This document shows, piece after piece, positions 1-64,000 of a DNA stretch of 64,000 nt (positions are counted from its first letter, which is position 1; each line of letters opens with the position of its first letter). The stretch comes from Flavobacteria bacterium BBFL7. GTDB taxonomy: Bacteria > Bacteroidota > Bacteroidia > Flavobacteriales > Flavobacteriaceae. The notes under the pieces were generated by a model. That model was not told where the DNA came from and made no database searches. It worked only from the letters and a program-made list of their open reading frames with translations. The translations under genes and the position numbers were made by a program. The stretch is from NCBI GenBank assembly GCA_000153385.1, contig CH672374.1, forward strand, positions 942,958-1,006,957, given 5' to 3'.

Positions 1-1930
1 AAGAACCTTCACCATAGTTATGATCTCCTACTACTACTGACGGTACACCTGCTGCTTTATAGGCTCTAGCTGTTGCTGGAACAGCTCCATACTCACCATC
101 TAACTGATTTTTAACAAGATTGGTTTGCTTATTATAGGCATTAACCGCTCCTATTAAACAGTTATTTGAGATGTTATCTAAGTGACCTCTATAACGTAAC
201 CATGGTCCAGCCATAGAAATATGATCTGTTGTACATTTACCAAAAGCCTTTATTAATAATTTTGCATTATTCACATTAGTACCTATAGGAGTAAAAGGTT
301 CTAGCAATTGCAATCTTTCAGAGTCTTCTGCAACATTTACAACAACACCGCTTCCATCTTCTTGTGGAGCTAAATAACCATCATCTTTTACTTCAAAACC
401 TTTAGGTGGTAATTCCCATCCTGTAGGCTCATCTAACATCACTTCTTCTCCATCTTCATTAATTAACTTATCAGTGATAGGATTAAAGTCTAGTCTACCG
501 GCGATAGCTATAGCAGCCACCATCTCTGGAGAAGCTACAAAGGCATGAGTGTTAGGGTTCCCATCGGCACGTTTTGCAAAGTTTCTATTAAATGAATGGA
601 TAATAGAGTTCTTAGGTGCATTTTTAGGATCTTCATAACGTGCCCATTGACCTATACATGGTCCACAAGCATTGGTAAAGATTTTTGCATCTAATTCTTC
701 AAATATTCCTAGTATTCCGTCACGCTCTGTAGTATAACGTACTTTTTCAGATCCAGGATTGATTCCGAATTCTGCTTTAGTTTTTAATTTTTTATCAATA
801 GCCTGCTGCGCAATAGAACTTGCACGAGAAAGATCTTCATAAGAAGAGTTAGTACAAGAACCTATAAGTCCCCATTCTACTTTAAGAGGCCAATCGTTCT
901 CAGTAGCCTTTGCATTCATTGAACCTACTTCAGTAGCTAAATCTGGAGTAAATGGTCCATTTAAGTGAGGCATTAAAGTATCAAGATTAATTTCAATAAC
1001 TTGATCAAAATATTGTTCTGGATTAGCATATACTTCATCATCACCAGTAAGGTATTCTTTCACATCATTTGCAGCATCTGCAATATCTGAACGATCTGTC
1101 GCACGAAGATAACGTTCCATAGAGGCGTCATATCCAAAAGTAGATGTCGTTGCACCTATTTCTGCTCCCATGTTACAGATAGTTCCCTTTCCAGTACAAG
1201 AAAGGTTAGCAGCACCATCACCAAAATATTCTACAATTGCTCCGGTTCCACCTTTAACAGTTAGAATTTCAGCAACTTTAAGAATTACATCCTTAGGAGC
1301 TGTCCAACCAGATAACTTACCTGTTAATTTAACACCAATAAGCTTAGGGAATTTCAATTCCCAAGCCATACCAGCCATCACATCTACAGCATCTGCTCCA
1401 CCTACACCTATAGCAACCATTCCTAATCCACCTGCATTAACAGTATGGGAATCAGTTCCTATCATCATTCCTCCAGGGAATGCATAGTTTTCAAGAACTA
1501 CTTGGTGAATAATACCAGCACCAGGTTTCCAAAACCCAATACCATATTTATCAGATACTGATTCTAAGAAATTGAAAACTTCGTTAGAAGTATTTAATGC
1601 ATTTTGAAGGTCAGAACTAGCTCCATTTTTTGCTTGAATCAAGTGATCACAATGAACTGTTGTAGGAACTGCTACTTCAGTCTTACCAGCTTGCATAAAT
1701 TGAAGTAAAGCCATTTGAGCCGTAGCATCTTGACATGCGATACGATCTGGTGCAAAGTCTACATAGTCTTTACCTCTAGTAAAAGGTTTACCAGGTGTTC
1801 CATCCCAAAGGTGAGAATATAAAATTTTCTCAGCTAGTGTAAGAGGTTTACCAGTAATCTCACGCGCTTTATTTACGCGAGCTGGCATCTCAGCATACAC
1901 CTTTTTAATCATATCAATATCAAAAGCCAT
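1..1930 (-). CDS. acn: Aconitate hydratase (partial, C-terminus off the left edge)
   Basis: TCA-cycle aconitase, interconverting citrate and isocitrate in the cytoplasm. The frame opens with ATG at 1930 ([19 protein letters not shown]) and runs without a stop to the window edge, about 643 residues. The [4Fe-4S] ligands are visible: Cys359 in [10 protein letters not shown], and Cys422 and Cys425 in [10 protein letters not shown]. Their spacing equals that of mitochondrial aconitase (358/421/424), so this is the mitochondrial-like aconitase class rather than AcnB. The swivel-domain motif GDHNYGEGS is the last part seen; the family is usually about 750 residues, so roughly 110 are missing. It is monocistronic as far as can be seen. 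The gene symbol is generic. Confidence 0.96.
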
Positions 1931-2162
1931 ATATCTTTTTTTAATTATCGTTTTTAAGGATTGCGAAGTTACAAAAATGAGGCGTGAAATGAAAGCCTAA
2001 CTGCGCTACCACAGTAGTTTAGACAATATCAAAATAGCGAGACTAGGCAAGGCTTTTAATTATCAAATTAATAATTAAACCTCCTTAAATTATCGATTTG
2101 ACAATTATATCTGTAAAGATTACTAAACTAATAAAACACGATATTGAATCAACGCCTCAAAT

Positions 2163-2336
2163 TTACTTCTTAGCCACTGTTTTAATGATGTAATAAATAG
2201 CTGCGAGATCAGCAGCGTATCCTAAAACCATAATACTGTAACTAAAAATGGGATAGATGTCAATATAAAATGCTCCAGCACCGACTAAAATACCACCAAT
2301 AAGAAAGAGGTATAAACTAGCTGCATATTTATGCAT
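2163..2336 (-). CDS. 57-residue membrane protein at the end of the PPIase/MoxR operon
   Basis: Short frame starting MHKYAASLYLFLIGGILVG and ending TVAKK. Two hydrophobic segments (about residues 6-27 and 29-51) are separated by a short YIDIYP turn, suggesting a small two-helix inner-membrane protein. Its ATG lies 3 bp past the stop of the MoxR gene, so it is probably the last gene of that operon. I recognise no family. The clean length, start and position argue for a real gene rather than chance. Confidence 0.65.
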   Translation of the reverse strand: MHKYAASLYLFLIGGILVGAGAFYIDIYPIFSYSIMVLGYAADLAAIYYIIKTVAKK

Positions 2337-2339
2337 GAG

Positions 2340-3293
2340 TTACAAAATTTTTGCAATAATACTGTCCTCAGTATAACCTTCTGCCTCGGCCTTATAATTT
2401 TTAATAATACGATGTCTTAAGATTCCTGTAGCAACGGCTTTTACATCTTCTATATCTGGGCTGTACTTACCATTTACCGCTGCATGAGTTTTAGCTGCTA
2501 AAATGAGGTTTTGAGAGGCTCGAGGACCTGCACCCCAATCGATGTATTCTTTTACAATCTCCGGAGCCGCATCAGATTTAGGTCTTGTTTTACCTACTAA
2601 AGCTACAGCATATTCGATCACATTATCTGCCACGGGAATGCGTCTTACTAATTGCTGGAAATCAATAATTTCTTGAGCATTAAATAAAGCATTAACTTGT
2701 GGTTTACTATTACTAGTAGTCGCCTTTACTACGTTTACCTCTTCCTCAAAAGATGGATACTCTAGATTAATAGCAAACATAAATCGGTCTAACTGAGCTT
2801 CTGGTAAGGGATAAGTCCCTTCTTGTTCAATAGGATTTTGAGTTGCCAGGACAAAGTATGGTGCGTCCAACTTATAATTATGTCCTGCAACCGTAACCGT
2901 TTTCTCTTGCATCGCTTCTAGTAAAGCTGCTTGAGTTTTAGGTGGCGTTCGATTAATCTCATCTGCTAGGATGATATTAGAAAAAATAGGGCCTTTGATA
3001 AATTTAAAGGTTCTACTTTCATCTAGTATTTCACTACCTAAAATATCACTAGGCATTAAATCTGGTGTAAACTGTATACGCTTGAATTGTAGTCCTAAAG
3101 CTTGAGAAATTGTGTTGACCATTAATGTTTTGGCAAGACCTGGCACACCAACTAATAAGGCATGACCACCTGCAAAAATAGAAATGAGAATCTGGTCTAT
3201 GACTTCATCTTGTCCTATTATAATTTTAGCAATTTCTTTCTTAAGCTCTTGGTGTTTTTTAACCAAGTTATCTATAGCAGTTACATCTGACAT
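2340..3293 (-). CDS. moxR: MoxR-family AAA+ ATPase
   Basis: 317-residue AAA+ ATPase, the usual MoxR length. Walker A is GVPGLAKT (residues 49-56), Walker B is IILADE (107-112) followed by INRTPPKTQAALLEAMQE, and sensor 1 lies in FVLATQNPIEQEGTYPLPEAQLDRF. MoxR proteins act as chaperone-like ATPases in maturation of partner proteins, often with VWA-domain proteins encoded nearby. No VWA gene is seen here; instead it lies 12 bp downstream of a periplasmic peptidyl-prolyl isomerase, so an envelope-biogenesis role is inferred from context only. Confidence 0.93.
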   Translation of the reverse strand: MSDVTAIDNLVKKHQELKKEIAKIIIGQDEVIDQILISIFAGGHALLVGVPGLAKTLMVNTISQALGLQFKRIQFTPDLMPSDILGSEILDESRTFKFIKGPIFSNIILADEINRTPPKTQAALLEAMQEKTVTVAGHNYKLDAPYFVLATQNPIEQEGTYPLPEAQLDRFMFAINLEYPSFEEEVNVVKATTSNSKPQVNALFNAQEIIDFQQLVRRIPVADNVIEYAVALVGKTRPKSDAAPEIVKEYIDWGAGPRASQNLILAAKTHAAVNGKYSPDIEDVKAVATGILRHRIIKNYKAEAEGYTEDSIIAKIL

Positions 3294-3305
3294 GTGATCT
3301 GTTTA

Positions 3306-4775
3306 TTATTTATTCCATTCATTTTCAAAATCACAATCTTTAAACTCTGCACCTATCTTTATATATGTGTCTTTCAGTTTTTCTGATTGCCATTTTCTAA
3401 TGGCTTTTACTTGTTTATCTCTTAATGCGATATCTTTAATCTTTAAATAGTCTAAAGCATAGTCTGCCTTGTGATCTTTAATCTTATTAATCACATAAAT
3501 TATTTTAAATGTAGCACGTCCTACCTGATCTTTCTCATCGATGATACCACTTACATCTCCTTTTTCAAGAAAGATGATTTGTCTCGTTAAATCTTCAGAT
3601 AGCCTGGTAAGATCTAATCGAGCTTCACCAGTATTAGGGTTGATTAACTTACCGCCATTCTTTGCCGTTTCTTTTTCATCACTCATCTCTCGTGCCGCTT
3701 GATCAAAAGTAATCTCACCTAATATGATACGGTCTCTCATTTCATCTAGCTTTTGCTTTGCATCATTAACTTGTGCAACAGAGATGTATGGGTATAATAA
3801 TATATGACGCACATCACGTACTTGTCCTTTTACCTTTTCTACTTTAAGAATATGCCACCCAAAAACTGTTTCAAATGGTTCACTTACTTCACCTTCTGTT
3901 AAAGAGAATGCAGCTTCTTTAAATTCTTTCACAAAAGGATCTCCTCTTTTTAAAGAGATGATTCCACCTTGACGTTCTGTAGCCACATCTTCAGAAAACA
4001 AAGCTGCTTTTGCAGCAAAGCTGGCACCATTTTCTAAAACATCTGTACGATATTCATTAAGTTTATCTACCACATCTTTTATGGCATCTTCACTAGGTTT
4101 AGGTTTCACTACGATTTGTGCCATCTCTACTTCAGTATTAAATAGAGGACGCTCATCTTCTGGTAAATCATAGAAAAACTCTCGCACTTCTTCTGGTGTG
4201 ATTTCCACTTCTTCAGTAATACGTTGCTGCATGCGTTGTGCCAGTTTCATATCTCTAGTGATACGATTTAAAGCAGATCTCAATTCAGGCATGCTGCTTT
4301 TTTGATACTTTTTCAATACTGCTTCATCACTACCTAATATACCTTTAAAGTATGCGATACGCTGGTCAGTCTCTGCCTCTACTTCTTGATCACTTACTGT
4401 TATACTATCTTGCACAGCATGATGAGCAAACATTTTTTCCCTTAAAATACTCTCAATTAATTGACAGTCTGACAATTCTCCTAAATCTTGATCTCCTTGA
4501 ATTTCTAGTATTTGTTTTTTGATATCTGAGTTCAGGATGACATAATCACCGACAACACCAGACACACCATCGATCAGTTCTCTTACCTGAACTACTGGAG
4601 CTGGTTTTACAGAGTCGATTTTACGCATAGCTAACAATACTTCTTCTTTTACCTGATCATCAGACATTTGAATAGTATCTGTTTGTGCCAGAGACGCTTT
4701 CGCGAAAGCGAGACCTAAAACAACCAGTAGGTATTTATGACTTAATTTGAAATTTCTTACTCTTGATAGCATCAT
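3306..4775 (-). CDS. SurA-like periplasmic peptidyl-prolyl isomerase (two parvulin regions)
   Basis: 489 residues with an N-terminal signal peptide (hydrophobic YLLVVLGLAFAKASLAQ). A SurA-type helical N-terminal domain (about 55-210) is followed by two parvulin regions: about 216-318 (GGIISLKRGDPFVKEFKEAAF and FGWHILKVE) and about 322-430 (RHILLYP, GGKLINPNTG). The family folds and escorts outer-membrane proteins in the periplasm. The first 41 bp overlap the end of the upstream gene, which suggests coupled translation; no later Met precedes the signal peptide. A copy of the 16-bp palindrome encodes AFAKA exactly at the signal-peptide end (4695-4710). Confidence 0.92.
   Translation of the reverse strand: MMLSRVRNFKLSHKYLLVVLGLAFAKASLAQTDTIQMSDDQVKEEVLLAMRKIDSVKPAPVVQVRELIDGVSGVVGDYVILNSDIKKQILEIQGDQDLGELSDCQLIESILREKMFAHHAVQDSITVSDQEVEAETDQRIAYFKGILGSDEAVLKKYQKSSMPELRSALNRITRDMKLAQRMQQRITEEVEITPEEVREFFYDLPEDERPLFNTEVEMAQIVVKPKPSEDAIKDVVDKLNEYRTDVLENGASFAAKAALFSEDVATERQGGIISLKRGDPFVKEFKEAAFSLTEGEVSEPFETVFGWHILKVEKVKGQVRDVRHILLYPYISVAQVNDAKQKLDEMRDRIILGEITFDQAAREMSDEKETAKNGGKLINPNTGEARLDLTRLSEDLTRQIIFLEKGDVSGIIDEKDQVGRATFKIIYVINKIKDHKADYALDYLKIKDIALRDKQVKAIRKWQSEKLKDTYIKIGAEFKDCDFENEWNK
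4695..4710. repeat. 16-bp palindrome CGCTTTCGCGAAAGCG, copy 1 (inside a coding sequence)
   Basis: Perfect copy, read in its host gene as Ala-Phe-Ala-Lys-Ala within the signal peptide of the SurA-like protein. Confidence 0.97.
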
Positions 4776-5586
4776 CTAATAAATCTTTTTCTAATTTTTT
4801 AATGTAATTAAGTTTGCGCCTGTTAAGCAATACTTGTTTTATAGTAGGTTTTACGTAAGATAGTGGTGCATTATCACCGCGGCGCAGTACATTATTGAAT
4901 CGCACCAAATATACGCCAACGCTATCTTCTAATTTCCAATATTTTTTATCTTTTATATATCGTTCTTCATTCGATGGATTGATGGCACTTACTCTGTCAA
5001 AAACAATCTTTTTTTGAACCCATATACTATCATTTAAAAAATGACTTTTAAAACCTAACGATAGACTGTCTAATTTTCTATAAGCATCTTCAGTGCCACT
5101 TTTAAATAACTTATCAATCGAACCTACATCTGTATATAAAGGATCTAATTGTATATATCTAAATTGCACTAAATCTTCATTGAGTTTGAAATCCTTTTGA
5201 TGCTCTTCAAAATACTTATCAACGGCAGCAGGTTTAATAACTGTATCGAGATTTTGTTTAGTAAGTTCTTGCTTATAGGCTTGTGAATAAAGCTCAAAAC
5301 GATATTTTTCAATAAGTTTATCTAGCTGTTCTTGCTGCGATAGCGATATATTTTTGCGTGCATTTTGCATTAACAACCGCTCTGTAGCCCAATTATTAAT
5401 ATAACTAGAAACTATTATAGCGCTATCCTCTTTAGTATACTGGTCTGGCAATAAATTTTTAATATCATCTTGAGAGAGGTAAGCGTCTCCTACCATAACA
5501 ACCGCGTCCACAGGTTGAGCTTGCTGAAAATATTCACAAGAACTTAGAAACAATAAAAAAGCTATGTAATAGAATAGTTTATACAT
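4735..5586 (-). CDS. Lipoprotein related to SurA/PpiD N-terminal chaperone regions
   Basis: 283 residues. MYKLFYYIAFLLFLSSC gives a lipoprotein signal with Cys17 as the lipidated residue. The rest is charged and helical (VDKYFEEHQKDFKLNEDLVQFRYIQL, IKQVLLNRRKLNYIKKLEKDLLDDA), resembling the chaperone part of parvulin proteins without a recognisable parvulin catalytic domain. It sits between two parvulin genes and overlaps both (8 bp upstream, 41 bp downstream), so the three are co-translated. The inferred role is an outer- or inner-membrane-anchored partner in envelope protein folding. Its catalytic status is unknown. Confidence 0.8.
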   Translation of the reverse strand: MYKLFYYIAFLLFLSSCEYFQQAQPVDAVVMVGDAYLSQDDIKNLLPDQYTKEDSAIIVSSYINNWATERLLMQNARKNISLSQQEQLDKLIEKYRFELYSQAYKQELTKQNLDTVIKPAAVDKYFEEHQKDFKLNEDLVQFRYIQLDPLYTDVGSIDKLFKSGTEDAYRKLDSLSLGFKSHFLNDSIWVQKKIVFDRVSAINPSNEERYIKDKKYWKLEDSVGVYLVRFNNVLRRGDNAPLSYVKPTIKQVLLNRRKLNYIKKLEKDLLDDAIKSKKFQIKS

Positions 5587-7555
5587 TCTTTGCTATTGCT
5601 TTTTTAACTTTTTTAAATACCTTTTTATTCACTTTAATATTTCTACCATTGCGTAAAGAAGACATCCAGTCTTTTTCTAATTGCTGCTGGTAGTCATTTA
5701 TCACGGCACCACGTGCCTCTTCTAATGTTTTTTGTGTAGGCTCTAGAATCTCTTTTACAAGAATAACTTTATAGAATCCTGTTTTTTCATCATAATATAT
5801 TGAAGAAACACCTTCTTTTATTTCAAAATTGTCTGGCAGTCGATTATATGTTTCTTCCACCACACCATTAGACATCATCACTTTTGTACGACCATCAATA
5901 TTAAAACGTTCTTTAATCTCTTCTCTAGAAGTACCTTTCATTAATAATTGCTGCACCTGTGTTGCTACCTCTTCTGTCGTGTTTTGAGTTAAGATGATAT
6001 CTACTCTACGTTTCCATTGATATTTATCTGTATGTAAATCATAATAAGCTTGTTGACCTAGAGAATCTTCTTTTGCTTTATTCCATATTTTAGTCTCGAG
6101 CAAATCAAATAACAATAAACCTTCTTTATATTCATCATATATAAAGGCAAAGTCTTTATTTTCATTTACTAAATTTCTATCATAGTAGGCAGCAATGGAT
6201 TTATCTATAAAGTCGTAATAGATTTTTTTAATTTTATCTTCTCTACTAGCATAGTTTGTAAAATCTTTTTTCTGACGGTTCACAACATCTTTATAGAAAT
6301 CTGCATAGGTGATATCTTTATCATTAATACTGAACATTTTTAAACCAGCTGTCTTAATAGATGGATCAAACTGCCAGCTATTAGTTAAGATAGAATCTGT
6401 AATTGTTTCATTGAGGACTTTAAGTACCTCTTCAGATCGTTTTACATTATATTTTTCTCGCAACCCTTTATTAAAAGAATCTGTAATCTTGCGAGCACGA
6501 GGCGATTTTCTGATTTTTTCTTTCAGTGATGGTGCCAGCTCTTCATAAGAACCTACGGGATGTTTTTCTATTAATTTTACAATATGCCATCCAAATTTAG
6601 ATTTAAACGGTGCTGAGTAAGAACCTTTTTCTTCTAAACCGAACGCAATGTCCTCAAATACTGGTGCATTTAAACCACCTGTTCCAAAACGATCTAGCTT
6701 ACCGCCACGAGAGGCTGAGCTCATATCGTCAGAGAATTCTCTTGCCAGCTCTTCAAACTTACCTGACTCTTGTAATTGTTTATACACATCTTGAATGCGT
6801 TTTGCTGCCGTTTTCTCACTAGCATCTCGTGCGTCAAAAGTCATAATATGAGAAACAGTAACCTCACCTCTTGCAGGCCTATCTTCAAAGACCTTTACAA
6901 TATGATAGCCAAAGTCTGTTCTAAAAATATCTGAATGTTTACCTACTGGAGTATTAAATGCAGCATTTTCAAAGGGATATACCATTCTAAAAACACTAAA
7001 CCAACCTAACTTCCCTTCATTTCCAGCGCTAGGACCTTCGCTTTTTGTGCGTGCGAGTTGAGAAAAGTCTGCTCCATTATCAAGTTCATTCTTAATAGAA
7101 TTAATTTTATTCCACGCTTTTAAAGTATCATGTGGTGTATCGCCTGGTCCTACTTTAACTAATATATGACTAGCATTTACTTCTCTTTTTTTACGATCAT
7201 ATGCTTCTCTAACTAAAGATTCTGTGACCTCTGTATCTGTCAGGTAAGCTTGTGCTAGACTTTGTCTATAATTATTAAGTTCTTTTTTATACGACTCTTT
7301 ATTATCAAGGCCTAATTCATAAGCTTGCATTAACTTAAGCCTATAGTCTATGTACAAATCGAGATAATTCTCTATATCCTTTTGAGAATCATCCTGTACA
7401 ATATCTAGATTTTTGAGATAAACTCTCATAAATGTTCCCGCGTCATAGGAATTGCCATCTATCGTTAGTAAAGTTTTATCTTCTAGTTCTTGAGCGACTG
7501 CTATCGAACTTATAAAAAGTAATAGTATCGTAAAAAAACGTTTTGTAAAAATCAT
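5579..7555 (-). CDS. Periplasmic peptidyl-prolyl isomerase with two parvulin domains
   Basis: 658 residues with a signal peptide ending in SSIAVAQ. Two parvulin domains are clear: about residues 127-228 (NASHILVKVGPGDT, GKLGWFSVFRMVYPFENAAF, FGYHIVKVF) and about 231-335 (VSHIMTFDARD, GGKLDRFGTGGLNAPVFEDIAF, FGWHIVKLIEKHP). The C-terminal half is a long helical and chaperone-like region. It is the first gene of the five-gene operon down to 2163, with a good flavobacterial promoter directly upstream. The likely role is folding or quality control of secreted and outer-membrane proteins. PpiD/SurA-like is as precise as sequence reading allows. Confidence 0.92.
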   Translation of the reverse strand: MIFTKRFFTILLLFISSIAVAQELEDKTLLTIDGNSYDAGTFMRVYLKNLDIVQDDSQKDIENYLDLYIDYRLKLMQAYELGLDNKESYKKELNNYRQSLAQAYLTDTEVTESLVREAYDRKKREVNASHILVKVGPGDTPHDTLKAWNKINSIKNELDNGADFSQLARTKSEGPSAGNEGKLGWFSVFRMVYPFENAAFNTPVGKHSDIFRTDFGYHIVKVFEDRPARGEVTVSHIMTFDARDASEKTAAKRIQDVYKQLQESGKFEELAREFSDDMSSASRGGKLDRFGTGGLNAPVFEDIAFGLEEKGSYSAPFKSKFGWHIVKLIEKHPVGSYEELAPSLKEKIRKSPRARKITDSFNKGLREKYNVKRSEEVLKVLNETITDSILTNSWQFDPSIKTAGLKMFSINDKDITYADFYKDVVNRQKKDFTNYASREDKIKKIYYDFIDKSIAAYYDRNLVNENKDFAFIYDEYKEGLLLFDLLETKIWNKAKEDSLGQQAYYDLHTDKYQWKRRVDIILTQNTTEEVATQVQQLLMKGTSREEIKERFNIDGRTKVMMSNGVVEETYNRLPDNFEIKEGVSSIYYDEKTGFYKVILVKEILEPTQKTLEEARGAVINDYQQQLEKDWMSSLRNGRNIKVNKKVFKKVKKAIAKNV

Positions 7556-7577
7556 ATTTATTCTCTTTCAAGGCTAG

Positions 7578-7607
7578 CAAAAATAACCATATTTTGACCC
7601 TATACAA
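7578..7607 (-). promoter_or_regulatory. Bacteroidetes-type promoter for the PPIase-MoxR operon
   Basis: Read on the minus strand: TTG (-33 element, 7605-7607), a 19-bp spacer, then TATTTTTG (7578-7585), which matches the TAnnTTTG -7 consensus. Transcription would start about 10-20 bp before the ATG at 7555. Confidence 0.6.
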
Positions 7608-7713
7608 AACGCTTCTCATGTAGACCTAGTATATCTTATACCCATCAATTTTTATGAGCTATTTCTGAACGCTAATCTCGTTAGTTTTATAACACCATTG
7701 CGACCTAAAATAA

Positions 7714-8172
7714 ATGATTAAAAGCACACATCAAGTGACCATACCACTACCTATCGATAAGGTTATGGGACTTTTTAAAAATCAAGATTATTTTAAAGGA
7801 TGGCAAAAAGGATTAGTAAGTTTTGAAAATCTTACACCTACCATAGGGCAACCAGGTAGTAAGCGCAGTATGAAAATAAAAGCAGCAGGCACCACCATCA
7901 CCATGGTAGAACAAATCACTGCAATAGACCTTCCACATTTATGGGAAGCTACATATCGAACTAAAGGTGTTCTTAATAAACAAAGCAACTTCTTTGAGGA
8001 AAAAGTCATAAAAAAAGATAATCAAACCTATAAAGTTACCGTATGGAAAAGCACGGCCACATTCTCATTTACTGGTATGATGCGTATTATTGCCAGAGGT
8101 AGACCTCAAATTTTTACCACTCAAACACACCAGCACATGGAAGATTTTAAGACCTTTGCTAGTACAATGTAA
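7714..8172 (+). CDS. SRPBCC-family lipid/ligand-binding protein
   Basis: 152-residue single-domain protein of the START/polyketide-cyclase (SRPBCC) type. The opening KSTHQVTIPLPIDKVMGLFKNQDYFKGWQKGLVSFENL and the middle GSKRSMKIKAAGTTITMVEQITAIDLPHLWEATY follow the alternating strand pattern of that fold. No signal peptide, so cytoplasmic. The ligand is unknown. It is followed 5 bp later by a 79-residue gene, probably in the same transcript. Confidence 0.75.
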   Translation: MIKSTHQVTIPLPIDKVMGLFKNQDYFKGWQKGLVSFENLTPTIGQPGSKRSMKIKAAGTTITMVEQITAIDLPHLWEATYRTKGVLNKQSNFFEEKVIKKDNQTYKVTVWKSTATFSFTGMMRIIARGRPQIFTTQTHQHMEDFKTFASTM

Positions 8173-8177
8173 AGATC

Positions 8178-8417
8178 ATGAATAGAGAGCTTAAATTAAT
8201 ATGGGACTTTAAAGGTCCTGATGCGCAACGCACTGCACAGCATCATGTTATTCACTTAGATGAGTTTATCGAGAGAGACAAAATTGAATCATTAGGTACT
8301 GGTGTAGAAAAAATAAGCAATAGTCACTTCATCGCTTTTATGGGAATTGCAGAAGAAGCCATGCCACCAGTACGTGATGCCCTAAAACCACATCGTGGGC
8401 AATTGTGGATGGTTTAA
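8178..8417 (+). CDS. Conserved-looking 79-residue protein, function unknown
   Basis: Short soluble protein (MNRELKLIWDFKGPDAQRTAQHHVIHLDEFIERDKI...). It has a His-rich patch near residues 22-26, no signal peptide and no membrane segment. It starts 5 bp after the SRPBCC gene, so co-transcription is likely. I recognise no catalytic motif. The tight spacing and clean start make it credible as a gene. Confidence 0.6.
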   Translation: MNRELKLIWDFKGPDAQRTAQHHVIHLDEFIERDKIESLGTGVEKISNSHFIAFMGIAEEAMPPVRDALKPHRGQLWMV

Positions 8418-8420
8418 TCA

Positions 8421-8436
8421 CGCTTTCGCGAAAGCG
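8421..8436. repeat. 16-bp palindrome CGCTTTCGCGAAAGCG, copy 2 (intergenic)
   Basis: Perfect copy starting 3 bp after the stop of the 79-residue gene. There is no T-run behind it, so it is not a typical intrinsic terminator. Confidence 0.97.
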
Positions 8437-8533
8437 TAAATTCAATATCTGATCTTATTAATATTTAATTAAAACGTCACAGCACAGGACAGATGTTTAA
8501 TAATTGCTTAATTTTAAGTACTAAATCGCAGCT

Positions 8534-8869
8534 ATGGAAACGAACCACCTAATGTGGAGTAAAAACGAATTTCAAACTTACTTATTACTCTACTGTGCTA
8601 GTGCAGACCTATCTCAAGGTGCTGAAGAATTGCATTTTATAAAAGAGCATGTAGAGAAATCAGATTTCAGAACAATTCATAGAGTTTTTAATAATGATAC
8701 GGACTACCAAAGTCTGAAAAGAGTTCAAGAATATGTAAAACATCATAATTTATCTGAGCCTGAACTTACTGATACGTTTAAAGAAGTTAAAACGCTTTTT
8801 AAAATTGATGGTGAGTATGATTCAATGGAAAAGCATTTGTTAAAAATGCTTAAATCTATTCTTGCATAA
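8534..8869 (+). CDS. 111-residue helical protein, function unknown
   Basis: Soluble, mostly helical protein (WSKNEFQTYLLLYCASADLSQGAEELHFIKEHV...KHLLKMLKSILA). Its pattern of acidic residues and helices loosely recalls TerB-like or calerythrin-like small proteins, but no metal-binding signature can be asserted. Its stop overlaps the start of the FAD-oxidase gene by one base (TAATG), so the two are translationally coupled. Confidence 0.65.
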   Translation: METNHLMWSKNEFQTYLLLYCASADLSQGAEELHFIKEHVEKSDFRTIHRVFNNDTDYQSLKRVQEYVKHHNLSEPELTDTFKEVKTLFKIDGEYDSMEKHLLKMLKSILA

Positions 8870-10245
8870 TGAGTGTTACTCTTTTTGATAAGATTCTAGA
8901 TTGTTCTCAAATTATAAGCGGTAAGGATCTTGAGACACGTTATCATCATATATGGCATATGGACCAGCCATTAAATGCTATGTGTTTACTTATGCCTGCA
9001 AGCACTCAAGAGGTAAGCAGTATTATGAAAATTTGTTTTAAAAATGATTTACCTGTTGTAGTTCATGGTGGCTTAACAAATCTAGTAGGCAGTACTGAAA
9101 CTACTGGAAACGAAGTAGTCATATCTACAGAACGATTGAATAAAATAGAAGAGATTGATAGTTCTAGCCGTACGATGACGGTCCAATCTGGAGTAATACT
9201 GGAACATGTCCATGACGCTGCTGCGAGTGTAGATTTATTATTTCCGCTCAACTTTGGTGCTAAAGGTAGTGCTCAAATAGGTGGTGTGATTTCTACTAAT
9301 GCTGGTGGTTTAAGAGTGCTCAAATATGGTATGACTCGACAACTGATTCTAGGTATAGAAGCCGTGACGGCAGATGGCACGATTATATCGTCCATGAAAA
9401 AAATCATTAAGGACAATAGTGCTTATGATATAAAGCAACTTTTCATAGGGTCTGAAGGCACATTAGGAATCGTCACAAAAGCGATTTTAAAATTAGAAGA
9501 AGCTCCTAGCAGTCGTAATGCCGCATATATAGGATTTAACCACTATGACAATGTAGTTTCTTTTCTTAAATATATGGATGGCCATCTAGCTGGAAAGTTA
9601 AGTGGTTTTGAACTAATATGGCGTAATAGTTATGAGCAAATGACGAGCGTAAGTCATGCTGTAAGACCACCATTACCTTATGATTATAACTATTATGTAC
9701 TTATTGAAGCACTAGGCAGTCATCCACAGAATGACCATGCAGAATTCCAAATTTTACTGGAAAAAGCTCTTGAAAAGGAACAGATACTTGATGCTGTTAT
9801 GGCACAATCACCTAGTGACGTGGAATGGTTTTTTAGAATCAGGGAAGATGTCAACAACCTAGTTGACTTTATGAAACATGACCAACATTTTGACATCAGT
9901 TTACCTATACCTTTAATTGGTGATTATATTGGTGATCGTTATGAATCGCTCGCTCAAATAGAAGGCGTAGAACAGATCTATGCTTTCGGTCATGTTGCAG
10001 ATGGCAATATTCACTTTATGATAGGAAAGACTCATTTAGGTCTAGATTTAAAAAAAGAAATAGATCATTGTATCTATGATGGACTTAAGGAAATAGGCGG
10101 ATCTGTAAGTGCCGAGCATGGTATAGGTACTCATAAGAAGGATTACCTTAATTTATGTCGTACACCTGAAGAAATAATTTTAATGAAATCTCTTAAATCT
10201 TCTATGGATCCTAGAGGTTTATTAAATCCAGGTAAAATTTTCTAA
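8869..10245 (+). CDS. FAD-linked 2-hydroxyacid dehydrogenase/oxidase (GlcD/D2HGDH type)
   Basis: 458-residue flavoprotein of the VAO/PCMH superfamily. The FAD-binding half carries VVVHGGLTNLVGSTETTGNEV (about 63-83) and NFGAKGSAQIGGVISTNAGGLRVLKYG (about 125-151). The C-terminal half carries IYAFGHVADGNIHFMIG and SVSAEHGIGTHKKDYL, which hold the substrate and metal His residues typical of D-lactate, glycolate and D-2-hydroxyglutarate dehydrogenases. Length fits the family. The exact substrate cannot be read from sequence. The last bases overlap the convergent membrane-protein gene at 10242. Confidence 0.9.
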   Translation: MSVTLFDKILDCSQIISGKDLETRYHHIWHMDQPLNAMCLLMPASTQEVSSIMKICFKNDLPVVVHGGLTNLVGSTETTGNEVVISTERLNKIEEIDSSSRTMTVQSGVILEHVHDAAASVDLLFPLNFGAKGSAQIGGVISTNAGGLRVLKYGMTRQLILGIEAVTADGTIISSMKKIIKDNSAYDIKQLFIGSEGTLGIVTKAILKLEEAPSSRNAAYIGFNHYDNVVSFLKYMDGHLAGKLSGFELIWRNSYEQMTSVSHAVRPPLPYDYNYYVLIEALGSHPQNDHAEFQILLEKALEKEQILDAVMAQSPSDVEWFFRIREDVNNLVDFMKHDQHFDISLPIPLIGDYIGDRYESLAQIEGVEQIYAFGHVADGNIHFMIGKTHLGLDLKKEIDHCIYDGLKEIGGSVSAEHGIGTHKKDYLNLCRTPEEIILMKSLKSSMDPRGLLNPGKIF

Positions 10246-10973
10246 TCCACATAATCCTGAGAAAGCTCTTCATTATTTTCTATATAGCAAAATCGCGTTA
10301 AAATATAGAGTCCAAATAGACAGCTACCTCTTTCAATAAAATAGAATCGAAGCGGAAATAGCTCATAATAATAAGCTACCATCGCGGCAAAATCTGCAAA
10401 TACAAATGCAAATGTAGCATACATAAGATATGCAGAATTAAATGTACTTCTCGTGGCGTTTGAGAAGCCTACTAAAAGGCAAGTGGTAATTCCTATAACA
10501 CCAGTTATTAATATTAAAGAATTCTCTACCGGACCTTGTATTTTGTGATCAAAATTATTGACATTGTAAAAGTGAAAAGCAATATGCATTACATATATAA
10601 ACAGAAAGGTAATGTACTCGTACTTTTTTATCAACCTCCATTCAATACTCCTAATTACCCATGTAACAATTATTAAATAGACCAATATTGTTGCCACTAA
10701 ATACAAGGCTTTCCCATAAAGAAAATCGTAATAATAAAAACCTATACTTGAAAGAATAAGTAATCCATATATAACATATAACCATTTACTATAATGACCT
10801 ACAACGATAAGGAAATACAACGCAACTGCTAGTGTAGATGCTATTCTAGCAATTCTTATATACCCAACATCACCTATTGACAAAATCACAATGTTAATGG
10901 CTATAAATACAGCACTCAGAACTAACATTTGAGTTCTTATGGAAAGACGGGTAAACCAATTCAACTGAGGCAT
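10242..10973 (-). CDS. Multi-pass membrane protein, perhaps YhhN/TMEM86-like
   Basis: 243 residues with about seven or eight hydrophobic helices (for example MLVLSAVFIAINIVILSIG, LYFLIVVGHY, LVATILVYLIIVTWV, ILITGVIGITTCLLVGF, LMYATFAFVFADFAAMVAYYYE). The C-terminal AFVFADF...RFYFIERGSCLFGLYILTRFCY is reminiscent of the lysoplasmalogenase-like YhhN family, but this is a weak resemblance. Monocistronic, convergent with the FAD enzyme. Function otherwise unknown. Confidence 0.6.
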   Translation of the reverse strand: MPQLNWFTRLSIRTQMLVLSAVFIAINIVILSIGDVGYIRIARIASTLAVALYFLIVVGHYSKWLYVIYGLLILSSIGFYYYDFLYGKALYLVATILVYLIIVTWVIRSIEWRLIKKYEYITFLFIYVMHIAFHFYNVNNFDHKIQGPVENSLILITGVIGITTCLLVGFSNATRSTFNSAYLMYATFAFVFADFAAMVAYYYELFPLRFYFIERGSCLFGLYILTRFCYIENNEELSQDYVD

Positions 10974-11100
10974 ATTCTATATATCATTAATATTCACTTT
11001 CGAATATTATACATACCCTTAATATAAACTATATCTTATAAATATCCGAATTTTTCATAATCATAGAATTAACCTAGAACTAATTATTGTCTATCTAACC

Positions 11101-13443
11101 TTATCTCAAAAGAGAGAAATGTCCGCTATAGGTATTGCCATTTTGACGTTTTATAACAAACCAGTAATCACTAGAAGGTAACGGCTCACCATTATAGGTT
11201 CCATCCCATCCTATTCCATCGGCACTAATTTGTTTAAGAAGTTTACCAAACCTGTCATAAATAAATATTTTATTATCAGGCTCATAACGACTATTTATTA
11301 TTTGCCAGAAATCATGATATCCATCTCCATTAGGTGTGAAATAACGTGGATGATATAACATAAATATATCTTGAGAAACCGTAGCACATCCTTCAAGATC
11401 ACGAACATAAACAGTGTACTTATCAATAGTTAGGTCAGTAAAAGTATTTGAGCTTTGAAAATTTAATCCATCAATAGAATATTCAAAATTACCTTCACCA
11501 CTCACTTCAATGGTAATAGAATTACTATTAAGAGTCCAATCCTCTACAACCACATCGGTAATTTGAACATCTGTATTAAGTACATCAAAAGTATAGTCAG
11601 CTTCACATCTAGTTGTACCTTGAATATTAGAAACAATTACACTGTAAGTACCAGGCGTATCGATAGTAATCATAGAAGACATTTCTCCTGTGGACCATAA
11701 ATAATCATCATATCCATTCCCTGCATCAATTGTAAAAGGCTGATTATCGCATAGATAATATTCAGACTCCAGTAATAATTGCGGACTTTCTATAAGTTGA
11801 AGTTCAAAAGAAGTTGTATCTGAGCATATCTCACTTCCCACAACACTAACGCGTGCAATTATTTCTTGATTAATTGCAGTATTCATGTAGTTTAATGGGT
11901 TACTTATAGGTAAGTCTGCATTTAAGTCTGCAACGGATTCATAATAATCAACTCGCAAGCCGTTAGGACCTTGTCCATTTAGAATAACTGTATTTTGAAC
12001 CGTTAGATCAAAAATTTCTGAACCATTAGCATCATTATCACATTGAACTAAATCATTAACCCCATATGCGATTGGACTATCATAAATTGTTACAACACGA
12101 TTCTCAACAAAAACTTGCCCAGTAACTGCCTCAGTAACACTTAAGCTCACACTATAATCTCCAGAAACAGTATAACTATGTACTGGGTTTTCTAAATTTG
12201 AAGTTGTTCCATCTCCTAAATCCCATAAGATTGTTGAATATGATTGAGATAAATTTGCTGTAAACTGAGTACTATCTCCTAAACAAATATTCTCAACAAT
12301 AAAACCAATATCAAAATACGATTGCACAAATGGAGGCAATCCTAGTCGAGATAGTTTATTATTTAATGTAACACCATTTGAGGAATATCCTGACAAAGAA
12401 CCTGGTTCATCAGGATCAGTAATAACACCTAGCCTATCATATCCATCTTGTGCTATATAGATTCTTCCATCCTGCGCTAATTGCAGAGAGTTATTAGAAC
12501 CTGTAACAGTATTTGAAGATTGCGCACCCAAAAAAAATTTAGAATTATCAACGTCTACAGCATTAAAGTTTAGCAAATCAAATTGAAATACGCCTTCAAA
12601 ACTTTCTGTTACATATAAGTATCTACTGCGTGGACTAAATTCAACACCATAGATTTTAGAATTATTAGTTCCCATGTTAGTCCCAAAAGAAGTCAATTGA
12701 AACGAATTACTAAGTATCCCTGTAGTAGTATCAAAATCCAGTAACTCTAAGATTTCAGACTCATTATAAACAACAGCTACTTTAGTACCATCAGGCGATG
12801 CTTTCATTTGACCTATAGTATCTGCAAGTACATTTACATTATTACCTACAGCGCTAATCACAGGATTCATATTGATCCCATTAACATCTACTAGATAAGA
12901 TGTAAACTCATTAGAGTCGTATTTATGAGCAATTACCCAAACATCTGTACCATTTGAATGACTTACCGCCGTGATTTTCTCTGTAGTTGGATCATGTAAA
13001 AGTATATTTTTATCAGTAGTCACTGCGCCTAATCCGGTATCAAGTGACATATCTACAACACTATACCTTAGACCACCAGGAGCCGCTAGAGACTGCAAGG
13101 TGAAAATATAATACAGATTAGTATTCCCAGGATGCGGTACTATTAAACCAGATTGTGTACTAGACGAATTACCTTGTAGTTGTGAGCCATTAGGCATCAC
13201 TAAATGGTCCCTATTATAAACACTTCTACCATCTGTATAAAACCTAAGGTTTCCTTGAGAATCTGATATAGCCGCACAACCTTCGGCGGTATTTAGATTT
13301 CCATTTATTAAAGCTATAGGAAAACCACCGTTAAAAGTTAATCCTGCATTTTCACCAAAATACCAATTGCTCGCCTCACCTTGCCCATGTAAAAAGTTAA
13401 ATGAAAATAACAATAAGGCTATGTATAGGTATGATAATCTCAA
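11101..13443 (-). CDS. T9SS type B sorting-domain surface protein with PKD domain
   Basis: 780-residue secreted protein. A signal peptide (LYIALLLFSFNFLHGQ) is followed by a propeller-like region (about 20-370) that reads like stored program data (SPDGTKVAVVYNESE, LAQDGRIYIAQDG). A PKD domain follows (about 388-445; YSTILWDLGDGTTSNLENPVHSYTVSGDYSVSLSV), then Ig-like strands. A C-terminal gliding-motility-associated CTD closes the protein (YFTPNGDGYHDFWQI...IYDRFGKLLKQI...WDGTYNG), the type B signal for the type IX secretion system. It is therefore exported across the outer membrane and placed on the surface or released. Ligand unknown. Confidence 0.93.
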   Translation of the reverse strand: MRLSYLYIALLLFSFNFLHGQGEASNWYFGENAGLTFNGGFPIALINGNLNTAEGCAAISDSQGNLRFYTDGRSVYNRDHLVMPNGSQLQGNSSSTQSGLIVPHPGNTNLYYIFTLQSLAAPGGLRYSVVDMSLDTGLGAVTTDKNILLHDPTTEKITAVSHSNGTDVWVIAHKYDSNEFTSYLVDVNGINMNPVISAVGNNVNVLADTIGQMKASPDGTKVAVVYNESEILELLDFDTTTGILSNSFQLTSFGTNMGTNNSKIYGVEFSPRSRYLYVTESFEGVFQFDLLNFNAVDVDNSKFFLGAQSSNTVTGSNNSLQLAQDGRIYIAQDGYDRLGVITDPDEPGSLSGYSSNGVTLNNKLSRLGLPPFVQSYFDIGFIVENICLGDSTQFTANLSQSYSTILWDLGDGTTSNLENPVHSYTVSGDYSVSLSVTEAVTGQVFVENRVVTIYDSPIAYGVNDLVQCDNDANGSEIFDLTVQNTVILNGQGPNGLRVDYYESVADLNADLPISNPLNYMNTAINQEIIARVSVVGSEICSDTTSFELQLIESPQLLLESEYYLCDNQPFTIDAGNGYDDYLWSTGEMSSMITIDTPGTYSVIVSNIQGTTRCEADYTFDVLNTDVQITDVVVEDWTLNSNSITIEVSGEGNFEYSIDGLNFQSSNTFTDLTIDKYTVYVRDLEGCATVSQDIFMLYHPRYFTPNGDGYHDFWQIINSRYEPDNKIFIYDRFGKLLKQISADGIGWDGTYNGEPLPSSDYWFVIKRQNGNTYSGHFSLLR

Positions 13444-13482
13444 GTTTATAGTAATTTAGAGATGCAATTTAATTGGTTATTC

Positions 13483-13496
13483 GCTTTCGCGAAAGC
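13483..13496. repeat. 14-bp core of the palindrome, GCTTTCGCGAAAGC, copy 3 (intergenic)
   Basis: Lies 40 bp upstream of the T9SS gene on the minus strand. Flanked by TTC on the left and AAA on the right, so the palindromic core is slightly shorter than in other copies. Confidence 0.95.
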
Positions 13497-13517
13497 AAAT
13501 CATCAAAAACATAAACA

Positions 13518-13550
13518 TAAAAAAAGGCTACTCCTAGAAGTAACCTTTTT
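13518..13550 (-). terminator. Probable intrinsic terminator for the DnaQ-like exonuclease gene
   Basis: Stem AAAAGGCTACT / AGTAACCTTTT with one mismatch and a 6-nt loop. Read on the minus strand it is followed by a T-run, as expected for a terminator of the gene ending at 13706. Confidence 0.55.
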
Positions 13551-13705
13551 GAAAAGATTGAAACTGTATATCAATTTTTAGACAATTTAATATTTTGGAC
13601 GCCTTCAACTGAAGTGAAACCATTCAGTATAAAATACGATAATAAGCAAATGGCATCTAGAATTATAAATCAACTAAAATGTGTGAAATAAAAGGTTTTA
13701 CGATA

Positions 13706-14473
13706 CTATTTATTAAAACCTCTTAACTTTATAGCTGTTAGCACTTTCTTTGTATATAAAGGAAAATCTGCATTTTGAATCCAACTGTAATAACCTGGCT
13801 CTTTTTCTAATACATCCACTACCTTTTTCCCTTTATGTTTTCCAAAGTTGAAGCATTCTTCTCCTTGATCATTAAAAGCTAACATTCCTGCAAAATCAAC
13901 CGGTTTACGTCGCGTTGAAAATTCTGCGAGTGCATTCATATCATTTTCAAGATCTGGATAACGATCCAATTGACCTTTGAGAACTTCATAAGTAGCAATT
14001 GTATCTGCCTCGGCACTATGGGCATTTGTCAAATCTTTATCGCAATAAAATTTATACGCCGCGACTAGAGTACGTTGCTCCATTTTATGGAAAATATTTT
14101 GCACATCAATAGCATTACGATTTCCCATTTCAAAATCAACACCAGCTCTCAGCATTTCTTCAGCAAGTAATGGTATATCAAATCTATTTGAGTTAAAACC
14201 TGCCAGATCAGAATCTTTAATAATATTATGGATTTCGTGAGCCAACTCCTTAAACGTGGGCTCATCCTTTACCATATCGTCCGTTATACCATGTACAGCA
14301 GTAGTTGCGGCTGGTATAGGAACAGTAGGATTTACTCTATAAGTATATGTTTTTTCAGTACCATCAGGCAAGACTTTATGTATAGCTATTTCTACAATAC
14401 GATCCTTTGAAATATTAACTCCGGTTGTTTCAAGATCAAAAAAACAAATAGGTCTACGTAAATTGAGTTGCAT
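13706..14473 (-). CDS. DnaQ-like 3'-5' exonuclease with C-terminal accessory domain
   Basis: 255 residues from the ATG at 14473 (MQLNLRRPICFFDLETTG). The frame stays open further upstream to 14536, but that extension contains the palindrome copy 4 and no recognisable protein, so the later start is preferred. DEDDh residues are visible: Asp13 and Glu15 in FFDLETTG, the Asp in SNRFDIPLL, and His and Asp in NAHSAEADTIAT. After residue about 200 comes FNFGKHKGKKVVDVLEKEPGYYSWIQNADFP, an accessory domain seen in exonuclease X-like proteins. It is probably a DNA repair or proofreading-type exonuclease acting in the cytoplasm, not necessarily the replicative epsilon subunit. Confidence 0.88.
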   Translation of the reverse strand: MQLNLRRPICFFDLETTGVNISKDRIVEIAIHKVLPDGTEKTYTYRVNPTVPIPAATTAVHGITDDMVKDEPTFKELAHEIHNIIKDSDLAGFNSNRFDIPLLAEEMLRAGVDFEMGNRNAIDVQNIFHKMEQRTLVAAYKFYCDKDLTNAHSAEADTIATYEVLKGQLDRYPDLENDMNALAEFSTRRKPVDFAGMLAFNDQGEECFNFGKHKGKKVVDVLEKEPGYYSWIQNADFPLYTKKVLTAIKLRGFNK

Positions 14474-14509
14474 ATGGATAATTTTTAATTTTAAAAGCTT
14501 TGAGAAAAA

Positions 14510-14525
14510 CGCTTTCGCAAAAGCG
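14510..14525. repeat. Palindrome variant CGCTTTCGCAAAAGCG, copy 4
   Basis: One mismatch from the perfect palindrome. It lies just upstream of the chosen exonuclease start. In the extended frame it would read AFAKA, the same frame as all coding copies, so it may be a decaying copy or part of an older longer start. Confidence 0.85.
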
Positions 14526-14656
14526 TATCCTAACAAGATTTAAGTATTGAAACTTCATTATTTTTACAAAGATAGCCGGTACAGGTTTCAAGGCATGAAA
14601 TTTGTAAAATAACTTTTGAAAAGATAATATTTCTAATATTTCAAGAACAACCTAAA

Positions 14657-15043
14657 ATGAACGGATTTAAATTAGTTACAGCATTATTTTTATTTATAGT
14701 AGCAATACCATTACAACAACAACCGGAAGGTGTTTTAATTACTGTAGAAAAAGGTCATAAGAAAATTACCTATTATGCAGAGAATGTAACCGAAAATGAT
14801 ATTGATCTATTCTTTAAGGTTAATAGTACTGGTTTCCGTCGCAGTGCAGATAGACCAATGATTGAAACCATACCTGCCAAAACTAAAAAAGCACTTATTA
14901 CACTTATTCCACTAAAAGGCAAAGACACTACACATACTTATATTGCTGTAGTTACTAAAAAAGAAAATAATATTGAATTACGTAAAACAGATACGATTAT
15001 AAAAGACGTGATGCGCATAGACCCTAGAAAGAAGAAGAACTAA
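14657..15043 (+). CDS. 128-residue exported protein, function unknown
   Basis: The N-terminus MNGFKLVTALFLFIVAIPLQQ is a signal peptide. The rest is basic and strand-rich (VLITVEKGHKKITYYAENVTENDIDLFFKVNSTGFRRSADRP...), suggesting a small periplasmic beta-domain. It ends in a run of basic residues (RIDPRKKKN). The last 20 bp overlap the convergent flippase gene. Family not recognised. Confidence 0.65.
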   Translation: MNGFKLVTALFLFIVAIPLQQQPEGVLITVEKGHKKITYYAENVTENDIDLFFKVNSTGFRRSADRPMIETIPAKTKKALITLIPLKGKDTTHTYIAVVTKKENNIELRKTDTIIKDVMRIDPRKKKN

Positions 15044-16325
15044 AAACCTCTTTTCTTAATAATAGTAAAATTATCATTAGGTACACCACATAATTGAAGA
15101 GATGTGCCATCAAAATACCTTCTACACCATAAAACGGCAATAACCACTTGCTAAATAGATAAAAACTTAGAACACTTAGCACCTCTGCTATTAGATACTT
15201 TTTAATGTCATTGCGCGCAATAAACTGAAAAGCAAGAACGGTTGATACAATTTTGACAAAGTCACCTATCAACTGCCATTTAAATAAAGGCCTCATACCA
15301 TTAAACTCTGCATTAAACATATAATGGATAATCAAATCTTTAGAAAAATAGACAGCTATTAACCCTACGATTAAAAAAGGTAAAATGGACTTGTAAAAAT
15401 GCATTACTGTAGATTTAAAATGAGCAGAGCTGTCATTTTGACTCAATTTAGGCAAGACATACATACTTATTAAGCTAGTCGCAAAAAGTATGTAATAACT
15501 TGAAATTCTTATTATTCCTTCCCACCAGCCTGCCTCAACATCGCCTACTTTTACTCGTACATCATTACGAACTAATATAGCCACTAATGGAAGTAAAAAT
15601 GCACTAACCAGTGCCATTATACTATATGATAAAAATTTTTTGGCAATTGCTGCATCCCATGTAAAACCAATAAGTTTAAAAAAAGAAACTTTTTTATCCA
15701 GAGTGTTTTTGAGAAAAACAATCCCGATAAAGCATTGTATGAACGGTACAATAACGATACCATACAAAGCACCTGTGAGGTTGTAATTATATATCAAATA
15801 AGCTGATATTAAAAATAAGATCAGACTCACAACAATCTGTAATACAATGTACTTTTTAAATATCTCAAAGCCTTGTAGCATAGAAGTTATAAAGACAAAA
15901 ACCACATAAAATGGTAAGGATATCGCAAATACTCTGAACGCGTTTGCAAAAGAAACATCTGCAGCAATAAGATAGTCATCTAACCATGGTGCGGCGATAA
16001 AAATAGTAATAGCTAGAATACAACTAGAAAAAATAGAAAGCAACCATGCCGTCTTATAATACTTTTTCAACTGGATGTAATCCTTACGATATGCTGCTGC
16101 ATATTTAACCAGACCATGCTCTATACCTAAAATCGCAAACGTCTGTATACCTTGAGTAAAATTGCGCAAATTCCCCATGATCGCCATTCCGGCGGCTCCA
16201 GCATAGTCAGCGATAATACGAGACATAATAGCACCTATAGCTATTTTAATAAGAATATAAACACCGTTGAAACTTGCTACTTTGAGCAATACATTTTTTG
16301 TAAAAAAACCTATGAGAGACCTCAT
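15024..16325 (-). CDS. Polysaccharide (O-antigen-type) flippase, Wzx-like
   Basis: 433 residues with about 12 membrane helices from the N-terminus (VLLKVASFNGVYILIKIAIGAIMSRIIADYAGAAGMAIMGNL) to the C-terminal GILMAHLFNYVVYLMIILLLL. This is the pattern of MATE/MOP-superfamily oligosaccharide flippases that move lipid-linked sugar units across the inner membrane. It overlaps the aminotransferase gene by one base, so the two are co-translated. In several O-antigen clusters this pair handles sugars such as dTDP-3-amino-hexoses. No glycosyltransferases are adjacent here, which is unusual for a full O-antigen locus. Confidence 0.88.
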   Translation of the reverse strand: MRSLIGFFTKNVLLKVASFNGVYILIKIAIGAIMSRIIADYAGAAGMAIMGNLRNFTQGIQTFAILGIEHGLVKYAAAYRKDYIQLKKYYKTAWLLSIFSSCILAITIFIAAPWLDDYLIAADVSFANAFRVFAISLPFYVVFVFITSMLQGFEIFKKYIVLQIVVSLILFLISAYLIYNYNLTGALYGIVIVPFIQCFIGIVFLKNTLDKKVSFFKLIGFTWDAAIAKKFLSYSIMALVSAFLLPLVAILVRNDVRVKVGDVEAGWWEGIIRISSYYILFATSLISMYVLPKLSQNDSSAHFKSTVMHFYKSILPFLIVGLIAVYFSKDLIIHYMFNAEFNGMRPLFKWQLIGDFVKIVSTVLAFQFIARNDIKKYLIAEVLSVLSFYLFSKWLLPFYGVEGILMAHLFNYVVYLMIILLLLRKEVFSSSSF

Positions 16326-17416
16326 TAATAATTATTTACAACCTTCACTACATATTCCATTTCTGTAAGTGACATTAATGGATGACAAGGTAAACTTACC
16401 TCTGTACGATGTAAGCGTTCTGCCTGCGGGAAGTTTAAATCATTTAATTCTTTAAAAGCTTCTTGTTGATGTGGCGGCACAGGATAGTGAACATTTGTTT
16501 CAATACCATTTTCTAGCATATAATTTTGAAAATGTTCTCGATCTGCGACAAAAACGGGAAACACATGCCAAGCGTTATGATTTAAAAATTCACGATCTGC
16601 AAGTGTGACATGATCATTTTTAAAATGATGATAATAAAACTGAGCAACCAGTAATCTTTTATTGTTATCGCTATCCAACTGCGCTAATCGATTACTTAAA
16701 AAGGCCGCTTGTAATGGATCTAATCTACTATTTACACCTTTTGCTGAGTTTAGAAATCGATTATCACGACCATAGTTAGCAAGTTTGCGAGCCATAGCCG
16801 CTAGTAAATGATCTTTTGTTGTGATTGCACCACCGTCACCTAAAGCACCTAGATTTTTTGTCGGATAGAATGAAAATGCACTTGCTCTTGCAATACTTCC
16901 AGATCGATTACCACTACTACTTATTGCACCATGTGATTGTGCACTATCACAATAGATTGGTTTTTGTTCCGCTTTCGCGAAAGCGTATACCTCATCACCT
17001 ACCAATTTCCCATACAAATCCACTGCTATCACAGCATCTACTTTAGCAATTTGCGACTTTAAGTCCTTAACTGAAAGTACAAGATTATTAACATCTACCG
17101 GTACTGGTTGCATTCCTGCATGAACAATACTTAAGAATGTGGCAATATATGTATGTGCTGGCACAAGTACTTTAGCATTAGGAGGAAGATTACCTAGTTC
17201 TTTTTCGGCTAGTAGGATTAAAGTCAGTGCATCTAAACCATTTCCCGTACTTACTACCTTATCGACACCACAATAGTTCCCAAATTGTTGTTCAAATCGT
17301 TCTACATACTTACCACCTATATACTGACCAGAATCACTAACTGCAGTGAATGATTGCTGATCTAAATGAAAAAAACGAGCATTGAGCTCTCGTAATGGTA
17401 AGTAAGAAATTTTCAA
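16325..17416 (-). CDS. DegT/DnrJ/EryC1/StrS-family sugar aminotransferase
   Basis: 363-residue PLP enzyme making amino sugars from keto-sugar nucleotides. Visible motifs are GGKYVERFEQQFGNYCGVDKVVSTGNGLDAL near the N-terminus, VIAVDLYGKLVG, CDSAQSHGA, and the PLP-lysine motif FYPTKNLGALGDGGA with Lys187. GVNSRLDPLQAAFLSNRLAQLD and NVHYPVPPHQQEAF complete the family signature. Length matches FdtB/QdtB-type dTDP-3-amino enzymes; the exact sugar is not determined. Copy 5 of the palindrome encodes AFAKA inside a surface-loop region (VYAFAKAEQKP). It is co-translated with the flippase. Confidence 0.92.
   Translation of the reverse strand: MKISYLPLRELNARFFHLDQQSFTAVSDSGQYIGGKYVERFEQQFGNYCGVDKVVSTGNGLDALTLILLAEKELGNLPPNAKVLVPAHTYIATFLSIVHAGMQPVPVDVNNLVLSVKDLKSQIAKVDAVIAVDLYGKLVGDEVYAFAKAEQKPIYCDSAQSHGAISSSGNRSGSIARASAFSFYPTKNLGALGDGGAITTKDHLLAAMARKLANYGRDNRFLNSAKGVNSRLDPLQAAFLSNRLAQLDSDNNKRLLVAQFYYHHFKNDHVTLADREFLNHNAWHVFPVFVADREHFQNYMLENGIETNVHYPVPPHQQEAFKELNDLNFPQAERLHRTEVSLPCHPLMSLTEMEYVVKVVNNY
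16970..16985. repeat. 16-bp palindrome CGCTTTCGCGAAAGCG, copy 5 (inside a coding sequence)
   Basis: Perfect copy within the aminotransferase gene, read as Ala-Phe-Ala-Lys-Ala. Confidence 0.97.
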
Positions 17417-17479
17417 TTTTATATGGTTGATATTGTTTAAACGATTCTAAAAATAAGAAAGTATTGAACAGTATAATTA

Positions 17480-17770
17480 TTATATTGTTCTAGTATAGTA
17501 TTGAAAAATAAAAAAGCTAGCTAATCCTATAAATAATAGGATGTTAATCCAAAAAGCAATTTTCTGACGTTTTGTTTTTTCTTCTCTTAAACTTAAAACT
17601 GAGCAAGTAAAACCAATTAAGATACTCATATATTGAAAAGTGATTAAGTAGGCAATAATCATATCAAACTGAGTACTGTTATCACGGTTTAACTGCGATA
17701 GAATTAAAAAAACCGATAACAAGATAACTGAAATCCATGCAAAATGTAGGGAACGCTTACTGTACTTCAT
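17480..17770 (-). CDS. 96-residue membrane protein, function unknown
   Basis: Three hydrophobic helices (FAWISVILLSVFLILSQL, MIIAYLITFQYMSILIGFTCSVLSL, IAFWINILLFIGLASFFIFQYY) connected by short charged loops. Its start lies 2 bp after the stop of the acetyltransferase gene, so the two are probably one operon. No family recognised. Confidence 0.65.
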   Translation of the reverse strand: MKYSKRSLHFAWISVILLSVFLILSQLNRDNSTQFDMIIAYLITFQYMSILIGFTCSVLSLREEKTKRQKIAFWINILLFIGLASFFIFQYYTRTI

Positions 17771-17772
17771 AA

Positions 17773-18711
17773 TTAAATTTTACTCCATTGTGAACTAAAC
17801 ACTGGCTGATTAATAGCTCCTAACTCTTCTTTAAAACGTTGTAAACCTCTATTAATCGTACCATCAATTTCATTCACATGACCATAATCGATGTATTGAT
17901 AATTTTGATCTTTAAAGTCTTTAGTCATTTCTATATATAAATAGTCTAATGCGCTAGTTTTCATACCTTTTATTGTAGCTGCTGCATATTGCGATTTTAC
18001 AATATTACCTTTAATAAAAAATGTTACTCCGGCTATTAATTCATCATCTTGATAAACTAATGATTGTTTAATCTGGTTCGGAAATCTAGAAGCTAACAAT
18101 TCTATTTCTTCAATACTGTGAACAGGATGAGCTTGATGTCTAGCTTTTAATTGAGGCTGCAAAACGGCATTCCAAAATGCAGAGAAATCATTATTAATCT
18201 TGAGAGTTAAATGATCAAATTTACCATTGCGATAGCCGCTCGTTTTTTTTGAAGAAATTTTTATTTCAGATTTTAAATCTACATGTAAATTATGCAAGGC
18301 ATGTACAGTATTAAAACCTAAAATATTGAATTGTTCTATAGTACTTACATGGTGTGAATTGTAAATTTCTGGTTGCCATTTTATTTGTATTGCGAGGTAT
18401 TGACTCTTGAGATAAAAGACAACATCTGTAACAATTGCTTTTAAAAGCTCTATTGATAAATCAACCTTCATAAAAATACCACCATAAGTCAAACCTTGAT
18501 GACTATAAAAATGGTCGCCAACCTCATTTCCAGGAACACAGGCTACTAACAAATCATTGTCATAAACCATCAAGCTAGCGTCTTCAAAACGGTCTTGATG
18601 ATAATCCATAAAATTTCTATTTAATAAAAAAGTACCATTGCAAGAATGCCTTATAAAGGTGTTCCATGCAATGGCGTTTTTTGGATAGTATTTTTGAATG
18701 GTAATATTCAA
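17773..18711 (-). CDS. GNAT-superfamily (FemAB-like) acyltransferase
   Basis: 312 residues with a two-lobed acyltransferase pattern. The N-terminal part includes FLLNRNFMDYHQDRFEDASLMVYDNDLLVACVPGNEVGDHFYSHQGLTYGG. The C-terminal part includes LVYQDDELIAGVTFFIKGNIVKSQYAAATIKGMKTSALDYLYIEMTKDFKDQNYQYIDYGHVNEIDGTINRGLQRFKEELG, typical of the FemAB/BioF2-like GNAT fold used on cell-envelope or sugar substrates. Soluble, no signal peptide. It lies next to the aminotransferase/flippase genes, so surface-polysaccharide or amino-sugar acylation is plausible but inferred. Confidence 0.78.
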   Translation of the reverse strand: MNITIQKYYPKNAIAWNTFIRHSCNGTFLLNRNFMDYHQDRFEDASLMVYDNDLLVACVPGNEVGDHFYSHQGLTYGGIFMKVDLSIELLKAIVTDVVFYLKSQYLAIQIKWQPEIYNSHHVSTIEQFNILGFNTVHALHNLHVDLKSEIKISSKKTSGYRNGKFDHLTLKINNDFSAFWNAVLQPQLKARHQAHPVHSIEEIELLASRFPNQIKQSLVYQDDELIAGVTFFIKGNIVKSQYAAATIKGMKTSALDYLYIEMTKDFKDQNYQYIDYGHVNEIDGTINRGLQRFKEELGAINQPVFSSQWSKI

Positions 18712-18812
18712 TGGAAAATATTCAGTGTGCTAAGATAGCAGAATAATTAATCCATATTAAGGAATATCATATGTTGTAATTACTATTTATAATTGTGCTA
18801 CAAGGTTTATAG

Positions 18813-19613
18813 CTATTTAAGTAGTTCAATGATTTCCCTTGCTTTACTAGAATTGTATAAATTCTCTTTTTCAATTTTATTAAAAATTAAAAGTGCGTTA
18901 GCTTCATCACCTTTCTTAAGATATAAAAGCCCCTTGTACCAATAACCTTTTTCCGCATCCAGAAAATTACTGGATATTAATTGATCATAAGTTTTAATAG
19001 CTTCTTCATAGGATCCCATTTCCATTAATGAGATACCTTTTAGAAGATAAAAAGTAGGTAGATTATCTTGTGATGTGTTCATTGAGTTCTCAATTATAGG
19101 CATCGCCTCGCCATATTTTTCATTGAGAAATAAAGCGGTCGCTTCATCCAAAGAACTCTGGCTATTTCCATCTCTTACAATCGAGTAAGTAAGTTGATTT
19201 TTATCTAGATAAGTAGCATATACATGCTCTGGACTCGTACTGGTTCCATTAAATTGAGAAATACTAATAATTATAACAACAGAGGCCGCGGCTGCATATA
19301 TTAAATGTTTCCATCTGAAATCATATCTAGACTTAAGAGGTTCACTTACGTGATTCATATTCTTAAGTGTTGCTTTAAGATTAACAATTTCTTCATCATT
19401 AAATAAATCTTGATACTCCTCTACAACAGTTTGGTCAACATTATTTGCAAAGCTCCATCCAGCATTATTGAATGTATCGTGTAATTGTTTTTCTAAAATT
19501 AACTGCTCTACAAAAGCTGAATCTTTTTTCCTTAAATCAAATTGAACTTGATCCTCTTTTGATAAGGAGTTTCTAAAAAACTTTTCTAATAAAATGTTGT
19601 CTGGCGTGGTCAT
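18813..19613 (-). CDS. Membrane-anchored TPR protein, likely partner (anti-sigma) of the ECF sigma factor
   Basis: 266 residues. The cytoplasmic N-terminal part (about 1-105) is followed by one membrane helix (HLIYAAAASVVIIISISQF, about 106-125), then tetratricopeptide repeats outside (EKYGEAMPIIENSM, FYLLKGISLMEMGSYEEAIKTYDQLI, GYWYKGLLYLKKGDEANALLIFNKI). This is the layout of Bacteroidetes proteins encoded next to ECF sigma factors. It overlaps the sigma gene by 4 bp (ATGA), so translation is coupled. An anti-sigma role is inferred from topology and position. No zinc-binding ZAS motif is visible. Confidence 0.8.
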   Translation of the reverse strand: MTTPDNILLEKFFRNSLSKEDQVQFDLRKKDSAFVEQLILEKQLHDTFNNAGWSFANNVDQTVVEEYQDLFNDEEIVNLKATLKNMNHVSEPLKSRYDFRWKHLIYAAAASVVIIISISQFNGTSTSPEHVYATYLDKNQLTYSIVRDGNSQSSLDEATALFLNEKYGEAMPIIENSMNTSQDNLPTFYLLKGISLMEMGSYEEAIKTYDQLISSNFLDAEKGYWYKGLLYLKKGDEANALLIFNKIEKENLYNSSKAREIIELLK

Positions 19614-20173
19614 AACTCTTTTAAGGCGTTAAATCTAGAGCTGTTTTGAATAAGCTCAATAAGTTTTTTCTTGCATTTAAAGACACGTTGTCTTGCGACT
19701 GTTTCAGAACTATAGCCCAGATCTTTAACCATCTCGGCATATGGCACATCATTAAAAAACATTTCAAGAATAGATTTACAATTTTCAGAACTCAGGTCCA
19801 ATGCTGCCTGAAATAATTCAAATCGTTCTTGCTCTAATAAAACATATGCATCTTCAAATTTTTCATAAACCTGTTCCTCTTCAACATCTTTTGTTACCCA
19901 TTGTGAAGATTTATTTAATTCTCTTCTCCAAAGATTTTTGCATGCGGTAAACAAAAATGCCTTAAAACTGGTGTTGATTGAGAAGGGATTTTTTTTGTAT
20001 CGAACTGCGATTTGTACAAGTGCTTTTTGAAAAATATCCTCGGCGTCTTGTATAGACCCTTTATTTTGAACCACAAATTTTTTCACTTTAGGTAAAGTTA
20101 GTTGATACAGTTCTGAAATCACGGCAGAGTCGCTCGTAAGTAGGGCTCTAAGGTATTTTAAATCATCTGCCAT
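19610..20173 (-). CDS. ECF-type RNA polymerase sigma factor
   Basis: 187 residues from the ATG at 20173 (MADDLKYLRALL). The frame also stays open to a TTG at 20224, but that adds an unlikely N-terminus. Region 2 is visible (about 30-100; VKKFVVQNKGSIQDAEDIFQKALVQIAVRYKK, FLFTACKNLWRREL). Region 4 follows (about 120-180; LSSENCKSILEMFFNDVPYAEMVKDLGYSSETVARQRVFKCKKKLIELI). It directs RNA polymerase to alternative promoters, and the adjacent TPR membrane protein probably controls it. It is divergent from the lipoprotein/CHAT genes, and the intergenic region holds three GGTAACA motifs. Confidence 0.92.
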   Translation of the reverse strand: MADDLKYLRALLTSDSAVISELYQLTLPKVKKFVVQNKGSIQDAEDIFQKALVQIAVRYKKNPFSINTSFKAFLFTACKNLWRRELNKSSQWVTKDVEEEQVYEKFEDAYVLLEQERFELFQAALDLSSENCKSILEMFFNDVPYAEMVKDLGYSSETVARQRVFKCKKKLIELIQNSSRFNALKEL

Positions 20174-20215
20174 TGAAGCAAATATAGAAGTAAATTGTAA
20201 AGAGTTTATTTTTAT

Positions 20216-20254
20216 GGGTAACAAAAACCGACTCTTGGTAACAGTAGGGTAACA
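20216..20254 (+). promoter_or_regulatory. Three tandem GGTAACA motifs upstream of the lipoprotein/CHAT genes
   Basis: GGGTAACA at 20216-20223, TTGGTAACA ending at 20243 and GGGTAACA at 20247-20254, all on the plus strand, within 65 bp of the lipoprotein ATG at 20281. The same octamer appears at 23508, 26710 and, reversed, at 26591. ECF sigma factors often use AAC-containing -35 boxes, so a -35 role for the adjacent sigma factor is inferred. Confidence 0.5.
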
Positions 20255-20280
20255 TCCTAAATTATAAAACCCTACTTTTT

Positions 20281-20658
20281 ATGAAAAATTTATTTTTAAA
20301 ATTGCTTTTATGCTCGACAATCGCTTTATCAATCACTTCTTGTAGTGTTAATTCTCTGGAAGAAGATGATTTAACAACCAATAACAAAAGCTTAAATTTA
20401 TTAAACGAGTTAATCAAGATAGACCTTTATGTAAGCTGGGAACCTGAGGCTACTGAAGATCAAAAAATACAATTAAGAGAAGAATTAATGCATTCTAATT
20501 CATTGATTGCACTACATTCTTATCATATAGATGAAACAATTCATAGTGGTGAAATCTGGCAATTATCTGTACAACTGTTAGAATCAGACTCTACTGATCC
20601 AGTTCTTTGGATAGAAGACGAAACTGTTATCGATATAGCAAGCTTTGAACCTTTTTAA
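20281..20658 (+). CDS. 125-residue lipoprotein of the sigma/CHAT cluster
   Basis: MKNLFLKLLLCSTIALSITSCS gives a lipoprotein signal peptide with the lipidated Cys near residue 21. The mature part is acidic (LEEDDLTTNNKSLNLLNELIKIDLYVSWEPEATEDQKIQLREEL...). It has no recognised domain. It is 37 bp upstream of the CHAT gene and transcribed in the same direction from the GGTAACA-rich region, so it probably belongs to that operon. Function unknown. Confidence 0.75.
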   Translation: MKNLFLKLLLCSTIALSITSCSVNSLEEDDLTTNNKSLNLLNELIKIDLYVSWEPEATEDQKIQLREELMHSNSLIALHSYHIDETIHSGEIWQLSVQLLESDSTDPVLWIEDETVIDIASFEPF

Positions 20659-20695
20659 TTATTAATGCGTAAATTAGATTTCATAATTTTTTGTT

Positions 20696-23398
20696 TTGAA
20701 ATCTAGTTTTAACTGTTTTATATTTTGGCTACTTGTAGTTTGTGCGAGCAATACTACAAGTAGCCAAACTTTTCATGAACTGTTTGATTCATTAGAGAAA
20801 AATAAAGGTATTGAATTATTACAACCTCAACTTGATAGCGTTTTAAACCTTACTACTGATCAAGTTATTTACCGAGAAATGGCACATGATTTTTCTGTAA
20901 AGTATTTCCGCCTTAGAGACTATGATGCCGCTATAAAATACGCTCAAACTGAAGTTAATTCATTTGAAAAAAATCAAATCATTGATGAAAAATATGCCAA
21001 AGCTCTTTACCAACTAGGTTTTTTTTATGAGCTAACGGCACAGCTAGAAATAGCCATACAGTACTACAATAAAGTTACAGCGGTAGAGCCTAAGACTTTT
21101 AGAAATGTTCAATCCTATGGAAAATTAGGTGACTGTCATTTTAAAATAGGTGATTATTATCGAGCAGAGGTATATTACCTTAAAGCTATCTCAGATTTAG
21201 ATAATTATAATGCTTCGGGCTATTTGGCATCCCAATATTTAAATCTATCTAGAGTATATCACACATTAGACACTCAAGAATCAAGACAAAAAGAGCTTAA
21301 AACCTTAAAGAAAGTCTTAGAAATCAATAATAAAACGCAACTCAATGACCGTAGGTTATCTATTCTATATAATAATCTAGCTAACTATTATAATAATGAA
21401 AAGTCGTATGATTTTAATAAAGCTAAATTATACTATCAAAAGTTACTGAAGCACTCCATCAAAAATTCCGACTCTACGTCCATGGGCATAGGCTACGGGA
21501 ATTTGGGAAATCTATACATCAAACAAGGTATTGATAGCGCAAAATATTACTTAAACAAAAGCTTAGATTATTCATTATCTGTTGAATCTAAAGATCGAGT
21601 ATTTAAAAATATCGCTGATTTTGAATTGAAAAATGGAAAGAGAAAAAATGCATTATTGTTTCTAGACAAAGCAATTTCTATTAATTACACGGACCAAATA
21701 ATTGATTTAAATCATCCTAAATTAATCACTTTAAAAAACGCTATTGACCCTATAGGAGTAATCAACTCACTATCTAAAAAGGCTGAAGTTTTATTACTGC
21801 AATATGAAGATTCAAAGAACAATGTTTTCGTAGAAGAAGCATTTAAAAATCTACAAACCGCAGACTCGCTGATTGATTATATTCAGAACACTAATAGTGA
21901 AGAAAGCTCTAAAATGTACTGGCGCAAAGAGGCCTCAAAAGTTTACCACTATGCCGTTCATTGTTCATATATATTAAATGATGTAAAGCTGGCATTTAAG
22001 TATAGTGAAAAAAACAAGGCTGTTTTGCTCACAGAAAACATTATTCAAAACTCACTAGACATACCAGTTTCTATCAAAAACAGAAGGCATTTTTTAAATA
22101 ATAAACTGATTGAGTATGAAAATAAAATTCAAGAAAAAGAAGATTCAATTTCTATAAAATTTTACAACAAAGCCATTCTTAACCAGCGCCTTAAAATAAA
22201 GAAATACGATGATTCCATTAACAATAATTATCCAAAAGGCTTAAATAAAACATACCTAAATCAATTAACTAATTTAACCGAAGTTCAAAAGGACCTAGAG
22301 AAAAATGAAATAGTCATTGCGTATGTATGGAATGAAGAGGTACAATGTAAAGATCATCTTATGTCTATTGTCATAACTAAGACTGACGCTCAAATATTTG
22401 AATTAGATGATGCAAAAAAGTTAAGTGATGAAATCTCTCAATTTATAAAGTTGCTTTCAAAACCTTTTAATACAGAAAAGGACATCAATAACTATGCAAT
22501 TAAAGCACATTCTATTTACAACAAGCTTTTCCCGACAGAAATCCAAAGTCAATTAAAAGCAAAAAAAATAACAATTATTGCAGATGGTCAACTACAAAAC
22601 ATACCTTTTGATGCACTTATAACAGATATAGACCGTCATAATTATTTAATAAATGATTGTCAAGTAAATTATGTCTATTCCCTATCGTTCTCTAAAAGCA
22701 ATGCTGCAATTAATAGAAATGCTACTAAATCACTGATAAGCTTTTCCCCTACCACATTTGATATATTAGGACTACCTAAACTATACAATACTAATGATGA
22801 GGTGTTTTCTATTAATAAATATATAGAAGGTGATAATTACATTAATGATCAAGCTACTAAAAGTAATTTTAAAGATTTAGTTAGTGATTACAAGATTATT
22901 CATCTAGCAACACATGCCAGTTCTGGTGAAAATCCATTTATAGCATTTTACGATAGTAAGTTAACTATTAAAGAACTCTACTCACTAGATAACAATGCTC
23001 AATTAGTATTTCTAAGTGCCTGCGACACCTCAATAGGTGAAATTATACAAGGTGAAGGAACCTTAACCATCGCAAGAGGTTTTTTCTATACAGGATCTCA
23101 AGCCGTCATTGCTTCATTATGGAAAACCAGTGACAAGTCAACATCGTATATAGTAGAAGATTTTTACCAAAATATCGACAATGAACTTGGAGTTTCTACA
23201 GCACTACATAATGCAAAGCTTAAATACCTAAAAGAACATAGCTTATCAAACGCATCTCCATATTACTGGGCATCCCTAAAAGTAATGGGCGATGACCAAC
23301 CTATTAAATTAAACGATTACAGTCTTTATTTCTGGCTTCTAGGTATCATTATTATCATTCTATTGATAATTCTTTATAAGAAGTTACTCAAGAATTAA
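20696..23398 (+). CDS. Exported TPR protein with C-terminal CHAT (caspase-like) protease domain
   Basis: 900 residues. The start is TTG at 20696, giving a signal peptide (MKSSFNCFIFWLLVVCASNTTSS); the next Met is residue 62 and would lose it. Residues about 50-330 are tetratricopeptide repeats (IQYYNKVTAVEPKTFRNVQSYGKLGDCHFKIGDYYRAEVYYLKAI). The CHAT domain (about 540-860) has the His/Cys dyad: His740 in IIHLATHAS and Cys776 in VFLSACDTS, followed by GEGTLTIARGFFYTGSQAVIASLW. A C-terminal membrane helix (FWLLGIIIIILLIILY) anchors it, so the protease should face the periplasm. CHAT proteases cut partner proteins on activation. The substrate is unknown; the neighbouring anti-sigma and secreted proteins are candidates by position. 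Confidence 0.9.
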   Translation: MKSSFNCFIFWLLVVCASNTTSSQTFHELFDSLEKNKGIELLQPQLDSVLNLTTDQVIYREMAHDFSVKYFRLRDYDAAIKYAQTEVNSFEKNQIIDEKYAKALYQLGFFYELTAQLEIAIQYYNKVTAVEPKTFRNVQSYGKLGDCHFKIGDYYRAEVYYLKAISDLDNYNASGYLASQYLNLSRVYHTLDTQESRQKELKTLKKVLEINNKTQLNDRRLSILYNNLANYYNNEKSYDFNKAKLYYQKLLKHSIKNSDSTSMGIGYGNLGNLYIKQGIDSAKYYLNKSLDYSLSVESKDRVFKNIADFELKNGKRKNALLFLDKAISINYTDQIIDLNHPKLITLKNAIDPIGVINSLSKKAEVLLLQYEDSKNNVFVEEAFKNLQTADSLIDYIQNTNSEESSKMYWRKEASKVYHYAVHCSYILNDVKLAFKYSEKNKAVLLTENIIQNSLDIPVSIKNRRHFLNNKLIEYENKIQEKEDSISIKFYNKAILNQRLKIKKYDDSINNNYPKGLNKTYLNQLTNLTEVQKDLEKNEIVIAYVWNEEVQCKDHLMSIVITKTDAQIFELDDAKKLSDEISQFIKLLSKPFNTEKDINNYAIKAHSIYNKLFPTEIQSQLKAKKITIIADGQLQNIPFDALITDIDRHNYLINDCQVNYVYSLSFSKSNAAINRNATKSLISFSPTTFDILGLPKLYNTNDEVFSINKYIEGDNYINDQATKSNFKDLVSDYKIIHLATHASSGENPFIAFYDSKLTIKELYSLDNNAQLVFLSACDTSIGEIIQGEGTLTIARGFFYTGSQAVIASLWKTSDKSTSYIVEDFYQNIDNELGVSTALHNAKLKYLKEHSLSNASPYYWASLKVMGDDQPIKLNDYSLYFWLLGIIIIILLIILYKKLLKN

Positions 23399-23424
23399 TT
23401 CTACCACAACCTTTCTTTAGGTTA

Positions 23425-23440
23425 CGCTTTCGCGAAAGCG
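23425..23440. repeat. 16-bp palindrome CGCTTTCGCGAAAGCG, copy 6 (intergenic)
   Basis: Perfect copy 26 bp past the CHAT stop. The flanks TTA/TAA extend the palindrome to 22 bp. Confidence 0.97.
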
Positions 23441-23507
23441 TAAAAACATAAACATTTCTCTTTATTACGACCATTGGTCTAATTTATCCGTTTAAAAACC
23501 AAGTTTT

Positions 23508-23515
23508 GGGTAACA
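23508..23515 (+). promoter_or_regulatory. GGGTAACA motif upstream of the secreted Cys-rich protein
   Basis: Same octamer as in front of the lipoprotein/CHAT genes, 93 bp before the ATG at 23609. Candidate -35 element of the linked ECF sigma factor (inferred). Confidence 0.45.
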
Positions 23516-23608
23516 AAGCTTTCATGAATAGAACAATCATTTGAATGCATTCTGGGAATTTATCCGAAAACCCATCAAACAAAGTAGGAGCTAACCAAAT
23601 CTATTATC

Positions 23609-26584
23609 ATGAAAAAACTATATTCAATAGTACTCATACTATTAATGAGTAGTAGTGTTTTACTAAACGCACAAGAATTAAATGAGAATGACCGCCATCA
23701 AAAGCAACTTAAAATTGAGCAAAGGATAGCATCGTTTATCCAAGAAAACATAGATAATACAGTACCAGAAAGGCATTTATACAATTATATTGAAAAACTG
23801 CGAAGTGCAGATGAACATACCATAGAAGAGTTAACCACAACACCTTTTGAAGAGCTTCTAATCGTCTATAAAAAAGATTATTTAAGAAGTCTATATTTTG
23901 CAGAAAACCCTATGGATGCAAACATTTTTAAAGCTATAGCAGCACCAGTTTGTACCAACGGAGATTTTGAATCAGGTATTTTTGACAATTCACTTGCTGG
24001 AGAAACGGGCATATACAATCTAGGAGAATGTGATGCCATACCACTAGTTGGAGCTTCAAACATTTTCTTTAGCCCAGAAGCATTTGGTAACCCAAATCAT
24101 TTCAATATTACAAATATAGGTCTAGATCCAATCGTTGCTTATGGCGGTGGATCCTTACAAATGGTTAATAATGGAAATCATGCCGTACGCATTAACGCAC
24201 CATTAATATGTAATACCAGTACAGGAAATCCCAACGGTGGAATTAATAAATTAATTAAATCCATTACCCTGCAAGATGATGGAGTCCAAGAAATCAATTT
24301 TAGCTATGCTCTAGTTGCTGACTACCCAAACCATCCTAATGAAAATCCTTTTTTTATGGCTAGGGCATTAGACGCTGGCAATAACACCTTGGACCGTTTT
24401 TGTATAGTTTCAAATCCAGATCCTACAGTAAATCCATTTATCAACAGTTTTGCAGACTATCCTGGCTGTGCTACTAATCAGGTAGTATGGCAAGACTGGA
24501 CTTGTGGCTCTTTAACTGTTAATGGTAACGCTGGTGACATCATTACATTAGAATTTATCGTTTCAGATTGTGGTCAAACGGCTCATTTTGGATACGCCTA
24601 CATAGATGATATTTGTGCAACAAGTTGCGCTGGAAATGGTCAAGGATCTATTCAATTAACACCTATGGACCCATGTCAGGACACACCATTACAAGTATGT
24701 GGTACTTATACTTTACCCAATTTTAATGGTACTACGGGCTCAGTAAACTCCATAGAATTAGACATCCTTCAAAACGGAAATGTAATAAACACTTTGACAA
24801 CGTCTAATAATGGAGCTGGTAATTTTTGTTTCACTGTTAATAGTACAGATATGCTAGGACAATCTGGCGGTTATGATTTCCAAGCTAATGTTATCTTTAA
24901 TATAGGCTCAGGTACGCAACCAGCAACAGATTCACAAACTAATCCAGGCCAGAATAATGATTATATATTTGATAATCCAGATTGTTGTCCGACAGATGCG
25001 TCATTCAATGCATTTATAGATACTAGTGGCTTGCTAGCGATATCTAGCTTTACAGATTATAGTGCATTTAACCCTAGTCATGAATGGTATGTTTTATCGA
25101 GCCCTAATAGTTCAGGTGGTCCTTACACACCGGTTTATAGCATTCAAGATAATGGTCCAGCAACTATTAATTTGATACCTAATGCACAGCCAGGTTTATA
25201 CTATACCATAATCCATATTCTAAAATCTGACGATTGTGCAGATATCTGTGAAAGTAAAGTGTTGTACTACAACAATGGTAGTAAACGTGGTGAAGAGTTA
25301 GATTATCGCTCTAATCAAGATTGTTGCCTTGCATTACAATTTTGGGCGAATGGTCCAGGTCAGACCAGTAATCTAACTGGTGATTTTCAGGTTGGTGTTG
25401 ATTTTAATGGTACTATAACTACAAATGTTCTTAACCCATATAATAATCATCCAGGTATCACTCATAGTTGGGAACTATATTCAAGCCCTAATCCTACTGG
25501 AGGACCTTATACTTTAATAGATTCACAAACAGGCCTGAATTATAGTTATAGTTCAATAAATGACGGTATATACTATTTTGTTTTGCATAAAGTAGAAACG
25601 GATTGCGGTCAGGTTTGTTATGTCCAAGATATTTGCAGAAATTGTGCACAACGTGGTGGTAATAGCCTCGCAGGAGAGATAGATTGTGACTTTTTCGATG
25701 ACACCACTGTAAACTGTACTGAAACGGAGAAACATGAATATAGTTGTAAGACCAGTACACTAGAATGGGCTAGCGTTCCAGGAGCTTTAGGCTATGTTAT
25801 TGAGGTGAACTATAATGATCCAGATTGTTGCCCTAGATCTACTACATTACCAACGAGTCAACGATTTGAAGTTGGTCCAGATATCACGACTCTGGTTATA
25901 CCCATAAACAGAACCGGATGTTTTAGCTACAGAATGGGGACTAGATGCTTAGACTCTAGATTACCTAAATGGACTGCAAAAGAATGCGTCTCTTGTAATG
26001 ATATCATTCAGCCTGTGTGTGCAGCACCTACAAGTACAAACTTTAATTGCGAGCGCGGTATAATATCTTGGACTGGCTCATCTTCATTTAATGAGTATGT
26101 AGTTGAATATACTTATAATGATCCCGATTGCTGTCTTAGTAATCAAAGACCAATTACGACCAGAGTGAATGTTACAGGTACTAGTTTACAAATCTTAATT
26201 CCGACTACTGCTTATTGTTTAAGTTATCGTGTAGGAACAATATGTCCGGATATAAGAGAGCCTAGATGGACAGCAAAGGTGTGTCAATCTTGTCGCGGCA
26301 TGGTTATGAATCCTAAAAATGAAGAATATGGTAAAACATCAGTTGCACCCAACCCTAGTAATGGATTATCATCATTCTCTTTCCAATCTGAAACAACTAA
26401 GCTCAATACAATCAACATTTATAACTTGAACGGTGTTATCATAGATTCAATCAACATTTCAGATTATGAAGAATCTATTTATAGTACTCTTTGGGATGGT
26501 AGAGATTTGGTGAGTAAAGGTATATACCTAATTAGCTTTGAAACTGACAAGGGAAAAATGGTTGAGAAATTGATTATTGATTAA
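23609..26584 (+). CDS. Secreted T9SS type A protein with Cys-rich repeats
   Basis: 991 residues. A signal peptide (MKKLYSIVLILLMSSSVLLNAQ) is followed by a helical stretch and a MAM/jelly-roll-like domain (about 110-340; CTNGDFESGIFDNSLAGETGIYNLG, HFGYAYIDDICATSC). Ig-like domains then punctuate with paired cysteines (PDCCP, QDCCL). Two roughly 100-residue repeats follow (about 700-810 and 805-905), each with YNDPDCC at the front and RMGTRC...KWTAKECVSC or RVGTIC...RWTAKVCQSC at the end. The last 80 residues (VAPNPSNG...TINIYNLNGVIIDS...WDGRDLVSKGIYLISFETDKGKMVEKLI) are a type A T9SS sorting domain. It is exported to the surface and is a likely output of the sigma/CHAT cluster. Confidence 0.9.
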   Translation: MKKLYSIVLILLMSSSVLLNAQELNENDRHQKQLKIEQRIASFIQENIDNTVPERHLYNYIEKLRSADEHTIEELTTTPFEELLIVYKKDYLRSLYFAENPMDANIFKAIAAPVCTNGDFESGIFDNSLAGETGIYNLGECDAIPLVGASNIFFSPEAFGNPNHFNITNIGLDPIVAYGGGSLQMVNNGNHAVRINAPLICNTSTGNPNGGINKLIKSITLQDDGVQEINFSYALVADYPNHPNENPFFMARALDAGNNTLDRFCIVSNPDPTVNPFINSFADYPGCATNQVVWQDWTCGSLTVNGNAGDIITLEFIVSDCGQTAHFGYAYIDDICATSCAGNGQGSIQLTPMDPCQDTPLQVCGTYTLPNFNGTTGSVNSIELDILQNGNVINTLTTSNNGAGNFCFTVNSTDMLGQSGGYDFQANVIFNIGSGTQPATDSQTNPGQNNDYIFDNPDCCPTDASFNAFIDTSGLLAISSFTDYSAFNPSHEWYVLSSPNSSGGPYTPVYSIQDNGPATINLIPNAQPGLYYTIIHILKSDDCADICESKVLYYNNGSKRGEELDYRSNQDCCLALQFWANGPGQTSNLTGDFQVGVDFNGTITTNVLNPYNNHPGITHSWELYSSPNPTGGPYTLIDSQTGLNYSYSSINDGIYYFVLHKVETDCGQVCYVQDICRNCAQRGGNSLAGEIDCDFFDDTTVNCTETEKHEYSCKTSTLEWASVPGALGYVIEVNYNDPDCCPRSTTLPTSQRFEVGPDITTLVIPINRTGCFSYRMGTRCLDSRLPKWTAKECVSCNDIIQPVCAAPTSTNFNCERGIISWTGSSSFNEYVVEYTYNDPDCCLSNQRPITTRVNVTGTSLQILIPTTAYCLSYRVGTICPDIREPRWTAKVCQSCRGMVMNPKNEEYGKTSVAPNPSNGLSSFSFQSETTKLNTINIYNLNGVIIDSINISDYEESIYSTLWDGRDLVSKGIYLISFETDKGKMVEKLIID

Positions 26585-26709
26585 ATCCGATGTTACCCTA
26601 TTTAGCACTTATTTACAAAATTAATACTGAAAATAACTTGAGTTAAAACACTAAAAATCAGTAACATGTATTGAAAAGTAAAAAAAAGTAAAAAAAATGA
26701 TTTTTTAAG

Positions 26710-27009
26710 GGTAACAAAACTAAACTTTAAGGAACATTATAATAGTTAAGCAGTTTAAAGCTTAAAAAGTTTAGAAAAGAGTAAGAATAATAAACCAGTC
26801 ATAGTCTCATTATAAAGCTAATTTATTAAAGACACTGTGTATCCCTATAAGCAGGACTGGTTATTAGAAATTAAAATAATAGTTGGAATAGTTAAGTATA
26901 CTATTTCATTAATAAATAAAAGATTAGAAGGTGGTGATTATTAGGTTCTACTATTAATTGGGGAGACCATTTTTTAAAAGAAGGCAGGAAATTTTTCCTG
27001 CCTTTTTTA
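26710..27009 (+). ncRNA. Candidate structured small RNA of the ECF/CHAT cluster
   Basis: Delimited by a GGGTAACA motif (26710-26717) and a terminator (26981-27009). It lacks any ATG on the plus strand and contains an 8-bp inverted repeat (26793-26800 with 26855-26862). It matches no RNA family I recognise. The existence of a transcript is inferred from the promoter-like motif plus terminator. Confidence 0.35.
26981..27009 (+). terminator. Intrinsic terminator
   Basis: AAGGCAGGAAA / TTTCCTGCCTT stem-loop followed by TTTTTT. No protein gene on the plus strand ends here after the T9SS gene 400 bp upstream. Confidence 0.75.
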
Positions 27010-27033
27010 ATATATCAAAATCAATAATAGAGA

Positions 27034-27070
27034 CAAAAAAAAAGCAGATTCAAATGAATCTGCTTTTTTA
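27034..27070 (-). terminator. Intrinsic terminator of typA (bidirectional)
   Basis: AAAGCAGATTC / GAATCTGCTTT with loop AAAT and A/T-runs on both sides, 27 bp past the typA stop. Confidence 0.85.
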
Positions 27071-27096
27071 ATATAATTAATCTTAATGTAATAAGT

Positions 27097-28902
27097 TTAA
27101 GAAAGTTCCTTAGCCTTACGCTTACGCTCATTCTCATCTAGATATATCTTACGTATTCTCAAGTAATTAGGAGTTACCTCTACATACTCATCTTTTTGGA
27201 TATATTCTAGTGCCTCTTCAAGAGTAAACTTGATAGGTGGTGCTATTTTAACTTTATCATCATTACCAGCACTACGTACGTTAGAAAGCTTTTTAGTTTT
27301 GGTAAGGTTAATAGCTAGATCATCTGGTCTAGAGTTCTCACCTACTACCTGACCTCCATAAATCTCTTCACCTGGGTGAATAAAGAATTTACCACGATCT
27401 TGTAACTTATCCATTGAATAAGGAATAGATGTACCAGTCTCCATAGATATCATAGATCCATTAATACGACCTGCTATTTCCCCTTTATAAGGTTCAAAAC
27501 CTACAAAACGGTGATTCATTATAGCCTCACCAGCAGTAGCTGTAATTAATTGATTACGTAATCCTATAATACCACGAGAAGGGATTTTAAATTCACAAAC
27601 CATACGCTCACCTTTAGGTGCCATACTAGTCATTTCTCCTTTTCTTAAAGTAACCATTTCAACAGCTTTACCACTTACCGTTTCTGGTAAATCGATTGTA
27701 AGCTCTTCAATAGGCTCACACTTAACACCATCTATTTCTTTAATGATTACCTGTGGTTGACCTATTTGTAATTCATAACCTTCACGACGCATCGTTTCAA
27801 TTAATACAGAAAGGTGTAATACACCACGTCCGAAAACCATAAATTTATCTGCACTACCAGTATCATGTACTTGTAAAGCAAGATTCTTTTCTAGCTCCTT
27901 AGTTAAACGATCATTAATGTGACGAGATGTTACAAACTTTCCGTCCTTTCCAAAGAATGGGGAATCGTTAATAGTAAATAACATACTCATTGTAGGTTCA
28001 TCAATTGCAATAGTTTCCATTGCTTCTGGGTTTTCAAAATCAGCAACACTGTCACCAATTTCAAAACCTTCTAAACCAACGATTGCACAAATATCACCAG
28101 CCATTACTTCTTGAGCTTTGGCTTTACCCATACCATCAAAGACATAAACTTCTTTAACCTTAGTCTTAGTCATAGAACCGTCACGCTTACAAAGCGTCAC
28201 GTTTTGACCTTCTTTAATAGATCCTCTTTTAATACGACCTATCGCAATACGACCTGTATAGTTAGAGAAATCTAATGAAGTAATTAACAATTGAGTCGTT
28301 CCTTCTTCAACCTTTGGAGCAGGAACATGCTCGATAACCATATCTAATAACGGCTCGATATTAGTTGTTTCATTTTGCCAGTCGTCAGACATCCAGTTAT
28401 TCTTTGCACTACCATATACCGTAGGGAAATCTAACTGCCACTCTTCTGCACCTAGTTCAAACATTAAATCAAATACAGATTCATGTACCTCATCTGGTGT
28501 ACAATTCTCTTTATCTACTTTATTGACAACTACACAAGGTTTAAGACCTAGGTCTATTGCTTTCTGCAATACAAAACGAGTTTGAGGCATTGGTCCTTCA
28601 AATGCATCTACTAAAAGTAGAACACCATCTGCCATATTCAATACACGTTCCACCTCTCCACCAAAATCGGCGTGACCAGGTGTGTCGATGATATTAATTT
28701 TAGTTCCTTTATACATAACAGAAACGTTCTTTGCAAGGATAGTAATCCCACGTTCACGTTCAATGTCATTGTTATCAAGGATTAATTCTCCCGTCGTCTC
28801 GTTCTCACGGAAAATTTCACAGTGATGTAAAATCTTGTCTACTAACGTAGTCTTACCGTGGTCTACGTGAGCAATAATCGCAATGTTTCTAATGTCTTTC
28901 AT
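27097..28902 (-). CDS. typA: Ribosome-associated GTPase TypA/BipA
   Basis: 601 residues from the ATG at 28902 (MKDIRNIAIIAHVDHGKTTLVDKIL). The frame extends 9 codons upstream without support. The G domain has G1 AHVDHGKTT, the switch GERERGITILAKN-like segment (NDIERERGITILAKNVS), G3 DTPGHADFGGEVERVL and G4 NKVDKENC. EF-G-like domains II, III and V and the BipA C-terminal domain (IPYSMDKLQDRGKFFIHPGEEIYGGQVVGENSR) follow. It binds the 70S ribosome and assists ribosome assembly and stress adaptation. Monocistronic, with its own -7 element upstream and a terminator behind. Confidence 0.97.
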   Translation of the reverse strand: MKDIRNIAIIAHVDHGKTTLVDKILHHCEIFRENETTGELILDNNDIERERGITILAKNVSVMYKGTKINIIDTPGHADFGGEVERVLNMADGVLLLVDAFEGPMPQTRFVLQKAIDLGLKPCVVVNKVDKENCTPDEVHESVFDLMFELGAEEWQLDFPTVYGSAKNNWMSDDWQNETTNIEPLLDMVIEHVPAPKVEEGTTQLLITSLDFSNYTGRIAIGRIKRGSIKEGQNVTLCKRDGSMTKTKVKEVYVFDGMGKAKAQEVMAGDICAIVGLEGFEIGDSVADFENPEAMETIAIDEPTMSMLFTINDSPFFGKDGKFVTSRHINDRLTKELEKNLALQVHDTGSADKFMVFGRGVLHLSVLIETMRREGYELQIGQPQVIIKEIDGVKCEPIEELTIDLPETVSGKAVEMVTLRKGEMTSMAPKGERMVCEFKIPSRGIIGLRNQLITATAGEAIMNHRFVGFEPYKGEIAGRINGSMISMETGTSIPYSMDKLQDRGKFFIHPGEEIYGGQVVGENSRPDDLAINLTKTKKLSNVRSAGNDDKVKIAPPIKFTLEEALEYIQKDEYVEVTPNYLRIRKIYLDENERKRKAKELS

Positions 28903-28926
28903 AAAAATAACGCTTGTTAGCGGCTG

Positions 28927-28934
28927 CAAAAATA
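28927..28934 (-). promoter_or_regulatory. -7 promoter element of typA
   Basis: TATTTTTG on the minus strand, matching TAnnTTTG, 25 bp before the typA start. No clear -33 TTG at ideal spacing. Confidence 0.5.
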
Positions 28935-29028
28935 GGCTTATTTATTGGTTTTTAGCGGTTTATTGAAATATTTGCACAGCTTCTTTCAAATACTTGATTT
29001 TCAACAGCATTAAATCTAATTGATATTT

Positions 29029-29044
29029 CGCTTTCGCGAAAGCG
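29029..29044. repeat. 16-bp palindrome CGCTTTCGCGAAAGCG, copy 7 (intergenic)
   Basis: Perfect copy between the divergent typA and FKBP genes, about 125 bp upstream of typA. Confidence 0.97.
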
Positions 29045-29170
29045 AATCATTAAACGATAACCGTTTATTAATTCATCCATTCGATAAATATATTTTACTC
29101 CTAACCGTTAAGTCTTTCTTAATCATAAGGAATAAAGTTGCGTTTCATTTTATTAGGCATTTGTAAATCA

Positions 29171-29178
29171 TACCTTTG
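29171..29178 (+). promoter_or_regulatory. -7 promoter element of the FKBP gene
   Basis: TACCTTTG, matching TAnnTTTG, 27 bp before the ATG at 29205. No well-spaced -33 TTG. Confidence 0.45.
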
Positions 29179-29204
29179 CCGCTGATACAAAAATATCAAT
29201 TTTT

Positions 29205-29636
29205 ATGAGTCAAGTTAAAGCAAATGACACTGTAAAGGTGCATTACACAGGTAAATTGAAAGCAACAGGACAGGTCTTTGATACATCTGCAGACAGAGAG
29301 CCATTAGAAGCTCAATTAGGTCAAGGAATGTTAATCCCTGGATTTGAAAATGGCCTTATAGACATGAAGGTTAATGAAAAGAAAACTATTGAAATACCTA
29401 AGGAAGAAGCTTATGGTGAGGTAATGGATGAACTTTTCCATAAAGTAGATAGAGCACAATTACCGCAAGAAGTACAACCAGAAGTAGGAATGGGATTAAT
29501 ATCTCAAAATCCTGACGGATCTGAACGTCAATTGCGTGTTGCAGAGGTTCAAGAAGATCACATCGTTGTTGATGCTAACCATCCACTGGCTGGGCAAGAC
29601 CTTGTTTTTGAACTAGAATTAGTAGGAATCAACTAA
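29205..29636 (+). CDS. FKBP-type peptidyl-prolyl isomerase, SlyD-like
   Basis: 143 residues. The FKBP core is VKVHYTGKLKATGQVFDTSADREPLEAQLGQGMLIPGFENGLIDMKVNEKKTIEIPKEEAYG. The insert-in-flap domain typical of SlyD follows (about 70-125). There is no His-rich metal-binding tail as in E. coli SlyD, and no signal peptide, so it is a cytoplasmic folding helper. It is a single gene with a terminator directly behind. Confidence 0.93.
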   Translation: MSQVKANDTVKVHYTGKLKATGQVFDTSADREPLEAQLGQGMLIPGFENGLIDMKVNEKKTIEIPKEEAYGEVMDELFHKVDRAQLPQEVQPEVGMGLISQNPDGSERQLRVAEVQEDHIVVDANHPLAGQDLVFELELVGIN

Positions 29637-29655
29637 AGTTATTTAATTGATTAAT

Positions 29656-29692
29656 AAAAAGCCTGTTGATTTCAATCAACAGGCTTTTTTTG
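29656..29692. terminator. Bidirectional intrinsic terminator
   Basis: AAAAAGCCTGTTGATT / AATCAACAGGCTTTTT hairpin with T-run. It lies between the FKBP gene (plus) and the PNGase gene (minus) and can serve both. Confidence 0.9.
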
Positions 29693-29716
29693 TTATTATT
29701 TCATTTAAAGAAAAAC

Positions 29717-31081
29717 TTAATCGATCACTACTGCTCTTGATATAGGAGTATCGCTTTTCACAACAACAAATGTAGATATCGGGTAAAAAGAATTATCCGT
29801 AGTCGTATTAGTCCAGTTTTCAAAACCATATTCAAAGGTAAAAGTCGTCCCTGCCATACTGGTTGTAAATGAGTCAATTCTAGTAGGCACTTCCATTCCC
29901 GGACACCAACCTGCTCGATCTGGTGTCCAATTTCCAGGCGCTTGATTGCTAACTGGGTTCGAAGCACATCCTAAAGGTCCTAGATTATGTTGAAACATAT
30001 TTGCGCCGTTGATACTCACATTATGTGTTCTGTAACACCATTCAGCACAAGTACGACCGTCTGGATCGCCAGATGCTGCTTGTCCCCATCCAGATATTAT
30101 AGTACGCAAATGTGTACTTTGGGCATTTGAAGGAATGTTGATTGAGCGTGTCAAATCAAAGGTATGTGCGACACCATATGGCACACCTGCTTGTGAACCA
30201 TTATCATAATTGAGCACCCTAGTAATACCATAATATTGATAATCCGGTATTCCTTCGAGATAATCAAAGTCTACACTAACCTCATATCCTTTTGCATTCC
30301 AGCACTCAGTTCTTATTCTCAATTCAACATTACCGGTTAACATTGATTTAAAATCAGTGACATCAAATTCAAATCCTCTAGGTAACTGACTATTATCATT
30401 CCAGTAAGGTGTTATAAATCTAGCCATTTCATAACGTTCTCCCGATATAGGATCTGTTACCTTTACATTTGCATAAACATCCCACTCATCACATCCACCC
30501 GATGGACAAGTAAGTTTTACATACATTTTAACTGCCTCTATATTACTTAGGTCATTATGGAGATTAAAATTTTGCACAGATGTTTGACTAAAACCTCCTC
30601 CGAATGCAACTCGTGTTCTATTAAAAGTTTGATAATTGTGTATGATTGGTGTACCTGTACCACTAAGAGCTATTACTACGTCGTCTGCTATATCAATATT
30701 TTGTATTAAAATAGTTCCTTGAATAGTATTTACTTCATCTGGAATAAATCTGACAAAAATTAAGCTTGATGTAGTTAAAACTGGCAAGCTGAGTTGAGTA
30801 CTAAAAGTGGAACCATCGATTGATAATTCATAGGAGTTCGTTGCTGTGATATTAATATCGCCACTCAAATTTGAATAATTCAAAGTAAAAGATTTTAATT
30901 GTGAGTTATCTCCTACTTGAGTGTTTTCAAATAAAATTTGGCTCACAGAAGCTGATAAAGTTGCCGTGTCTTCAGAACCATTCGAACTTGTATCATCATT
31001 TTCTTCAGAACTACATTGAATAAAAACTAAAGCAAATAAAAAAACAGTGATATTTATAATGACTTTTAAAGTGTTATTCAT
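29717..31081 (-). CDS. PNGase F-type peptide N-glycanase, predicted lipoprotein
   Basis: 454 residues. A lipoprotein signal (ITVFLFALVFIQC, Cys23) is followed by an Ig/choice-of-anchor-like domain (about 40-150), then a full PNGase F domain (about 155-454). The catalytic residues have exactly the spacing of Elizabethkingia PNGase F (Asp60/Glu118/Glu206): Asp201 in GGCDEWDVYA, Glu259 in RTECWNAKG and Glu347 in RTCAEWCYRTH. GNWTPDRAGWCPGMEVPTRID is also conserved. The enzyme removes N-linked glycans from asparagine, leaving aspartate. A lipid anchor plus extra N-terminal domain suggests a cell-attached enzyme rather than a freely secreted one. Substrates are probably algal or animal glycoproteins (inference). 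Confidence 0.93.
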   Translation of the reverse strand: MNNTLKVIINITVFLFALVFIQCSSEENDDTSSNGSEDTATLSASVSQILFENTQVGDNSQLKSFTLNYSNLSGDINITATNSYELSIDGSTFSTQLSLPVLTTSSLIFVRFIPDEVNTIQGTILIQNIDIADDVVIALSGTGTPIIHNYQTFNRTRVAFGGGFSQTSVQNFNLHNDLSNIEAVKMYVKLTCPSGGCDEWDVYANVKVTDPISGERYEMARFITPYWNDNSQLPRGFEFDVTDFKSMLTGNVELRIRTECWNAKGYEVSVDFDYLEGIPDYQYYGITRVLNYDNGSQAGVPYGVAHTFDLTRSINIPSNAQSTHLRTIISGWGQAASGDPDGRTCAEWCYRTHNVSINGANMFQHNLGPLGCASNPVSNQAPGNWTPDRAGWCPGMEVPTRIDSFTTSMAGTTFTFEYGFENWTNTTTDNSFYPISTFVVVKSDTPISRAVVID

Positions 31082-31214
31082 CTCGTAAAGTTTATGTTTC
31101 GTGCAATTTAAAACAAAATTCTAAGAGTACTCAAGGTTAGTTTTATACTTTTTTAAATATGAACAAATCTAATTTAATAAGGTAGAATATTGAGAACAAA
31201 AGCTTTATAATAAC

Positions 31215-31245
31215 TTGAACTTAAAGCGCCTAAATGGTATCTTTG
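31215..31245 (+). promoter_or_regulatory. Bacteroidetes-type promoter of ffh
   Basis: TTG (31215-31217), 20-bp spacer, TATCTTTG (31238-31245), matching the -33 TTG / -7 TAnnTTTG consensus. The ffh ATG is 26 bp downstream. Confidence 0.65.
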
Positions 31246-31271
31246 CAATCTTCAAAAAATGAGTCAAGAAT

Positions 31272-32600
31272 ATGTTTGATAATTTAACTGACAAACTCGA
31301 TAAAGCCATGCACGTCCTTAAAGGACATGGAAGCATTACCGAAGTAAACGTTGCAGATACTCTTAAGGAAATACGTCGCGCCCTAGTGGATGCAGATGTA
31401 AATTATAAAATTGCCAAAGAATTTACCTCACGTGCAAAAGAAAAAGCACTAGGTCAAGGTGTACTTACAACTCTTAAACCAGGTCAACTTCTTACTAAAA
31501 TTGTAAAAGATGAACTTACTGAGTTAATGGGTGGTGATGTTACTGGACTTAACTTAACTGGTAATCCTACGGTTATTTTAATGTCTGGTTTACAAGGTTC
31601 TGGTAAAACTACCTTTTCTGGTAAACTTGCTAATTTCTTAAAAACTAAAAAGAGTAAAAGACCTCTTTTAGTGGCTTGTGATATTTATCGTCCTGCGGCA
31701 ATCGATCAATTACACGTTGTTGGAGAAAGTGTAGGTGTTGAAGTATTCTCTAATCGAGATGAGAAAGATCCTGTAAAGATTTCTGAGGCTGCCATTGCTC
31801 ATGCCAAACAAAATGGCTTTAATGTCGTAATCATTGATACAGCAGGTCGTCTTGCTGTTGACGAAGAAATGATGACTGAGATTGCAAACGTGCATGCTGC
31901 AGTGAAACCACAAGAAACTCTTTTTGTTGTGGACTCCATGACAGGTCAGGATGCTGTTAATACTGCCAAAGCTTTTAATGAACGATTAAACTTTGATGGT
32001 GTAATACTTACTAAACTAGATGGAGACACACGCGGTGGTGCTGCTTTATCTATTAAATCTGTGGTTGACAAGCCTATTAAATTCATAGGTACTGGTGAGA
32101 AGATGGAAGCGATTGATGTTTTCTATCCATCACGTATGGCAGATCGTATTCTAGGGATGGGTGATGTAGTCTCTCTGGTAGAACGTGCCCAAGAACAGTT
32201 TGACGAAGAGCAAGCTCGTAAACTGAGTAAAAAAATTGCCAAGAATCAATTTGGTTTTGATGATTTCTTATCTCAAATACAGCAAATTAAGAAAATGGGT
32301 AATATGAAGGACCTTATGGGAATGATTCCTGGTGCCGGAAAAATGCTAAAAGATGTTGATATAGATGATGATGCTTTTAAAGGTATAGAAGCTATAATTC
32401 ATTCCATGACTGTAGAAGAAAGAACACGTCCACAAGTAATCAACGGCTCTCGTAAAAAAAGAATCGCAAAAGGAAGTGGTACTACAGTTACTGAAGTTAA
32501 TCAACTGCTCAAGCAATTTGATCAGATGAGCAAAATGATGAAAATGATGCAAGGTGGAAAAGGTAAAGCCATGATGAATGCTCTTGGTAAAATGAGATAA
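31272..32600 (+). CDS. ffh: Signal recognition particle GTPase Ffh
   Basis: 442 residues. N domain is about 1-90. The G domain has GLQGSGKTTFSGKLA (about 107-121), DIYRPAAIDQL, IDTAGRLAVDEEMM, TKLDGDTRGGAALSI and the closing GTGEKMEAIDVFYP. The methionine-rich M domain ends in QMSKMMKMMQGGKGKAMMNALGKMR, which binds signal sequences and the 4.5S/SRP RNA. It targets membrane and secretory proteins to FtsY and SecYEG. Monocistronic with its own promoter and terminator. Confidence 0.98.
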   Translation: MFDNLTDKLDKAMHVLKGHGSITEVNVADTLKEIRRALVDADVNYKIAKEFTSRAKEKALGQGVLTTLKPGQLLTKIVKDELTELMGGDVTGLNLTGNPTVILMSGLQGSGKTTFSGKLANFLKTKKSKRPLLVACDIYRPAAIDQLHVVGESVGVEVFSNRDEKDPVKISEAAIAHAKQNGFNVVIIDTAGRLAVDEEMMTEIANVHAAVKPQETLFVVDSMTGQDAVNTAKAFNERLNFDGVILTKLDGDTRGGAALSIKSVVDKPIKFIGTGEKMEAIDVFYPSRMADRILGMGDVVSLVERAQEQFDEEQARKLSKKIAKNQFGFDDFLSQIQQIKKMGNMKDLMGMIPGAGKMLKDVDIDDDAFKGIEAIIHSMTVEERTRPQVINGSRKKRIAKGSGTTVTEVNQLLKQFDQMSKMMKMMQGGKGKAMMNALGKMR

Positions 32601-32625
32601 CCATTTTTATATTTTAGATATTTGA

Positions 32626-32657
32626 AAGTCCTAAGTTTACACTTAGGACTTTTTTTT
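32626..32657 (+). terminator. Intrinsic terminator of ffh
   Basis: AAGTCCTAAGT / ACTTAGGACTT hairpin with loop TTAC and eight T residues. Confidence 0.9.
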
Positions 32658-32781
32658 GTTCCACATTTACTTGTACGCAATCCTTTTCGTTAACAAATAG
32701 ATAATAAGTGTACGCATTAAAATTTTATATTTTGATACTTATAACTCAATTTTACAACATCATTAACCAGCACACATAACT

Positions 32782-33669
32782 ATGATCATCCTAGACGGAA
32801 AAAAAACCAGTAATGATATCAAGAACGAGATTACTGAAATCGTTCAAGAAATGAAAAATAATGGTGAGAAAGTACCTCATCTAGCAGCAGTAATCGTTGG
32901 AAATGATGGCGCTAGTCTGACTTATGTAGGTTCTAAAGTGCGTGCATGTGAACGTGTAGGTTTTGAAAGCACCATGGTACGTATGCCTAACACTACAAGC
33001 GAAACAGAACTCTTAAGAGAAATTGACAAGCTCAATAACAATTCAGATATTGATGGTTTTATAGTTCAGTTACCATTACCTAAACAAATTGATACGCAAA
33101 AAGTATTGATGGCAGTGGATCCAGATAAGGATGTAGACGGCTTCCACCCTACTAACTTCGGTAGAATGGCATTAGATATGAGTACTTTTATCCCTGCTAC
33201 TCCTTTCGGAATTTTAGAATTATTAGACCGTTATAATGTAGACACTCAAGGTAAACATACTGTTGTTATAGGAAGATCACATATTGTAGGTAGACCTATG
33301 AGTATTCTAATGGGAAGAAAAGGCTTTCCAGGTAATTCTACCGTTACATTAACTCATAGTCACACAAAAAACATTACACAAATTACCTCTCAAGCAGATA
33401 TTATTATAACTGCCCTAGGAGTACCGGGATTTTTAAAGGCTGAAATGGTAAAAGATGATGCCGTAATAATTGATGTAGGTATTACTCGAGTACCTGATGA
33501 AACTCGAGAGCGTGGTTATTATATTACTGGTGATGTAGACTATGAAAATGTTGCCAAAAAAGCTAGCCACATAACACCTGTTCCTGGTGGTGTAGGTCCT
33601 ATGACCATTGCGATGCTTTTAAAAAATACATTGCTAGCAAGAGAACGACACAGAGCTGCCAACAGATAA
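32782..33669 (+). CDS. folD: Bifunctional methylenetetrahydrofolate dehydrogenase/cyclohydrolase FolD
   Basis: 295 residues, usual length. Substrate-side motifs are VGNDGASLTYVGSKVRACERVGF (with catalytic Tyr/Lys), IDGFIVQLPLPKQID and PDKDVDGFHPTNFGRM. The Rossmann part has VVIGRSHIVGRPMSILMGRK and ITALGVPGFLKAEMVK, ending TPVPGGVGPMTIAMLLKNTLLA. It converts 5,10-methylene-THF to 10-formyl-THF for purine and fMet synthesis. Confidence 0.97.
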   Translation: MIILDGKKTSNDIKNEITEIVQEMKNNGEKVPHLAAVIVGNDGASLTYVGSKVRACERVGFESTMVRMPNTTSETELLREIDKLNNNSDIDGFIVQLPLPKQIDTQKVLMAVDPDKDVDGFHPTNFGRMALDMSTFIPATPFGILELLDRYNVDTQGKHTVVIGRSHIVGRPMSILMGRKGFPGNSTVTLTHSHTKNITQITSQADIIITALGVPGFLKAEMVKDDAVIIDVGITRVPDETRERGYYITGDVDYENVAKKASHITPVPGGVGPMTIAMLLKNTLLARERHRAANR

Positions 33670-33673
33670 TAGT

Positions 33674-33713
33674 TTAAAAAAACCTGCTTTAATTTAAAGC
33701 AGGTTTTTTTAAA
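33674..33713. terminator. Bidirectional intrinsic terminator
   Basis: AAAAAAACCTGCTTT / AAAGCAGGTTTTTTT hairpin between convergent folD and the metalloprotease gene. Confidence 0.9.
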
Positions 33714-33726
33714 CTATTAATCGTAT

Positions 33727-34506
33727 TTACTTGCCTCCATTTGCTTGCAAGTCTGCAATGCATTGAGTATCTAACTGGGCAACACCAGAACCCATTATAT
33801 TCATCATATCTAATGGATTAAATGTTTCTAATTGAGCACTCATTAAACAGCCATCTACATCACAATGCGCACTATTTGAATTATCTTCATGATTAGTCTG
33901 TAACGCTGTCCCTATATTCACTAATCCCATGATGTGAGCAAACTCATGTTCATACACCGCAGTTTCTACATTTACTCTACTAGGTTCATTTAAACCACCG
34001 CTTAATTCTTCGATAGTCTTTTGAAACATGACTAATGAAGTGTTTCGATAAGCAGTACCTAATATTACACTATTGCCCGAATCATTTTCATTAGACTGTT
34101 CTGCAAAAAGGACAAAAATGGTAAGTGTATCGCCTGCACTAAACTGGGTTCTTACATCATCTTCTAATTGACGTACCTCGGCAATAGAATAAGTTCCTAA
34201 TCCTTGTGCTGGAATATCTCTTTCAATTATAGATATACCGCCTGGTTTATGAAGTCTATTATTTAAAAATGCTATTAGATTATTGAGAGATGCCTGTTCT
34301 GGTTTATAACCATCTACATATACTGCTTCAATAATAATTTTTGTAAATTGAGAATCACTCAATAAATCATTTGCACTAGCACCAGTATTGAGTGTATAAG
34401 AAAACGGATCACCACTACTTCCGTTTTCTTGATCTTTATCTGAACTACATGCATTTAAACCGATGAGTAGGATTAAAAGGCATAATAATTGAATTATCTT
34501 ATACAT
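33727..34506 (-). CDS. Lipoprotein with zinc-metalloprotease motif
   Basis: 259 residues. Lipoprotein signal LLCLLILLIGLNAC with the lipidated Cys near residue 20. Zinc motif HEFAHIMGL (HExxHxxG) in TAVYEHEFAHIMGLVNIGTALQTNHED. Between them lies an alpha/beta stretch (IIIEAVYVDGYKPEQASLNNLIAFLNNRL). This is the style of Bacteroidetes membrane-linked metalloproteases; the third zinc ligand may be His in TNHED. It is predicted to act at the outer or inner membrane surface. Substrate unknown. Divergent from the DUF2059 gene. Confidence 0.8.
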   Translation of the reverse strand: MYKIIQLLCLLILLIGLNACSSDKDQENGSSGDPFSYTLNTGASANDLLSDSQFTKIIIEAVYVDGYKPEQASLNNLIAFLNNRLHKPGGISIIERDIPAQGLGTYSIAEVRQLEDDVRTQFSAGDTLTIFVLFAEQSNENDSGNSVILGTAYRNTSLVMFQKTIEELSGGLNEPSRVNVETAVYEHEFAHIMGLVNIGTALQTNHEDNSNSAHCDVDGCLMSAQLETFNPLDMMNIMGSGVAQLDTQCIADLQANGGK

Positions 34507-34539
34507 ATCTTATATTTTCACCCAAAATAAAATTAAATA

Positions 34540-35103
34540 ATGAAACATTCTATTAAACTGTTCCTAACACTTCTTGTTTTTTCCGCTTTCGCGAAAGCGC
34601 AATCTGGAGAATCTTATCAATCTTTAATGATGAAATATTTTGAAGTGAGTGGTATAGATACTGAATATAACGCAGCATATGAAGGTATGATGCAAATGTT
34701 TAAAGATGCATATCAAACACAAGATGTTCCTGAGTCTGTCTGGCAAAAATATGACTCTAATAAATCAGCGTCTGTTGCAAAATTAAAAGGTATACTGGCA
34801 AGTGAATACCGCAGTATATTTGATGATAAGCAAGATTTAATTAACTTAATAAACTTTTATACATCAAATGCTGGAAAGCAGTTAAAATCTAATCCTAATG
34901 CGATGAGTGAAGATGATAAAAAAGCCTATGAAGCATTTAGAATATCCAATACAGGCACTAAACTTTTCGGCCGTATGGACCGTATTAATAAAGCTAAGGA
35001 AAATGCAAGTATTTACTGGTCACGCGAACTATTCTGTCAAGTAACTGGTGAAATGAAAGAGTTAGGATATACCAGCTCAATGCCAATGGGTAGTTGTAAC
35101 TAA
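34540..35103 (+). CDS. DUF2059-type exported protein
   Basis: 187 residues with signal peptide MKHSIKLFLTLLVFSAFAKAQ; the palindrome copy 8 encodes AFAKA at the predicted cleavage site. The mature part is all-helical with the DUF2059 signature EYRSIFDDKQDLINLINFYTSNAGKQLKSNP. Function of the family is unknown. The stop overlaps the next gene (TAATG), so translation is coupled to the YkgJ protein. Confidence 0.85.
   Translation: MKHSIKLFLTLLVFSAFAKAQSGESYQSLMMKYFEVSGIDTEYNAAYEGMMQMFKDAYQTQDVPESVWQKYDSNKSASVAKLKGILASEYRSIFDDKQDLINLINFYTSNAGKQLKSNPNAMSEDDKKAYEAFRISNTGTKLFGRMDRINKAKENASIYWSRELFCQVTGEMKELGYTSSMPMGSCN
34584..34599. repeat. 16-bp palindrome CGCTTTCGCGAAAGCG, copy 8 (inside a coding sequence)
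   Basis: Perfect copy, read AFAKA, at the end of the DUF2059 signal peptide. Confidence 0.97.
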
Positions 35104-35600
35104 TGGAGGATTTTTTAAAGTCGCTTCCTCAAATCGCTGCACAGAAAAAAAAGGAAAACCAAGCATATTTTAAAAAGCTTAAAAAAAAAGCTCCTAAAAA
35201 TTTAGACAGTCGCATGCAAGAATTGCATGATGAAACTTTTGAAGAAATAGATTGTCTAAGCTGTGCAAATTGCTGTAAGACTACAGGTCCTTTATTCACA
35301 AATAAAGATATTGATAGGATAGCAAAGCATTTCAGAATGAAGCCCAGTGATTTTATCGATCAATTTCTACGTGTTGATGAGGATAAAGATTATGTACTGC
35401 AGCAAGTACCATGTCATTTCCTAGGTGCAGATAATTACTGCTCGATATATGATGTACGTCCTAAAGCATGTCGTGAATATCCGCATACAGATAGACGTAA
35501 AATCTATCAAATCGGTAATCTAACCGTAAAGAATACTACAATTTGTCCTGCGACTTATAAAATTGTAGAAAAAATGAAAGCCTCAATTCCTATGAATTAA
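35103..35600 (+). CDS. YkgJ-family cysteine-cluster protein
   Basis: 165 residues. The cysteine cluster CLSCANCCKTTGPLF (about 55-70), QVPCHFLGADNYCSIYDVRPKACREYP (about 97-123) and a late TICP are the signature of the YkgJ/zinc-or-iron chelating family. Cytoplasmic. The role is unknown; such proteins probably bind a metal or Fe-S centre. The gene's 3' end lies inside its own terminator. Confidence 0.9.
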   Translation: MEDFLKSLPQIAAQKKKENQAYFKKLKKKAPKNLDSRMQELHDETFEEIDCLSCANCCKTTGPLFTNKDIDRIAKHFRMKPSDFIDQFLRVDEDKDYVLQQVPCHFLGADNYCSIYDVRPKACREYPHTDRRKIYQIGNLTVKNTTICPATYKIVEKMKASIPMN

Positions 35601-35609
35601 GGCTTTTTT
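35577..35609 (+). terminator. Intrinsic terminator overlapping the ykgJ stop
   Basis: AAAGCCTCAATTC / GAATTAAGGCTTT stem (one mismatch) followed by T-run; the TAA stop is in the descending arm. Confidence 0.7.
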
Positions 35610-35691
35610 GAGTTGGCACAAATTAACAAGCAAATGCTAATCATCGTTAAAATAGACTAAGAATTAATACTCCTTATTTATATTTGAATTA

Positions 35692-36171
35692 ATGAAAAAT
35701 TATTTACCCTTAATTTTGTTACTCATTGTAGCATCATGTAGTAAACCTGAGCCTCAAAAAGCTGATGTGATAGGTATAGAAGATATCGCATATTTAACAG
35801 GTGATTATCCTGAGAAGATACAAGTTATCAATTTTTGGGCTACCTGGTGCAAGCCTTGTGTAGATGAGTTACCAGCTTTTGAAAAGTTGAAATCAACTTA
35901 TGGTGATAAGATTGAAGTAATATTGATTTCTTTAGATGATGTTGAAAATCTAGAATCTAAAGTAAATCCTTTTCTAGAGAAGCATAACATTCAATCACAA
36001 GTAAAATTGTTAGATTATCCATATGCTGCGGAATATATCCCTATGGTAGATCCGCACTGGGATGGGGCTATTCCTGTAACATTAATAAAATATAAGAAAG
36101 AACATAAATTTTTTAATCAAAGTTTTGAATTCAAAGAATTAGACTTTGAAGTTTCTACTCTTTTAGAATAA
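35692..36171 (+). CDS. TlpA-like thioredoxin-fold lipoprotein
   Basis: 159 residues. Lipoprotein signal MKNYLPLILLLIVASC (Cys16). Thioredoxin fold with active site WATWCKPCVDELPAF (CxxC at about 57-60) and cis-Pro region IPVTLIKYKK. Lipid-anchored TlpA-type proteins reduce disulfides outside the cytoplasm, for example in cytochrome c maturation. It is 10 bp upstream of a second thioredoxin-fold gene, so the two form an operon. Confidence 0.9.
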   Translation: MKNYLPLILLLIVASCSKPEPQKADVIGIEDIAYLTGDYPEKIQVINFWATWCKPCVDELPAFEKLKSTYGDKIEVILISLDDVENLESKVNPFLEKHNIQSQVKLLDYPYAAEYIPMVDPHWDGAIPVTLIKYKKEHKFFNQSFEFKELDFEVSTLLE

Positions 36172-36181
36172 CTATATAATT

Positions 36182-36874
36182 ATGAAAACACTGAAAATCT
36201 TAACCGTAGTTGCCGTTATTGCTTTAGTAGGTATATTGGCTAGTGGTATCCTTAACGTGGATTCCTTAAATATGGAGAATAATGAAATTGAAAGCGCAAT
36301 AAATGACTCTCAAAACACTGATAAGGCTCCTATTAGAAAAGGATACGACATCGGAGACACAGCCACTGACTTTAGTCTAAAAAATATAGATGGCCGCATG
36401 GTTTCTCTTAAAAATTATGAAGAAGCAAAAGGTTTCATCGTTATCTTCACTTGTAATCATTGCCCTTATTCCGTTGCATATGAAGATAGAATTATTGCTT
36501 TAGACAAAGAATTTAAAAGTCAAGGATATCCTGTCATTGCAATTAACCCTAATAATCCTGAGGCATACCCAGAAGATAGTTATGACAACATGAAGATTAG
36601 AGCAAAAGAAAAAGGATTTACATTCCCATATCTATTTGATGCAGGACAAACAATTTATCCTCAATATGGAGCCACTAAAACACCACATGTGTTTTTATTA
36701 CAAAAGGTTGATAAAAATAATATAGTTAAATATATAGGAGCGATAGACGATAATCACAAAGATGCAACTGCTATTAAAAATGATTATTTAAGAGATGCCG
36801 TTACCAATTTAATAAATGGTGAGGAAATAAAAATGACCAAAACAGTAGCGATAGGCTGCTCTATTAAAAGTTAG
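36182..36874 (+). CDS. Exported thioredoxin-family protein with CNHC site
   Basis: 230 residues. A hydrophobic N-terminus (ILTVVAVIALVGILASGIL) serves as signal anchor. The peroxiredoxin/thioredoxin-like domain starts at GDTATDFSLKNIDGRMVSLKN. The active site is FTCNHCPYSVAYEDRI (CxxC), with YPEDSYDNMKIRAKEKGFTFPYLFD and KTPHVFLL. This CNHCPYV-type subfamily is common in Bacteroidetes. It is presumably periplasmic, and its redox partner may be the upstream TlpA-like protein. Confidence 0.88.
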   Translation: MKTLKILTVVAVIALVGILASGILNVDSLNMENNEIESAINDSQNTDKAPIRKGYDIGDTATDFSLKNIDGRMVSLKNYEEAKGFIVIFTCNHCPYSVAYEDRIIALDKEFKSQGYPVIAINPNNPEAYPEDSYDNMKIRAKEKGFTFPYLFDAGQTIYPQYGATKTPHVFLLQKVDKNNIVKYIGAIDDNHKDATAIKNDYLRDAVTNLINGEEIKMTKTVAIGCSIKS

Positions 36875-36897
36875 TAGCTATAAATTTTATTGATATA

Positions 36898-36926
36898 GGA
36901 CCCGTGTTTATACATGGGTTTTCTTA
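36898..36926 (+). terminator. Probable intrinsic terminator
   Basis: ACCCGTGT / ACATGGGT stem-loop with a T-rich tail, 25 bp after the thioredoxin gene. Confidence 0.55.
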
Positions 36927-36947
36927 TTTAGTAAACTGTCAAAATCG

Positions 36948-36955
36948 TATTTTTG
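36948..36955 (+). promoter_or_regulatory. -7 promoter element of the MBL/rhodanese operon
   Basis: TATTTTTG, matching TAnnTTTG, 22 bp before the ATG at 36978. Confidence 0.5.
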
Positions 36956-36977
36956 CAAAAAGAATAGATTCCCAAAC

Positions 36978-38393
36978 ATGATTTTAGAACAACATTACAC
37001 AAAATGTCTGGCACAAGGCGCGTATTATATTGCATCTGCTGGAGAAGCTGTTATCATAGATCCTTTAAGAGAAGTACAACAATATATAGACCGTGCAGCA
37101 CAGGATAATGTGACGATTAAATATGTGTTTCTGACTCATTTTCATGCAGACTTTGTATCTGGTCATGTGGATCTAGCAGATAAAACTGGAGCCACTATTG
37201 TGTTAGGTCCAAATGCAGAGACTAGTTACGCTTTCGCGAAAGCAGAACACAGAGAAGTCTTTAAAGTAGGCGATGTTACTTTCACTCTTCTACATACTCC
37301 AGGACATACCATGGAATCTTCTTGTTATTTATTAAAGGACGAAGATGGAAAAGAGAAAGCACTATTTACTGGTGACACGCTATTTATAGGTGATGTAGGA
37401 CGACCAGACCTTGCTGCAAAATCAGATTTAAGCACAGAAGATCTAGCAGGTTATTTATATGACTCGCTACGTTCTGAAATCATGCCGCTACACGATGACA
37501 TTATTGTTTATCCGGCGCATGGTGCAGGAAGTGCGTGTGGGAAAAGCATGAGTAAAGAAACTTTTGATACGCTAGGTAATCAAAAGAAAACAAATTATGC
37601 TCTTGCGACAGATTTAAGCAAAGAAGATTTTATAAAAGAATTGACTACTGGTATCGCGCCTCCACCAGCCTATTTTCCAAAAAATGTCTGGATGAATAAA
37701 GGAGTCAATTCTAGTATTGATGAAATTATCGCGAGAGGAAATACACCTATTAACGCTGCTTCTTTTAAAGCACTAGTGGTAGATAGTGACTATTTAGTTT
37801 TAGATGTAAGGTCTCCTCAAGAATACACAGCTGGCAGTATTCCAGGTTCATGGTTCATAGGTCTGGACGGACAATTTGCACCATGGATAGGTTCATTAAT
37901 TGAAGATATAGACCAAAAAATTATTTTTATTGCTCCTGAAGGTCGAGAAGAAGAAACAGTCACCAGACTGGCTCGTGTAGGTTATGATAACGCTTTAGGA
38001 TTTCTAGATGGCGGAATAGATGCGTGGATAGAGGCTGGCTATGAGACCCAGAAAGTTAAAAATATTACCGCACAACAATTTATAGATGGTTTATCTGATC
38101 ATAGCATTTCTAATCCTATTGACTCTCGTAAACCAGGCGAATACAATACTGCCCATGTAGATGGCGTTCCATTGTACACTTTAGATAATATACATAATGA
38201 AGTTAATTCACTTGATACAAATACAACATATCATGTTTATTGTGGTGGTGGATATCGTTCAGTAATATTTGCAAGTATAGCAGCCGCAAATGGCATAAAA
38301 AATGTGGTAAATGTTGAAGGTGGCTTTGGAGCCATTAAAAAGACTAATTTAGGAACTCAAAAAATTACAGAAACACAAAGTTGTTCACTATAA
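36978..38393 (+). CDS. Persulfide dioxygenase-like MBL hydrolase fused to two rhodanese domains
   Basis: 471 residues. The MBL-fold domain (about 1-240) has HFHADFVSGH, TPGHT and FTGDTLFIGDVGRPDL. The usual His after the Asp (HADH) is Phe, as expected for a mononuclear iron persulfide dioxygenase. Rhodanese domain 1 (about 262-360) lacks the catalytic Cys (IIFIAPEGREEE), whereas domain 2 (about 365-460) has it (VYCGGGYRS). It is predicted to oxidise glutathione- or protein-bound persulfide in sulfide detoxification. Copy 9 of the palindrome encodes YAFAKAEH inside the MBL domain. It heads an operon with two more rhodaneses. Confidence 0.9.
   Translation: MILEQHYTKCLAQGAYYIASAGEAVIIDPLREVQQYIDRAAQDNVTIKYVFLTHFHADFVSGHVDLADKTGATIVLGPNAETSYAFAKAEHREVFKVGDVTFTLLHTPGHTMESSCYLLKDEDGKEKALFTGDTLFIGDVGRPDLAAKSDLSTEDLAGYLYDSLRSEIMPLHDDIIVYPAHGAGSACGKSMSKETFDTLGNQKKTNYALATDLSKEDFIKELTTGIAPPPAYFPKNVWMNKGVNSSIDEIIARGNTPINAASFKALVVDSDYLVLDVRSPQEYTAGSIPGSWFIGLDGQFAPWIGSLIEDIDQKIIFIAPEGREEETVTRLARVGYDNALGFLDGGIDAWIEAGYETQKVKNITAQQFIDGLSDHSISNPIDSRKPGEYNTAHVDGVPLYTLDNIHNEVNSLDTNTTYHVYCGGGYRSVIFASIAAANGIKNVVNVEGGFGAIKKTNLGTQKITETQSCSL
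37229..37244. repeat. Palindrome copy 9 (inside a coding sequence)
   Basis: CGCTTTCGCGAAAGCA; the 14-bp core is perfect and the last base differs. Read as Ala-Phe-Ala-Lys-Ala. Confidence 0.95.
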
Positions 38394-38394
38394 T

Positions 38395-38703
38395 ATGAAA
38401 GATATAACCAAACAAGAGTGGAAAGAACTTACTGCAAATGATGAGAATGCAGTAATAATAGATGTACGAACTGCAGATGAAGTTGCAGAAGGCATGATTC
38501 CAAATTCATTACATCACGATATTTTTAAGCCTCAAGAACTAATGGCTGCTCTTGAAAAAATGGATAAGTCAAAGAATTATTACATATACTGCCGTAGCGG
38601 TGGTCGTAGTGGTCAAGCTTGTCAAATCATGAATCAAATGGGTTTTGAAACAACTTATAATTTATTAGGTGGTTTCGGTGAATGGGATGGCGATACTGCC
38701 TAA
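38395..38703 (+). CDS. Single-domain rhodanese
   Basis: 102 residues, one rhodanese domain with active-site Cys in YIYCRSGGRSGQA and the substrate-side VIIDVRTADEVAEGMIPNSLHHDIF. Cytoplasmic sulfurtransferase. It begins 1 bp after the MBL/rhodanese gene stop, so it is co-translated with it. Confidence 0.93.
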   Translation: MKDITKQEWKELTANDENAVIIDVRTADEVAEGMIPNSLHHDIFKPQELMAALEKMDKSKNYYIYCRSGGRSGQACQIMNQMGFETTYNLLGGFGEWDGDTA

Positions 38704-38713
38704 TCTTTTAAGT

Positions 38714-39121
38714 ATGAAAAAATTAATTCTCTTGTTAGTCCTCATCATAACTTTATCTATAACTCAAAGTTGTGTTGAAGCTCAAGCTGGCACTGTAGAA
38801 ATAGTCAGTTCTGATGAAGCGGCTGCTATTATTAAAACACAATCTGCACAATTAGTAGATGTACGCAGTAAAGACCAGTTCGATGCTGGGCATATATCAG
38901 GTGCTATAAATATACCTGTAGATAGTGAAAATTTAAATGAAATTATCGCCGGTCTTAATGATAAAGAGCCTGTTCTAGTTTACTGTAATGGTGGTAGAGA
39001 AAGTGCACAATGTGCTAAGATTTTAGAAGACAAAGGATTTACTAAAATATTTGATCTCGATGGTGGTTTAAGTAAATGGACTACCAGTGGTAGAGAGGTC
39101 GTATTAAAAACTAAAGAATAA
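38714..39121 (+). CDS. Exported rhodanese (probable lipoprotein)
   Basis: 135 residues from the ATG at 38714 (MKKLILLLVLIITLSITQSC). An in-frame start 15 codons earlier would overlap the preceding gene and bury the signal. The signal ends in a lipobox-like ITQSC. Rhodanese domain: VDVRSKDQFDAGHISGAINIP and VLVYCNGGRESAQC with the catalytic Cys. It gives the operon both cytoplasmic and periplasmic sulfur-transfer capacity. It is 3 bp upstream of kdsA, with which it may share transcripts. Confidence 0.85.
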   Translation: MKKLILLLVLIITLSITQSCVEAQAGTVEIVSSDEAAAIIKTQSAQLVDVRSKDQFDAGHISGAINIPVDSENLNEIIAGLNDKEPVLVYCNGGRESAQCAKILEDKGFTKIFDLDGGLSKWTTSGREVVLKTKE

Positions 39122-39124
39122 AAA

Positions 39125-39943
39125 ATGCAATTATCTGACATTCCACAAATTAAGCATGTAGATGCTGACAATTTCTTTTTACTTGCTGGCCCATGTGCTA
39201 TAGAAGGAGAAGATATGGCATTGCGCATCGCAGAAAAAGTGGTGAAAATTACGGATGAACTGAAAATACCTTATGTTTTTAAAGGTAGCTTTAAAAAGGC
39301 GAATAGAAGTCGTATAGACAGTTTTACAGGTATAGGTGATGAGAAAGCGCTTAAAATTTTACGCAAGGTCTCTGAAACTTTTCATGTACCTACTGTTACA
39401 GATATACACGAGGTAAGTGATGCAGCAAAAGCTGCAGAATATGTTGATATCCTACAAATACCAGCCTTTCTAGTAAGACAAACTGATCTAGTAGTAGCTG
39501 CGGCACAAACTGGCAAAGTGGTAAATCTCAAGAAAGGACAATTTATGTCTCCGGAGGCTATGAAACATGCCGTTCAGAAAGTTAAGGATTCTGGTAGTGA
39601 TAAAGCATGGATTACAGATCGCGGAACGATGTTCGGTTATCAAGATATGATTGTAGACTTTAGAGGTATTCCTACGATGCGTGAGTTTGCGCCTACAGTA
39701 TTAGATGTTACACATAGTTTACAACAGCCTAATCAAACCAGTGGTGTTACAGGTGGAAGACCAGATATGATAGAAACTATTGCCCGTGCGGGAATAGTAA
39801 ACCATGTAGACGGTCTGTTTATTGAAACTCATTTTGATCCTGCAAATGCCAAAAGTGATGGAGCCAATATGTTAGACTTACAGTATTTAGAAGGCCTGTT
39901 AACTCGATTAGTAACTATCAGAAAAACAATTCAATCTTTCTAA
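39125..39943 (+). CDS. kdsA: 3-deoxy-8-phosphooctulonate synthase KdsA
   Basis: 272 residues. Motifs: FFLLAGPCAIEGED, VFKGSFKKANRSRIDSFTGIG, PTVTDIHEV, LQIPAFLVRQTDL, NLKKGQFMSPEAM, DFRGIPTMREFAPTVLDVTHSLQQPN and GLFIETHFDPANAKSDGANML. It condenses arabinose-5-phosphate with PEP for Kdo, the inner-core sugar of LPS. A terminator follows. Confidence 0.98.
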   Translation: MQLSDIPQIKHVDADNFFLLAGPCAIEGEDMALRIAEKVVKITDELKIPYVFKGSFKKANRSRIDSFTGIGDEKALKILRKVSETFHVPTVTDIHEVSDAAKAAEYVDILQIPAFLVRQTDLVVAAAQTGKVVNLKKGQFMSPEAMKHAVQKVKDSGSDKAWITDRGTMFGYQDMIVDFRGIPTMREFAPTVLDVTHSLQQPNQTSGVTGGRPDMIETIARAGIVNHVDGLFIETHFDPANAKSDGANMLDLQYLEGLLTRLVTIRKTIQSF

Positions 39944-39961
39944 AATAATTTATTGATTTTG

Positions 39962-39996
39962 AAAAGCCTGCAAATAATTAATTTGCAGGCTTTTTT
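39962..39996 (+). terminator. Intrinsic terminator of kdsA
   Basis: AAAAGCCTGCAAAT / ATTTGCAGGCTTTT hairpin with T-run. Confidence 0.9.
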
Positions 39997-40109
39997 GTTG
40001 AATTAATTATCATTTGTGAAGCAAAAGTGTTAAACATTTCCCATTCTGTAACAATGTAAAAATAGTGGAGTCCTATTTTATATACATCTAACTACTAAAA
40101 CTTTACATT

Positions 40110-40601
40110 ATGAAAAATTACATTTTTATCGCAACCTTCTTTATGGCATTTATAGGATTTGCACAGACCACCATCATGGAAGTAGATTCCTTTTCAAAAA
40201 TCAAAATTGATGCAGATGCACAAGTTGAAATCGTCTACTCACCAAAAGATCAAGTTATTTTTAATGTTAATGAAGATCAACTTAAAAACTTTACCATTTC
40301 ATCTGACAATGGCTCGTTATCAATCCAGCAAAATGGAACTGCTATATCGGGATTAAAAATACGTATCTATACTAACCAGCTTAAAGGTATGGCAGTTAAT
40401 GGTAGCGGTAATGTTACATTAACAAAGTTTAATAGCATGCAAAGTTTATATCTATCAATGAAAGGCTCTTATACTGTTAACACTGGTACCGCTAAGATCA
40501 AAAACTTTACCATATCACGTGATGCAAATAGTAAAGCAATCCATGAAAACACAGTTGAAGTTAAAGAAAGTGTAAATGGTTCTTTACTTGTAACTAACTA
40601 G
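40110..40601 (+). CDS. DUF2807-type (GIN) exported protein
   Basis: 163 residues with signal peptide MKNYIFIATFFMAFIGFAQ. The mature protein reads as a short parallel beta-helix: FSKIKIDADAQVEIVYSP, FTISSDNGSLSIQQNG, GMAVNGSGNVTLTKF, LYLSMKGSYTV. This is the pattern of the DUF2807/head-domain adhesin-like family, common in Bacteroidetes. Length is shorter than the usual 230-250 residues, so it may be a one-domain version. Function unknown. Confidence 0.75.
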   Translation: MKNYIFIATFFMAFIGFAQTTIMEVDSFSKIKIDADAQVEIVYSPKDQVIFNVNEDQLKNFTISSDNGSLSIQQNGTAISGLKIRIYTNQLKGMAVNGSGNVTLTKFNSMQSLYLSMKGSYTVNTGTAKIKNFTISRDANSKAIHENTVEVKESVNGSLLVTN

Positions 40602-40622
40602 TCATTTAAATTGATTTTTTTT

Positions 40623-40652
40623 ATAAGCCCTTTCTTAATAGAAAGGGCTTAT
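40623..40652 (+). terminator. Probable intrinsic terminator
   Basis: ATAAGCCCTTTC / GAAAGGGCTTAT, 12-bp perfect stem with a 6-nt loop, weak T-tail. Confidence 0.65.
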
Positions 40653-40711
40653 TATTTTCAATCGATTTATTTTAAACTTTGTAATACATTAGTAGTCATA
40701 AAGAAAAAATT

Positions 40712-41881
40712 ATGAGATTCCAGTTTTACTTTCTTTTTTTTATTGCTACGATCACAATCTCATGTCAGAATGAAAAAGATGATTATATTCCTACAGACCA
40801 GGTAATATTGTCTAACGCATTTGGAAATAAAATCAATTTAAACCAACTCGAAAGCTATCAAAATAATAACATTCCATCTTATATAAGATTTTCTAATCAA
40901 GGAAATGCCATAGAGAATGATAAGGCGACATTAGGTAGAATTCTTTTCTATGATACAAAACTATCTACTAATAATAGTATCTCTTGTGCCAGCTGTCACC
41001 AGCAAGAACACGCTTTTAGCGATACTAGTATAGCTAGCACTGGTGTAAATGGCACAACGTCGCGCCACAGCATGAGATTAGTTAATGTTGGATTTCAATC
41101 TGGAACTAACTTCTTCTGGAATGAACGTGTAAACTCTCTAGAAAGCCAGGTAACAGAACCCATTAAAGACCATGCTGAAATGGGTTTTAGTGGTCTCAAT
41201 GGCGCTCCAACTTTTGACGAATTATTGATTAAGTTATCTGATATAGATTATTATCAAGTCTTGTTTAATCATATTTATGGTGATGAAATAATAACCGAAG
41301 AGCGACTACAGGAATGTCTTTCTCAATTTGTATTAAGCATACAATCCTTTGACTCAAGGTATGACGACGGATTGCAATTAACAGGTAATCCAGGACCAGC
41401 TTTTCCCAATTATACTATGTCAGAAAATCGTGGGAAATTTTTATTTACTACGACTCCAGATAATGGTGGTGCTGGTTGTGTAAGCTGTCATGCTCCACCA
41501 GAGTTTGCTATTCGAGACAACATACACAATAACGGTGTTATCGCAACTATTGCTGACCCAAACATTTTTGACCATAATAATACTAGATCGCCTAGTTTGA
41601 GAGATCTCCAAAATCCAGAAGGCCTACTCAATGGACCACTCATGCACAACGGATCCTTCAGCACTTTATCAGAAATGGTAGAACATTACAATGCTATAGA
41701 TATGACCAATCAACAACTCTTAGACCCTATTTTATTCGATGGTGTTGGGCCAGATGGTCCTATAGGTCAACAATTACAACTTACAGATAATGATAAAATA
41801 GCTCTTATCAATTTTCTTAAAACACTTACCGGAAACGATATGTACACTAATCCCAAATGGAGCAACCCTTTTATAAATTAA
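40712..41881 (+). CDS. Di-haem cytochrome c peroxidase (MauG/CcpA family), lipoprotein
   Basis: 389 residues. Lipoprotein signal FYFLFFIATITISC. Two haem c attachment sites, CASCH (SCASCHQQEHAFSD, about 94) and CVSCH (GCVSCHAPPEFA), are about 155 residues apart. The typical FYDTKLSTNNSISC and LMHNGSFSTLSEMVEHY segments are present. These enzymes reduce hydrogen peroxide with electrons from c-type cytochromes outside the cytoplasm. Monocistronic. Confidence 0.93.
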   Translation: MRFQFYFLFFIATITISCQNEKDDYIPTDQVILSNAFGNKINLNQLESYQNNNIPSYIRFSNQGNAIENDKATLGRILFYDTKLSTNNSISCASCHQQEHAFSDTSIASTGVNGTTSRHSMRLVNVGFQSGTNFFWNERVNSLESQVTEPIKDHAEMGFSGLNGAPTFDELLIKLSDIDYYQVLFNHIYGDEIITEERLQECLSQFVLSIQSFDSRYDDGLQLTGNPGPAFPNYTMSENRGKFLFTTTPDNGGAGCVSCHAPPEFAIRDNIHNNGVIATIADPNIFDHNNTRSPSLRDLQNPEGLLNGPLMHNGSFSTLSEMVEHYNAIDMTNQQLLDPILFDGVGPDGPIGQQLQLTDNDKIALINFLKTLTGNDMYTNPKWSNPFIN

Positions 41882-41885
41882 GAAT

Positions 41886-42647
41886 TTAAGGAACAAGCAA
41901 GGCCTCAAAATCATGTTGTGAACCTTGAAATACATTTCCATCCACTAAGGTTTTAATGCCATCTACTGGAAAACGATCGCTATATTGCCAGAAATCCCAT
42001 GCAATACGTGGTGCATTAACTCGATTGTAATTTGCAATCCACACTCTAGGATATTCATCAAAATAAGAATCTGGCATAAGGATATCCCTGTAGAAAGCTT
42101 CACCACTATATATAATGGGTTTCACACCATAATGATCCTCAATAATTGCAATCCAATTCTTAAGACCTTTTCTTAAAGAAGCTTTATTCTGCACATTTGA
42201 AATATCTTCAATGTCTAGTACTGGCGGTAAGTCACCTTGATTTAATACAACCTGATCTATGAAAATCGCCGCTTGTTTTGCACTGTTTACATTACTCCAG
42301 TAATAATGGTAAGCACCTTTTCTAATTTTGGATTTTGTAGCACCTGTCCAGTTTTCTTTGAATCGCTTATCTTTTTCTGTTCCCACAACTGCTCTTATAA
42401 AAACAAAATCGATTTGCTTTGTACTGTCTGGATGTTAAATGACATCCCATTCAATAGCACCTTGATGATGTGACACATCTATACCATGTATAGCATATTG
42501 TTTAATATGATCACTTTTATAAACCATTGAGGCATCGTACTTATTCAAATTATAATACCAGCGATATATAGGCCTTTTATATTGGAATAATAGAATAGAT
42601 ATAATGCCAATCATTAAGAATATGAACCACCATTTTTTATAATTCAT
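41886..42647 (-). pseudogene. GH25 lysozyme-like gene interrupted by an in-frame TAA
   Basis: One frame holds a GH25 glycoside hydrolase. The N-terminal anchor is MNYKKWWFIFLMIGIISILLF, then HGIDVSHHQGAIEWDVI. A TAA (42435-42437) follows, then in the same frame HPDSTKQIDFVFIRAVVGTEKDKRF...GAYHYYWSN...PPVLDIED...PIIYSGEAFYRDI...WDFWQYSD. Without the stop the protein would be 253 residues, normal for the family. A CAA to TAA change (Gln in DVIQHPDS) explains it. The DIE motif and WQYSD survive, so the break is recent, a sequencing error, or a readthrough case. The start overlaps the DUF1801 gene by 4 bp (ATGA). Confidence 0.88.
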
Positions 42648-43012
42648 TTCTTCTTTTTATGGTTAATACGTATCTCTTTAAGTTCTAATAAGGTTTCAAT
42701 AACCATCTGATCATCAATCTCTTCTAAGGTTTCAAATCGCAATGATCGCAACATTTTTCTTCCTTCACCGGCGATCAATTTACCATGTTGATTAGTCAAT
42801 TCATTACCATAGGACATTCCTAGATCAACAAATATTTTCCTGAAATTAAAAAAACAAAACATCGTTTTATCGTCAAGATAATAAAATGGTAAATGCCATT
42901 TATATTTCAGTTGTGCCTCAGGAATAGTCGACTCTACCAGTAATTGTAGATGCAGCATTATCGAGCGATAAGGCTCTGGAGAACGGTTGATATAATCGTG
43001 TGCAGGATTCAT
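42644..43012 (-). CDS. DUF1801-type protein
   Basis: 122 residues. HDYINRSPEPYRSIMLHLQLLVESTIPEAQLKYKWHLPFYYLDDKTMFCFFNFRKIFVDLGMSYGNEL matches the YdhG/DUF1801 fold. Soluble, basic C-terminus (INHKKKK). It is translationally coupled to the GH25 gene that follows. Function unknown. Confidence 0.85.
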   Translation of the reverse strand: MNPAHDYINRSPEPYRSIMLHLQLLVESTIPEAQLKYKWHLPFYYLDDKTMFCFFNFRKIFVDLGMSYGNELTNQHGKLIAGEGRKMLRSLRFETLEEIDDQMVIETLLELKEIRINHKKKK

Positions 43013-43034
43013 GCTATAAAGCTATTTCTTTTTA

Positions 43035-43050
43035 CGCTTTCGCGAAAGCG
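43035..43050. repeat. 16-bp palindrome CGCTTTCGCGAAAGCG, copy 10 (intergenic)
   Basis: Perfect copy 23 bp upstream of the DUF1801 start. The flanks TTA/TAA extend it to 22 bp, as in copy 6. Confidence 0.97.
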
Positions 43051-43120
43051 TAATCAACACCACTTCTCTACCCTAATAAAATAATCAATAAAAAATATGA
43101 TTAATTCAGTAAAATACATT

Positions 43121-43139
43121 TACTTTGTATTTCAAAGTA
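43121..43139 (+). promoter_or_regulatory. 19-bp operator TACTTTGTATTTCAAAGTA
   Basis: Imperfect palindrome (TACTTTG and CAAAGTA arms) 8 bp before the ATG at 43148. Its exact reverse complement occurs at 45074-45092. Likely the binding site of the winged-helix regulator encoded between them (inferred). Confidence 0.6.
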
Positions 43140-43147
43140 CTTTTATT

Positions 43148-43783
43148 ATGACTAAAGATAAAGTTCTAGACGACTTAAAAGAAATCCGATCCATCATGGA
43201 CAAGTCGACACGTTTTATATCGCTTTCTGGTATGAGTGGTGTCATGGCTGGTATCTATGCACTCCTAGGAAGTGTCGTAGGCTATTTTGTTATTGAAAAG
43301 GCGCGCCGCAGTGGTTATACCGATACGTTAGACAGTTTATTAAGTACACCATGGGAGCGTAATCCATCACTTCAAATACTAGTTATTGCCGGTATTGTTT
43401 TATTTATGGCAGTTGTAACGGCCTTTTTCTTAACTAAAATTAAAGCAGCCAAATACAAGCAAAAAATATGGAATAAACAATCTATAAGATTAGTTCTTAA
43501 TTTTTTAGCGCCTCTTTCCATAGGCGGACTATTTACTCTAGCGTTGTTACAATACGGCCTCTTATTTTTAGTAGCACCAGCTATGTTAGTCTTTTATGGA
43601 ATAGCCTGTATGAACGCAGCAAAATACACTTTAGGAACCGTCAAATATCTAGGATTAAGTTGTGCTATACTAGGTCTAATTAACACACAGTTTATAGGTT
43701 ATGGATTGTACTTTTGGGCAGCCGGATTTGGGCTATGTCATATTATTTACGGAGCTGTCATGTACTATAAATATGATCGATAG
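43148..43783 (+). CDS. Multi-pass membrane protein next to a winged-helix regulator
   Basis: 211 residues from the ATG at 43148 (MTKDKVLDDLKEIRSIMDKSTRFISLSGMSGVMAGIYALLG). An upstream in-frame Met at 43097 would translate the operator and is rejected. Four or five hydrophobic helices follow (MSGVMAGIYALLGSVVGYFV, LQILVIAGIVLFMAVVTAFFL, FLAPLSIGGLFTLALLQYGLLFLVAPAMLVFYG, LGLSCAILGLINTQFIGYG). It is common in flavobacteria beside PadR/ArsR-like regulators. Role unknown; the operator suggests control by the regulator at 44660. Confidence 0.75.
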   Translation: MTKDKVLDDLKEIRSIMDKSTRFISLSGMSGVMAGIYALLGSVVGYFVIEKARRSGYTDTLDSLLSTPWERNPSLQILVIAGIVLFMAVVTAFFLTKIKAAKYKQKIWNKQSIRLVLNFLAPLSIGGLFTLALLQYGLLFLVAPAMLVFYGIACMNAAKYTLGTVKYLGLSCAILGLINTQFIGYGLYFWAAGFGLCHIIYGAVMYYKYDR

Positions 43784-43884
43784 GTTGAGTAGGTATTAGG
43801 CAAAAAAATGCGGTCTAATCTTGCACAATTAAGAACAGATTATAAAACAACAAAGTCATTAAAAATATAATTCCATTTAGAATA

Positions 43885-44637
43885 ATGAAACAAGTTTTTA
43901 AAATCACATTACTAATAGTTACATTAACTCTAATAACAACTTCATGTGATACTGAGCGCAAACCTCAAGTTGTTATCGATGAGAATACCGTTGCAGAGGA
44001 TTTTGTGATACAAGAAGATACCACGATGGTTAAAGTTTTAAGTCTTCCTGTTTACATCGATAGCACTCAATACATTTACCACCCTACAAAGTTATTAAGC
44101 AATCGAACCAAAAATGATAGCCGAAGGTTTTCAATGAGTAAAAACTCTTACGAATCAGGGAATAGTAATAGTAAATACTCTCATTATAGATTCAATGGTC
44201 AGTATGCTGGCTTTGCAGTTGAAAATATAAAAACAGGTGAAATTATTAAAATCACTGATCAAGAAATTAACTTTTCTAACGTCAAGATTTATAACAAGCT
44301 AGAGTACAATCCTAGAGTAGAATTTGTACTCTACGAAGGTCATGATCTGGATACCAACAAAGATGAAAGATTAAATTACCGTGACGTTTCAGCTTTGTTC
44401 ATTAGTAATTTAGATGGAAGTAAATTCAAGAAGCTAAGTGTTGACTTTGAACAATATTTATCATATTCCTTTCTTGTAGCAAACGATAATCTTTATTTTC
44501 AAACTGTAAAAGATTTAGATGGAGATGGAAAGTATGAAAATGATGATGAGTTTCACAATTACGTAGTGGACCTGACTAAAGAAGACAAACAAGCGATACG
44601 TTATGACACTGAACCAGCATTCAAACAGAACCAATAA
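43885..44637 (+). CDS. 250-residue lipoprotein, function unknown
   Basis: MKQVFKITLLIVTLTLITTSC gives a lipoprotein signal (Cys21). The mature part is strand-rich with calcium-loop-like acidic segments (HDLDTNKDERLNYRDVSALF, KDLDGDGKYENDDEFHNY), each resembling a DxDxDG loop, so Ca2+ binding is possible. It is in the same orientation as, and 22 bp upstream of, the winged-helix regulator. Confidence 0.75.
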   Translation: MKQVFKITLLIVTLTLITTSCDTERKPQVVIDENTVAEDFVIQEDTTMVKVLSLPVYIDSTQYIYHPTKLLSNRTKNDSRRFSMSKNSYESGNSNSKYSHYRFNGQYAGFAVENIKTGEIIKITDQEINFSNVKIYNKLEYNPRVEFVLYEGHDLDTNKDERLNYRDVSALFISNLDGSKFKKLSVDFEQYLSYSFLVANDNLYFQTVKDLDGDGKYENDDEFHNYVVDLTKEDKQAIRYDTEPAFKQNQ

Positions 44638-44659
44638 TTAAAAACCCATAACTCTCTCA

Positions 44660-44950
44660 ATGAGTCTTATTAATAAATTAAATAAAGCATTTGATCATCG
44701 CATTAGACTAGGCATTATGTCTGTTCTCGTAGTGAACGATCATGCCGATTTTAAAGAACTTAAAGAGTTGCTAGACGTTACGGATGGTAATCTTGCTAGT
44801 CATGCCAAAGCTCTTGAAAAACAAGACTATATAAGAGTTGAAAAAAGTTTTATAGGTCGTAAACCTAATACTAAATATATCGCAACAGATCTGGGCAAGC
44901 TAGAATTTAAAAAACATATCGCCGCCCTAGAAAAATTATTAGGTGGATAA
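44660..44950 (+). CDS. Winged-helix transcriptional regulator (MarR/ArsR-like)
   Basis: 96 residues, a single wHTH domain: FDHRIRLGIMSVLVVNDHADFKELKELLDVTDGNLASHAKALEKQDYIRVEKSFIGRKPNTKYIATDLGKLEF. This is the small regulator that accompanies DUF4173/DUF1361 membrane genes in flavobacteria. It sits between the two TACTTTG...CAAAGTA palindromes, so it probably represses both neighbouring units. No ligand-binding domain is present; the signal is unknown. Confidence 0.9.
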   Translation: MSLINKLNKAFDHRIRLGIMSVLVVNDHADFKELKELLDVTDGNLASHAKALEKQDYIRVEKSFIGRKPNTKYIATDLGKLEFKKHIAALEKLLGG

Positions 44951-45049
44951 CATACTTGCCTAAAATCCTATCAACGCTGTAACACAACTAATAATGAAAA
45001 AAATGAAAATCACACTGTCAATTTATTGCTCGCTCTAAGCCTATATATT

Positions 45050-45562
45050 ATGAAATCTATTTTTTTATCCTTTTACTTTGAAATACAAAGTACTTTAAAA
45101 CACCTAAGAGAACTTTTAGTGAGTTTAGGGTTTACTATTTCTAGCAAAATGTATGTCTTTTTTAAAAAGGGAACATCATGGCATCTTCAGACTAATCAGC
45201 TACTGTCCTACCCTAAGCATAGTTTAGGATTTCATCTAGGTTGCTTTTTATTAAAACACAAATTTGAACCTCAACCACGTTGTGAGGATCATGACGTTTT
45301 TCATGTTCTTACCGGTTATAAAGTAGATACAGCACAAGAAATTGCGATGCAGTTTTGGTTATGGGGCAACGGCAAACGCAGTCCATTTGTAGCTCTCGCG
45401 ATGCTAGTAGGATTACTACTTTATTTGGACTGTTATGACAGTTTTACTAGAGCATATTTAAAAGGTCAATATTCTAAAGCCATACACCATATTGATTTCA
45501 GCCAACATCTGTCATCACCTATATCAAATTTTAAAACTCACTATAACACAACCCTATCATGA
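45050..45562 (+). CDS. Coq4-like protein (start uncertain)
   Basis: Up to 170 residues. The core CEDHDVFHVLTGYKVDTAQEIAMQFWLWGNGKRSPFVALAMLVGLLLYL...FTRAYLKGQYSKAI has the Coq4 metal motif HDxxH-x11-E. Coq4 helps ubiquinone synthesis, but Bacteroidetes use menaquinone, so the role here is unclear. The 19-bp operator lies at codons 9-15 of this start. A GTG at 45119 or ATG at 45149 downstream would place the operator in the promoter and is at least as likely. The last bases overlap the DUF4173 gene start by 4 bp. Confidence 0.75.
   Translation: MKSIFLSFYFEIQSTLKHLRELLVSLGFTISSKMYVFFKKGTSWHLQTNQLLSYPKHSLGFHLGCFLLKHKFEPQPRCEDHDVFHVLTGYKVDTAQEIAMQFWLWGNGKRSPFVALAMLVGLLLYLDCYDSFTRAYLKGQYSKAIHHIDFSQHLSSPISNFKTHYNTTLS
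45074..45092 (+). promoter_or_regulatory. 19-bp operator TACTTTGAAATACAAAGTA
   Basis: Exact reverse complement of the element at 43121-43139. Lies at the 5' end of the Coq4-like/DUF4173 operon, 123 bp after the regulator gene. Confidence 0.6.
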
Positions 45563-46977
45563 AAAAGACCATCGTTATTATCCTAGGCGGCATCACATTT
45601 GCCACTTTATTTTACAACCACTTTTTAGGTTTAAACACCGCAATTTATGCTCTATTCCTTATTATAGCGCTAGCGATACTGAATACCAAATCACTTCTTA
45701 AGCCTTCCATAATTGCTAGTGCAGCTGGAATGATTGCCTCTTCCATTGCTATTATGATGCATGGATCTAGCATGGCAATAATGTGTTACTTCTTATCTGT
45801 ATTTTTATTTATAGGAATGGTTGCTAGCTCTCAAGCGAGTATTTACACGAGCTGGTTTAATGGATTATATAATCTGTTTTTTGGAATGTTCCATGACTTT
45901 ATTTTCAATATCCAAAAAATTAAAGAAGAGCCTACATCTACTTATGCAGTAAGTCAGATTATAAAAATTACTGTCATTCCTATACTCTTAATTATTTTAT
46001 TCTCTTATCTCTATAGTCTAGCAAATCCTGTATTTGCAGATTGGCTCACATTTATAGATCTCAGCTTTATAGATGGATTATGGTTTTTTACAGCTATACT
46101 AGGCGGCTTTATCATGGGAAATATTGCACAGCCTAATGCTATTGATCCTTTAACTGAAAATGATATCAAAACTGATAACTTTTTAAAATCTAAAGAACTA
46201 GAAAATCCAGAAATAGAAAAAGCTAAAAATGAATTGCAGCTAGGTACATTTTCCATCAGTGCTCTTAATATTCTTCTAGTCATCGTATTGATTACAGAGC
46301 TTATGTTTATCTCTAACATTAAAGACTTTGCTGCTTCAGAATTAAGCAATGCAGTTCACTCTGGTGTATATGCTAGTATTGTAAGTATTATTCTGGCCGT
46401 AGTGATTATTGCCATATTTTTTCGCGGAAGCATCAATTTTATACGAGAGAATGGGACTCTTAAAACACTCACTTTTATATGGATAGGACTTAATTCTCTA
46501 TTAATCGCCAGCATATTTACAAAGACTTATTTATACATCGATCAATATGGTTTATCCATGAAGCGCATAGGTGTTGTGGTGTATCTTACCTTATGTTTAA
46601 TAGGACTATTTACTACTTTCTTGAAAGTACAACACAGACTTAATTTTGTGTATCTATGGCGTCGTAATCTAGCGGTAGGTTTTGTGATAATTTCAATCTT
46701 TTCTTTATTCAATTGGTCTGCTATTGTTACAGATTACAATCTCAATAATGATTTTGTAGATCATAAACAGTTAGAACGATTGCTTCCCCAAAATGCTTTA
46801 ATCCTTAAAAAGCATGGATTATATGACGATGCACAACAGCTCAATAATAATTTCGGATATAGTTCTGCACGATACTGGGAAGAGCATTTTACAAATCGTC
46901 AATGGCAAGATTTTAATTATATCGCTTATCAAATTCAAAATGAAAATAATAACGATGATAAGAGTGATACACCATAG
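45559..46977 (+). CDS. DUF4153/DUF4173 multi-pass membrane protein
   Basis: 472 residues with about 10-12 membrane helices in the first 390, followed by a soluble tail with WEEHFTNRQWQDFNYIAYQIQNE. Mid-protein polar loop (GNIAQPNAIDPLTENDIKTDNFLKSKELENPEIEKAKNELQLG) is typical of the family. Function unknown. It overlaps the Coq4-like gene by 4 bp. Confidence 0.85.
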   Translation: MKKTIVIILGGITFATLFYNHFLGLNTAIYALFLIIALAILNTKSLLKPSIIASAAGMIASSIAIMMHGSSMAIMCYFLSVFLFIGMVASSQASIYTSWFNGLYNLFFGMFHDFIFNIQKIKEEPTSTYAVSQIIKITVIPILLIILFSYLYSLANPVFADWLTFIDLSFIDGLWFFTAILGGFIMGNIAQPNAIDPLTENDIKTDNFLKSKELENPEIEKAKNELQLGTFSISALNILLVIVLITELMFISNIKDFAASELSNAVHSGVYASIVSIILAVVIIAIFFRGSINFIRENGTLKTLTFIWIGLNSLLIASIFTKTYLYIDQYGLSMKRIGVVVYLTLCLIGLFTTFLKVQHRLNFVYLWRRNLAVGFVIISIFSLFNWSAIVTDYNLNNDFVDHKQLERLLPQNALILKKHGLYDDAQQLNNNFGYSSARYWEEHFTNRQWQDFNYIAYQIQNENNNDDKSDTP

Positions 46978-47290
46978 ACTTAGCTTATTTAAAAGGACTA
47001 ATTATTTTGCAATCAAGACAGCCTTACTGACGTTTCTCTACATGTGTATTGTAGGACCTATCTATATCTTAACGCATTTAGACTTTTTAGTATCTTTTAT
47101 CTTACTAGGTTTTTTACTAGGTATTTTTATAAATAGTATTGTCATACTAGTAGTCCTCATTCAGTTCATAAATAGATTGAATCGTATAGTTGAAACTCTT
47201 TTTACACTTTACATGTTACTACTTAATATACCTATCGCCTTTCTTTTATTACTTCTCTATAATTACTCAAACCATCATATCTACCTATGA
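46940..47290 (+). CDS. Small membrane protein of the DUF4173 operon
   Basis: About 116 residues with ATG at 46940 (MKIITMIRVIHHRLSLFKRTNYFAIKTALLTF) or 46955. The open frame extends further upstream only inside the DUF4173 gene. Three hydrophobic helices (LTFLYMCIVGPIYILTHL, FLVSFILLGFLLGIFINSIVILVVLIQFI, LFTLYMLLLNIPIAFLLLLLYNY). It ends 4 bp into the next gene start, which encodes a similar-looking small membrane protein (shared LLNIPIAFLLLL / LLINLPIAFLYF), suggesting tandem paralogues. Confidence 0.7.
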   Translation: MKIITMIRVIHHRLSLFKRTNYFAIKTALLTFLYMCIVGPIYILTHLDFLVSFILLGFLLGIFINSIVILVVLIQFINRLNRIVETLFTLYMLLLNIPIAFLLLLLYNYSNHHIYL

Positions 47291-47595
47291 CATATTTACA
47301 AGAATTAACACCTATTAATCGATTTGCACACTGGAACGCACTCGCTAGTTTTAGCTTAGGGACATTATCCCTATTATCCTACCTAATATTTAAACAAAGT
47401 GATTTAATAGAAATAGGTATAGTATACACAATCGTGGCTGTCGTGTGGAACAGCATTGTTTTAGTAATGATTTTATTTGCGGCGCTAGGTCAGAAAACAT
47501 CATTTAAAGAAACGACTTCCACTATCGGTATCCTGCTTATTAATTTACCTATCGCCTTCCTATATTTTATCATTATTATTGAATATGCTATATGA
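47287..47595 (+). CDS. Small membrane protein of the DUF4173 operon
   Basis: 102 residues with three hydrophobic helices (ALASFSLGTLSLLSYLIF, IGIVYTIVAVVWNSIVLVMILFAAL, IGILLINLPIAFLYFIIIIEYAI). It resembles its upstream neighbour in its last helix. Overlaps both neighbours by 4 bp, so translation is coupled. Function unknown. Confidence 0.72.
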   Translation: MTYLQELTPINRFAHWNALASFSLGTLSLLSYLIFKQSDLIEIGIVYTIVAVVWNSIVLVMILFAALGQKTSFKETTSTIGILLINLPIAFLYFIIIIEYAI

Positions 47596-48269
47596 AAACA
47601 TTAATCCTTAATCGTTATAAAGAACTGAGCATTTTACTCATACTCAGTTTTACAAGTATAATGTTACTAGCCGTGCGTATGAAAATTACTCACGACTTTT
47701 ATATGTTATTTCTAGTCTGGAATCTTTTTCTAGCATTACTACCTTATGGTATTAGTTTATGGTTTGAAACCAGTATAGCTAGTGCATGCTCAACGGTAAG
47801 TATCCGGTGGTTTACGGTGCCCGTTTTTATAATATGGTTACTAGTCTTACCTAATGCACCATACATTATAACTGACTTGATACACATTAGAAATGCTAGT
47901 GGTGCTTTTCTGATTTATGATAGTATTCTCATCGCCAGTTTTGCCATTACTGGTTGCTGGGCAGGATTTAAGAGCATATATCAAATGATTAAAAGTTTAA
48001 GTTCCATATATAGATTTAAAAAGAATCTCTTTAAAATAATTATAGAATATATGATATTGATTCTATGCGCTGTAGGCATCTATTTAGGTCGTGATTTAAG
48101 ATGGAATAGTTGGGATATTATCCAGCATCCAGATCAATTATTTATTGATACATTGTCTATTTTCATTTATCCATTATCACATCAAACGGCATGGCTACAA
48201 ATCATGCCCATGAGTATATTTTTAATAGTTCTCTATAAATTATTTCTTCAATATGAAACCAAGGTCTAA
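47592..48269 (+). CDS. DUF1361 membrane protein
   Basis: 225 residues, about six membrane helices. The family signature is LVWNLFLALLPYGISLWFE...WLLVLPNAPYIITDLIHI and CAVGIYLGRDLRWNSWDI, with conserved polar residues close to the membrane. Function unknown. Overlaps the DUF2809 gene by 17 bp. Confidence 0.9.
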   Translation: MKTLILNRYKELSILLILSFTSIMLLAVRMKITHDFYMLFLVWNLFLALLPYGISLWFETSIASACSTVSIRWFTVPVFIIWLLVLPNAPYIITDLIHIRNASGAFLIYDSILIASFAITGCWAGFKSIYQMIKSLSSIYRFKKNLFKIIIEYMILILCAVGIYLGRDLRWNSWDIIQHPDQLFIDTLSIFIYPLSHQTAWLQIMPMSIFLIVLYKLFLQYETKV

Positions 48270-48633
48270 AATCCAGTATGGTATCCTAGCGGTCATCCTC
48301 TTTATTATAGAAGTAATAATAGCTCTCTATATTAATGATTCATTTATTCGTCCATTTTTAGGGGACGTGCTGGTCATAGGATTGATTTACTGTACCGTTA
48401 TGGCTATTTGCCCATTTCGTGTTATTACGGTAGCAATAGGTACTTTAATTTTCAGTTATCTTGTAGAAACTGCTCAATATTTTCAAATTATCGAGGTATT
48501 AGGTTTACAAGAATTTCGCTGGGCCAGAGTTATCATAGGCACTAGTTTTTCTTGGTGGGATATGGTGTGTTATACCTTAGGGTTTATAATCATATTACTT
48601 ATTGAGAAAAAGAAAATACTTTTGAGAGAGTAA
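48253..48633 (+). CDS. DUF2809 membrane protein
   Basis: 126 residues, four helices, with the family's LIFSYLVETAQYFQIIEVLGLQEFRWARVIIGTSFSWWDMVCYTLG. It is the last gene of the DUF4173 operon, followed by a terminator. Function unknown. Confidence 0.9.
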   Translation: MKPRSKIQYGILAVILFIIEVIIALYINDSFIRPFLGDVLVIGLIYCTVMAICPFRVITVAIGTLIFSYLVETAQYFQIIEVLGLQEFRWARVIIGTSFSWWDMVCYTLGFIIILLIEKKKILLRE

Positions 48634-48670
48634 TAGCACTTTCTCAAAAGTATATTTAAAACACCTTCAT

Positions 48671-48700
48671 AAAAAAAGCGAGCTTAGGCTCGCTTTTTTT
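48671..48700. terminator. Bidirectional intrinsic terminator
   Basis: AAAAAAAGCGAGC / GCTCGCTTTTTTT hairpin between the convergent DUF2809 and lysine-dehydrogenase-like genes. Confidence 0.9.
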
Positions 48701-48717
48701 ATGTGTATAATTTTTGC

Positions 48718-49941
48718 TTACTCCTTACCGTCCACAAAATCTTGTAAATAAGAGAACCGCTCTGTTAATTTACCTTCACTAGTGGTCATTTGTGCGCGTT
48801 CTAATATTCCGTTTTTATCACCATTAAAAAATGCAGGAATCACGTGCTTTTCAAACATCTCACCAAAACCTTCACTCGCATCTTTAGGCAATTCACAAGG
48901 TAGATTATCTACAGCCATAACAGTTATAGCGCCGGCAGTTTTAAATGGCACCTCTTTTTCGGTAGAAGCATCATAGGCATAAATAGGATCTGCAATGGTA
49001 CTAGGTCTAATGGTACAAGCAATAGGACCATCAATATCACAACTTACGTCTGCAACTAGATTAATATTAAAATCGTCAGACTTCATATCTTCTCGAGTAA
49101 AGAAGTATGGAGCACCATTTCCATAGAAGTGACCTGTAATCAACATATCTGTGACATGAGCATATTTCATAAAATCGCTCTTCAACAACTCTGGATTATT
49201 ATAACATTCTGTTTTTGTAGGCTTATATCCATCTTTCCGAGTATAATAATCTACTACGTCTAACTGCGTATACACGGTTTGCACATTATTAAACTGCCCT
49301 AATTGTAAATATTCTTTAGGCTTTAAAGCATGTATATGTAATTCTTCCAGCACTTCTATAATACCACCGGCTACTTTTCCCACTCCAGTCATCGCGATGT
49401 TAATAGGTGGTAAATCGCATTTAATACGTTTTAACTCTGCTTTAAGCGCTTTATAATCTGGTAAAGATTCTACCTTAGGTAATTCAAACAGTCCATCGCG
49501 CAATCCTAGTGCACGGAAACCGTTATAAGCTCCTACAATACCAGCATATCTACCGAAACCTATCAATCTTGCTCCGTTTTTCTTTACGATAGTTTCATGA
49601 TCATAAAGCTCTATTTTTTTATCTAAAATTGTTCTTAACAATTCTCTATTATAAGGTTGCTTTTTAATCGTATGGGAGAAGAAGAAATATTTTTTTTGAG
49701 GTATGAGAGCATCCATAGGTACTTCTTTTACACCTATCATCACATCTGCACTGCTTACATCTTCTTGAACATCAATGCCACTAGCGGCATATTGTGCGTC
49801 ACTAAAAATTCTAATAGGAGAAGACTCTACTGTGAATTGCGCTTTCGCGAAAGCGTGATTTAAACGACCTAACTGCTCTGGAGTAAACACTACTCTCCTA
49901 TCTGGCGGATTCTTTCTCTCTCTAATTATGGCAAATTTCAT
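48718..49941 (-). CDS. Saccharopine/alanine dehydrogenase-like NAD(P) enzyme
   Basis: 407 residues. The AlaDH/PNT-type N-terminus is KFAIIRERKNPPDRRVVFTPEQLGRLN, with VMIGVKEVPMDALIPQKKYFFFSHTIKKQ. The nucleotide-binding loop is TGVGKVAGGIIEVL (about 187-200). Late motifs are LVADVSCDIDGPIACTIRPSTIADPIYAYD and AVDNLPCELPKDASEGFG, as in yeast Lys1-type saccharopine dehydrogenase. The reaction is likely NAD-dependent oxidative cleavage of saccharopine or a related secondary amine; the exact substrate is uncertain. Palindrome copy 11 encodes HAFAKAQ near residue 33. Confidence 0.85.
   Translation of the reverse strand: MKFAIIRERKNPPDRRVVFTPEQLGRLNHAFAKAQFTVESSPIRIFSDAQYAASGIDVQEDVSSADVMIGVKEVPMDALIPQKKYFFFSHTIKKQPYNRELLRTILDKKIELYDHETIVKKNGARLIGFGRYAGIVGAYNGFRALGLRDGLFELPKVESLPDYKALKAELKRIKCDLPPINIAMTGVGKVAGGIIEVLEELHIHALKPKEYLQLGQFNNVQTVYTQLDVVDYYTRKDGYKPTKTECYNNPELLKSDFMKYAHVTDMLITGHFYGNGAPYFFTREDMKSDDFNINLVADVSCDIDGPIACTIRPSTIADPIYAYDASTEKEVPFKTAGAITVMAVDNLPCELPKDASEGFGEMFEKHVIPAFFNGDKNGILERAQMTTSEGKLTERFSYLQDFVDGKE
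49840..49855. repeat. 16-bp palindrome CGCTTTCGCGAAAGCG, copy 11 (inside a coding sequence)
   Basis: Perfect copy within the saccharopine-dehydrogenase-like gene, read AFAKA. Last copy before ssrA; none follows in the remaining 14 kb. Confidence 0.97.
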
Positions 49942-50107
49942 GGTGGATTTTTAAAGTAGCAATATAAGGAAATCAGGCAGAACCCTATTATGGGAATTAT
50001 AGTTAATGAGTCGGGAAATATGATTCAAATTTGAAGGATGACACCGGTGCATCTTTGTCATATAATAAAACATAACCGCCTAAACACAAGGCATAAAAAA
50101 CAATATC

Positions 50108-50512
50108 ATGAAAAAAATAATCGCATTTTTAACCATTGCACTAGCATTTACAGCAACTTCTCAAGCGCAACACAGCATGAAGAAAGATAAGATGATGGAT
50201 GCTCCTGTAAAGACAATTGCATTAGAACAAGTAGCTGGCGAATTTGTACAAAAAGAAATCAAAGTAAATCCTGGAACTTATGTATTTACCGTCACTAACA
50301 ATGAAGTAGGACACGATGTAGGATTTGTACTGGTAAAGAAAGGAGATGATATTTCTAACCCAAAGAATCATATTCAAACCGCATATGTAACGCAGGCTGT
50401 AGCCACTGGTCAGACGCAATCATCACAGGCAACAACATTGAGCGCAGGATCTTACTATTACTTTTGTCCATTAAACCCTACTGCAACAGATAATTTATTA
50501 ATTGTTGAGTAA
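50108..50512 (+). CDS. Exported cupredoxin-like protein without the classical copper site
   Basis: 134 residues with signal peptide MKKIIAFLTIALAFTATSQAQ. The mature part is a cupredoxin-style beta-sandwich (EIKVNPGTYVFTVTNNEVGHDVGFVLVKK...TTLSAGSYYYFCPLNPTATDNLLIVE). One His (GHDVGF) and the Cys (YYFCPLNP) are in cupredoxin positions, but the second His and the Met expected after Cys are missing. Copper binding is therefore doubtful. It may act as a structural or a modified redox protein. Monocistronic. Confidence 0.8.
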   Translation: MKKIIAFLTIALAFTATSQAQHSMKKDKMMDAPVKTIALEQVAGEFVQKEIKVNPGTYVFTVTNNEVGHDVGFVLVKKGDDISNPKNHIQTAYVTQAVATGQTQSSQATTLSAGSYYYFCPLNPTATDNLLIVE

Positions 50513-50550
50513 CTCTAGGTCATTCCCCATAGATATAGAGTTCACTCTTG

Positions 50551-50583
50551 ATCCCAACTCGCTGCTGAGTTGGGATTTTTTTA
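50551..50583 (+). terminator. Intrinsic terminator of the cupredoxin-like gene
   Basis: ATCCCAACTC / GAGTTGGGAT hairpin followed by a T-run. Confidence 0.9.
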
Positions 50584-50627
50584 ATTCTTTTGGCATAGTT
50601 TTTACTACTGTTACAGTGGCTAATAAT

Positions 50628-50635
50628 TATATTTG
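50628..50635 (+). promoter_or_regulatory. -7 promoter element of ssrA
   Basis: TATATTTG, a match to TAnnTTTG, about 50 bp before the mature tmRNA 5' end. A clear -33 TTG is not seen at ideal spacing. Confidence 0.45.
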
Positions 50636-50686
50636 CAGTCGCTTTGGTTTTGAGTCCTGGACTTAAAAAAGAAGTATAGACAATTT

Positions 50687-51082
50687 GGGGTCGACTGGTT
50701 TTGACAGCGAGACCGAGTTAATTGTAAGCATGTAGAGCGCTGGGAAACAGCTCTTAAATCTCATTTTTCATCTTTTTTAAACGGCGAGAATAACTACGCC
50801 CTAGCTGCATAATCTGAATTATAGTAAGATAGTGCCTCGGTCTACTAGGTAGACAAGCAGGAAATCTCTCAGCAGCCTTGATTTACGGCGACTGATTATG
50901 GGATTTCGTAAAAGTAAATCTATCCTCATCAGGGCTTTGATGTTGAGGAGAAACTCGATTGAAGACAAGCGTTACTTTGGTAGTTTCTAACCGGTGTAAC
51001 GACTGAAATTAAATGGAAACTAAACATGTAGAAGGCCGTTAAATCGCTCGTTTGGACGAGAGTTCGATTCTCTCCGACTCCA
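50687..51082 (+). ncRNA. ssrA: Transfer-messenger RNA (tmRNA)
   Basis: The 5' GGGGTCGACTGGTTTTGACAG and 3' GAGTTCGATTCTCTCCGACTCC pair into the tRNA-like acceptor and T-arm; the discriminator A is at 51082 and CCA is not fully encoded. The tag reading frame (50783-50812) is GGC GAG AAT AAC TAC GCC CTA GCT GCA TAA, giving GENNYALAA. tmRNA with SmpB rescues stalled ribosomes and tags the incomplete protein for proteolysis. The 3' end is a favoured integration site, and the foreign island begins right behind it. Confidence 0.97.
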
Positions 51083-51088
51083 CAATTA

Positions 51089-51118
51089 GCCTCATAATTA
51101 ATTGATTATGAGGCTTTT
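51089..51118 (+). terminator. Intrinsic terminator of ssrA
   Basis: GCCTCATAAT / ATTATGAGGC, 10-bp perfect stem, loop TAATTG, then TTTT. Confidence 0.85.
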
Positions 51119-51443
51119 GTATTTTAAGGGGCGTATTAAGGGGCACAAAGTGTTGCTTAAAAAACTTAAATTATGAATGTTCTTATTAATATTTCTTGAT
51201 TATTATTATCATCTAAACACACAAACTTATTATTTCACATCTTAACAGCCGAATCTGTATATCAAATAGCTAAAGAGTTATCTGATAAGGAAATGTTATT
51301 ACTTCATAAAAAAGATAACCGCAGATGTGAATTTATATCAATCTCTTAAAAAGGTAAAAAAGAAGCATACAACAATAATGTCTAAAATAGAAATGCGTAA
51401 TCTTTTATTGCAAAACGTGTTTCATGTTAAAATCTAATTGCGC
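51119..51443. other. 325-bp island edge: tandem short repeats and gene remnant
   Basis: Contains TTAAGGGGC twice in tandem (about 51124-51142; ...TTAAGGGGCGTATTAAGGGGC...), which resembles arm-type binding repeats beside integrase attachment sites, and the decayed small gene listed separately. No integrase gene and no intact protein frame are visible. Confidence 0.5.
51245..51437 (+). pseudogene. Frameshifted remnant of a small island-associated gene
   Basis: One frame reads TAESVYQIAKELSDKEMLLLHKKDNRR and stops. A +1 shifted frame continues SLKKVKKKHTTIMSKIEMRNLLLQNVFHVKI and ends at 51437. Joined, these resemble the short helical proteins (LSDKEL... then ...LLxNVF) found near HTH_17 genes in Bacteroidetes mobile regions. 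There is no ATG at the front. Identification is from memory of the pattern and is tentative. Confidence 0.4.
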
Positions 51444-51725
51444 TTATCTATACTGAACTGCTTTCTTCAAATCAGCCTTTAAATAATAGATTTTATTTCC
51501 TAACCTACAAGATTTTAAAACACCCTTATTAGTCCAACTCCATAAGGTAGTTAAAGATATGCTGAAGTATTGAGCTGCTTCTTCTCTTGTTAAGTAAGTA
51601 TCATGATCTTTACTTTCTTCAACTTGATCTAAATACAGTTTTATCTTAGGCATAAGTTTTTCAGATATAGCTTCAGCTAATTCCCCTACAGTAACGTCTT
51701 GAATTTGTATAAATTTAGTCTCCAT
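51444..51725 (-). CDS. Excisionase/MerR-like helix-turn-helix protein (HTH_17)
   Basis: 93 residues. An N-terminal helical coiled-coil-like stretch (VTVGELAEAISEKLMPKIKLYLDQVEESK) precedes the DNA-binding domain TREEAAQYFSISLTTLWSWTNKGVLKSCRLGNKIYYLKADLKKAV. This is typical of the small DNA-binding genes of integrative elements. It is 36 bp downstream of mcrC on the same strand and may act as excisionase or regulator of the element (inference). Confidence 0.88.
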   Translation of the reverse strand: METKFIQIQDVTVGELAEAISEKLMPKIKLYLDQVEESKDHDTYLTREEAAQYFSISLTTLWSWTNKGVLKSCRLGNKIYYLKADLKKAVQYR

Positions 51726-51761
51726 GGCATTAAAGTTTTAATTAATTTAATTCCAATAAAA

Positions 51762-53012
51762 TTAATTAATTCCTAAAACCATTTCTATTATCTCGTGCCC
51801 TAGCATATCATTAAGGTTATTATCTCTCTGTAAAACGCTAACAAACCCCATTTTACACTGATGATCTATTTCAGAAGTTTCATCATTATCTTGTTTTGAG
51901 TAATCATCTGTTAGATAAGACATGAACTTGTTTTCAGTGTAATCACCTGGGTATAACAACATGGCCTTCTCGGCATCCCAAAAACGGCAATAAGTATACA
52001 TTTGTCTTAGGTCATTTACAGATGCAGTACTTTTATTAGGTCGTTTCCATTTAGTATCGATTATATAGGTCTTTCCGCTTTTGCGTAGTACAATATCTGG
52101 ACGCAAACTATTGTTAGCCCAAAACGATTTAGATTCTTGTCCTGAAACTTCAATTTCAAAACCTATGCTGGCTTTTTGTAGTTGCTTCAAGATATACGTT
52201 TCCCACAGTTCATTCATATCAAAAAGTAAAGACAACATTTTTTCTTTACCACTAGAAATGTCAGGTGAATAATTAAGAATAATCAGTCTAGCTAATTCTA
52301 GCGCGTTCTTGTAACTTAACGTTTTTCGATTTAAGCTCATCTCATTTAGGTGCTTTGCAGTAATTGCTTTGTTGTCCACTTCTGGAAAATTTAACTGTAC
52401 CCGACTTGCTAAATCTTGTAATCTAGATCCGTTGGTGAACTGGCCAACAATAGCCAATGCTTTACTTAAAACTTGGTGTAAAAAATGATTACTATCATAA
52501 ACTTGGTGTGTTGTGTAAAAACGTTCTTTATGGACGATGTTACTTTTAATATGACCTGCAAACTCTAGCTTTCCTTTTAATGCTTTGGTATTTTTAGTCT
52601 GCTTTCTATATTGTTTAATCAGGCCTTTGCGTACCAAACTTTCCAGTTCTTGCAAATACAATTCAAAATAAACTTCCAACAAATTAAGGTGCTGTCTTTT
52701 TACATTAGCCGCCCCTGAAGAATCCGCTTTCAGCTTGCCACAAGCTTGTAACATTTTTAATAGGACACCTTTCCACTTATTATCGTCGTCGTCTTTATCT
52801 GCTTTAGGATGAATCTCTATAACTAATCCATCTACCTGAATCACCCCAACATATTGATTGAACTTGATACCTTTTGCTATAGGTTCAAAGTAATTCCCAT
52901 CATGGTATTCATTAAGTTTTAGCAATGCGTTTAAATGCGTGGTTCTAAAACCATGCTCGCCTACATAGAGTCGTTGATGTTCAAAAACAGATATGGTTTT
53001 AAGATGTTTCAA
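51762..53012 (-). CDS. mcrC: McrC-family restriction nuclease subunit
   Basis: 416 residues. The N-terminal McrC domain (ISVFEHQRLYVGEHGFRTTHLNALLKL...VGVIQVDGLVIEIHPKAD) is followed by the C-terminal PD-(D/E)xK nuclease: Asp306 in LRPDIVL, Asp319 and Lys321 in YIIDTKWK. McrC is the nuclease partner of the McrB AAA+ motor and cuts modified or foreign DNA. It starts directly after the mcrB stop with no gap, as in known McrBC operons. Confidence 0.95.
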   Translation of the reverse strand: MKHLKTISVFEHQRLYVGEHGFRTTHLNALLKLNEYHDGNYFEPIAKGIKFNQYVGVIQVDGLVIEIHPKADKDDDDNKWKGVLLKMLQACGKLKADSSGAANVKRQHLNLLEVYFELYLQELESLVRKGLIKQYRKQTKNTKALKGKLEFAGHIKSNIVHKERFYTTHQVYDSNHFLHQVLSKALAIVGQFTNGSRLQDLASRVQLNFPEVDNKAITAKHLNEMSLNRKTLSYKNALELARLIILNYSPDISSGKEKMLSLLFDMNELWETYILKQLQKASIGFEIEVSGQESKSFWANNSLRPDIVLRKSGKTYIIDTKWKRPNKSTASVNDLRQMYTYCRFWDAEKAMLLYPGDYTENKFMSYLTDDYSKQDNDETSEIDHQCKMGFVSVLQRDNNLNDMLGHEIIEMVLGIN

Positions 53013-55982
53013 TTAATCGCCAGCTTCGATATCGTTTTTACCTAACAAAAGAATTACAGCGTCTATGATAGAATCACTATCAACTGATTTTAATATAAAA
53101 CTTGGAGTTTTAAAATCTTCAGAGTTATCGTATTTAAAGTCCGCAAAACTAATTTGTTTATTCTCCTTTTTCTCAACAAAACCTTTTCCAAGTACTAAAC
53201 CAATTTTACCATAATCGCCGTAGAAATATTCTTGTAGTAACGGCACTATTTTATTATTGAAAGCATTTGCTAACTTCTCTACGGTATCTACACCTACAAA
53301 GTACGAATGTCCTATGGTATGGTCTCTATCGATGAGTAATTCTATTCGCTCATTGATTGTTTCTAAAACTTCAGAAAGTTTAATGTCATTGACCTTCTCA
53401 TTTTCTATTACGTTATAATTTGGCATCATTTCTTTAAACTCAAAACGTCGTCTTAATGCGGTATCTAGTGCTTCTACGCTCCTATCTGCAGTATTCATAG
53501 TACCGTAAATATCTAGGTTTGATGGAACACTAAATTCTTTTTTTGAATATGGTAACTTTATAGCAAGTTCATTTTTACAACCTTTACGCTTATCAGTTTC
53601 TATTAGTGTTATCAACTCTCCAAAAATTGCAGATACATTTCCTCTATTAATTTCATCAATAAAAATGGCATAGCGATTTTCAGAATCGTTCTTAGCTCGT
53701 ATACAAAGTTCTTTAAAAACTCCATTTTCAATTTTGTAGCCTAAATCAGTAGTTTCTTCACCTTCATCTGGTGAGATAGGTTTTATTCCTTCTATAAAAT
53801 CTTCGTAAGCAAATGATTGGTGAAAAGTTACAAAATCATAGTTCTTAATTACTTTTTGAGGATTGCTTTTAAAGTTGTTTACATCGTCTAAAACATCAAA
53901 GATTTCTGGGCTTTGTTCTTTTACCTCCTCATTTAATAATTGCCAAGTCTTATCATTAGTTTTATCAAAAATCAAAGGGTTCTGACGTTGTTTATAGGCT
54001 ACATTTTCAGATTCTTGAATGGTATGCATTTGCAAAGTACCCCAGATAGTAGCTCTTACGTTTTTAGATTCTGACAGCTCAGCTTTAGTAGCAACCCATC
54101 TGTTTTCTAAAATGTCATTAACCTTAGAAGTACCTATCTCGTTTAATGCTAAAGCTATTACTTGCCACCAAGTCAAACCTGTTATTATTTCTTCAAAGTA
54201 TTTTTCTTCTGTTATAGCTTCTTCTTTTAAAGTGTACTTATCAAACAGTTGTTCCTTTAAATAATACGTTTTACCTGTTCCTGGAGGACCATAAAAGATT
54301 TGGTTGAGTGCTCTGTTATGTTTAGCCTTAGACATATTTTCATTTTCAAAATATTCAGAACTAATAGTGGTTATTTTCGTTCTATAGTAAGGTTCTAGTA
54401 TTAGTTGATTCGCAAGGACGTATTCATTTTTAGGAATTTGATCAAAAGTACTATTATTATTAGGCGTCCACCATTTACTTATGCCGTTGTACTTTTCTTG
54501 TTTAATAGGTTTAGCTATTGTATTAAATTTTCTATACTTCCAGCCATCATCTTTAGAAGCTTTAAACTCTGGGCCAGTATCAAGCACGGCAGATGTAATT
54601 CTACCTAAAAGACCCATTTTCTCATTGCTATAGCATACATAAATGTAGTCTCCTTCTTTTAATTCATTTTTAAATAAAAGATATTGTGACCCAGCTCCGC
54701 GTCCTTTACCACTCGTCTTTTCATGCATCGCAACATATCCTTGCTCCATGAAGTGATCAAAATCATTAACTAAAAAGAACTCTTGCCCTAATGAAATTTT
54801 ATAGATGTGGTTTTTGGATAAATTAATACCTTTATTATTACTTTCAAGAAAAGTTTTCAACGCCCTTACTGACGCCGAATAAAATCCATTTTTACCATAA
54901 GACGGGGCTTTATCATAATAATAATCGCCTTGAACATTTTTCTGCTTTAGAATTAAGTCGTCGTATAAATATTGAAGATTTTCAAGATTTTCTTCTAAAT
55001 AGAGATCGTCATCCAAAATTTCATTTAAAATGTCTATTGCTCTTAGATAAGAACTAATTTTATTACTATTCTCTTTTCCTTTCAACCAATCTGAGAACTC
55101 TTTTTTAAGGCCTTTAATTTCCATTGTAGCTATTTTCCAGAGTTCACTTGTATAGTTAAAATAATCTTGTTCTGGTTTCTTCTTTTCTAAAATCGCTTTA
55201 TGGTAATCTGAGGCATAGATCAAATTTTCCAAAGGAAGATCAAGATGGTTTCCAATTGTTTTCAAAACTTTCTCTTTGAAAATATTTAAGGAATTGAAGT
55301 CGCCATATAGAAAAGCTATTTTCCACTTATATCCATATCCTAAGTCTACATCATCAATCACCTTTAAGTCATTGCGCTGGGCAGCTAGAGCTATTTTAAT
55401 GATAATGCTTTTAACAGTTCCAAATGCTTCCTCTTTGGTCTTTTTCCCATACTTTTTGAACCATGCATAATCACCATCAGTAGTGCGATTACTTTCCCCT
55501 TTAACTTCACTTTTACTGTTGCGCTTATATATTCCAAACTTATATGAACTACCACCAACTATACTTCCTAATTCTCGAGTAACATGTTCGACCTCATAAC
55601 AAAAAGAGTTCTTGTCTAAATTTGTGTATTCTGTTAATGCCATATTCTCCAACCGATCCAATGGCCATGTTTCAAGGAATCTCTTTTTAAGTTCGTATAA
55701 TTTTTTATTAGGTTCTTTTCTTAATTTTTCAATTATCTCAAAACCATTTCTTTCTAATGCTTTGAAGCAATCCTTATTTAGTCCTCCTTTAAAGTAGTTA
55801 TCAACAGCTCGACCAGTTGCATGATAGTTAGCATAAGCCATAATAGCTTTTGGTGGATATAATTTTCCTTCATGATGAACGTCATAAGTGGAAGAAGGGC
55901 CAAAACCGTCTGGGTATCCTTTTTCCTCGTAATCTTTGATTCCTTGCTTTATGTGTTGCGCTGTTACTTTATCAAATTCCAT
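53013..55982 (-). CDS. mcrB: McrB-family AAA+ restriction motor with two N-terminal reader-like domains
   Basis: 989 residues. Residues 1-85 (FGPSSTYDVHHEGKLYPPKAIMAYANYHATGRAVDNYFKGGLN) resemble the N-terminal head domain of ScoMcrA-type enzymes. A helical middle follows. About 385-510 reads as an EVE/PUA-like modified-base-binding domain (NELKEGDYIYVCYSNEKMGLLGRITSAV). The AAA+ motor has Walker A FYGPPGTGKTYYL (about 563), Walker B YAIFIDEINRGN (about 773), the McrB motif MNTADRSVEALDTALRRRFEF and a C-terminal lid. It hydrolyses GTP or ATP to power McrC. The substrate modification is unknown. Confidence 0.92.
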   Translation of the reverse strand: MEFDKVTAQHIKQGIKDYEEKGYPDGFGPSSTYDVHHEGKLYPPKAIMAYANYHATGRAVDNYFKGGLNKDCFKALERNGFEIIEKLRKEPNKKLYELKKRFLETWPLDRLENMALTEYTNLDKNSFCYEVEHVTRELGSIVGGSSYKFGIYKRNSKSEVKGESNRTTDGDYAWFKKYGKKTKEEAFGTVKSIIIKIALAAQRNDLKVIDDVDLGYGYKWKIAFLYGDFNSLNIFKEKVLKTIGNHLDLPLENLIYASDYHKAILEKKKPEQDYFNYTSELWKIATMEIKGLKKEFSDWLKGKENSNKISSYLRAIDILNEILDDDLYLEENLENLQYLYDDLILKQKNVQGDYYYDKAPSYGKNGFYSASVRALKTFLESNNKGINLSKNHIYKISLGQEFFLVNDFDHFMEQGYVAMHEKTSGKGRGAGSQYLLFKNELKEGDYIYVCYSNEKMGLLGRITSAVLDTGPEFKASKDDGWKYRKFNTIAKPIKQEKYNGISKWWTPNNNSTFDQIPKNEYVLANQLILEPYYRTKITTISSEYFENENMSKAKHNRALNQIFYGPPGTGKTYYLKEQLFDKYTLKEEAITEEKYFEEIITGLTWWQVIALALNEIGTSKVNDILENRWVATKAELSESKNVRATIWGTLQMHTIQESENVAYKQRQNPLIFDKTNDKTWQLLNEEVKEQSPEIFDVLDDVNNFKSNPQKVIKNYDFVTFHQSFAYEDFIEGIKPISPDEGEETTDLGYKIENGVFKELCIRAKNDSENRYAIFIDEINRGNVSAIFGELITLIETDKRKGCKNELAIKLPYSKKEFSVPSNLDIYGTMNTADRSVEALDTALRRRFEFKEMMPNYNVIENEKVNDIKLSEVLETINERIELLIDRDHTIGHSYFVGVDTVEKLANAFNNKIVPLLQEYFYGDYGKIGLVLGKGFVEKKENKQISFADFKYDNSEDFKTPSFILKSVDSDSIIDAVILLLGKNDIEAGD

Positions 55983-55984
55983 AA

Positions 55985-58900
55985 TTATTGAGGTGTATTT
56001 GCTTCCTTTTGAAATGTTAATCTAGGTAGTACGATTTTATATTGCTTATCATCTTCTTTATTGTACCAAAACACAACATATTCTACACGAGCAGAAGCAA
56101 GTTTATATCCATGCTTTAAAATCCGATTATACTTATTTTCAATAAAGCTATTTGAATACAATAATAAATTGCCTCTTTGAGATTTTTTAAGACCTGGCTT
56201 TTTAATACTACCTATATCCATTTCGTCTTCTTGTAGTAGTTCCCCTGTTTTAATATTCTGTAGTATTCTTAGTGCATTTGAATAATTTTGAGAACCTAGC
56301 CGGACATCTTTATGACTTAAAATAATATCAAATTGGTTAGGAGGTTCAAGTTTACCAGTATATTCTAATTTGGAAATGTAATCTGCATTGCTGGCATCAT
56401 AAAAAGGCACATTTGAATGAATATGCAAGGTTTTTTTAGCTCTTGAACTTGCGACATATAGTAATCGTTTAGATTCGTCACTGGAATAATTATAGTCCTT
56501 GAGAACGATAAATACATGGTCAAACTCCTTACCCTTCGCTTTATGCATAGTGGACACAATTATTTTATCAGAATCAGGCAAAATTGCATCTTCCATATTA
56601 ATTTCTCTGCTATATTCTCTCCAATCAACTAATAGTTTCTTTTCAGGATTTACGTAGTCGAATTTTTTAATTAAATCCAAACATGTATTATAATGCAATG
56701 AGTCATGAAAATGTCGTTTAAACCAAGAAATAGCCTCTTCCCAATTTGATTCTAATATTATGCCTGATTCACCAATCGATTGCTTCAATCGATTGTCAAA
56801 AGAATTAATTTCAAAAAGATCCGATACACGGAACCCTTCAAAACCAGCTATTAATCTTGTTGCTACTCCAATTTTATTCAACAAAGAACTAATTAATAAA
56901 GCCTCCATATTAGTTCTAGTCAAAATGGCTTTTGTTCCAGGTAATTTAGTATTGGCAATGTATTCAGCTGTAGGTTGTTCTATAAACTTCCCATTATATT
57001 TTGTTACATGAACACTACCACCACTTCTACTCTTCCCTGCAATTAACAATTGAGATTTAAGTCTGTTTTTTAAATAAAAAAGAACTTTGTTATTGAAATC
57101 AACTATTTCAGGGAAGCTCCTATAGTTTTTTGGTAATGTGTAAAGAGTTGCTCCATAATGTTTTCTGAACTTACTCATGAAAGCATTTGAAGATCCTCTA
57201 AAACTATAAATGTTCTGATCATCATCTCCTACTGCAATTACCCTAGGATTTTCAGCTTTTTGTATTATCAAATCAATTAAATCCCATTCATCCTTATTTA
57301 TGTCTTGAAACTCATCAAACATCAATATGCTTTTATTTTCAATTTGTGATATATCAATATCTCCATTTCTTATGGCTTTGATACAATCCTTAATGACATT
57401 TTGGGATTTATAAAGATCACCTAATTGACCTAATAGTTGAAAGCAAAAGCCATGAAAGGTATTTATATTTATTAATCCTGAATATTCAGGGATTAGTTTC
57501 CTAACACGTTGTTTAAATTCTAATGCCGCAGCTTTTGAAAAAGTAAGCATCAAAAACTGTTCTGGTTTAATATCCTCAATTAATAATAAACTCGCAATCT
57601 TGTGCACTAATACCTTAGTCTTACCACTTCCAGGACCAGCATACACTAAAATTTTATCTGATTTGTTATCATTGATTACTTGAGTTTGATCAGTGTCTAA
57701 ATCCCCAATAATTTCAATAAACCGCTTTGGTGTTATTGATCGTTGAATTTCCCTTTTCTTCCTTGGGAAATATCTTGCCAAAAACTCTTCATAATCGAGC
57801 GTAAAATAGTCATTGACGTAAGTTAAAGCTGATTCATAATTTTCAACACATTTTTTTGCATACTCTCCTACTATGTGAATTTGTTCCGTACGGTGGAGAT
57901 AAAATTCTTTCATTTCTTCATAGTCCTTAACCGTAAAAGTTATCCTTTGAGTATCAACCTCAGATATGTTAAGCTTATTATAGGAAACCATAAAGCCACC
58001 TTCTAATTTAATTGCTTTAATATCATTTAAGTATAATAAACATAGCTCATACTTTTTAGTATTTTCTTCAATGAGCTTTCCCATAAACTGGTTAGACTCT
58101 TTTAGCTCGATTAAGCTAAATGATACAGGTACTTCTTCTTTCTTTCCTTGGTGTTGGGCGTTAGTCTTTGCTAGATTCTCTAAATAATCAAATGTTGACA
58201 AAGTGAGCGCATGCCTCCATTTTATATCTTCAAGTAAGCGATCTTTATTATAAATGTTTATTTCATAAATATCTTTTTCCTTATCTTTTCTACTTTTCTT
58301 TACGAATCTATTCTTGTCCCAATAGGTTAAAATCAACCTGATATGTTCAACATTTGATTCTATTACACCATCATCTAAAAGCCTTTGATTGAGCTCCCTT
58401 AAGGGAATAGTAATTTTGTTAGATTTGATTTGGGATAATAAGGCTTTCTCAATTTTTGTAACTCTCTCCAGTATTTTAGCTGAACTATTTTTAGATTGAA
58501 GAATATTTAAAAAGGCTGTCAAATCTTTAGCATCACCCAAAATTGCATGATCTCTTAATATGCGAATAACATCTTGTATCCTGTGTGCGTTGAGTTGTGT
58601 AATGTCTGCCAGATAATCTACTCTTGTTTCGCGGTCTGTAATGATTCTTTTAAGTACCGTTGCGCAGTCCTTCTTATCTTCTTCTGTAATTCGTTTACTA
58701 CTTCGTAAAATATCTTGTCCACTACCAAAACTTTTTACTAGCAGACTATCTGCAAAAACTCTAGGTGTATTTAAGGACCGAGTTAAAAACCCTTGGTTTT
58801 CGAGAGCTGAAATGGCTGTCTTTACTTTTGTTTCGAGATCTAACATCTCAGAATCCCAACCAGACTTCTTTGCAATCTCTAAAGCGGACTGACTTATCTT

Positions 58901-60802
58901 ACTTCTATATTTTGCTTTACCTTTTATAGCGCGCCATATATCTTTAATTTCTTTGTGATTCAGCTTGGTTTGTTGCAACAAGCTGAAATGTTTATTTAAA
59001 TCTTCATCACTAAATAAAATGTAACACTTCGCCTGAATACGTTCGTCTCTACCTGCTCGCCCAGCCTCTTGAACATAATTTTCTAAAGAGTCTGAGATGT
59101 TGTAGTGAATAACCGTCTTGACATTATCCTTATCTACTCCCATACCAAAAGCAGATGTTGCTACTATTATTTCCTTGGCCTCTCTCATGAAGAGATCCAT
59201 GTTTTCTTTCTTTTGGTCCTTATCTAATTTGCCATGAAAAAAGGTAGCATCAAAACCAGCTTCATTTATCAGTAAAGCAATTTCTTCTACACGTTTGGTT
59301 CTTGAAGCATAAATAATTACTGGTTTTTCACAAGTTTCAAGAATAGGTAACAAATGAGCCATTTTTCTATCAGCATCTTCAACGTTAACTACTTCATAGG
59401 ATAAGTTGGTTCTTCCCTTGCTAGTGATGTATTCATTTAACTCTAACCCTAATCGATCTTCAAAATAAAATTTGATATCTGTGATAACCTGAGGTTTAGC
59501 AGTAGCCGTAAAACAGGAAACAGGTATTTGAAAAACATTTTTCTCTTTTTCGATTTTCTTGATGAAATCTGCAATAAAGAGATAGTCCACTCTGAAGTCT
59601 TGTCCCCAACTGGAAAAACAATGTGCTTCATCTATAACAAATCTTCCTATAGATCTAGAATGTATCAAACGATAAATCGATGGAGATCTTAGAGACTCTG
59701 GCGATAGATACAACAAATCTGCTCTACCATCAGATACCATTTCAAAAGCTTCTTGACGTTCTAAAGGTGATAATAAACCATTAATCGCAACAGCTCTAGT
59801 GATACCAAAACGATCTCTTAAATTATCAACTTGATCTTTCATTAAAGAAATTAATGGAGAAATAACTACTGTCAGGTGCCTCGTGCTCGAGCCTCGCATT
59901 AAGGCTGGTAATTGAAATGTCAAAGACTTACCGCCACCAGTAGGAAATACGGCTACAAATGACTCTCTAGTTAATCCAGCTCTTACCGCTTGTTCTTGCA
60001 AGCTAATCACTCGATTTTCTTCAAATTTTCTAAAATCAGAATAGTTAAAGTATTCTTGTAAGGCTTTTTTAGGGTTTAATTGATTTTGACAATAGCTACA
60101 ATTTGTATCATCACATGCATTAAACCTAATTTGATTAAGTATGCGTTCTGCCTCTGGAAATTTGTGCTGCACCCATGGTGGTAATACAGCATCTTTATCG
60201 CCTAATTTTAATAATGTAAAGACGTACGATAATTCGACAGAGTTCTTTTCACTAAAGCGTTCTAATTGAATATTACAGCAAACAGTCTTTCGTAGTAATT
60301 CATCGATGCTGGTTTTTTCTACATCATTGTCACTGAAACCAACCAAATCAAAAAATGCATTAAATGAAGATTGATCTTTTAATAATTTATAATAGACACT
60401 TTTCTCAGGATCACTTAAATCATTAAACCTGTTGAGTTCTTTGATTAAATAATCCTCTGTGAGCTTACAATCTGAAAGTGGATTATTAACTTCTGATGGA
60501 TTTATAATCCTATACCCTTTGGTAAGTTTGTGATTAGGGCGCTTTACAAAGAGCAATGGTGACCATAATAAGGTGTCTACATATTTTTTGTTTTGAAAAA
60601 TGGAATCACCTAGCTGCTTTTTGAGCTCAGGAATGTCGTGCGCTATGATATTATGACCACAGATATACGTTGCCTCTTTGATCCACTGCTCCAATTTAGC
60701 TGTATTTCTTGCATGTAATTCTTGCCCATTAAAAACAGCGCCATAATCGACGCTTTTGCTTTTAGGGTTGGTTTCTATATCAAGAAAAAGAATATCTTTC
60801 AT
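55985..60802 (-). CDS. Giant fusion: DEDD exonuclease + RecQ helicase + UvrD-type helicase
   Basis: 1605 residues in one uninterrupted frame. Residues 1-130 are a DEDD 3'-5' exonuclease (FLDIET with Asp8/Glu10, HNIIAHD Asp56, VDTLL Asp76, Asp111/Asp117). A Cys cluster CDDTNCSYC (230-238) precedes the RecQ helicase: Walker A PTGGGKS (287-293), DEAH 391-394, TATAKP and QEAGRAGRDER. A winged-helix-like stretch (about 640-860) follows. From about 1080 comes an SF1 UvrD/PcrA helicase: Walker A AGPGSGKT, LTFSKAAALEFKQRV, FDEFQDI, GDDDQNIYSFRG, and STMHKAKGKEFDHVF. It ends 2 bp before mcrB. It probably unwinds and degrades foreign DNA. Known components, unfamiliar arrangement. Confidence 0.9.
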   Translation of the reverse strand: MKDILFLDIETNPKSKSVDYGAVFNGQELHARNTAKLEQWIKEATYICGHNIIAHDIPELKKQLGDSIFQNKKYVDTLLWSPLLFVKRPNHKLTKGYRIINPSEVNNPLSDCKLTEDYLIKELNRFNDLSDPEKSVYYKLLKDQSSFNAFFDLVGFSDNDVEKTSIDELLRKTVCCNIQLERFSEKNSVELSYVFTLLKLGDKDAVLPPWVQHKFPEAERILNQIRFNACDDTNCSYCQNQLNPKKALQEYFNYSDFRKFEENRVISLQEQAVRAGLTRESFVAVFPTGGGKSLTFQLPALMRGSSTRHLTVVISPLISLMKDQVDNLRDRFGITRAVAINGLLSPLERQEAFEMVSDGRADLLYLSPESLRSPSIYRLIHSRSIGRFVIDEAHCFSSWGQDFRVDYLFIADFIKKIEKEKNVFQIPVSCFTATAKPQVITDIKFYFEDRLGLELNEYITSKGRTNLSYEVVNVEDADRKMAHLLPILETCEKPVIIYASRTKRVEEIALLINEAGFDATFFHGKLDKDQKKENMDLFMREAKEIIVATSAFGMGVDKDNVKTVIHYNISDSLENYVQEAGRAGRDERIQAKCYILFSDEDLNKHFSLLQQTKLNHKEIKDIWRAIKGKAKYRSKISQSALEIAKKSGWDSEMLDLETKVKTAISALENQGFLTRSLNTPRVFADSLLVKSFGSGQDILRSSKRITEEDKKDCATVLKRIITDRETRVDYLADITQLNAHRIQDVIRILRDHAILGDAKDLTAFLNILQSKNSSAKILERVTKIEKALLSQIKSNKITIPLRELNQRLLDDGVIESNVEHIRLILTYWDKNRFVKKSRKDKEKDIYEINIYNKDRLLEDIKWRHALTLSTFDYLENLAKTNAQHQGKKEEVPVSFSLIELKESNQFMGKLIEENTKKYELCLLYLNDIKAIKLEGGFMVSYNKLNISEVDTQRITFTVKDYEEMKEFYLHRTEQIHIVGEYAKKCVENYESALTYVNDYFTLDYEEFLARYFPRKKREIQRSITPKRFIEIIGDLDTDQTQVINDNKSDKILVYAGPGSGKTKVLVHKIASLLLIEDIKPEQFLMLTFSKAAALEFKQRVRKLIPEYSGLININTFHGFCFQLLGQLGDLYKSQNVIKDCIKAIRNGDIDISQIENKSILMFDEFQDINKDEWDLIDLIIQKAENPRVIAVGDDDQNIYSFRGSSNAFMSKFRKHYGATLYTLPKNYRSFPEIVDFNNKVLFYLKNRLKSQLLIAGKSRSGGSVHVTKYNGKFIEQPTAEYIANTKLPGTKAILTRTNMEALLISSLLNKIGVATRLIAGFEGFRVSDLFEINSFDNRLKQSIGESGIILESNWEEAISWFKRHFHDSLHYNTCLDLIKKFDYVNPEKKLLVDWREYSREINMEDAILPDSDKIIVSTMHKAKGKEFDHVFIVLKDYNYSSDESKRLLYVASSRAKKTLHIHSNVPFYDASNADYISKLEYTGKLEPPNQFDIILSHKDVRLGSQNYSNALRILQNIKTGELLQEDEMDIGSIKKPGLKKSQRGNLLLYSNSFIENKYNRILKHGYKLASARVEYVVFWYNKEDDKQYKIVLPRLTFQKEANTPQ

Positions 60803-60911
60803 AATTTACCTTCTTCAAAAATCAGTAAGAATATCTATGCTTTGAGTAATTTTATATCGATCCTTTCTTCCTTGAGGTTTATTTATTCGTATGCACTAGT
60901 GATTCATTCCT

Positions 60912-61301
60912 CTATTTATTACTTTTCTTTTCTCCTGTCCCAATATGTTTTGGACATAGAAGTCCAGCTGAAAGAGCTTCCAAAAGTGAACGTTCTCTGG
61001 CATCAGCTATTTCTATAAATTGAAATTTACCCCAACCTCTTAATGCAATTTTATTTAACTGCATATACAATTTAGAGAAAGAAGACCTATTACAAACATG
61101 ATCTTGTAATCTTTGGTTTAATCCATTTCGAGCACCATTAGTTTTTCCAACATGTAAAACAATATTATTATTATCATAAACAATATAAACTCCCTGATTA
61201 AGACTAACATTTACTTTACCAATATAAGGAAAGACGTAACATTGAGATTGCAATAATTCATGATGTAGTCGTAATATTTTTTGTTGTTCATCTTCTTTCA
61301 A
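60912..61301 (-). CDS. GIY-YIG nuclease domain protein
   Basis: 129 residues. The GIY-YIG fold is visible: GVYIVYDNNNIVLHVGKT (37-54, with VGK in place of YIG), Arg64 in NQRLQDH, and catalytic Glu108 in ARERSLLEALSAGLL. These are the catalytic residues of the family, so it is predicted to be an active DNA endonuclease. It follows the HNH gene by 14 bp and precedes the RecQ-UvrD gene by 109 bp. A stand-alone small GIY-YIG in a defence operon is unusual. Confidence 0.85.
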   Translation of the reverse strand: MKEDEQQKILRLHHELLQSQCYVFPYIGKVNVSLNQGVYIVYDNNNIVLHVGKTNGARNGLNQRLQDHVCNRSSFSKLYMQLNKIALRGWGKFQFIEIADARERSLLEALSAGLLCPKHIGTGEKKSNK

Positions 61302-61315
61302 CTTTGTTAATTTAT

Positions 61316-62314
61316 TTAATCAATTTTCATTTTTAATTCTTCTAGTATATCACGTTTCATTTTACTTAAAGGACGTTTATGAAAATCTTTCTCATCTGGG
61401 TATACACCAAATGCTAATCTATATAGCTCTTTTACCGTAATTCTTTCTTTCGTCGGATTTAATATCTTCCGCAAATTCAATAGGTAATTCAACGAATATC
61501 TTTTCTTAAGTAAGATTAAATCATCGAGCTCATCTTCATGAGTTTTATATATTTCTTCTAGCTTAAATGCATTAATTGTCTGATCTTCTTCTGAACCTAT
61601 AACTCTATTTATTTTAAACTCTTGTTTCGCATAGGAATTTAACCTGTAAGAAAATTTCATTTTAATATCAGAATGAATGTATGGATGAATCATAGTATCA
61701 ATATTGAAATCGACATCACCTTTTAAACTACTATTACAAATATTGCAACTAGGTATTAAGTTAAAGAAAGAAAGTGCCAACATAGGATAACGTGATTTGG
61801 GAAACCAGTGATCAAATTGAGGTCTTGTGGTTTTATGAGGCTTTGTTACAGTCTTAGTATATATCCTATTACAATAGACACAAGTTTGGATATCCAAATT
61901 GTCCGCAAGATGATATGCACTATATTTTTTAATTGTTTTTGCAGTAAACTTAGAGGACTCAATAGAATGGGAATACCTAAATATCAAATTTAATTGCCTT
62001 TCTAACAGTTGATACTTATCAAACAATGCTATCTCTGCGGGATTATCTCTAGTTCTCTTTTTTAGTAATAGATATTGGTTCCATTCTGCAAAGGAATGAC
62101 TTGGAATATCATTTAAAAAATTTTCATTTAAATCGATTAAATCTCTAGGCTCTGAAATTAATAACTTAAGTATTCTATCATCTGTAAAAAAGTCTCTAAT
62201 TTCAATTGGAACTGAAGCATGAGATTTGAATTGATTAATTCGAACAAGCATATCTCTCTTATGAATATCAAGAGCATGTAATATTTTATGAGAGTTTTTA
62301 TCTAAAAATATCAT
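61316..62314 (-). CDS. HNH endonuclease (PtuB-like) paired with an AAA ATPase
   Basis: 332 residues. HNH core at about 136-190: CVYCNRIYTKT...RPQFDHWFPKSRYPMLALSFFNLIPSCNICNSSLKGD, with zinc Cys pairs CVYC and CNIC, the catalytic His in FDHWFPKS and the Asn in FFNLIPSCN. It starts 2 bp after the ATPase gene, the arrangement of Septu-type ptuA-ptuB pairs. It is predicted to cut DNA or RNA when released or triggered by the ATPase. Confidence 0.9.
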   Translation of the reverse strand: MIFLDKNSHKILHALDIHKRDMLVRINQFKSHASVPIEIRDFFTDDRILKLLISEPRDLIDLNENFLNDIPSHSFAEWNQYLLLKKRTRDNPAEIALFDKYQLLERQLNLIFRYSHSIESSKFTAKTIKKYSAYHLADNLDIQTCVYCNRIYTKTVTKPHKTTRPQFDHWFPKSRYPMLALSFFNLIPSCNICNSSLKGDVDFNIDTMIHPYIHSDIKMKFSYRLNSYAKQEFKINRVIGSEEDQTINAFKLEEIYKTHEDELDDLILLKKRYSLNYLLNLRKILNPTKERITVKELYRLAFGVYPDEKDFHKRPLSKMKRDILEELKMKID

Positions 62315-62316
62315 AT

Positions 62317-64000
62317 CTATCTTTTTAATAATCTCTGCAAATACTCGGTTTCTTTCTCAATCATCGCCTGAATAAACTGATTATCTGGCTTAACTTCATA
62401 TAGCATTTCCATAAGTTTCCTCTTGAGGACCGGTTCTTCTATAATTGCGATAATATTTTTATAATGCTCGTAGTCTTCTATAACAATATCTCCTTTTTTA
62501 TTGACATTACTATTTATCCATTTGATTGTTTCATTAATTTTAGATAAAGCAAAATCGCCTATTAATTCATCATCAAGGAAGAACGAATCAGCCAATAAAT
62601 CCGAAACATTCGCTGCAAACGATTTTTCTGGTCTATCACCTGCTTCAAGAACAAACGTTTTTCCTTTGTTTCTATTAAGATAAAGTATGTTATAATTTGG
62701 AATATCACTTAAACTGATTGGGTCATGAGTAGAAAAAATGATCTGAGCTGTACAGTCATTTTTCTTAAAAAAGTCTTTGCTAAACTCAATTAATGTAGCA
62801 ACGAATGATTTTTTCCAAGCGGGATGGTACCCCATGTCCACTTCATCTAGAAATAAAATGTAATGAGATTTTTTAATTAATGATTTATTTCTGGAAAGAT
62901 TTGTATTGAAAAAATCATACAGTTTGCTGTAAAACGATAACATTGCGGTTTCTCCAGAGCTCAAAGCTCTCTCAGCAAAAATTGGATTGACAAAAGTTTG
63001 TAGATGAGAATATGATTGAACAATAGTATCTTGTTCATCATTTACTTTTAGAAAGTAATTTGGTATTGCTGCCAGGAGTTCTTCGTTCAAATCAAGTAAC
63101 TCATTTAGCGCCTTTTCTTTAAAAAACAAAGAGTAAGAATTCCAATTAAGCACATTTCCTTCATCCTTTGTAAAATCGTCAGACTCTATGTAATTAAATA
63201 GAAATTCCAAAATGTTTTTAATTTCTTTATTTGGCAGAACATTTTTGTCAATAGTTAAAAACGAATGATTTTCTAGAAAATATAAGAATTTCATATAAGG
63301 AGAAAGGTCTGATACTTCTATATGCTTAGCTTTTCCACTATCATCCATTCGACCGTAATCCTTTTTGAAAGAATGAGTTTCTAAAAGAGTTACTATTAAA
63401 CAGAAAGCATCCATTAATAGAAAATTTTTAAATTTTTTCTTATCCTCATTATATCCAGTGGGTCCTCCTAAACTTATTTTACTAAAAGAATCGTATTCTC
63501 TACGTATATCTAAGAATATGGAATTTAACAAACTTCGAAAATCTCTAGGTGTATTTTTAAAACTTATACCTTGAGTCGTTGCATTAATTTTATGTCTTGT
63601 AAATACAACTTTAAACAATTTATCACTAAGAAGGCTATATCTTTTATTTATAGAGGTGGCAACGGAACTTCTTTGAAAATTAATAAATCTCTTATAGTTT
63701 TCTCTTTTCAACCTTTCCGATATAATCACTTTTTTATTAGCATCATACGTAGAATCTATATTTACAAGATCTTGTGACAAGTATCTATCAGCACTTATAT
63801 CAATACCTGCCATTGGTAATTTATGATCCAAATAAGGTGAGTAATAAATTGACTCAAAGCTTAAATCTGGTTCAACTTTATAGGAAAAATTCACACAATT
63901 AGGTCTAGTGTTCCAATTATAATTGTGGATAATAACTTTATGTCCCTTTTCGAAAATTAAAAATCCAGATTTATATCTATCGTTTAAAAATTCTATTATG
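62317..64000 (-). CDS. AAA/ABC-type ATPase (PtuA-like), N-terminus off the right edge
   Basis: At least 560 residues. A GTG at 63894 could start a 525-residue protein, but the frame stays open to the window edge (FLNDRYKSGFLIFEKGHKVIIHNYNW...), and the Walker A is not in the visible part, so the gene continues to the right. Visible motifs: signature ERALSSGETAMLSFYSKLYDFF, Walker B HYILFLDEVDMGYHP and the H-loop IIFSTHDPISLSD. This is the OLD/SMC-like ATPase half typical of Septu-type systems, coupled to the HNH gene. Confidence 0.87.
   Translation of the reverse strand, partial: IIEFLNDRYKSGFLIFEKGHKVIIHNYNWNTRPNCVNFSYKVEPDLSFESIYYSPYLDHKLPMAGIDISADRYLSQDLVNIDSTYDANKKVIISERLKRENYKRFINFQRSSVATSINKRYSLLSDKLFKVVFTRHKINATTQGISFKNTPRDFRSLLNSIFLDIRREYDSFSKISLGGPTGYNEDKKKFKNFLLMDAFCLIVTLLETHSFKKDYGRMDDSGKAKHIEVSDLSPYMKFLYFLENHSFLTIDKNVLPNKEIKNILEFLFNYIESDDFTKDEGNVLNWNSYSLFFKEKALNELLDLNEELLAAIPNYFLKVNDEQDTIVQSYSHLQTFVNPIFAERALSSGETAMLSFYSKLYDFFNTNLSRNKSLIKKSHYILFLDEVDMGYHPAWKKSFVATLIEFSKDFFKKNDCTAQIIFSTHDPISLSDIPNYNILYLNRNKGKTFVLEAGDRPEKSFAANVSDLLADSFFLDDELIGDFALSKINETIKWINSNVNKKGDIVIEDYEHYKNIIAIIEEPVLKRKLMEMLYEVKPDNQFIQAMIEKETEYLQRLLKR

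What the first reader, a model, noticed from the sequence alone, without database searches (positions are those of the whole stretch)
55985..60802. One polypeptide with exonuclease, RecQ and UvrD helicases
A single 1605-residue frame carries a DEDD exonuclease, a Cys cluster, a full RecQ helicase and a full UvrD/PcrA helicase. Two helicases of different superfamilies (SF2 and SF1) plus a nuclease in one chain functionally mirrors RecBCD. Placed 2 bp upstream of mcrBC, it could process DNA ends made by McrBC, or open modified DNA for it. All visible catalytic motifs of the three units appear intact. I do not know a named defence system built on this fusion.
Basis: partly seen in the sequence, partly recalled or inferred. 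Interest (0 to 1): 0.82.

Follow-up and report, generated by a model that had tools for sequence, protein, structure and literature searches.

The report
Exonuclease-RecQ-UvrD protein on mobile defence island
One bacterial protein that joins a DNA-trimming enzyme to two different DNA-unwinding motors sits in a mobile cluster of anti-virus genes; relatives with the same three parts occur in several bacterial phyla, and it probably acts on foreign DNA by itself rather than as a partner of the neighbouring McrBC genes.

The parts
55985..60802 (-). Exonuclease-RecQ-UvrD fusion, 1605 aa
60338..60802 (-). DEDD-fold exonuclease core (residues 1-155); D8, E10, D56, D111; Asn106 at the usual His/Tyr place
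60089..60280 (-). Four-Cys site C175/C230/C235/C238 (residues 175-238), probably zinc (inferred)
58949..60067 (-). RecQ-type SF2 helicase core (residues 246-618), Walker A, DEAH, QEAGRAGR
57737..58948 (-). Middle region (residues 619-1022), conserved in the family, unassigned; helix-strand units in the model could be winged helices (inferred)
   Evidence: barely tested by the fold search
56357..57736 (-). UvrD/PcrA-type SF1 motor (residues 1023-1482), 1B insertion mostly missing
55988..56356 (-). C-terminal beta-rich stretch (residues 1483-1605), unassigned
53013..55982 (-). McrB-like protein, 989 aa (neighbour, not a conserved partner)
51762..53012 (-). McrC (Pfam McrBC), TTG start
60912..61301 (-). 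GIY-YIG domain protein
61316..62314 (-). HNH protein, PADLOC candidate PDC-M62B
62317..64000 (-). AAA ATPase, PADLOC candidate PDC-M62A; runs past the window end (638 aa in all, L057)
51444..51725 (-). 93-aa ORF at the ssrA end of the island, HTH/excisionase-like by eye only (no family search run)
50687..51083 (+). ssrA (tmRNA) gene, integration site
51067..51086 (+). Left end: 20-bp direct repeat at the ssrA 3' end; the second copy lies 27,493 bp away (extended position 78560), beside an integrase gene outside the window

Best explanation
A stand-alone, horizontally spread accessory DNA-processing enzyme, most likely an anti-invader (phage or plasmid) effector. Inferred mechanism: it binds a 3' tail, gap or fork in foreign DNA through the Cys module and the middle region. 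The RecQ core and the UvrD motor, both expected to move 3'-5', open the duplex and strip bound proteins, either in tandem on one strand or in opposite directions from a gap. The N-terminal DEDD-fold domain trims the freed 3' ends, so incoming or replicating foreign DNA is unwound and degraded. It needs no dedicated partner; neighbouring restriction systems may supply ends. Shown: the architecture, conservation of motor and acidic nuclease residues, the predicted exonuclease fold, lack of a conserved partner in the loci held, patchy occurrence, and residence in a mobile island. Inferred: substrate, polarity, nuclease activity, defence role.
For: Three modules in 56 of 58 aligned rows, the other two being cut. 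Patchy: 8 of 299 same-family and 15 of 395 same-phylum genomes, own genome included in both. Window copy in a 27.5-kb integrative island at ssrA with McrBC, type I RM, AbiH, PDC-M62 and an integrase; empty site in 1 of 5 congeners fetched. At least 15 of 47 loci have a recognised defence gene nearby. 71 neighbours of 20 loci match 146 PADLOC models at 1e-15, against 6 models for 78 control proteins from 20 arbitrary regions of 9 genomes. Exonuclease fold like DinG/DnaQ. The host has three other RecQ-type genes.
Against: No phage test exists. In 32 of 47 loci no defence gene was recorded (most of their neighbours were not scanned singly); annotated plasmid copies stand beside parAB, toxin-antitoxin or metabolic genes. 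The figure of 146 counts models, not proteins, and is inflated by redundant type I models (at most 2 of 71 members match any listed model). The nuclease may be weak or inactive (Asn for His/Tyr; one relative also has V at D111). GC of the gene (0.329) is like its surroundings (0.340). Relatives on predicted viral contigs also fit a role serving the element.
Confidence: 0.5

Rival explanations
1. A mobile-element replication, recombination or transfer factor: the enzyme serves the plasmid or island that carries it (fork restart, conversion of incoming strands) rather than attacking others.
For: Matches in 24 plasmid records (15 of them fetched, each with an ORF of 1564-1894 aa), some solitary near parAB or replication genes. 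9 of 58 loci from predicted viral contigs carry relatives reaching beyond the RecQ part, with integrases for 3 of the 10 neighbour proteins scanned, out of 62 listed.
Against: At least 15 of 47 loci are near defence genes; no conserved replication partner; only 24 of 72,556 plasmid records at E 1e-60, and none of 50,697 phage records holds 80% of the query.
Confidence: 0.25
2. An auxiliary host repair enzyme (WRN-like) for stalled forks or broken ends, shuffled by islands.
For: WRN-like order exonuclease-RecQ; DinG-like exonuclease, and B. subtilis DinG is implicated in replication stress (PMC12525004, abstract and passages).
Against: Patchy distribution; family labels need 4 changes on the tree, 3 forced, as transfer would give; residence in an integrative island.
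Confidence: 0.12
3. A dedicated McrBC partner that processes ends made by McrBC.
For: 2-bp spacing in the window; mcrBC in 4 of 47 loci although McrC occurs in only 13 of 100 family genomes, so co-location exceeds random placement.
Against: No mcrC was found in the other 43 of 47 loci (iterated HMM from the window McrC, E 1e-5; a distant McrC or one beyond the flanks could be missed). The layout differs: downstream same strand, upstream same strand twice, downstream opposite strand. 4 changes on the tree. Other defence genes are neighbours too, as island clustering would give.
Confidence: 0.06
4. A host-killing or growth-arresting effector set off by infection, like the RecQ-like helicase RqlH/PsyrT that needs a partner to restrain it.
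For: The PADLOC PsyrT model matches the RecQ core; RqlH is described as genotoxic (title of PMC4670107, seen only in the listing).
Against: No conserved neighbour that could be an antitoxin.
Confidence: 0.07

Closest known systems
Human WRN (DEDD exonuclease + RecQ helicase)
   Same: Order: N-terminal DEDD exonuclease then RecQ core (WRN layout recalled); WRN chains are among the PDB matches to the RecQ part
   Different: No RQC/HRDC match here; an added SF1 UvrD motor; bacterial mobile island
Gram-positive DinG (DEDD exonuclease + XPD-like helicase)
   Different: DinG's helicase is XPD-like (PMC12525004, passages); here RecQ-like plus UvrD
RecBCD / AddAB / AdnAB
   Different: No PD-(D/E)xK nuclease by Pfam; a RecQ motor; one chain; accessory rather than core gene
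Gabija GajB
   Same: UvrD-type helicase in defence islands; partial HMM hits
   Different: GajAB stands as a separate system beside one family member (L019); no GajA-like part or partner here
CoCoNuT / McrBC systems
   Same: McrBC next door; Type II and III CoCoNuTs carry an SF1 helicase (PMC11090510, passages)
   Different: That helicase is UPF1-like; RecQ, UvrD and DEDD do not occur in that paper's main text

Membership tests
RecQ family helicase | TIGR00614 above curated cut-off | tested here: met
   252.3 bits against 219.8
RecQ (bacterial equivalog) | Full RecQ, TIGR01389 above cut-off | tested here: not met
   308.6 against 640.2; only profile 3-348 of 591 matched
UvrD/PcrA-type SF1A helicase | UvrD N and C motor halves with Walker A, DExQD, GDDDQ, TxH motifs | tested here: met
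UvrD/PcrA | 1B insertion domain | tested here: not met
   35 residues where the UvrD profiles have about 113 positions
DEDD exonuclease | DnaQ-like fold | tested here: met
DEDD exonuclease | Four acidic residues in motifs I, II, III | tested here: met
   D8 and E10 56 of 58, D56 57 of 58, D111 55 of 58 with one V and one C; the rest gaps in cut rows
DEDD exonuclease | His or Tyr in motif III | tested here: not met
   N106: 52 N, 4 S, 1 K, 1 gap of 58
McrBC partner | Conserved linkage to mcrBC | tested here: not met
   4 of 47 loci (plus window), 4 changes on tree
RecBCD/AddAB | RecB-type PD-(D/E)xK nuclease | tested here: not met
   No such Pfam hit at E 0.01
RecBCD | Motors of opposite polarity | not testable with these tools
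   Needs biochemistry
Known PADLOC 2023 defence system | A model that spans the architecture | tested here: inconclusive
   The best 25 of 64 matched models are partial helicase hits (DpdF, PsyrT, C3a193, RTasHel, GajB); the other 39, all weaker, were not shown
Named system in later catalogues (DefenseFinder etc.) | Listed architecture | not tested
   Not on hand; paper searches found none
Anti-phage system | Lowers phage plating | not testable with these tools
   Experiment needed

The most novel reading that the evidence does not exclude
A single-protein immune enzyme not found in the catalogues I could search: a DEDD-fold nuclease with Asn in place of the usual base, coupled to an SF2 and an SF1 motor of the same polarity, so that one chain unwinds foreign DNA in both directions from a gap or fork and trims it. 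Mobile islands and plasmids have spread it across at least five phyla.
Probability: 0.35. Interest if true: 0.75.

Novelty: new variant of a known kind. Interest (0 to 1): 0.55.

Why it matters
If true, a widespread gene now annotated only as a 'RecQ family' or 'UvrD-helicase domain' protein would be a one-gene defence with two motors of different superfamilies and a nuclease in one chain. That could be tested at once by cloning one gene, and it would add a WRN/DinG-like logic to bacterial immunity. It also shows that adjacency to mcrBC alone can mislead.

Tried and rejected
McrBC partnership: rejected on 4 of 47 loci and the tree.

Conserved partner: none seen. The largest neighbour cluster spans 5 of 45 loci, among 461 neighbours of at least 100 aa within seven genes.

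RecBCD analogy: not adopted (polarity from established knowledge; no PD-(D/E)xK hit).

Phage origin: 25 of 50,697 phage records match, in and around the RecQ part only. The single-protein scan of viral contigs found no relative. The profile scan found 58 loci, 9 of which (L082-L090) reach beyond the RecQ part; L087 lacks the N-terminus and L089 is cut. The exonuclease-profile scan added L142.

Middle region (619-1022) and C-terminus: barely tested (whole model pLDDT 79.7, pTM 0.57), so no fold is claimed.

In print: ten counted searches listed nothing on this fusion by title and abstract. Passages only were read of PMC11090510, PMC12458937, PMC5512222, PMC12525004 and PMC6390638.

Empty site: of 5 congeners fetched, only L252 matches the right flank; in L253-L256 nothing right of ssrA matched it, and L254 and L255 show short matches to island-interior sequence.

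Rows dropped: L026 (gene split in two ORFs) from the alignments; L087 and L089 from the trees; short-flank loci L001, L009-L016 and L035-L048 in favour of longer ones (L009 lies on the same contig as L018 by length). The second tree left out 18 of 58 rows, 16 of them distant. L078 (exonuclease only) and L081 (split) were not aligned. Alignments A4 and A5 were not folded.

Full report

DISTRIBUTION. Relatives at E <= 1e-100 occur in 8 of 299 same-family genomes and 15 of 395 same-phylum genomes, the own genome included in both; all listed matches cover nearly the whole query. Ten loci came from the one species-genome scan, which used narrow peptide patterns. 24 of 72,556 plasmid records match at E 1e-60, 4 of them over at least 80% of the query in one place; the 15 that I fetched each hold an ORF of 1564-1894 aa. 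Nine of 58 loci from predicted viral contigs reach beyond the RecQ part. Pseudanabaena and Deinococcus plasmids hold more divergent forms of the same layout. Annotated members are called 'RecQ family ATP-dependent DNA helicase', 'ATP-dependent DNA helicase RecQ' or 'UvrD-helicase domain-containing protein'. The host has three other RecQ-type genes at 37-39% identity, so this is not its only RecQ.

NEIGHBOURHOOD. Of 46 loci other than the window, mcrC was found in 3 (L017, L018, L064; iterated HMM from the window McrC), hence 4 of 47; flanks were about 7.5-12 kb and in several loci cut by contig ends, so this is a floor. Layouts differ: in the window mcrBC follows the fusion by 2 bp; in L017 and L064 mcrBC precedes it, by 159 and 112 bp; in L018 it lies downstream on the other strand. 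On trees of 56 and 40 rows the label needs 4 changes, at least 3 forced, and all 500 shuffles are as low, so it is not clustered. McrC occurs in 13 of 100 family genomes, so 4 of 47 exceeds random placement, as expected in defence islands. No neighbour family recurs in more than 5 of 45 loci. Thirty large or adjacent neighbours, chosen by me (29 from family loci, one from a viral contig), were scanned with PADLOC at 1e-5 and 12 matched: type I and type II RM, Gabija GajA and GajB, HerA and DUF4297, a DUF262/SspE-like protein, PDC-S39, and two partial hits; 18 did not. Counting loci with a recognised defence gene gives at least 15 of 47: window, L017, L018, L064 (McrBC), L019 (Gabija), L023 (type II), L024, L033, L056, L059, L060, L066 (type I; L056, L059 and L060 by clustering with scanned L024, and L033 by annotation), L025 (HerA-DUF4297), L077 (DUF262-like), L029 (CRISPR I-D by annotation). 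Most neighbours were not scanned singly. Against it, the Bacteroides, Aliarcobacter, Sulfitobacter, Microvirga, Rhizobium, Cereibacter and Calothrix plasmid copies show no RM, CRISPR or like system in the annotation, some only toxin-antitoxin genes. Control: 71 neighbours (up to four nearest of 250-1299 aa in each of 20 loci) match 146 PADLOC models at 1e-15, of which 25 were shown, with at most 2 members each; 78 proteins from 20 arbitrary regions of 9 genomes (8 of those genomes and the window's own) match 6 models. These are models, not proteins, and type I subunits inflate the figure.

THE ISLAND. A tmRNA gene (ssrA) ends at 51083. A 20-bp stretch of its 3' end (51067-51086) recurs exactly at extended position 78560, 175 bp beyond a tyrosine integrase gene. 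Between the repeats lie, in order, the 93-aa HTH-like ORF, McrC, McrB, the fusion, GIY-YIG, HNH and AAA (PDC-M62B/A), HsdS, HsdM, AbiH, HsdR, a plus-strand ORF, DUF3987, small ORFs and the integrase; of the 18 ORFs listed all but one are on the minus strand. In the congener with 98% identical ssrA (L252) the left flank to 51085 runs straight into sequence matching 78560 onward, so the 27.5 kb are an insertion relative to it. The other four congeners fetched do not match the right flank. Gene and genome GC do not differ notably (0.329 against 0.340).

MECHANISM. Established knowledge: RecQ, UvrD/PcrA/Rep and DEDD exonucleases act 3'-5'. Two like-polarity motors on opposite strands would move apart from a gap; in tandem on one strand they would reinforce each other. 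Neither is RecBCD's logic. I propose that the protein enters at gaps, tails or forks of foreign DNA, unwinds it, strips proteins and trims 3' ends. Architecture, conservation and mobility are shown; substrate, polarity, activity and defence are inferred. The Asn in motif III leaves open that the exonuclease is slow or only binds 3' ends.

KNOWN SYSTEMS. The 25 best of 64 PADLOC 2023 hits are partial helicase matches. The McrBC/CoCoNuT census paper (PMC11090510, passages) has no RecQ, UvrD or DEDD in its main text. Four papers in the library hold both 'RecQ' and 'McrBC', none on this subject by title and abstract. Later defence catalogues were not on hand, so 'not catalogued' is limited to these sources.

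VERDICT. Real, conserved, mobile and under-described; not an McrBC component. The defence role is the best-supported reading at about 0.5. Interest 0.55.

Noticed in passing
window 50687-64000, continuing outside the window: A 27.5-kb integrative island at the ssrA 3' end, with 20-bp flanking repeats, an integrase and an empty site in one congener.
   Followed up: yes
window 60912-64000 and L057:870-11757: Type I RM genes (HsdR, HsdM, HsdS) are interleaved with AbiH, a PDC-M62A/B ATPase-HNH pair and a GIY-YIG protein on one strand with gaps of at most 104 bp; PDC-M62 may belong to a type I system.
   Followed up: partly
window 53013-55982: The 989-aa McrB-like protein has a long N-terminal part that matches the PADLOC PD-T4-1 model at residues 89-273.
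   Followed up: no
L078:5980-6579: A 199-aa exonuclease-only relative of the N-terminal module next to an AbiEii toxin-family gene on a Sulfurospirillum plasmid.
   Followed up: no
L061 and L062 (one genome, G237): Two closely related copies of the fusion about 41 kb apart on one contig.
   Followed up: no
L026:5106-9918 and L081:5866-10709: Family members split into two ORFs, in a MAG and in a Deinococcus plasmid.
   Followed up: no
L256:4055-4115: In congener G682 a second ssrA-tail-like sequence lies about 1.8 kb downstream of ssrA, suggesting that the site is reused; L254 has short matches to the island's HsdS region downstream of its ssrA.
   Followed up: no
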